Part shown: positions 1-24,268 of the stretch, one piece after another
Numbering within the stretch: position 1 is the first letter of the stretch
How the letters are laid out: each line of letters starts with the position of its first letter
Source of the DNA: a virus
Length of the DNA: 24,268 nucleotides
Reading direction: 5' to 3' (one strand)
Virus record (IMG/VR): IMGVR_UViG_3300013126_000239
Span: 1 to 24,268 of that record
Notes under the pieces: generated by a model
Seen by the model: only the letters and a program-made list of their open reading frames with translations
What the model was told of the DNA's origin: nothing
Database searches by the model: none
Position numbers and translations under genes: made by a program

Positions 1-366
1 AGTTGGTTTATATTCCTCCCACCAGTCAACAAATTTAATAAACATTTGCCAAACATCTGGGTTATATTTAGGATTGTCATATTCATCTAAAAAAGTTAAT
101 TCTTTACCATTGAGGTAATTTTCAATCATATCATGAACCTGAGTGCCTTCCTCACTTGCTTTTCGAACTATATGGTCTGCTGAAAATCCAACTTGTTTTA
201 GCCAGTCTTCAAAATATTTTCCTTTGGGATAGTATTGTAAAACATATGTTATAGAAGGATAATACTTACCATTTCGTCTATAATATCTTGAATCAGGAAG
301 TGTTATTTGCTTATGATCATCAGATATTTCTAATATCCGACCATAAGAATTTTTTATTTTACTCAT
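1..366 (-). CDS. PD-(D/E)XK (RecB/Cas4-like) nuclease, N-terminal part, cut by window edge
   Basis: Only the first 122 codons lie in the window; the frame is still open at base 1. The translation has a short conserved stretch reading PSITYVLQYYPKGKYFEDW (about residues 37-55), then ASEEGTQVHDMIENYLNG (about 70-87). The GTxVHxxIExYL pattern, with H78, matches the first conserved motif of the RecB/Cas4-like PD-(D/E)XK exonucleases common in T4-like phages. The catalytic D and ExK residues would lie beyond the edge and cannot be checked. The ATG at 366 overlaps the primase stop as ATGA, so the two are probably translationally coupled. A role in phage DNA recombination or processing next to the primase is inferred. 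Confidence 0.7.
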   Translation of the reverse strand, partial: MSKIKNSYGRILEISDDHKQITLPDSRYYRRNGKYYPSITYVLQYYPKGKYFEDWLKQVGFSADHIVRKASEEGTQVHDMIENYLNGKELTFLDEYDNPKYNPDVWQMFIKFVDWWEEYKPT

Positions 367-1289
367 GTTAATAATTTTCTAGTTAGTAACCCAGATAAAG
401 TTAGGGGTTGAGATTTATGTAATATATCTAAAAATGAATTAAATCCTATTTCAGATGGATCTTTACCATTCATTTCCAATAAGTGAACTTCTTTACCTTC
501 ATTCATAAATTGTTCACAAAATCCTAAAGCATCTTTCTGAGCATCTTGATCTAAAGCTATATAAATTTGTTTAACTTTGGATGAGACAATTTTTTTCATT
601 AAGTTGTTTTGGATATGTTTTCCCAATAATGGAATGGCATTACGTTTAATAGCTATAGCATCAAATGGACCCTCACATAGTATTATTGGCGATTCCCAAT
701 TTACAAAAAGTTCAAAGGGTATAATATCTTTAGAAACAGAAGGATTTTTATATTTTCTATATGATTCTTTTTCAAAACTTCTACCCACAAAGAAATTAAG
801 TTCACCTCTAAAATTATAAGAGGGAATAATAATCATATTAGCATACTCTCCAAACTCACAGTATCCAATATTATATTTAATAATATCTTCAATTGTTATA
901 TTTCGCTTTTTTAAATAAAAAAGTGCATGTTTGGCAGAAATACCTGTTGGGGTAGGATATAAAGGAGTAAATTCTTCTGGTAGGTTGAGTTGGTTTTTAA
1001 CAACTGTTTCTTCTACTTCATATCCACTCCTAGTATAAGATTTAGCTTCAGCTACTTTTTCAGGTAAGGCTTCTGTTTTTTTAAGTAATCCTACTATAGT
1101 TTTTCCTCTTGTATTGCAAACCCAACAATGCCAAGGATTATGTCCTTGTTTATTTTCAGTAAAGTTTATTTCAAGCTTAGGTTTATGGTGATGGCAAAAT
1201 GGACAATGATAAGCGTAGTTACCATTTGATGTTTTTTTACCTTGCCCTAAGACAGAATCAACTAGAGTTACTAGGATGTGATTAATCAT
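363..1289 (-). CDS. DNA primase, zinc-finger plus Toprim (T4 gp61-like)
   Basis: The 308-aa product has a Cys4 zinc ribbon near the N terminus (CPFC at 29-32 and CWVC at 55-58) followed by a Toprim domain. In Toprim the ILCEGPFDAIA strand carries the catalytic glutamate near residue 206, and the ALDQDAQ strand near 245 carries the DxD-type metal-binding acids. This order and length fit phage DnaG-type primases such as T4 gp61, which makes RNA primers for lagging-strand synthesis. There is no helicase domain, so a separate helicase is expected elsewhere. I chose the ATG at 1289 over an in-frame TTG one codon upstream. The stop overlaps the nuclease start. It follows the endonuclease gene after a gap of about 20 nt. 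Confidence 0.88.
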   Translation of the reverse strand: MINHILVTLVDSVLGQGKKTSNGNYAYHCPFCHHHKPKLEINFTENKQGHNPWHCWVCNTRGKTIVGLLKKTEALPEKVAEAKSYTRSGYEVEETVVKNQLNLPEEFTPLYPTPTGISAKHALFYLKKRNITIEDIIKYNIGYCEFGEYANMIIIPSYNFRGELNFFVGRSFEKESYRKYKNPSVSKDIIPFELFVNWESPIILCEGPFDAIAIKRNAIPLLGKHIQNNLMKKIVSSKVKQIYIALDQDAQKDALGFCEQFMNEGKEVHLLEMNGKDPSEIGFNSFLDILHKSQPLTLSGLLTRKLLT

Positions 1290-1309
1290 CAAAGTATAAA
1301 GATATAAAA

Positions 1310-1762
1310 CTACTCTTGGGTATCAAAATCTTTTCTATAAAACTTACCTAAAATATTGTCGTTATAAAACATATCTGGGTATTCTAATACTCCATTTATG
1401 AATAACCATTTGGTTTCAAAGTAAGTTAATAACTTTTTATTATTTACAAATTGAATAATTTCTCGTTTAAATTCTTCTTTTTTACCTTGGGTAATATATT
1501 CTTTAATATCTTTTTGAGAACCGTAATAGGTTTTCCAATCACTTTCTTTTTGAATTATTTTGTATAGAGATTTTCTACCTCTACCAGTTGATAATTCTAG
1601 TTCAGCTTTAGTAAGTTTTTTCTTTTGATTATGGTAAAGTACTTTTTTACCAATATATATTTTATTAGAAGGAATATGGGTTACCTTGTAGATAAACCCA
1701 TATGTTCCTTTAGGAAATTGTGATATGTTAACAATCTCATCTTCATAATATAACCAATTCAT
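1310..1762 (-). CDS. GIY-YIG-type putative endonuclease
   Basis: This 150-aa protein carries a GIY-YIG-like core: GFIY at 22-25, then KIYIGKK at 34-40 after a short turn. It continues with SDWKTYYGS (74-82) and FETKWLF (115-121), whose Glu116 is the likely metal-binding residue. Small free-standing proteins with this DWKTYYGS arrangement occur in T4-like and cyanophage genomes and are usually annotated as Seg-like or putative homing endonucleases. The ATG at 1762 overlaps the stop of the preceding structural gene by 4 nt, so it is expressed with the tail operon rather than inserted as an independent unit. Whether it is a mobile homing enzyme or a domesticated repair or processing nuclease cannot be told from sequence. 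Confidence 0.72.
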   Translation of the reverse strand: MNWLYYEDEIVNISQFPKGTYGFIYKVTHIPSNKIYIGKKVLYHNQKKKLTKAELELSTGRGRKSLYKIIQKESDWKTYYGSQKDIKEYITQGKKEEFKREIIQFVNNKKLLTYFETKWLFINGVLEYPDMFYNDNILGKFYRKDFDTQE

Positions 1763-2610
1763 CTATCAATGTTTATTAATATTGTTGTATCTGTTGTTTG
1801 TGATGTAGGTAAAGGTTGAGCTAGTTTACCTACAGCCAATAATTCTTGATTTTCATTATATAATCCTATAGTAGTGACATAAGGTGAAAAATCTGATCCT
1901 GTTACAAAATCCTTATAAGTATTTATTGAACCACTTTTTAATAATGAGGGATTTAGTGAGTAATTATACTCATTAGCTCTAATAGTACATTTATATTGGG
2001 TTTCATATATATCCAATGAAGATTGGAATTCAATATTGGTAGCTGAGAAGATTGTTCCTATTCCACTACCTGTTCCTGTGAAAATTAGGATTCCATCTTC
2101 ATATATGATATTACCAGCATGAGTTGAAGATGATATTATATTTCCTTCTCCATCATCCCTATAAGAACCTGAAGGGATAGAACTAGCTGATATTATTATT
2201 TGAAGGGAGTTGGGTTGAATATAATTACCATAATATTTTGATGGTATTGATACAACTCCAATATTTCCATTAGATACATAATACCTTAAAGATCCTGTGG
2301 TATTAGGTAGAGAATTTATATAGTTTGTTGTGTAAGTAGGGCCTGTTATAGTACCATCAGAATTAAATGAAGCTGTGGCCGCATTAGATATTAAACCATT
2401 ACTACCTGAGATATAGTTAGTATAATATAATTGTTTTATAGAATTATAAACTAAAGCAGCACTAGCTGTACCTTCATCACCTCCTACTGAAGGATAAGTT
2501 GAGTTTGAACCTGTAAAATATGAGTAATACTCTGTACCAGAAAAAGTCTTATTAACTGTAAACGGTGTTACAATTACATCATTACTTGTGAGGTTTTTTA
2601 AGTAACTCAT
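1759..2610 (-). CDS. Ser/Thr/Asn-rich virion protein, paralogue of the gene at 2614-3624
   Basis: No function can be assigned directly. The 283-aa product is rich in Ser, Thr, Asn, Gly and Tyr with alternating hydrophobic and polar residues, as expected of beta-rich phage tail or fibre proteins. Its C-terminal third resembles that of the upstream neighbour: NEYNYSLNPSLL, then a YKDF segment, then TTIGLYNENQELLAVGKL, against NSEFNYSENPSFI, a YDDF segment, and TTVGLYNDANELLAVAKL. Both genes also start MSYLK/MSFKR with short N-terminal arms. This points to gene duplication within a tail or baseplate module. It begins 4 nt after the neighbour's stop and overlaps the endonuclease gene downstream. 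Confidence 0.7.
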   Translation of the reverse strand: MSYLKNLTSNDVIVTPFTVNKTFSGTEYYSYFTGSNSTYPSVGGDEGTASAALVYNSIKQLYYTNYISGSNGLISNAATASFNSDGTITGPTYTTNYINSLPNTTGSLRYYVSNGNIGVVSIPSKYYGNYIQPNSLQIIISASSIPSGSYRDDGEGNIISSSTHAGNIIYEDGILIFTGTGSGIGTIFSATNIEFQSSLDIYETQYKCTIRANEYNYSLNPSLLKSGSINTYKDFVTGSDFSPYVTTIGLYNENQELLAVGKLAQPLPTSQTTDTTILINIDR

Positions 2611-2613
2611 TCA

Positions 2614-3624
2614 TTAGAAGTCTAACTTAACTCTAATAAGAGCTTCTTTGGTGAAATCTTTCTTAAGAGGCTTACTTAACTTAGCTACAGCTAATAATTC
2701 ATTAGCATCATTATACAAACCTACAGTTGTAATGAAGGTTTGGGGAGCATTTATAAAATCATCATATAATACTTCACCTGTAGATCCTGAAATAAATGAT
2801 GGGTTTTCAGAGTAATTAAATTCTGAGTTTCTAGCTCTTATAAAGATGTAGTCTGAAGTAACATTTTCTTGACTATTTAAATTAAAATATCCTGCTCCTG
2901 AAAGTGCTGTGTATAATCTACCTGGGTTGTTGCCAGCTGTATTTGAAGCATAACTAGTAGCTAAACCTATACCCCCATTAGCAAAAGATAAATCTAAAGC
3001 TGAGGCATTTAATAAAATAGTTCCAATATCTGGGAGGAATAAGCCGTATGAACCTGAGTTGGTGGATCCTGTCCCTGTAGCTCTACCAGCGGTGCCACTA
3101 ACTATTTGGTAGACTCTTCCAGCTTCATTAAATGTTACAACTGATGTATCGTTACTATTGTCTGTTAAATATCTTGTACTACTAGCTGAGTTGAGTCTAA
3201 GTTCTAAAGTACCTGGGAAGATGTTTCCTTTATATTTTGATCTGTTAATAGTAATAGCGTAAAAACTTTGAGTTACAGGGGTAGTTGTTCCAAAAACAAA
3301 ACTATTATTTTCATCTCCTAAGACAATATTTTGAAATTGTCCATATACTGTGGATGAAGGAGATTTTCCACTAATACCAGAATCATATAATACTGATCCT
3401 AATCCATTTTCATTACCAAAAGCTATATTAAATTGAACTTCAGCTTCATCTAGAGTGGATCCAGTTTGATATACACTAACATAATAATTTCCACTAGCTC
3501 CAGCTACTTGAACTGATGAAGTAAAGAATTTACTTAGAGTAGGACTATTACCTGTCCAAGCTCCAGCTGTTATTGAGTCAGCACTAATTAGAAAATCTTC
3601 GGGGTCTAATCTTTTAAATGACAT
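2614..3624 (-). CDS. Ser/Gly-rich virion protein, paralogue of the gene at 1759-2610
   Basis: The 336-aa product is a low-charge, Ser/Gly/Thr/Asn-rich protein with no recognisable catalytic motif. From about residue 255 to the end it matches the downstream gene in order and spacing (FNYSENPSF, YDDF, TTVGLYNDANELLAVAKLSKPL), so the two are paralogues with a shared C-terminal module. The N-terminal parts diverge more. The gene sits at the distal end of the tail/baseplate operon, where T4-like phages often encode fibre or peripheral baseplate components, so a virion surface or assembly role is inferred. Only 8 nt separate its start from the preceding stop, and no Shine-Dalgarno site is visible. 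Confidence 0.7.
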   Translation of the reverse strand: MSFKRLDPEDFLISADSITAGAWTGNSPTLSKFFTSSVQVAGASGNYYVSVYQTGSTLDEAEVQFNIAFGNENGLGSVLYDSGISGKSPSSTVYGQFQNIVLGDENNSFVFGTTTPVTQSFYAITINRSKYKGNIFPGTLELRLNSASSTRYLTDNSNDTSVVTFNEAGRVYQIVSGTAGRATGTGSTNSGSYGLFLPDIGTILLNASALDLSFANGGIGLATSYASNTAGNNPGRLYTALSGAGYFNLNSQENVTSDYIFIRARNSEFNYSENPSFISGSTGEVLYDDFINAPQTFITTVGLYNDANELLAVAKLSKPLKKDFTKEALIRVKLDF

Positions 3625-3632
3625 ATTTTATA

Positions 3633-4289
3633 TTAAGCTGTTTTGGTAATTATTACAGGAATTGTTACTCTAGCTCCACTGTCTCTACCAACAATTTGTA
3701 ATGTAGTATAAAGTTGAGTATTAGAACCAAATAATGTATTAACAGTTGTAGCTGTTAAGTTAATTGTTGTTCCAACAACTGTTTTAGATACATTAGTACC
3801 TAAAGTTTGAGTTTGATTTAAAGCTGTAGCTTCAGATGTTTGGATACCCACTCCGTTAAATGTATTTAATGTTCTAACATCCGCTATAGTAGCTGTATAA
3901 CCGCTAGCCTCATAAACTTGATTAGCACCTAAATAGTTAAGAGTTTGTGGTGTAATAGCTAAAGAAGCTCCTTGTTTTAAAGTGATAGAAGCGTACCCAA
4001 TATCAAGAATAGGCATTTTAGCTGTTCCTCTAGGTAAAGTAACTAATTTATATCTTAAGTTCTGAGTTGTTTCTGGGAAGGCTTCTAGTAGGGGCATGTT
4101 TTCTATGGCTTGGCCATAGTAAGCACTACCAGAAGGATGGGTAGGATTATATAAAGTATAATCTATTTCATCGTCAGATAGAGCAAATTGAGTAATTTTA
4201 AAAGACCCATCACCTCTAGCTAATAATTCTCTACCTTTATTAGTTAATATAGCGTCTACTGTTACGACAGAATTATTTAAGTATCCCAT
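3633..4289 (-). CDS. Conserved-looking phage structural protein of unknown role
   Basis: The 218-aa protein opens with MGYLNNSVVTVDAILTNKG, continues RELLARGDGSFKITQFALSD and then has an acidic DDEIDYTLYN stretch. I recall this opening from structural proteins of T4-like and other large phages but cannot name the family. The C-terminal half is Thr/Ala/Asn-rich and probably beta-structured. There is no signal peptide or membrane segment. A 34-nt gap precedes it, one of the few gaps in this operon, and that gap contains a TATATTTA motif, so the gene may have its own promoter. A tail or baseplate role is inferred only from context. Confidence 0.72.
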   Translation of the reverse strand: MGYLNNSVVTVDAILTNKGRELLARGDGSFKITQFALSDDEIDYTLYNPTHPSGSAYYGQAIENMPLLEAFPETTQNLRYKLVTLPRGTAKMPILDIGYASITLKQGASLAITPQTLNYLGANQVYEASGYTATIADVRTLNTFNGVGIQTSEATALNQTQTLGTNVSKTVVGTTINLTATTVNTLFGSNTQLYTTLQIVGRDSGARVTIPVIITKTA

Positions 4290-4308
4290 TATTTGTAATT
4301 ATATGTGA

Positions 4309-4316
4309 TAAATATA
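4309..4316 (-). promoter_or_regulatory. TATATTTA promoter-like motif upstream of the 218-aa gene
   Basis: The minus strand reads TATATTTATC, ending about 19 nt before the ATG at 4289, inside a 34-nt gap in an otherwise closely packed operon. It belongs to the recurrent set described in the findings. Confidence 0.35.
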
Positions 4317-4323
4317 TTAAATT

Positions 4324-5715
4324 TTAATTTTCTATTATACCTTCTTGTTTTAACTTAGACAAGATATTTCCTAAATTATTTTTAAGTTTTTCAGAAGGAT
4401 ATTTAGGTAATATTATTCCTGTGAATGGATTTTCAGGATTGTCTACTGTTGGATCTTTAGCCACATCTAATATTATATATTTAATACTTGTATTGTCTAC
4501 TCTATGAATAATAAAATTATCTAATATAGTGTTAGATAACAAAGTTTTATTTAATTTTATTTTTAAATAACCATCACTATCTTCATCAGGTGATATCACT
4601 TCATAGATATAGTAATCTTTACTAGAATTATATTCAAATCTTATTCTATCTCCTGATTGGAGAGTAAATGGAGTTTTAATAGGAGATAAACCAAAAGATC
4701 CTCCTGTGCCTGGGAAGTTGGAAGTGTCTTGAGTATTACCATAATTTACTGATAGATAATAAGAAGCTGTTAACCAAGTTATATCACTGTTACTCCCAGT
4801 TGACCAAAAAGTAGTTTGAGTTCTAGAAGCGGGATTTGGGTTAGTACTAGGAATGGTTAGGGTAAGATAATTTATAGTTACATCATCACTGACAGCGGCT
4901 CTAATATTAAAATACTCACGATAAAAGTCAGTATCATAAATATTAACATCAAAACTTCTTATAGTGCTAGATAAGCTGTTTATAGTAAAGGTATCAGTAT
5001 AATATATCCCACTTCCTCCTCCTATTAATTGGACAGATACATTTGTGTTTCTAGCATTGTTGTTGCTAATACTATAAGCTACTCTAAAAGTAATATAATT
5101 TAAGTCTGTAATAGCAGATTGGGTTATGTTATAACGTCCTGAAGCTGTAGTGAAGTTAGCTCCACTAATAGGAAATAGTGTTATAGAATTATAATTGGTA
5201 ATAGTAGCGTAAGAAGAACTATTAAAAGAAAATGATGTTTTGGTCATACTTCCTAAAATATCATTTTGAGCTACAATAGAACCCCCAGGGACATCTACAG
5301 GTGTTATAAATGATATAGATCTAGTGTAACTAGAAGAAGGAATACCATATTGAGTATATAAAATAGGTTGTTGAACCCCAACTCCAGTTATAGTATGATC
5401 ACCATCCAATTGGGTGTTAATACCTGAAGCGTTGTCTATTCTAACTGTGGTGGTTTTTCCTATTGGGAAGTTTTGAAGTAGATTTAATCTAGCTATAGAT
5501 CCTTGAGATGGTTTATCAACATTACCTTCAGAGTCTACAATATATTGAATAAAATAAGCTGTATTATCTATTATTTCAGGGCCAGTTCCACCAGCTCCTT
5601 TAAAAACTAAAAAATAGTCTTGGTTTTGTTCAGCAACAGGAAGTCCTCCTAAGACCCCACTGCGGTTATTGCCTAGTTCTTTTGATAAATAATCAGTATT
5701 TGGTGATGTTGGCAT
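4324..5715 (-). CDS. Beta-rich tail/fibre-like structural protein, unknown
   Basis: I do not recognise a family for this 463-aa protein. It is rich in Thr, Ser, Asn, Ile and Tyr, and its middle part (about residues 130-320) is a run of alternating polar and hydrophobic residues typical of beta-sandwich or fibre regions. The N terminus contains a Gly-rich turn (KGAGGTGPE), and the C terminus ends in a short amphipathic helix (SEKLKNNLGNILSKLKQEG). It starts 8 nt after the stop of the 1510-aa baseplate/tail protein and is followed by the 218-aa gene. This position suggests a tail-tip or receptor-binding accessory part, which is inference. Confidence 0.7.
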   Translation of the reverse strand: MPTSPNTDYLSKELGNNRSGVLGGLPVAEQNQDYFLVFKGAGGTGPEIIDNTAYFIQYIVDSEGNVDKPSQGSIARLNLLQNFPIGKTTTVRIDNASGINTQLDGDHTITGVGVQQPILYTQYGIPSSSYTRSISFITPVDVPGGSIVAQNDILGSMTKTSFSFNSSSYATITNYNSITLFPISGANFTTASGRYNITQSAITDLNYITFRVAYSISNNNARNTNVSVQLIGGGSGIYYTDTFTINSLSSTIRSFDVNIYDTDFYREYFNIRAAVSDDVTINYLTLTIPSTNPNPASRTQTTFWSTGSNSDITWLTASYYLSVNYGNTQDTSNFPGTGGSFGLSPIKTPFTLQSGDRIRFEYNSSKDYYIYEVISPDEDSDGYLKIKLNKTLLSNTILDNFIIHRVDNTSIKYIILDVAKDPTVDNPENPFTGIILPKYPSEKLKNNLGNILSKLKQEGIIEN

Positions 5716-5723
5716 AATTTATC

Positions 5724-8700
5724 TTAAATATTGAAATCTGTTGACCATACTTTACTTCCTTTATATCTACTATTAGCCCAACCTGTTGCTGTATAATTTG
5801 AATCTTGAATTGGAGCATAATCAGCTGTCCCACTAGCTAAAAGAATAAAGTTAGTTGGAATTAAACCAGTTGAATAATCAGCATCATGATAAATGGTTGA
5901 ATACTTAGGAATAACCGCATTATTTTGTAAAGGTTCATTATCCTTAATAGCATTTTGGATATCTGTAATAGTTGGATCATATATCCATTCAACTGAGAAA
6001 TTCTTAAATTCAGCCCCTAAATCATCCCATTCACCTGTAGCTTTTTGTGGAGTAATAATAACTTGATGGCCTGGGTAGCTTAGGTAGGTATATGGTGTAG
6101 AGGATATTACAATATATTCAAATATTTGATCATCTCCAGAAGTTCTTAATTGTAGGATATCTCCAAATTTGAGTGAGCTTAAATAAGGAGCTAAATCAAC
6201 AGGATTTTCATCTATATCACTAGCTTCATTTACAAATAAAAATCCTATAATATTAGAATTACGACTATCACTATCTGTGATATAAGCCATTCTATTTATA
6301 TTTCCAGGTTTAGTATTAAAATCTAAGTATTTGTATACTTGACCATAATAAGCTATTATGGAATTTTCAAGAGAGGTATCTAAAATTATACCTAATTCCC
6401 CGTTAGTGACTTCATATTCTGTACCTTTTAATTCCCCATTATAAAATTCATCTTCAGTTGTATGAGTTAATGTAGTATCTCCCAATTTAGTGGAGATAGT
6501 TTCATCCCAAACTTGATAATTTTCTAAAGGATTAGATGAGGGATAGGTAGTGTATGGGAAATAATTAACAGTTGTCCCTGATCGTGATGTAATATAAGAA
6601 GAAGTAGGGATTGATAAGCAATAGAGAGAAGTATTGTAGAATTGTCCTGAGGTTGAGGCTGATCCTGTTGATTTGACTAAAATTTCAAATATCTCTCCTT
6701 CTAAAGGAAAAATAGTTGAAAAAGTAACTACAGAAATATTAGATACTGGAGAAGAGCCAGCTGGGCCAGCCCAGTTTAAAGATTCAATAGTGCCTCTTAA
6801 TGAAGAAGACAATGAAGCTGTAGCAATTAATCCATCAGTAAATTCAGAAGCTTCAAAAACAAATGTTAAGGGTGGATCATATTTTGCAGCTACTCCTGGT
6901 AAGAGGCCTATGTTGCCTCTATTAGGTTCTGTATAGAATATACCATCAACTGTTAAATAGTTAGATCCAGAGAATATATTAACAAATGTGGATGGGGAGT
7001 ATGAAGGGGCAAATCTAGTACCAGACACAAAACTAGATATTGAGAGTGGTAGATCATTATACTCACTAAATATTCCACCTGTACCTCCTTCAATAAAAGC
7101 TGTATCTATAGATCCGCTAAAGTTTTCATCAGATGTTGATGTGTTTATTTGGGCTGGTCTTTGTCTATTTCTTTCAAGTAAATGTTGTTTAATGACTACT
7201 CCGGTGGCTAAACCACTTCTAGCAGGAGTAAAGTCTTTAATCATTTTAAATAAAGAATTATCAAAATACTTGATAAGTCTTATATAATCATTCCAGTTAT
7301 AATTTTTAAAATATTTACTAAAATAAGAATCACGTAATTTATCTAAATTAGGATATGAATAAGTTGATTCAGATACTTGACGAGGATCTCCAATATACTC
7401 TCCAATATTGAAATAACCCATTGATGAATTAATATCATCATTAATTTCATTTTGAGGTGAAAAAGCTACTTCAACATAATTTATATCTCGAGTATAACTT
7501 TCACTTTGGGGATATCTTTGTTGAATGCTTCTATAAGGAGATAAAGTATTACCTGAGGGTAGTAAATTATCTTCTTGTCTTATTTTATGGGAAACTCTAT
7601 TTCTTATACCTACAGCAGGTTGGTCATAATATATAAATTCAGTTTGAGGGATAAATGTGAGATTAGTTCCAATATTATAGGTACTGCCCCCAACAAAAGA
7701 ATTAGTAATAAAAGATCCTGTTATTTTAGGATGGATAGATGTTCTAGTTCCAGTTGTTGTTATTAAATCAGATCCTAAAGGAGCTCTAAATGCTAGAGTA
7801 TTAGCTGAGGAGGAATAATTAACTGCTTCTATAGAATACGGATTCATTGTATAATCCCAAAAATCTTCTTCAGTTATATTAGCTGTAGAGTATAGTCTTA
7901 ATTCTTGGAATGACCCAGTTAACCCGTAATATGTTTTACTTCCTAAAGTTATCCCACTTGATCCACTACTAGGTAAATAAAAAGCAGTACCTGTAGCCCA
8001 ACCTGTAGTTATTCCACCTGTGTATGTGTCTGAAGCTGTGTATCCTATTTTAAACCCGTCATTACCATCATAGATCTTTTCAGCTACATATAGTTTCATA
8101 TCAGTAGAAGATCTTTCTACTAAAACAGACCACCAATTGCCATTATAAAATGGAGCATCCACTGACATAAACTCATTTGTCTCATTCCAATATCTTAAAG
8201 TAGCATAGTCTTTAGAAGAAGAAGGTATAGATCCTGAGTATGATCCACTAGATAATGAAGATCCAGTGTAACTAAGGGTTAGGTATCCTCTTTTAGAAGA
8301 GTTACTATTATCCCATATTGTAAATAATAAAGAATGATTTTCTGAGGTAGGGAGAGATGAGGGTTTAAATCTTAAGGCTAGGGCTCCAGGCATATTATTT
8401 AAACTACCCCACAATGTGTTAAGACTCCAGTCTCCAGATACTCTACTAGTTGTAGTAGATCCACTATTATATAAAGCATAATTAAATTTGTTTTGGAAAT
8501 AATCCCAATCATTAGAATTATCTTTATTCTTACCTCCAAATTCAGATATTCTTAATATAGTATCAGGAATACCAAATATATTAATTAAAGCTCTTAAACC
8601 TTCAACTGTACCCTTTTTCTTAAGTAAATAAGGTAAATTGTGATATAAACGTTTATATGTCTCTAAATTTAGATTATTTAAAGGAATGGGTTCATTTGAA

Positions 8701-10256
8701 GCAGTGACATAATTAGTTATTATTTCAGATCCAGTGGGAGGTAAGAAACTACCAGATCCATTAATACCTAAGAAAGCAGCATATAAATCATCTGATGAAA
8801 AATTATTTTGGTATAATTTTATACCCATAGATCTTAAAGCATCTGCCACTAATTCTTTAGGGATACCATAATTTAGTCTATTATCAGCATCATATCTATC
8901 AGTTATAGCATCTATATAAACATAAAGATTGTCAAAGTGTTGACCAACCATACTTATAAAGAGTTCATATCCAACGTTAATAGGATCTTCTCTTAAATAT
9001 TTTGGTACAGTATTATATAGATAATTTTGATTTTGTTCATCATATAATAAAGCTGAGTAAAGTATACCTGTAGAAGAGGCATTACCCAACCAAGTTAAAA
9101 CACCCGCACTTCCTGTTGATTGTAAAATATATGGAGGAGTTGAATTTGATTTAGGATAAGCATAAGTTCCTGAGGTGTAGTAAAGGAAATTTTCATACCC
9201 GTCAAAATTCTTAATAAGGTCAGTTATTTGATTTTGTATATTTTGTATACTAGCGGTTACAGCTAAAGAAGAAGAGGTAGAACCTGTAATAGTTCTTATT
9301 AAGTTTATATCACTATTATAACTTTCAATCAATCCTACTTTATAAACAAAGTTTAAAAGTCTTTGTTGGGCTGAGCTAAAATGGATAAAGTTGGAGAAGT
9401 CTGTATAATCTGTATCTATAGTTACACCTTTTTGGTTTAAGATGTTTTGGATTTGATTATATGAAGAAGTTAATGAGGTATTAGTTAATGAGTTATAATC
9501 TTGTTCAAAAGTTGAATTATTAACTTGATCATCAAGACTTAAATTAAAATTAGGACCTTTAATATACTCTATATCTTCATCAAAGTTAATGGGTATTATA
9601 GGAGTACTAATATTAAAGCCATAAGTCTCAGCTGTTTCAAATACAACTTGAATTTGATCATTTAATTCAACCTCAGAAGGAAGAGGTTGGTATAATTTAA
9701 ATAATATAGTGTAAGGTGAAGTTGAATTGTCTAATTGAGTATTAACAGCTATGTAGTAGTAATCTCCAATATTGATATAAAAATCTTTAAAATAAGAACC
9801 TTCATCTAATAAAGTTTTAAATTCATTAAATAAAGATTCAATTTTTTTATCATCTAGACTATTAACTGATATTCTAACTTCAGTCCTACTAGGTGATATG
9901 TCCTTAATAAAGAATAAATTTTTATCAGATTCTAAGGCTGTTCTATAAAAGTTATAGAATATATTATAATCTCCCTCACTATAACTTGAATTTTCTAAGT
10001 CTTCAGATGGAAAAACTAATACTTCAGGAGTTGATTTTTGAGTTATAGTGTTAGGGACATCTCTTATAGCATAACGAACATTTCTACTAGAATAAAGAAG
10101 ATCTCCAGTTAAAGTTTCTAATGAGACAACAATATAATCAGTTCCAGGGTTAAATAAGGAAGAAGATAAAATTGAAGGAATTAATGCCTCTTGATTAAGA
10201 GAATATTCTTGATGGACAGAGTCAGGGGTAAATGATAAAGGTGTTATATTAACCAT
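5724..10256 (-). CDS. Giant baseplate/tail protein with gpI-like signature and LamG-like region (positional T4 gp7 equivalent)
   Basis: The 1510-aa product follows gp6 after two intervening genes. Three parts are visible. The N-terminal part (to about residue 220) includes DISPSRTEVRIS. A middle part around 535-570 reads YHNLPYLLKKKGTVEGLRAL, resembling the LP-x-RKGT-x-GL signature of P2 gpI-type tail proteins, whose contractile-tail equivalent in T4 is gp7. Residues about 620-805 look like a LamG/concanavalin-A-like sandwich (ALRFKPSSLP, WWSVLVERSSTDMKLYVAE, GSFQELRLYSTANITEEDF). The rest is Ser/Thr/Tyr-rich. It may join the wedge trifurcation unit to a surface-binding module. The ATG at 10256 lies 2 nt after the preceding stop; an in-frame TTG two codons upstream is less likely. 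T4 gp7 is about 1030 aa, so this is much longer. Domain assignments are by eye. Confidence 0.72.
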   Translation of the reverse strand: MVNITPLSFTPDSVHQEYSLNQEALIPSILSSSLFNPGTDYIVVSLETLTGDLLYSSRNVRYAIRDVPNTITQKSTPEVLVFPSEDLENSSYSEGDYNIFYNFYRTALESDKNLFFIKDISPSRTEVRISVNSLDDKKIESLFNEFKTLLDEGSYFKDFYINIGDYYYIAVNTQLDNSTSPYTILFKLYQPLPSEVELNDQIQVVFETAETYGFNISTPIIPINFDEDIEYIKGPNFNLSLDDQVNNSTFEQDYNSLTNTSLTSSYNQIQNILNQKGVTIDTDYTDFSNFIHFSSAQQRLLNFVYKVGLIESYNSDINLIRTITGSTSSSLAVTASIQNIQNQITDLIKNFDGYENFLYYTSGTYAYPKSNSTPPYILQSTGSAGVLTWLGNASSTGILYSALLYDEQNQNYLYNTVPKYLREDPINVGYELFISMVGQHFDNLYVYIDAITDRYDADNRLNYGIPKELVADALRSMGIKLYQNNFSSDDLYAAFLGINGSGSFLPPTGSEIITNYVTASNEPIPLNNLNLETYKRLYHNLPYLLKKKGTVEGLRALINIFGIPDTILRISEFGGKNKDNSNDWDYFQNKFNYALYNSGSTTTSRVSGDWSLNTLWGSLNNMPGALALRFKPSSLPTSENHSLLFTIWDNSNSSKRGYLTLSYTGSSLSSGSYSGSIPSSSKDYATLRYWNETNEFMSVDAPFYNGNWWSVLVERSSTDMKLYVAEKIYDGNDGFKIGYTASDTYTGGITTGWATGTAFYLPSSGSSGITLGSKTYYGLTGSFQELRLYSTANITEEDFWDYTMNPYSIEAVNYSSSANTLAFRAPLGSDLITTTGTRTSIHPKITGSFITNSFVGGSTYNIGTNLTFIPQTEFIYYDQPAVGIRNRVSHKIRQEDNLLPSGNTLSPYRSIQQRYPQSESYTRDINYVEVAFSPQNEINDDINSSMGYFNIGEYIGDPRQVSESTYSYPNLDKLRDSYFSKYFKNYNWNDYIRLIKYFDNSLFKMIKDFTPARSGLATGVVIKQHLLERNRQRPAQINTSTSDENFSGSIDTAFIEGGTGGIFSEYNDLPLSISSFVSGTRFAPSYSPSTFVNIFSGSNYLTVDGIFYTEPNRGNIGLLPGVAAKYDPPLTFVFEASEFTDGLIATASLSSSLRGTIESLNWAGPAGSSPVSNISVVTFSTIFPLEGEIFEILVKSTGSASTSGQFYNTSLYCLSIPTSSYITSRSGTTVNYFPYTTYPSSNPLENYQVWDETISTKLGDTTLTHTTEDEFYNGELKGTEYEVTNGELGIILDTSLENSIIAYYGQVYKYLDFNTKPGNINRMAYITDSDSRNSNIIGFLFVNEASDIDENPVDLAPYLSSLKFGDILQLRTSGDDQIFEYIVISSTPYTYLSYPGHQVIITPQKATGEWDDLGAEFKNFSVEWIYDPTITDIQNAIKDNEPLQNNAVIPKYSTIYHDADYSTGLIPTNFILLASGTADYAPIQDSNYTATGWANSRYKGSKVWSTDFNI

Positions 10257-10258
10257 AA

Positions 10259-10612
10259 TCAAGAATTAGTGTTAGTTGTTAAATCTATAATATTTCTTTG
10301 TAATTCCAAATTTTCTTCTCTTAAGGATGTAATTTCATCAAGAAGAGCTTGAATATCATCAGTTAAAACTGCTGAACCAATATAATCTGAACTTTGTTTT
10401 ACAAGATATTCATGAGAATTAGTTTCCCCTAGTTTAGGTATTTCATAAAATAAATCATTATATTGCTGAAAAAATTCATCTACAGTTACACTAGGTTCAG
10501 TTGGGGATGTAGGTTGTGATAGCTCATTAAATTGAGTGTCAAAGACATTCAAATAAGCTTTTTTATCATAAAGCTTTTTTATGAGATCTATTTTACTTCC
10601 TGAGTCTATCAT
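10259..10612 (-). CDS. Small baseplate-operon protein with C-terminal coiled coil
   Basis: This 117-aa protein is not recognised. The N-terminal half is mixed, with a Pro/Thr/Ser linker near residues 33-43. The C-terminal 30 residues form a clear heptad-like helix (DIQALLDEITSLREENLELQ), likely a coiled coil for oligomerisation. Its start overlaps the stop of the DNRLRE-type gene as ATGA, and it ends 2 nt before the 1510-aa gene, so it is translated with both. A small trimeric adaptor or chaperone for the neighbouring tail protein would fit, but that is inference. It has no signal peptide or membrane segment. Confidence 0.68.
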   Translation of the reverse strand: MIDSGSKIDLIKKLYDKKAYLNVFDTQFNELSQPTSPTEPSVTVDEFFQQYNDLFYEIPKLGETNSHEYLVKQSSDYIGSAVLTDDIQALLDEITSLREENLELQRNIIDLTTNTNS

Positions 10613-11733
10613 CCGTTAACTACTTTAAAATAGTAATTATCATCTAAAATTAATGTCTCACCTCCTATTATAGTTTTGATTAAAATCTGGTAGTATCTTT
10701 CAGGTTCTAATCCATTCATATATAAAGTAAAGTAACTACTTTCACTATCTGCGCTTATCTGTGTGTAATTAGTATCAAAATCTATAACAAACTCATTAGT
10801 ATCTAAATCTTTAATAGCGTAATAAGAAGTTGTTGGTAGATAATAATTTATAGTATAAGCTGAAGCAGTTTGGAATGTTTTAGTTGGGAATTGAGGTCTA
10901 CAATTGATTCTAAATTTCTCAACACTATCTAATCTATAATAACCATTATTATCTCCTAAAGAGGCAACTAACCTAGGAGTAGTTATAATAGTATTAGCGG
11001 AGGATCCGGTGTTAAATGAATAGTCTCTCCACCTAAACTCAAGGCATGGTGGGTATATAGTATGTGTATCTATAGAAAAGTACTTAACAGTAGTAACATA
11101 ATCTAGATCAGCTATAAACTCACTTGAGTTAGATTGTTTAACAATAAACCCATCATTAACAAACCCACCTTGAGAAGAACTATACCAATTTTTGACTATA
11201 TTGGTAACGTTAACATTCAAATCTTTATCACTAGAATAACTTAAAGTTTGAGAAGCTGTTATAACTAATCCTAAGGTAGAACCAGTATACCAAGTTCCTC
11301 CTCCAGAGTTAGTTGAAGGATAAGAAGCAGTAACATAAGATGTGAATGAGGTAGACCATTCTCCAGATCCAGAAGTTGTTCTATATTTCCAAGATACACC
11401 ATTTTTTACTTGGGGAGAATTTGAATATCTACCAGTGCCCATATTCCAAGATCCTGATATTGGGTATACTTCAAGTGTAGTGTCTGAGTTTAACCCTGTT
11501 ATGTCTGCTATAAAATTTCTTAAATTAATTTGGTATGAAGCTGTACCTATTTTATTATTTAATAAATCATTTATCTCATCTTGAGAAAATTTAAGAAGAT
11601 ATCTACTAACCTCAGGATTAAGAGTATCATAAAAGGTTGAAGCTTCTAAAATTTCATCCAAACCAGTATTCATAAGGGGGTACCCTGAATATATAGTAGC
11701 GTCTTTTTCGGGGAATAATTTATATATTGCCAT
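10609..11733 (-). CDS. DNRLRE/CBM-like domain tail protein
   Basis: The 374-aa product resembles the DNRLRE (disaggregatase-related) beta-sandwich family. It opens FPEKDATIYSGYPLMNTGLD, then has an ASTFYDTLNPEVSRYLLKF strand, a WYTGSTLGL region and NVTNIVKNWYS near residue 190, followed by GFIVKQS. This order, with the KDATIY start, a conserved RYLLKF strand and a V-x-x-W turn, is typical of these carbohydrate- or surface-associated domains. The C-terminal part (about 270-374) is a second beta-rich region ending GGETLILDDNYYFKV. It lies directly after gp6, so a virion-surface adhesion role is plausible; that is inference. It starts 4 nt after the gp6 stop and overlaps the next gene by 4 nt. 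Confidence 0.68.
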   Translation of the reverse strand: MAIYKLFPEKDATIYSGYPLMNTGLDEILEASTFYDTLNPEVSRYLLKFSQDEINDLLNNKIGTASYQINLRNFIADITGLNSDTTLEVYPISGSWNMGTGRYSNSPQVKNGVSWKYRTTSGSGEWSTSFTSYVTASYPSTNSGGGTWYTGSTLGLVITASQTLSYSSDKDLNVNVTNIVKNWYSSSQGGFVNDGFIVKQSNSSEFIADLDYVTTVKYFSIDTHTIYPPCLEFRWRDYSFNTGSSANTIITTPRLVASLGDNNGYYRLDSVEKFRINCRPQFPTKTFQTASAYTINYYLPTTSYYAIKDLDTNEFVIDFDTNYTQISADSESSYFTLYMNGLEPERYYQILIKTIIGGETLILDDNYYFKVVNG

Positions 11734-11737
11734 GTTA

Positions 11738-13636
11738 TTAAATTGATACTACTCTACCTTTTATGTCAGAATTAGGATATTTAACTTCAAAAATTGATGG
11801 ATCTTGAGAAGGATAAACTACATTATTACTTGTAGCCCCTTTTATATCATAGGCATATTTAGAATAACCTAAGCTTTCACCTACTTTATTAGTTATAGAG
11901 ATATTTTTAACATTTTGAACTCCTTTTATCCCATTTAAAAGTAAATAAAGTTCATTTAAGAAAATAGGTTGATTAATCTGTGAATTGTTTACATTAAAAT
12001 ATGTTATTAATTCATTAATACATTGGGTTAAAATCTCATTGCTATTAAAATTGGGTAGTACTAAGATTTCAAAATCAACTCCTACATTGATTATAAAAGC
12101 GTCTCTAATTTTAATAGAATCATTTATAATTCTATATTGAGAAAGATAGGTAGATAAATTTTGTTTTAAAGTTGTTGGAGCTAAGGTTAGATTTTTATTT
12201 TGGTCAAAAGCTAAAATATATAAATCCAAACTAGAGGGAGTTTCACCAGGGAGAAGATTTTCAAGTTTAGTAGGTTCTATATAAGCTTTAGCTATAGAAC
12301 CATATATAGAAGGCATACTTAAAGTTCTAACTAAATAATCTTCTTGAGTCACTGTTCTTAATTGAGCAGAATAATTAGCTAAAGAATTATATCTTAAATC
12401 AACCTCAGAATCACCATTAGTACCCCCTGATGAGGCTTCAAGGTTAGTTACCGCTAGGGAATTGAAAGTGTTTTGGGCTAAGACTGAGTCTAAGTTACTA
12501 TTATTAAATACTATATTAGCATTACTAGCGAAACTAGTTAATGAGCCAGCAGGTACATTGGATCCTAAACCTCCTCCAGTTAAATATCTTATAGTTAAAG
12601 TAGTATTTGAAGGAGCTATACCATAAGTCTTAGTAAATAAGAAATTAGAAGGAGAAAATGCTGTTGTAAGTTTATTTTGAGTAGAAGGTAATCCTATTCC
12701 AACATTATCAGGATTAGGTATTATAACTTCATCAACATCATTAGTAGTGCCTGCTCCAAATTGAAGTTGTAAAGTTGTAGGATTGATAAATCTAGAAACA
12801 AATCTTCTTGGGACTTTTTTTAATTGTAAAACATAAGGTACTTGAGAGGCATCTGATTGGGCATTAGGATCAGGGAATGGGTTAGTGTTCTTAACAGATT
12901 CAAATATTGTTTCTTGGGCTAAATAATCAACTTCATTCCAACTATTTCCTTCAGTATCTGTTATATCTAATATTCCTATAATATTATTATTAGAAATTTC
13001 AATAGTTTCATATTTAACAGGATCTCCAATAGCTATTGTTGAAGTATTAATTTGAGCTGATATAGCTTTAACTGTTTTTTTAAGTAGGAATGATTTAGGT
13101 TGATTTCCTTCTATTTCATAGACTGAGATGTTAGTAGGGTCAAGTGAGCTTGATTTACTAAAATCAACTATATCTTGGGTTAAGAAAGGAGTGTTTGAGA
13201 ATACAGTATTATTAACAGCTATATTTTGAGGTACTATTAGGGCGTATCTAAAATCAGGTATATTTTGATTTAAAGTAGAATCATAAATAGCAGGGACTGT
13301 TTGATATACATCTAAATCAGCTACAGATACACTAGTAACTTTTGGTTTATAACCCATCATATATGCTAAATCATACAGATTATTAAACTGTCTAGCATAT
13401 TGGGTGAAGTTTTCTTGGATTTGATTATCAGTATAAAAGGCCATAACATCACCAACATAGGCAGCCATCTCTATAAACATTGTACCTGGAGATGCTGGGC
13501 TAAAGTCAGTTACAGTATTAGGGAAATAGATTTTAGCAAAGTCAATAAGATTTGTTCTTAACTCAGAAAAATCTCTATTAACATATTTAATATTTCTATT
13601 AACCCCATTATTACTATTTATTAAATCATATGGCAT
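11738..13636 (-). CDS. 6: Baseplate wedge protein, T4 gp6 / baseplate J-like
   Basis: The 632-aa protein is recognised as a T4 gp6-type wedge subunit. The N-terminal part has RDFSELRTNLIDFAKIYFPN, then DFSPASPGTMFIEMAAYVGD and VMAFYTDNQIQENF (about residues 25-85), a pattern shared across T4-like gp6 proteins. The central part contains LEASSGGTNGDSEVDLRYN and the AQLRTVTQEDYLVR strand-helix (about 400-440), the conserved core of baseplate-J proteins. T4 gp6 is about 660 aa, so the length fits. Gp6 dimers join with gp7 to form the wedge ring of the contractile baseplate. The start overlaps the gp25 stop by 1 nt (TAATG), consistent with translational coupling within the wedge operon. Confidence 0.92.
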   Translation of the reverse strand: MPYDLINSNNGVNRNIKYVNRDFSELRTNLIDFAKIYFPNTVTDFSPASPGTMFIEMAAYVGDVMAFYTDNQIQENFTQYARQFNNLYDLAYMMGYKPKVTSVSVADLDVYQTVPAIYDSTLNQNIPDFRYALIVPQNIAVNNTVFSNTPFLTQDIVDFSKSSSLDPTNISVYEIEGNQPKSFLLKKTVKAISAQINTSTIAIGDPVKYETIEISNNNIIGILDITDTEGNSWNEVDYLAQETIFESVKNTNPFPDPNAQSDASQVPYVLQLKKVPRRFVSRFINPTTLQLQFGAGTTNDVDEVIIPNPDNVGIGLPSTQNKLTTAFSPSNFLFTKTYGIAPSNTTLTIRYLTGGGLGSNVPAGSLTSFASNANIVFNNSNLDSVLAQNTFNSLAVTNLEASSGGTNGDSEVDLRYNSLANYSAQLRTVTQEDYLVRTLSMPSIYGSIAKAYIEPTKLENLLPGETPSSLDLYILAFDQNKNLTLAPTTLKQNLSTYLSQYRIINDSIKIRDAFIINVGVDFEILVLPNFNSNEILTQCINELITYFNVNNSQINQPIFLNELYLLLNGIKGVQNVKNISITNKVGESLGYSKYAYDIKGATSNNVVYPSQDPSIFEVKYPNSDIKGRVVSI

Positions 13637-14061
13637 TATAATGGTATATTAAGTTCTATAAATTCATTTAAACTTGTGAAAACAGAATAAAATATTTGGA
13701 CTGTGATTGTATTATAGTCTGAGTTAGAAATTATTTTGACTTCTTTTAGATTAACAGCTGGGAAGAGAGCTTTTATCTCATCTTCTATATAAAGTTTTAG
13801 AATTTCATTAGATGATTGGGAATCTTGTTCAAAGAGAAATTCATATATTCTACTTCCAAAGTTAGGATTTAAGGGTCTTTCTCCTCTACTATATAGGAAA
13901 TAGTTGATCATGTTAGATTTTAATTGATCAGCTGTTGTATAATTTATTTTAAATAAAGCATCAGAGCCTGAGATGGCTGTAGAAATAAAGGGAACTCCAA
14001 TACCAACTCCAATAGCTGGTTGTTGGTCAATAGCTGGGAGGTTTCCTACTTTAATAGCCAT
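13636..14061 (-). CDS. 25: Baseplate wedge protein, T4 gp25 / gpW-like
   Basis: This 141-aa protein matches the GPW/gp25 family. It has the hallmark SRGERPLNPNFGSRIYEFLF segment (about residues 58-77), followed by an acidic helix and ALFPAVNLKEVKI. In T4 and other contractile machines this lysozyme-fold (catalytically inactive) protein attaches the sheath to the baseplate wedge and nucleates sheath polymerisation. Length is close to T4 gp25 (132 aa). It sits immediately before gp6, the arrangement conserved in T4-like phages, with 1-nt TAATG overlaps on both sides. I see no missing key residue. Confidence 0.92.
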   Translation of the reverse strand: MAIKVGNLPAIDQQPAIGVGIGVPFISTAISGSDALFKINYTTADQLKSNMINYFLYSRGERPLNPNFGSRIYEFLFEQDSQSSNEILKLYIEDEIKALFPAVNLKEVKIISNSDYNTITVQIFYSVFTSLNEFIELNIPL

Positions 14062-14390
14062 TATTTATTCATTAAACCCATTATTTGATTCATACTTAAC
14101 TCACCAGCGGGTAGATCTGATCCAGGCATAACTCCTTGGGGTCTAAATTCGTTTACATTTTGAGTAGTAAAGCCCATTGTGGTTTCACCTAAAATATTTC
14201 TATACTGTTCTCTTTTTTGTTCCATAGTTAATGAAGGGGAAGAAGAGTAAGATGGAGAAGGTTGAGGAGTATATTCAGTAACAGTTTGTTTAGGAGCTTT
14301 AACAGCTTCTAATAAAATTTCTCTTAATTCTTCTCTAATAACTTCTCTAACTGCTTCTTTAATTATAGATTTGAAAGTGTTAGTCTTCAT
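14061..14390 (-). CDS. Small protein between gp25 and the hub genes, unknown
   Basis: The 109-aa product has a strongly helical, charged N terminus (SIIKEAVREVIREELREILL, about 8-27), a Pro/Ser/Tyr-rich flexible middle (PQPSPSYSSSPSL) and a short conserved-looking tail ending NQIMGLMNK. I do not recognise it. Its position inside the baseplate block suggests a structural or assembly role. The 17-nt gap before it carries an AATATTTA motif that ends 6 nt before the ATG, while its stop overlaps gp25 as TAATG, so it may lead a transcript through gp25 and gp6. Nothing in the sequence indicates an enzyme. Confidence 0.68.
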   Translation of the reverse strand: MKTNTFKSIIKEAVREVIREELREILLEAVKAPKQTVTEYTPQPSPSYSSSPSLTMEQKREQYRNILGETTMGFTTQNVNEFRPQGVMPGSDLPAGELSMNQIMGLMNK

Positions 14391-14396
14391 TGTTTA

Positions 14397-14404
14397 TAAA
14401 TATT
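14397..14404 (-). promoter_or_regulatory. AATATTTA promoter-like motif before the 109-aa gene
   Basis: The minus strand reads AATATTTATAAACA then ATG, filling a 17-nt gap after the preceding stop. If it is a -10/-7 element, transcription would begin at or next to the start codon. The plus strand reads TATAAATA here, because the motif is nearly self-complementary. Confidence 0.4.
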
Positions 14405-14407
14405 ATG

Positions 14408-15259
14408 TTAATCACCTTTTAAATTTTGAGTATCAATTATAAATTTGAGTTCTTCAACTAAAACATTAGGATCAGACGCAAAAGAAGATTCACTTTTTAG
14501 TCTAACAACTTTTCTCTTATCTAATGCTTGGGCGAATCTTTTAGGGTAAGGGGTTTGATTTAACCCATCATATTTTATTTCAAAAGTAAATCCTTTATAA
14601 GTCCCAAATCCTTCTTCTGTAAGATCTTGATTTAAATCATCATTAATTATTTCATATTCAATACCTGTACTTTGGGCACAAAATTCAATTAAAATATCTA
14701 AAATATTTAATTGTTCTTTTAATTTATTTAATACATCAACAGCAAAAGTATCAATAGTGGATAAACCACAAGCTATAGATTGATATTTTACTAAATTAGT
14801 TTGAAGTTTATTTAAAATATCACTTAAAGTTGTAATAGTACCAGCTGAGACAAAAGGAAGAGAAGTAGGAAGAGGAAGGATTTTAATTACTCTAATAGGT
14901 ACTTCTAAATAGGCTGAGATGGTTCCAAGTTTTTCTTTAGTTTTAGTATTAATTTTAATTTTGTCTTGGATTTGGGTCAAACCTTCAGCTAAAGCGTTTC
15001 TTTTATTTATTAAAATTAAAAGTGATTCTTTTGAAGGACAGAATTTTTTAGCTTCTTCAATATAAGGTTCAAGAAATTCTTTTCTAGCTTTTGGGTCTTG
15101 GATTTGTTTGGCTTGTTCAGCTAATTTTATAGCTTCTTTAGGAAAATATTCTTCTTTAAGAGAATCAATATTTTCTTGAATTTTTTGTTGAATCTCAGCT
15201 ATTTTAATAGCTACTTTTTGTAAAAATTCAGATAAAAAGTCTCTACCACAATTAGCCAT
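14408..15259 (-). CDS. Putative baseplate hub or tail-assembly protein, unknown
   Basis: The 283-aa protein is not confidently recognised. Its first 120 residues are mostly charged helices with coiled-coil character (KIAEIQQKIQENIDSLKEEY). The middle is hydrophobic and Leu-rich (about 125-200), and the C-terminal 70 residues form a mixed region (YKGFTFEIKYDGLNQTPYPK, then RFAQALDKRKVVRLKSE). It lies directly after the gp5-like spike gene (TAATG overlap), the position where T4-like phages often encode hub or tail-tube-initiation proteins, so a central baseplate role is inferred. It has no signal peptide and no clear transmembrane helix. Confidence 0.68.
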   Translation of the reverse strand: MANCGRDFLSEFLQKVAIKIAEIQQKIQENIDSLKEEYFPKEAIKLAEQAKQIQDPKARKEFLEPYIEEAKKFCPSKESLLILINKRNALAEGLTQIQDKIKINTKTKEKLGTISAYLEVPIRVIKILPLPTSLPFVSAGTITTLSDILNKLQTNLVKYQSIACGLSTIDTFAVDVLNKLKEQLNILDILIEFCAQSTGIEYEIINDDLNQDLTEEGFGTYKGFTFEIKYDGLNQTPYPKRFAQALDKRKVVRLKSESSFASDPNVLVEELKFIIDTQNLKGD

Positions 15260-16443
15260 TATATTGTTTTATTATTAAATGATTTTAAAGTTTCTAAACT
15301 AGCTAAAGCTTTACTAATAGTTTGGTTTGATATAGCGGCTTGAATATTAAGAGGAGCAAAAGGAGCTCCAGGAGGAAGACTTTGAAGAATTTGGAGTTGA
15401 TTTAATATAGATTGAAAAGATGTTAACACATCTCTTAATAAATCAACTGTTTTATTACCTAACAATAAAGGTTCAGTAGCTGATTTGTCTCCTAATAAAA
15501 TTTGAGGGGAATTAATAACTACTTTATTTTTACTATCAATATTAACTGAATCTTGAGAGTTTAAATTAATAGATTTAGCTGAGCTTAATAGGATATGATC
15601 TTGATTAGAATTTAATACAATTCTACCTGAGTTGAGTAATATTTGAGGTTTAGAATATTGGTTAACAGATTCAGGAGCTGTAGAGTATGAATTGTAATTA
15701 AAAGTATTAGGTTGGAGAGGAACTTGTTGGGTTGAAGTTAGGTATATGGAAGCTTTATCTTCTTGAATATTTTCTTCTATGGTTGTCCAACCTTCATCAG
15801 TTTGAGGACCTTGTCCATTTCTAATTTTAGTTATAGGATCTTTTCCTTGACTACTTCCAAATCTTAAAGAGTTACCAAATCTACCTTCTAGTATATAATC
15901 TCCTTCAAAGGGTTGAAGTGAATTTATATTTAATTGTTCTATAAAAGTTTTTCCTAAATCTATCTCAGTTCCCCCATCTGTTACTCTTCTAACACTTCCT
16001 GCCCCTGTTTGTTGATAATCTTTTTGCTGTGATGGAGGTAAATTTGAAGTTCCAGGTATAGCATTATGATGTTGACTATTCCATACATTAAGAGGAGGGA
16101 GATAATAAAATTTAGAAGAGTTAGGATCAGTTTCTAATTCAGTTGAGGGTAAAGAAATAACTGTTACAATTTCATTAATTAATGGGTAAAATTTCAAATT
16201 TGATAACAAAGGATAAATTGTCATAAAATTTTCTTCTATTGTAGGTTGTGTTGTATCTTCAACAAAAACTAAACCTATAGAAGCCCATTCTCCATATTCA
16301 TAAAATTTAGGATGATTTTGATCTAAGATTATATCCTTAACTCTTTTAGAAGTTATTATCTTATCTTTAAGACTAACAGGATTACTGAAGGGGCTTAAAG
16401 CATTTTTAGATAAACTTGATAAACCATATGTTGGTCTAGCCAT
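15259..16443 (-). CDS. 5: Baseplate hub/spike protein, T4 gp5-like without lysozyme
   Basis: The 394-aa protein has the layout of a gp5/VgrG-type spike. An N-terminal region (about 50-130) with GEWASIGLVFVED and YPLINEIVTVISLPS fits an OB-fold. A long middle linker follows. Residues about 265-320 are a beta-helix of short repeats (ILLNSGRIVLNSNQDHILLS, SAKSINLNSQDSVNIDSKNK, VVINSPQILLG). A helical C-terminal part follows (LLRDVLTSFQSILNQLQILQ). T4 gp5 (575 aa) carries a lysozyme domain between the OB-fold and the helix. No lysozyme motif is visible here, as also reported for many marine T4-like phages. The protein would form the membrane-piercing trimer at the baseplate centre. It is coupled by TAATG overlaps to both neighbours. 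Confidence 0.8.
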   Translation of the reverse strand: MARPTYGLSSLSKNALSPFSNPVSLKDKIITSKRVKDIILDQNHPKFYEYGEWASIGLVFVEDTTQPTIEENFMTIYPLLSNLKFYPLINEIVTVISLPSTELETDPNSSKFYYLPPLNVWNSQHHNAIPGTSNLPPSQQKDYQQTGAGSVRRVTDGGTEIDLGKTFIEQLNINSLQPFEGDYILEGRFGNSLRFGSSQGKDPITKIRNGQGPQTDEGWTTIEENIQEDKASIYLTSTQQVPLQPNTFNYNSYSTAPESVNQYSKPQILLNSGRIVLNSNQDHILLSSAKSINLNSQDSVNIDSKNKVVINSPQILLGDKSATEPLLLGNKTVDLLRDVLTSFQSILNQLQILQSLPPGAPFAPLNIQAAISNQTISKALASLETLKSFNNKTI

Positions 16444-16787
16444 TATTTTTTACCCTTGTCTTCGTTATATTTTTTTACTTCATCTAATAACTGTTGCTTT
16501 TCAGCTTCAGACATCCCAAATGAATCTCCTCCTTCTTCAGCCTGCATAGATCGCTGGACAATGGTAGCCATTTTAATTAAGGCTTCATCATTCTTAACTC
16601 CTATTTCAAGATATTCTTTAATCAAAGGAACTATAAGAGTAGCATCACCAATTTCTTGAACCATTGGTTTAAGTTCTTGAATCAGAACTGAGATTTGTTC
16701 TTCTTTCTTTTTTTGGTTGTTATAAATTTCTTCTAAAAGATTAGAGAAAGTTACCTTACCAAATATTTTTTTATCAAACTTACCCAT
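16443..16787 (-). CDS. Small helical protein preceding the spike gene, unknown
   Basis: The 114-aa product is mostly helical and charged: IYNNQKKKEEQISVLIQELK, then VPLIKEYLEIGVKNDEALIK, then SEAEKQQLLDEVKKYNEDKG at the C terminus. I cannot assign a family. It precedes the gp5-like spike gene with a 1-nt TAATG overlap and is the first gene of the late tail block. The 19-nt gap before it carries a TATATTTA motif ending 5 nt before the ATG, so it probably leads the late transcript. A structural or chaperone role is inferred from position only. Confidence 0.7.
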   Translation of the reverse strand: MGKFDKKIFGKVTFSNLLEEIYNNQKKKEEQISVLIQELKPMVQEIGDATLIVPLIKEYLEIGVKNDEALIKMATIVQRSMQAEEGGDSFGMSEAEKQQLLDEVKKYNEDKGKK

Positions 16788-16792
16788 GATGA

Positions 16793-16800
16793 TAAATATA
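16793..16800 (-). promoter_or_regulatory. TATATTTA promoter-like motif heading the tail/baseplate block
   Basis: The minus strand reads TATATTTATCATC followed by ATG at 16787, in the 19-nt gap between the sigma-factor gene and the first baseplate-block gene. The very short distance would give a leaderless or nearly leaderless mRNA. Confidence 0.45.
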
Positions 16801-16806
16801 CTTTGG

Positions 16807-17526
16807 TTAAAAATTGGTATATCCGTTATCTAAATAAAAGATATATTGTTCCTTATATATTTCACCTAACCGATCCGCTACGCGGGTTATATGCGGGGTT
16901 TTAACATCTATCATTTCTCTAATATAGATGTAAAGAGCTTTTTTATTAAAAATATCTATATTCTCTCTTTTTCTGAATACTTCTAAAATAGCATCTGCTA
17001 CTTGAGCATCTTTATCTTTAGGGAATAATTCATAAATTCTTTCAGAGCAATATTCTACATATTGATCTATGAAATCTGAGATATAATCAGCCTGATTTAA
17101 AGGAGTACCTAATTCATAGGAATGATTTAAGTCTTTATATAGTTCCTCAACTGGGGCTTTATCAACTCTTTTCTTATAGTTTTTAGTATTCTGGATAATG
17201 AGATACCTTTTAACTATTGTTCCAAAATAAGAATATGCTTTGGCTCCCTTACTGGGATCAAACAGATGCATTTTTTGGAGGAGGAAAGTTATAATCTCAT
17301 GTTGTAAATCTTCAATATTATCTACTTCAGTATAATAAAATTTAAAAGTATGGATAATATTTTCGGTTAATTTAAAAAAAGCATAATGAATATGCCTATG
17401 ATAAATTTTTTCTTTTTCATCAGTGGAAGTGGCCTTATTATAGGCCACTATAGCATCCTCAGTTTCTTGAGTAAAGTAATTATTTGATGATGGTTTTTTC
17501 TTCTTTTCAGTTACTTCTTTTATCAT
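16807..17526 (-). CDS. 55: RNA polymerase sigma factor, T4 gp55-like (late)
   Basis: The 239-aa protein contains a sigma-70 region-2-like segment (about 26-120). A helix with HRHIHYAFFKLTENIIHTF is followed by EDLQHEIITFLLQKMHLFDP and SKGAKAYSYFGTIVKRYLI, where the FDPSKGxKxxSYFxxIxxRYLI pattern is characteristic of phage gp55-type late sigma factors. T4 gp55 is 185 aa, so this one has a longer C-terminal part of unknown role. It would redirect host polymerase to late promoters, and its gene lies immediately before the tail block. The start overlaps the stop of the 92-aa membrane-protein gene as ATGA. Its C terminus (KEQYIFYLDNGY) could be a clamp-binding tail as in T4, but that is speculative. 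Confidence 0.78.
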   Translation of the reverse strand: MIKEVTEKKKKPSSNNYFTQETEDAIVAYNKATSTDEKEKIYHRHIHYAFFKLTENIIHTFKFYYTEVDNIEDLQHEIITFLLQKMHLFDPSKGAKAYSYFGTIVKRYLIIQNTKNYKKRVDKAPVEELYKDLNHSYELGTPLNQADYISDFIDQYVEYCSERIYELFPKDKDAQVADAILEVFRKRENIDIFNKKALYIYIREMIDVKTPHITRVADRLGEIYKEQYIFYLDNGYTNF

Positions 17527-17801
17527 AATTTATCTATTCTAAAATTTGATAAAACCTTTTGTAGGTTTTTTATTTCTTCATATATAAAACCTACTTCATC
17601 ATCTGTTTTAAAAATACCTTTACTATCTATAGTTTTGATTTTTTCATCAGCAAACTCAACAATTCTGGAGAGGCTGTCAAGATAGTTTTGATATCCTGCT
17701 AAGATGTCTTCTTGTTTTTCATTTTTCTTTAGAAGGTTGAAGGTCGTGAATCCTAAGATCACGACCAAACAACCTAATATACTAATTATTATAATAGTCA
17801 T
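17523..17801 (-). CDS. Single-span membrane protein with coiled coil, unknown
   Basis: The 92-aa product has one N-terminal hydrophobic segment (IIIISILGCLVVILGFTTF, about 3-21) followed by KKNEK and a soluble helical region. The N terminus would most simply be outside with the C-terminal part in the cytoplasm. The segment IFKTDDEVGFIYEEIKNLQ (about 63-81) resembles a short motif in small membrane proteins of other T4-like phages, whose function is not known to me. It overlaps the HD-hydrolase gene upstream and the sigma gene downstream by 4 nt each. The DNA encoding the membrane segment contains a perfect 8-bp inverted repeat at 17742-17766. Confidence 0.72.
   Translation of the reverse strand: MTIIIISILGCLVVILGFTTFNLLKKNEKQEDILAGYQNYLDSLSRIVEFADEKIKTIDSKGIFKTDDEVGFIYEEIKNLQKVLSNFRIDKL
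17742..17766. repeat. Perfect 8-bp inverted repeat inside the membrane-protein gene
   Basis: GGTCGTGA at 17742-17749 and TCACGACC at 17759-17766 are separated by 9 nt. The arms are GC-richer than the surroundings. The repeat lies in coding DNA upstream of the sigma gene and could form an mRNA hairpin or be a protein-binding site. Confidence 0.45.
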
Positions 17802-18571
17802 AGATTATCTAATAGATTTTTTAAACTTTCACTTTTAATACTTCCTAAAGCTTTTTGTTTAACAGGAGTCTTTTTTTCCTTAGTTAAGGTAAAATTTTCA
17901 TTTTTATCCTCAACCTTAGTTCCTTTAAAAGTTGGAAGCCATTCTTTTTCAAATTCAATCCGGGCTGCCATTAAATCAGCCTGGTGGAGAATATAAGGGA
18001 GAGCAGTTCTAGGTTTGGTAGCTGGGGAGAAGTTAATTAGATACTTTTTATTAGCTTCATCATATAAACCGTCATGGGTCTGAATACCTAACATTTCATT
18101 AAAGGTATATCTAATACCATGAGCCTGGAGGAGATATAATCCTCGGTCAGGGATAGAAGCGAAAGCTAATTTTTCACTATGTTGATATGTTTCTCCTAAC
18201 TTATCTTTTCTCCATTGATCAGTCTGGGGGATATAAGCTTCATGTTCTTCATCTCCTATTTTACCTAAGTCATGGTTAATAGCTGAGAATATTAATTCTT
18301 CCATAGTGAATGTAGACATATCTACTCCCATTTGTTGCCAAACATTAGCTAATTTAATAGCACAATCTACTACACGATTAACATGATCTACATAACCACC
18401 TGGGAAAGCATTATGGTATTCTTTTTTATGAGCTGCAGGCATCATAATAATACGATCCTCATACTCTTTATAAAAATCAAGTAATTTCTGTTTACGATCT
18501 CCAGAAATAAAAACCCCAATGTTGTTGAGAAAAATCTCCCAATTCTTTTGAATCTGCTCAGCTGTTAACAT
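17798..18571 (-). CDS. HD-domain metal-dependent phosphohydrolase
   Basis: The 257-aa product has an HD-type active site. GGYVDHVNRVVD supplies His63, SAINHDLGKIGDEEHEAY supplies the His100-Asp101 doublet, a later YLLQAHGI (about 152-159) gives another His, and LHQADLMAARIEFEKEW (about 200-216) gives the final Asp. This H...HD...H...D order is that of HD phosphohydrolases acting on nucleotides or cyclic nucleotides. Substrate cannot be deduced; dNTP or cyclic-nucleotide hydrolysis are possibilities. The C terminus is Lys-rich (KEKKTPVKQKALGSIKSESL). It starts 3 nt after the 64-aa gene and overlaps the 92-aa gene, so it is part of a co-translated set that ends in the sigma factor. Confidence 0.78.
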   Translation of the reverse strand: MLTAEQIQKNWEIFLNNIGVFISGDRKQKLLDFYKEYEDRIIMMPAAHKKEYHNAFPGGYVDHVNRVVDCAIKLANVWQQMGVDMSTFTMEELIFSAINHDLGKIGDEEHEAYIPQTDQWRKDKLGETYQHSEKLAFASIPDRGLYLLQAHGIRYTFNEMLGIQTHDGLYDEANKKYLINFSPATKPRTALPYILHQADLMAARIEFEKEWLPTFKGTKVEDKNENFTLTKEKKTPVKQKALGSIKSESLKNLLDNL

Positions 18572-18574
18572 TTT

Positions 18575-18769
18575 TTATTTACGATTAAGTTCTTCAGGAC
18601 TAAGAGGTTCACGTTCAACTGAGGCTCTAACTTCTCCTAATTGATCCAAACACTCTGCTAAGACAATTCTAATATTGTCTAGGTCATTTCTAGAGGCATA
18701 AAAATCTATATGCTTCATTTTAGCTTCTAACTTATCTAACTGATTATTTATATACTCTCTCTGTCTCAT
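18575..18769 (-). CDS. Small helical protein, unknown
   Basis: The 64-aa product is almost entirely charged helix: YINNQLDKLEAKMKHIDFYA, then LDNIRIVLAECLDQLGEVRA, ending in a PLSPEELNRK tail. It ends 3 nt before the HD-hydrolase start, which supports co-expression. The leader is A-rich (AAATAAAGGAAAAGAAATG) and includes an AAGGA that could serve as a weak Shine-Dalgarno. The 78-nt gap before it holds AT-rich sequence and no motif I can name. The function is not recognised. Confidence 0.6.
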   Translation of the reverse strand: MRQREYINNQLDKLEAKMKHIDFYASRNDLDNIRIVLAECLDQLGEVRASVEREPLSPEELNRK

Positions 18770-18847
18770 TTCTTTTCCTTTATTTCTTAAAAATTATTTA
18801 TTTTTTTATTTAATCTGAAGTTAATAAACCTTTTAGGGAAGGCCAAT

Positions 18848-19288
18848 TTATTTTAAAGAAAGGTCAAAAATTTTTTTTAGGAGGGCACATTTTTCATATT
18901 CCTCAATTTCTTCAAAGTGTTTAATGGCTAATTTAAAGGCAACTTCTAATTCACCGTCCATGTATGAAGTTAAGACTTCTTGGGACTTTTTATCTTTTAC
19001 TTTAAACTTACTTATGTAAGTGTAAGCTCTTTCATATAACATAGCCTCACCTGCCCTTTCTATTTCCTTAACATCTAATTTAGGATCAACTTGTTTAAAC
19101 ATCAAAGTTAATCCTTTATTATAAGAAGTATAATTCATAATCATCTTCTTAAACATTTTAAGCATAGTTAAAGGATCATTATAATCTATCTTAGGTAAAG
19201 AAGTAGGGCTAGTATAATCCGGCCCCTTAGGATCTAATCCTCCCTTACCTCCAAACAGATCAAAAACCTTATCAGGATCAATAGGCAT
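18848..19288 (-). CDS. Unknown phage protein, 146 aa
   Basis: I do not recognise this protein. It starts with a Gly/Pro/Asp-rich stretch (DLFGGKGGLDPKGPDYTSP), followed by a helical body: LTMLKMFKKMIMNYTSYNKG, then ERAGEAMLYERAYTYISKFK, then a C-terminal acidic helix FEEIEEYEKCALLKKI. That C-terminal pattern is reminiscent of a UVR-type helix hairpin (E-x-A-x-L-R-D-x-I), but too loosely to assign. A gap of 14 nt carrying an ATATTTA motif separates it from the YkuK-like gene, so it may begin a transcript. There is no membrane segment. Confidence 0.65.
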   Translation of the reverse strand: MPIDPDKVFDLFGGKGGLDPKGPDYTSPTSLPKIDYNDPLTMLKMFKKMIMNYTSYNKGLTLMFKQVDPKLDVKEIERAGEAMLYERAYTYISKFKVKDKKSQEVLTSYMDGELEVAFKLAIKHFEEIEEYEKCALLKKIFDLSLK

Positions 19289-19296
19289 GTTAATTA

Positions 19297-19304
19297 TAAA
19301 TATT
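19297..19304 (-). promoter_or_regulatory. AATATTTA promoter-like motif before the 146-aa gene
   Basis: The minus strand reads AATATTTATAATTAAC then ATG, overlapping the preceding TAA stop by two bases. The motif ends 8 nt before the start codon, the same close spacing as at 14397, 16793 and 22432. Confidence 0.4.
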
Positions 19305-19752
19305 ATTTACAATGATAATCAGCAGCTCGTGTAGCTATTTGTTTAACAGGTTTAATGTTAGCTCTATAACCTAAAGATGTGACCCACCCCTTAGCTGCTG
19401 AAACTAATTTATTACTAAAATAAAACTCGTCATTATTATAATCTAAGTCTATTTCAACCTTAATACTAGGCATATGCTCAGTTATTAAGTTAGCTATTTC
19501 TAAAGAAAACTCAGTTTCTTTCCACAATCGTGTCCAATTGTCCTTAGTAGGTGGAAGAACACTTTTTTGAAAAATATAATGAACTCCATTATTGGGATAA
19601 CGATAAGCTATAGCAGTAACATATATAATTTCTTGCCCATAACGTTGAGAATCCGTTCCTATATGGACTTCTATAAATGGATCACTGCCTATCATTTTAG
19701 CTGTATAGATGACGGGATTTACCGGTTTTCCATCAACTGTTCTAAATTTCAT
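19303..19752 (-). CDS. RNase H-like protein of the YkuK (DUF458) type
   Basis: The 149-aa product resembles YkuK-family proteins, which have a predicted RNase H-like fold. The first strand carries VHIGTDSQRYGQEIIYVTAIA with Asp34 in the GTDSQ motif. KETEFSLEIANLI carries a second acid (Glu80 or Glu82), and VEIDLDYN carries Asp102 and Asp104. The last conserved acid is in RAADYHC (Asp145). These positions match the expected two-metal nuclease acids, so nuclease activity is plausible but unproven. The ATG at 19752 overlaps the HAD gene stop as ATGA. A role in phage RNA or DNA processing is inference. Confidence 0.7.
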   Translation of the reverse strand: MKFRTVDGKPVNPVIYTAKMIGSDPFIEVHIGTDSQRYGQEIIYVTAIAYRYPNNGVHYIFQKSVLPPTKDNWTRLWKETEFSLEIANLITEHMPSIKVEIDLDYNNDEFYFSNKLVSAAKGWVTSLGYRANIKPVKQIATRAADYHCK

Positions 19753-20090
19753 AATTCTTCTATTCTTTTGGCTTTATCATCTATTACTAAATCAAAATGG
19801 GGCTTTTCATCCCCACATTTTAATTCATGATATTTGCATTCCCACTCATTGAGTTGAGATAAAGTATGTTCTCTATAATTTTTACCTGAAGTAGAGCCTC
19901 GGGCTGTCCAATAAACTATTTTCCAACCTTCATCATAAAGTTTATTTATCTTAGCTATATTTTCTTTATTAGGAACAGATAAATCATATCTTCTCTGTTC
20001 TGGGTAGAAACATATTGTTTCATCAATATCTACTAAAGCTACTTTTTGTTTACCTTCTACTGTAAACCTATCTGAAACATGAAATTCCAT
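19749..20090 (-). CDS. Small HAD-superfamily phosphatase
   Basis: The 113-aa product contains the HAD motifs in order: VALVDIDETICF with nucleophile Asp21 and Asp23, IVYWTARG with Thr62 at the end of the second strand, and LVIDDKAKRI with Asp104-Asp105. The pattern DxDET...YxxxxPN...IxxIxxLYxxGWxIxxWTARG...HxxTxxQLxxWxxxYH resembles the BcbF/EcbF-type subgroup of small HAD phosphatases. The substrate is unknown; sugar, nucleotide or nucleic-acid 3' phosphates are possible. An open frame extends 55 codons upstream, but those codons run through tRNA-Leu, so I place the start at the ATG at 20090. The stop overlaps the YkuK-like gene. Confidence 0.78.
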   Translation of the reverse strand: MEFHVSDRFTVEGKQKVALVDIDETICFYPEQRRYDLSVPNKENIAKINKLYDEGWKIVYWTARGSTSGKNYREHTLSQLNEWECKYHELKCGDEKPHFDLVIDDKAKRIEEL

Positions 20091-20119
20091 AACATTAATG
20101 GTTAAGTTTAAAAAATTAG

Positions 20120-20200
20120 TACCTAAGGAGAGACTCGAACTCTCACGCCTTTCGGCACTGGTTCCTAAGACCAGCGTGTCTACCATTCCACCACTTAGGC
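20120..20200 (-). tRNA. tRNA-Leu (anticodon UAG)
   Basis: The minus strand folds as a class II tRNA of 81 nt. The acceptor stem is GCCTAAG with CTTAGGT (one G-U), the anticodon stem is CTGGT/ACCAG with loop CTTAGGA, giving TAG. A long variable arm (TGCCGAAAGGCGT) follows, then a T arm GAGAG-TTCGAGT-CTCTC and discriminator A as expected for Leu. The CCA end is not encoded (CTA follows). It reads CUA codons. Confidence 0.93.
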
Positions 20201-20223
20201 ATCCGTTATTTGCTTCGTTCGGG

Positions 20224-20308
20224 CGGAAGATGTTGGATTCGAACCAACGCACCAATTTCTTGATGACGGTTTAGCAAACCGCTCCATTAACCACTCTGGC
20301 AATCTTCC
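20224..20308 (-). tRNA. tRNA-Ser (anticodon GCU)
   Basis: This is an 85-nt class II tRNA on the minus strand. The acceptor is GGAAGAT/ATCTTCC with discriminator G. The anticodon loop TTGCTAA gives GCT, there is a long variable arm, and the T arm is GTTGG-TTCGAAT-CCAAC. CCA is not encoded (CCC follows). It reads AGC and AGU, codons that are frequent in the Ser-rich tail genes. Confidence 0.93.
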
Positions 20309-20314
20309 TTTAGG

Positions 20315-20399
20315 CGGTGAGGGAGAGATTCGAACTCCCGGTACCTTGCAGTACAACGGTTTTCAAGACCGCCGCAATAGACCACTCTGCCACCTCACC
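20315..20399 (-). tRNA. tRNA-Ser (anticodon UGA)
   Basis: This is an 85-nt class II tRNA on the minus strand, 6 nt from the Ser-GCU gene. The acceptor is GGTGAGG/CCTCACC with discriminator G. The anticodon loop CTTGAAA gives TGA, and the T arm GGGAG-TTCGAAT-CTCTC has one G-U pair. CCA is not encoded. It reads UCA codons. Confidence 0.93.
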
Positions 20400-20408
20400 T
20401 AGAGCCCA

Positions 20409-20594
20409 TTACTGGGCTGGTTCTGAAGTTTCTGTTGGGAGAGTTTCGAGTGAGTTGAGCAACTCATGAACAGAATCAACAGGTGCAACATGAGTAGTTG
20501 AGTCTTGGGCTGCAACTTCACAGTTTTCACATTCGCCTTGGTTCCCACATCCCATGAGACCCACAATGGCCATAACAACAAACAAATTTTTCAT
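20409..20594 (-). CDS. Small phage-encoded lipoprotein
   Basis: From the ATG at 20594 the product is 61 aa. It begins MKNLFVVMAIVGLMGCGNQG, a short type-II signal peptide with lysines absent beyond residue 2, a hydrophobic core and a lipobox LMGC placing the lipidated cysteine at 16. The mature part has two further cysteines (GECENCEVAA) and is acidic and Ser/Thr/Pro-rich, so it is probably a small surface or periplasmic protein anchored to a membrane. An Rz1-like spanin subunit or a superinfection-exclusion lipoprotein are possibilities; nothing decides between them. The frame continues 13 codons upstream, but the signal peptide fixes the start. It lies 9 nt upstream of the tRNA cluster. Confidence 0.65.
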   Translation of the reverse strand: MKNLFVVMAIVGLMGCGNQGECENCEVAAQDSTTHVAPVDSVHELLNSLETLPTETSEPAQ

Positions 20595-20617
20595 ATCTAT
20601 TATAAGTATTAAATTTT

Positions 20618-20785
20618 TTACCAAATATCCCATTCTTGACCAGCCATAATATAAGCTGAGCCTGAGTCTAAAGCTGGGTTTTCAAGCATAAAGGCTATTG
20701 CTGTTGATCTAACTTCTGTTACAAGACCATACTTGTTAGCTTCATTTAAAACAGCGTCAACAATATCTTTATAGTTATTATTCAT
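20618..20785 (-). CDS. Small unknown protein, 55 aa
   Basis: A 55-aa frame begins at the ATG at 20785 and reads MNNNYKDIVDAVLNEANKYG, then LVTEVRSTAIAFMLENPALD, ending GQEWDIW. The N-terminal helix and balanced composition look like a real small protein, and codon use matches the neighbours. The leader is a Bacteroidota-like A-rich tract (AAAAAAAGAAAAAAATG) preceded by a GC-rich hairpin at 20806-20828. It lies between the DUF932-type gene and the lipoprotein gene. No family is recognised. Confidence 0.6.
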   Translation of the reverse strand: MNNNYKDIVDAVLNEANKYGLVTEVRSTAIAFMLENPALDSGSAYIMAGQEWDIW

Positions 20786-20805
20786 TTTTTTCTTTTTTTG
20801 TTATT

Positions 20806-20828
20806 GGGGGAGGCACTTTACCTCCCCC
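20806..20828 (-). promoter_or_regulatory. GC-rich hairpin in the leader of the 55-aa gene
   Basis: GGGGGAGG at 20806-20813 pairs perfectly with CCTCCCCC at 20821-20828; in the minus-strand RNA an inner U-G pair makes 9 bp. No U-tract follows on either strand (minus continues AATAACAAAAAAAG), so it is not a standard terminator. It could be an mRNA-end stabiliser or a translational control element. Confidence 0.5.
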
Positions 20829-20855
20829 TCAAACAACATGGCATATATATTAATC

Positions 20856-21649
20856 TCAAATAAATTGAGAAGCGATTTCATACAACTCTTTGTTAATTTT
20901 CAAATCTTGTTTGAAATTTTTAACACGACGAGCTTTACGAAGCTTAACACCACTAATATATTCAAAATCTCCATCAATCATTTTTTCTTGGAGTACATTA
21001 AATACATTCCACAAATCATTCCCCTCATCTTCCTTGCGAGTCGGTTTGAGAACTTCTTCAATATTGATACCATAGTCTTTAATAATATTTTGATTTTCAT
21101 TAACTTTCTCAAAACGAGTTTCAAGAGCCTTTTAGCGAACTCTACTTTTTGTTCTTGAGACAAAATAGTACTCTTAAACTTATTCATCACCTCAACTGTG
21201 ACTGGAAGCTGTTCAACTAATTCAGACACAATTGCTTGAACTTCTTCAAATGAGTAACCCATATGACGGATTTTCTTATCAGCAAAATGTTCCGTGGCAA
21301 CTACCAAACCATTAGAACAAACCAACCTAAACAAACCTGCTGTGAATTGAAAGCTATTCTTACCATCATGAGAATTTGAGATAAGAATTTGTGGGTAAAC
21401 AACATCTCTATCATTACCTTCAATTACAATATCTGGATTACGAAAAACAAGCATATGTTTTTGAAAACCTTTGTTGTGGCGGGCTTTAACTTCAACAGCT
21501 TTACTAACACCCCATCCCATTTTCTCCATATCATCAATAATACGGTCAGTTGGAATGTGAACATACTTGTCTGAAGAACCTGCCATTTTGTGAGAGGTGA
21601 AAACTGAAGGCGCTGCTTCTTTGATTTGGTTTCTTGTGAGAAATTCCAT
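20856..21649 (-). pseudogene. DUF932-type protein gene interrupted by a 1-nt frame change
   Basis: The first 173 codons from the ATG at 21649 encode a DUF932-like N-terminal part (MEFLTRNQIKEAAPSVFTSH, GWGVSKAVEVKARHNKGFQK, LFRLVCSNGLVVA). After EQKVEFAK, near 21127-21133, the first frame becomes Lys/Leu-rich nonsense. The -1 frame continues with ALETRFEKVNENQ, DEGNDLWNVFNVLQEKM and RKARRVKNFKQDLKINKELY to a TGA at 20856, a typical DUF932 C-terminal end. One added A in the run at 21130-21133 would restore about 264 aa (…EFAKKALETRF…). It may be a sequencing error, a real mutation or frameshifted expression. DUF932 proteins are phage- or plasmid-associated, with unknown function. The leader is A-rich with a TATATTTA motif at 21674-21681. 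Confidence 0.72.
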
Positions 21650-21673
21650 AACTTTTATTTTTTATCTTTTATT

Positions 21674-21681
21674 TAAATATA
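21674..21681 (-). promoter_or_regulatory. TATATTTA promoter-like motif before the DUF932-type gene
   Basis: The minus strand reads AGTATATTTAAATAAAAGAT, about 24 nt before the ATG at 21649. An A/T-only leader without a Shine-Dalgarno follows. Confidence 0.45.
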
Positions 21682-21708
21682 CTAAATTTAGAGTGTAGAG
21701 CCAAGTTC

Positions 21709-21960
21709 TTAGTTAAAGAGAGCTTGAAACTCAAGTAAATCTTTTTCTGCTTCTTCGTAGTTACCAATACCGTATTGGTCAACCATAATGTAAAGAGCAT
21801 GTTCATCATCAAAAGCAGCCATAACATGCTCCTGCTCAGGAGAATTAAGGTACTTTCTAATCAAAACAGCTGTGATGATCAACTCATTAAATGAACACTC
21901 ATTTTCAATGAGTTTTGAAGCAAACTCATTTGTTAACTCGGGCAAAGCTGAAATAGTCAT
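21709..21960 (-). CDS. Small acidic protein, unknown
   Basis: The 83-aa product is acidic and helical: LTNEFASKLIENECSFNELI, then ITAVLIRKYLNSPEQEHVMA, then AFDDEHALYIMVDQYG, and NYEEAEKDLLEFQALF at the C terminus. No family is recognised and there is no membrane segment. It has its own promoter-like motif (21991-21998) and an A-rich leader ending AAAACAAAAAATG, the same architecture as the downstream DUF932-type gene. Many such small proteins in phages are early host-interaction factors, but that is inference. Confidence 0.65.
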   Translation of the reverse strand: MTISALPELTNEFASKLIENECSFNELIITAVLIRKYLNSPEQEHVMAAFDDEHALYIMVDQYGIGNYEEAEKDLLEFQALFN

Positions 21961-21990
21961 TTTTTGTTTTTTATTTCTTATTTTACATTC

Positions 21991-21998
21991 TAAATATA
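21991..21998 (-). promoter_or_regulatory. TATATTTA promoter-like motif before the 83-aa gene
   Basis: The minus strand reads TTATATTTAGAATGTAAAAT, ending about 30 nt before the ATG at 21960. It shares TATATTTAG with the motifs at 24066 and 24254. Confidence 0.45.
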
Positions 21999-22030
21999 AA
22001 AAATCTTGCCTGTTAAGCCAAACTTTCTTT

Positions 22031-22426
22031 TTAAGAAGTAGAAAGTTCTATCCCGTAAACAGTTGAAGTAGATCCACTTAAAATAGTAGGATTAGCCGCT
22101 ATAAATTTAATATGAGCCGCGGGTATAGTGACTGATGGGGTAAAAGAAAAAGTGGCAGTAGAAGACGGATTTACAATAAAAGCAGCATGTACTGACTCTG
22201 TTACCATAGTACAATTTACAAGAGAAGTAACAGAAGCAGAATTAAAAATCTGTCTATAGGCTATCCCTCCATATGGAGAAGAAGGCTCAGAAAAAGTAGT
22301 TCCCTCTATAATAAAATAAGAGGTAGTTGAAACATTATTAACCAAAGTAAAAGTTTTAGCCCCAGTTGTTAAATTAGCAGAAGCAGTAACCCCGTCTCTT
22401 AATTGAGTTCTTGTGTATGTTGGCAT
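22031..22426 (-). CDS. Small beta-rich protein, probably structural, unknown
   Basis: From the ATG at 22426 the product is 131 aa, beginning MPTYTRTQLRDGVTASANLT and continuing with Thr/Ser/Val-rich strands (FTLVNNVSTTSYFIIEGTTF, TATFSFTPSVTIPAAHIKFI). This looks like a small beta-sandwich virion or decoration protein. I reject the frame's 12-codon upstream extension because it runs across the GGATATTTATTAAC motif that ends just before this ATG. It sits outside the main tail block, next to the ADP-ribosyltransferase, which could suggest a late virion gene there. No family is assigned. Confidence 0.65.
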   Translation of the reverse strand: MPTYTRTQLRDGVTASANLTTGAKTFTLVNNVSTTSYFIIEGTTFSEPSSPYGGIAYRQIFNSASVTSLVNCTMVTESVHAAFIVNPSSTATFSFTPSVTIPAAHIKFIAANPTILSGSTSTVYGIELSTS

Positions 22427-22431
22427 GTTAA

Positions 22432-22439
22432 TAAATATC
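22432..22439 (-). promoter_or_regulatory. GATATTTA promoter-like motif before the 131-aa gene
   Basis: The minus strand reads GGATATTTATTAAC then ATG. The motif ends 5 nt before the start codon, the same close spacing as before the tail-block genes, consistent with a late gene. Confidence 0.4.
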
Positions 22440-22490
22440 CAAGCCAAACTAACCTCACACACTTCTCAAAATATCCGTATATACACTCCT

Positions 22491-23279
22491 TTAATTATCA
22501 TCCAACATACTTATATCCTGCTGCTCAAGTTCCTTATAAGGACCAACTTTTAACCTATAGGCAACATCATCTTCAAGTAAGAAATAAGCAGGTTTAAAAG
22601 TATTACCTACAAATAAAACTTCTTTTTCACCAAAATCATTTACCAAGTCAGTGAATGTAGGACTAAACAGTAAATACGGATCATCCAGTGGAATAGCGAT
22701 TATAATAGGGACTCTAGTGGACATATCGTCCTTGGCCCTAATTGAGAAATTTATCGCGATATTCAAGGCTGTTGTAAAAGAATGAATACCCTTCCCACTG
22801 CGAGGAGAAACTTCTATCCCAGGATTCTTAACATATATAAGATCACCTATATCAGCGTACTTGTCCCAATCTAATTTATCAAAAGTAGAGTAAGGTAAGG
22901 TAGCTCCCCTAAAAACCATAGGAGTAGAATCAATAGATCTAGGCTGGAGATTAGATATTGTTGGGTCTAAAATCTTGGGGAATTTAGACTTTAAGGATAG
23001 GAGAGTATTAGCGCTGTCAATTAGTTCTTTAGGGGCACCTACCTCACCTCTATCACTTGCATATATACCTTCGGGTCCGGTAAATTTTCTTAGGGCGGTT
23101 AGGAGAAGGTTTTCGTCCTCTGTATTACGTTCTAACTTGTCTTCACCCCCGGTTAAAGAAAGGATACCGTCTTTAAACCAAGAAGGTATCTCATATGGTT
23201 CCTTTAAAACTGGGTCATTATCGGCAAATAGATTTTTTCCGTACTCTATTTCTTTAAGAAGTATTTTAGTAGGTCTCAT
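22491..23279 (-). CDS. Probable mono-ADP-ribosyltransferase (R-S-E type)
   Basis: The 262-aa product shows the three R-S-E landmarks of arginine-specific ADP-ribosyltransferases in order and with fitting spacing. PMVFRGATLP carries Arg124. GKGIHSFTTALNIAINFS carries the S-x-T motif at 167-169, followed by the expected helix. DFGEKEVLFVG carries the E-x-E motif, Glu218 and Glu220. T4 Alt, ModA and ModB share this logic and modify host RNA polymerase and translation-related proteins; the target here is unknown. The first 115 residues are charged and unassigned, and might serve in packaging into the virion as for Alt. The start overlaps an open 99-codon frame as TAATG, and a 28-aa peptide ends 6 nt upstream. 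Confidence 0.75.
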   Translation of the reverse strand: MRPTKILLKEIEYGKNLFADNDPVLKEPYEIPSWFKDGILSLTGGEDKLERNTEDENLLLTALRKFTGPEGIYASDRGEVGAPKELIDSANTLLSLKSKFPKILDPTISNLQPRSIDSTPMVFRGATLPYSTFDKLDWDKYADIGDLIYVKNPGIEVSPRSGKGIHSFTTALNIAINFSIRAKDDMSTRVPIIIAIPLDDPYLLFSPTFTDLVNDFGEKEVLFVGNTFKPAYFLLEDDVAYRLKVGPYKELEQQDISMLDDN

Positions 23280-23285
23280 TAAATT

Positions 23286-23372
23286 TTATCTGAATGATTC
23301 GTGTGGATACCAATCTCCATCTTCTTCAAAGTGTAGATAAGGGTAGTCGTTTTGGATTTCTTCTTCTTCCAT
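23286..23372 (-). CDS. 28-aa acidic peptide upstream of the ADP-ribosyltransferase
   Basis: An ATG at 23372 opens a 28-codon frame reading MEEEEIQNDYPYLHFEEDGD then WYPHESFR, ending 6 nt before the ADP-ribosyltransferase start. The composition (many Glu/Asp, plus aromatics) is unlike random translation of AT-rich DNA, and the tight spacing suggests coupling. A promoter-like motif lies about 38 nt upstream at 23411-23418. It might be an acidic partner or inhibitor of the enzyme, or a leader peptide; both are guesses. A longer open frame on the same strand overlaps it but looks non-coding. Confidence 0.4.
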   Translation of the reverse strand: MEEEEIQNDYPYLHFEEDGDWYPHESFR

Positions 23373-23410
23373 GGCTCATTAAATGTAAAAAGGGTTAGGG
23401 GTAACATCCA

Positions 23411-23418
23411 TAAATATA
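23411..23418 (-). promoter_or_regulatory. TATATTTA promoter-like motif before the ADP-ribosyltransferase unit
   Basis: The minus strand reads ATATTATATTTATGGATG, about 38 nt before the 28-aa peptide start. Its core matches the other TATATTTA copies. Confidence 0.4.
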
Positions 23419-23484
23419 ATATATACTTTTTTCGATACAAGAGATTTTTAAGATCTTCTCTTTTGGATCTGCGTCCTTTTAAAA

Positions 23485-23522
23485 AAATTGGCCAAATGGG
23501 AAAATTGGGATAAATTGTGGGA
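23485..23522. repeat. Four short near-repeats of AAATTG(T)GGGA
   Basis: The plus strand carries AAATTGG (23485), AAATGGGA (23494), AAATTGGGA (23502) and AAATTGTGGGA (23512) at spacings of 8-10 bp, close to one helical turn. They lie in the 360-nt gene-poor stretch 23373-23732, between the AT-hook gene and the ADP-ribosyltransferase unit. They could be operator or iteron-like binding sites; chance in AT-rich DNA is also possible. The rest of 23419-23576 shows a 6-bp inverted repeat (AAGAGA/TCTCTT) and nothing else I can support. Confidence 0.35.
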
Positions 23523-23576
23523 TATAGGTATATATTTTGTCGATGGTAAAGGATTTGTCTCCTGATTAAACACCCC

Positions 23577-23710
23577 ACAGGATGCTAACATACCCTGTCC
23601 ATATCGATGGATAACAACGATCGTGGGAGATACTTACCCACTACCCGCTACAGTAGCGGTACGTACGTACGACATAAGTAAGGTGGAATCCTTACGGACC
23701 CCACCCTACC
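23577..23710 (-). ncRNA. Candidate structured RNA: block of five consecutive hairpins
   Basis: This 134-nt stretch is GC-richer than its surroundings and can fold almost end to end in the minus-strand RNA. Hairpin 1 (23677-23710) has a 15-bp stem, GGTAGGGTGGGGTCC with GGATTCCACCTTACT, closed by a GUAA tetraloop and using four G-U pairs that exist only in minus-strand RNA. Next come a GTAC triple repeat (23659-23670), hairpin 2 (CCGCTA/TAGCGG, 23645-23659), hairpin 3 (GTGGG/CCCAC, 23623-23641), hairpin 4 (TCCAT/ATGGA, 23598-23611) and hairpin 5 (ACAGG/CCTGT, 23577-23598). It starts 22 nt beyond the AT-hook gene stop. It could be a stable 3' UTR, a processed small RNA or a regulatory element. 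No known family is recognised and no U-tract follows hairpin 1. Confidence 0.45.
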
Positions 23711-23732
23711 ACCCTCTTAACAAACCAACAAA

Positions 23733-24026
23733 TCATGCTTTAACTTCTTGAACTTTTTTTGGACGTCCGGGCTTTCCACCACCCTGTGCTTTTGCGATCA
23801 TCAATTCCAAAATCCGCATTTGGCGCTTAGAATTTGGATTCACAGTTCCGGCTGGGCGTCCCCGCTTAATCACCTCACCATTCGCGACTCGGTTCGCCAA
23901 TTCAGCCAAACGCTTTTGACGCTTCGACTCTGGGTTGATTCCGCTACCCTTCGGGCGGCCGGGCTTACGCTTTTCAACATTCATTTTCACTTCCATCACG
24001 TTTTGGGTTTGAACTTTCTTGGACAT
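23733..24026 (-). CDS. AT-hook DNA-binding protein with internal repeats
   Basis: The 97-aa basic product contains three AT-hook cores: KPGRPKGSG (21-29), KRGRPAGT (54-61) and KPGRPKK (85-91). Between them lie two copies of a similar helical unit, INPESKRQKRLAELANRVANG and VNPNSKRQMRILELMIAKAQ, so the protein is an internally duplicated hook-helix repeat. AT-hooks bind the minor groove of AT-rich DNA, so it could coat or regulate phage or host DNA. The gene is clearly GC-richer than its neighbours, with CGC, CGA and GCC codons that are rare elsewhere in the window, which suggests recent acquisition or selection for high expression. It has its own promoter-like motif at 24066-24073. Confidence 0.75.
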   Translation of the reverse strand: MSKKVQTQNVMEVKMNVEKRKPGRPKGSGINPESKRQKRLAELANRVANGEVIKRGRPAGTVNPNSKRQMRILELMIAKAQGGGKPGRPKKVQEVKA

Positions 24027-24065
24027 GTTGTTTTGTTTTGGTGTGTTTTTTTTAAATCTTATACC

Positions 24066-24073
24066 TAAATATA
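24066..24073 (-). promoter_or_regulatory. TATATTTAGG promoter-like motif before the AT-hook gene
   Basis: The minus strand reads TATATTTAGGTATAAGATT, about 40 nt before the ATG at 24026. It is nearly identical over 18-19 nt to the motif at 24254-24261 (TATATTTAGGGTATAAGGTT), which argues for a real promoter rather than chance. Confidence 0.55.
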
Positions 24074-24121
24074 CGATCTATTTTCGGTGGGGCAAAACTC
24101 TAAGTTAATTTGTTTTGTTAA

Positions 24122-24220
24122 TTACATATTCACAAAAGCGTGAATACTACCAATGATGTAACATACAGCCATTACACACTCCAAAAACGTTTGGCGGAGC
24201 TTAATTTCGTATTGGGTCAT
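24122..24220 (-). CDS. 32-aa putative membrane peptide
   Basis: An ATG at 24220 opens a 32-codon frame: MTQYEIKLRQTFLECVMAVC then YIIGSIHAFVNM. Residues about 12-30 are hydrophobic enough for one membrane span after a charged N-terminal segment. The leader has a good promoter-like motif (24254-24261) and AAGGAAG about 14 nt before the ATG. Codon use is less AT-biased, like the adjacent AT-hook gene. It could be an early phage membrane peptide; function unknown. The short length leaves real doubt that it is translated. Confidence 0.42.
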   Translation of the reverse strand: MTQYEIKLRQTFLECVMAVCYIIGSIHAFVNM

Positions 24221-24253
24221 TTGATTTGATTTTACTTCCTTAACCTTATACCC

Positions 24254-24261
24254 TAAATATA
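24254..24261 (-). promoter_or_regulatory. TATATTTAGGG promoter-like motif before the 32-aa peptide
   Basis: The minus strand reads TATATTTAGGGTATAAGGTT, about 33 nt before the ATG at 24220. It shares its full extended sequence with the 24066-24073 copy. TATATTT fits the TAnnTTT part of the Bacteroidota -7 element. Confidence 0.55.
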
Positions 24262-24268
24262 ACAATCA

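Follow-up and report, generated by a model that had tools for sequence, protein, structure and literature searches.

Does the gene-free block at positions 23577–23710 of the virus record IMGVR_UViG_3300013126_000239 (IMG/VR; 24,268 bases, the whole stretch analyzed here and referred to as the window) encode a structured RNA, or does it contain something else? The initial annotation had read these 134 nt as five consecutive hairpins of a minus-strand transcript, either a regulatory RNA or a protective 3' UTR. Our analysis separates the locus into two features: the first hairpin, which is supported as an RNA structure under selection on the minus strand, and a neighboring stretch at approximately 23522–23670, which is best explained as a single-copy cis-acting DNA site distinct from the adjoining hairpin. 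The parts of the locus, as read from the letters and the translated open reading frames, are the following:

23733–24026, minus strand: AT-hook gene upstream of the hairpin, an ORF translated into a 97-aa protein with repeated GRPxGS/GRPK AT-hook-like motifs; it has a relative in L004
23677–23710, minus strand: 15-bp hairpin with a GUAA loop and four G-U pairs on the minus strand, GGUAGGGUGGGGUCC-GUAA-GGAUUCCACCUUACU
23659–23670, no strand assigned: perfect 12-bp DNA palindrome GTACGTACGTAC
23600–23628, minus strand: element core CCCACGATCGTTGTTATCCATCGATATGG; family consensus CCACGCGCGYTGATRTCCAT
23522–23534, minus strand: TATATACCTATAT box, downstream of the TCCAT of the core by 77 bp
23410–23440, minus strand: second TATATA box, promoter-like (TTG ... 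TATATTTAT) and preceding the next genes, with a counterpart in many relatives
23286–23372, minus strand: small acidic ORF MEEEEIQNDYPYLHFEEDGDWYPHESFR downstream of the element; relative MDEEEITHQEWDDNDWHPHDNF in L004

The window carries T4-type baseplate wedge genes (PHROG 219 and 10646) and a primase-like gene, together with a weak late-sigma-like match, and nearly all recognizable genes in the ORF list lie on its minus strand. The nearest cultured relative is Flavobacterium phage immuto, with about 45% identity in the baseplate and DUF932 proteins, and Microcystis phage Mel-JY01 is close to the window phage by its baseplate protein. The block is indeed enriched in GC, at 50% versus a mean of 32.5% in related loci, and it lies, as described, between the AT-hook ORF and the next downstream genes; the label of ADP-ribosyltransferase given to the downstream gene found no backing in a Pfam or PHROG match. 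The 262-aa gene at 22491–23279 (minus strand), which is without a match in either collection, has relatives in several viral contigs, at times in tandem (L007), and the small acidic ORF has relatives at the equivalent position in L004 and L072-type phages. Further along the minus strand, three consecutive tRNA genes, Leu(TAG), Ser(GCT), and Ser(TGA), occupy positions 20119–20399, and the DUF932 gene at 20856–21649 is broken by a frameshift: residues up to about 176 match the relatives (ORF 20978–21649) and the C-terminal part is found in another frame (ORF 20856–21014). Either an error of assembly or a genuine break in the gene may account for this frameshift.

The 15-bp stem with its GUAA loop and four G-U pairs is present in the sequence as originally described, and its claimed strand asymmetry is recovered in folding comparisons with shuffled sequences, which give the isolated hairpin a z of −6.6 for the minus and −3.3 for the plus strand. 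The 134-nt block as a whole also folds better than shuffles (−53.7 kcal/mol; z −3.4 minus, −2.0 plus); the remaining 100 bases do not (z −0.5 minus, −0.9 plus), and of the five hairpins only the first is retained. An exact-stem pattern search of viral contigs gave no match. Homologues of the hairpin are found in L004 and L072, there too behind an AT-hook gene. In the gap-free alignment of the window, L004, and L072, a small sample of three lineages, every one of the 45 base-pair cells forms a standard pair, and both partners have changed in 7 of the 15 pairs. Neither value is attained in any of 500 shuffles, and shifting the partner by one to three columns destroys the pairing pattern.

The hairpin, which is stable and GC-rich, begins 22 nt past the stop codon of the AT-hook gene and therefore fits the 3' UTR half of the original proposal. 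Many relatives carry hairpins in the region after the upstream gene, and the stretch behind that gene has a family-wide mean folding z of −2.1 in the sense and −1.5 in the antisense orientation, the signal not being shared by every member. Its position after the stop codon, this family-wide folding signal, and the covariation lead us to read it as the end of a transcript: most probably, the RNA of the AT-hook gene closes with this hairpin, which would end or protect the transcript. The sequence following the stem in the window reads CUUAUGUCG and contains no clear U-run; clear U-tracts or T-runs are seen only in L094, L091-like, and group-2 members. The other half of the proposal, a regulatory RNA of five hairpins, is left without a fold signal or a consensus structure outside the first hairpin, and without arm-to-arm covariation at the core.

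The limit set at 23577 proved too narrow, since the conserved unit extends to at least 23522. Its first homologues came from a scan of viral contigs for GTTGTTATCCATCGA, with matches in related phages, and in loci anchored on DUF932, degenerate forms of the core lie upstream of the DUF932 gene on the same strand. The final scan pattern, TGATRTCCAT-N{58,86}-GTATATACNNATAT, returned 54 stretches, and the removal of sequences with >80% identity left a set of 46 non-redundant sequences of uncultured phages in which this non-coding element is conserved. Read along the minus strand, its parts come in the order of a hairpin after the upstream gene, a CGTACG-type palindrome, the core, a looser GGATTTAGAT-like box, and the GTATATACnTATAT box. 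The distance from the core to the TATATAC box is 76–79 bp in 44 of the 46 elements and 81 and 82 bp in the other two; in the spacing scan, 59 of 61 matches, counted over loci some of which overlap, fall on 4 neighboring values out of the 29 allowed. Because the box is held about 77 bp downstream of the core, it would lie on a fixed helical face. In 30 of 45 elements, the core is preceded at 15–75 bp by a perfect palindrome of 10 bp or more, versus 3–7 of 44–46 in control stretches. The dyad signal at the core itself is modest across the family (z 2.6); in L360 the core is an 18-bp dyad, CGTTGATGTCCATCAACG. From its sequence, the second TATATA box at 23410–23440 may act as a promoter.

Where matched, the element occurs once per genome. 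The sequence-only model of the core, R1, has exactly one match in each of 38 viral records (18/23, 6/36, and 14/14 of the records in the respective searches), including records of 180, 170, 161, 161, 156, and 140 kb. Because many of the searched records were fetched as holders of the motif, these fractions give no estimate of the presence rate, and it is the single copy that is informative. The exact motif TATATACnTATAT is also very rare outside the element in these genomes. The core model has no match in Flavobacterium phage immuto, Microcystis phage Mel-JY01, or the 484-kb record LR756508; since it also overlooked a divergent copy in G025, which was found via its TATATAC box, absence from other records is unproven. 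In Mel-JY01, an 844-bp intergenic region (L307, 1478–2322) has GC-rich and AT-rich parts and no core-model match. The bearers of the element are best described as a large, mostly uncultured phage group that has T4-type baseplate genes. A BLASTN comparison of the region with phage records gave chance-level matches only. No description of the element was found in the open-licence literature, so that it is apparently undescribed. A degenerate form of the core was also searched in GTDB genomes and set aside, the matches listed being chance-like and in GC-rich genomes. In Bradyrhizobium erythrophlei and related genomes, the degenerate pattern has many matches (L166, L178, and L179 among other loci of Bradyrhizobium); these may form a repeat family of the genus and have nothing to do with the element of the phages.

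The reading as a non-coding RNA or RNA element, transcribed on the minus strand and presenting the core as a conserved loop, could draw on the first hairpin, a genuine RNA structure, and on the inverted repeats that surround the core in some members, such as L154 and L086. Against this, and in contrast to the covariation of the first hairpin, RNAalifold returned 0 consensus base pairs in alignments of 24, 30, and 46 homologues, the latter two on both strands, and the core region folds with a mean z of −0.37 in the sense and −0.23 in the antisense orientation. A hairpin around the core was likewise given up after an arm-swap test between clades, in which the core-flanking inverted repeat showed no Watson-Crick excess (z 0.5–0.7); with G-U pairs allowed, one of three windows gave p 0.04, a nominal value among nine comparisons in all that was not counted. 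Apart from the first hairpin, a structured RNA is thus unlikely, and we give the conserved-loop reading a low probability. If the opposite strand encoded a small conserved peptide (ATG GAT AAC AAC ...), this would account for the CAT/ATG kept in 44 of 46 elements. The antisense ORFs that start at this ATG scatter in length from 5 to 95 aa with no protein conservation, codon second positions vary and many third positions are kept, and conservation continues past the ATG. The candidate peptide MDNN.. was therefore rejected as noncoding and is refuted as a conserved protein; we regard this origin of the conservation as extremely improbable. Since no RNAalifold structure is found on either strand and the antisense frame is noncoding, the element most plausibly acts as DNA, and its conserved sequence, spacing, and symmetry without RNA structure suggest a DNA site bound by a protein.

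As to function, almost every gene in eight large records is on the strand of the element. The element is always upstream of genes and codirectional with them. Several of the upstream genes encode P-loop ATPases of the RecA/KaiC/DnaB type and others often AT-hook proteins, and in 7 of 46 elements the upstream gene carries at least two GRP motifs. The downstream genes vary among phages; a DUF932 gene is found 0.2–6 kb downstream in 29 of 46 elements, and several of the other loci are too short to tell. By analogy with T4 oriF and oriG, we tentatively propose a transcription-coupled replication origin. A phage protein would bind the core, the AT-rich GTATATACnTATAT box would then open and be transcribed in the direction of the genes, and replication would be primed by the transcript from the box, as at T4 oriF. 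This proposal agrees with the single match in records of up to 180 kb, the rigid core-to-box distance, the palindrome at a fixed region, the lack of RNA consensus structure on both strands and the scattered antisense ORFs, the orientation relative to the genes, and the ATPase and AT-hook genes upstream. Points against it are the GC skew, which does not change sharply at the element but depends also on gene content and by itself neither supports nor excludes an origin, and the absence of a core-model match in the nearest cultured relatives, immuto and Mel-JY01. A promoter-like TATATAC box is present, but the sequence after it has about the A+T content of the genome (GC 0.32 versus 0.325).

Nearly as likely as the origin, and in itself doubtful, is a promoter/enhancer region. 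An activator bound at the core, and hence some 77 bp upstream of the TATATAC box, would drive transcription of the DUF932 cluster at a given stage of infection, and the site would play no part in replication. The rigid spacing and fixed helical face, the promoter-like boxes, the constant codirectional position upstream of genes, and the frequent DUF932 gene downstream would all be expected of such a region. However, the operator of a regulator would not usually occur just once in a genome as large as 180 kb, the other intergenic regions seen are much simpler than the element, and the genes downstream of it change from phage to phage. A packaging (pac/cos-like) or site-specific recombination site, recognized at two fixed points, would also explain the single copy, the palindromes, and the rigid bipartite layout. 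The element nevertheless lies well inside most large records, away from their ends, and no terminase or recombinase gene was recognized beside it among the few neighbors searched, which makes such a site rather improbable. The transcription-coupled origin remains our best guess. In its most far-reaching form, to which we give somewhat less confidence still, the element would represent a new class of phage initiation site with one copy per genome, an upstream palindrome, a dyad-like core, and the GTATATACnTATAT box at a fixed distance of about 77 bp, serving as the sole origin of a large phage group with nearly all genes on one strand.

Where replication or the main transcription program starts in large uncultured phages is mostly unknown, and the T4 origins share no motif. 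A single-copy landmark defined at the nucleotide level in genomes of up to 180 kb would offer a direct and testable handle on initiation in this phage group, and it could double as an annotation mark. The locus also illustrates that a correct observation of a hairpin can point to a quite different adjoining feature.

Both features can be compared with known systems. In agreement with the original statement that no known RNA family is recognized, the Rfam search, run at gathering and at E-value thresholds, found only tRNAs elsewhere in the window and no family at gathering score in the block. Over the first hairpin, the L20_leader (RF00558) scores weakly and at chance level (24.1 bits, E 0.017), far under its gathering score of 58.7; the match covers the hairpin only and no L20 gene is present. 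The hairpin rather resembles Rho-independent terminators and 3'-end stabilizing hairpins in being GC-rich, located just past a stop codon, closed by a GNRA loop, and covarying, but it differs from them by the lack of a clear U-tract in the window, which L094 does have. As for the DNA element, at T4 oriF and oriG a promoter stands beside an A+T-rich unwinding element, and the transcript primes replication (PMC3016281). The promoter-like motif adjoining A+T-rich DNA in the present T4-type phages may parallel this, but the flank after the box does not exceed the genome in A+T. The recombination gene uvsY sits at T4 oriF (PMC3016281), and a RecA-like ATPase gene adjoins several of the present elements. 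T4, however, has at least five origins with no common motif and a MotA box (PMC3016281), a point against the analogy, whereas the present phages have a single site, marked by its conserved core, its palindrome, and the fixed 77-bp spacing.
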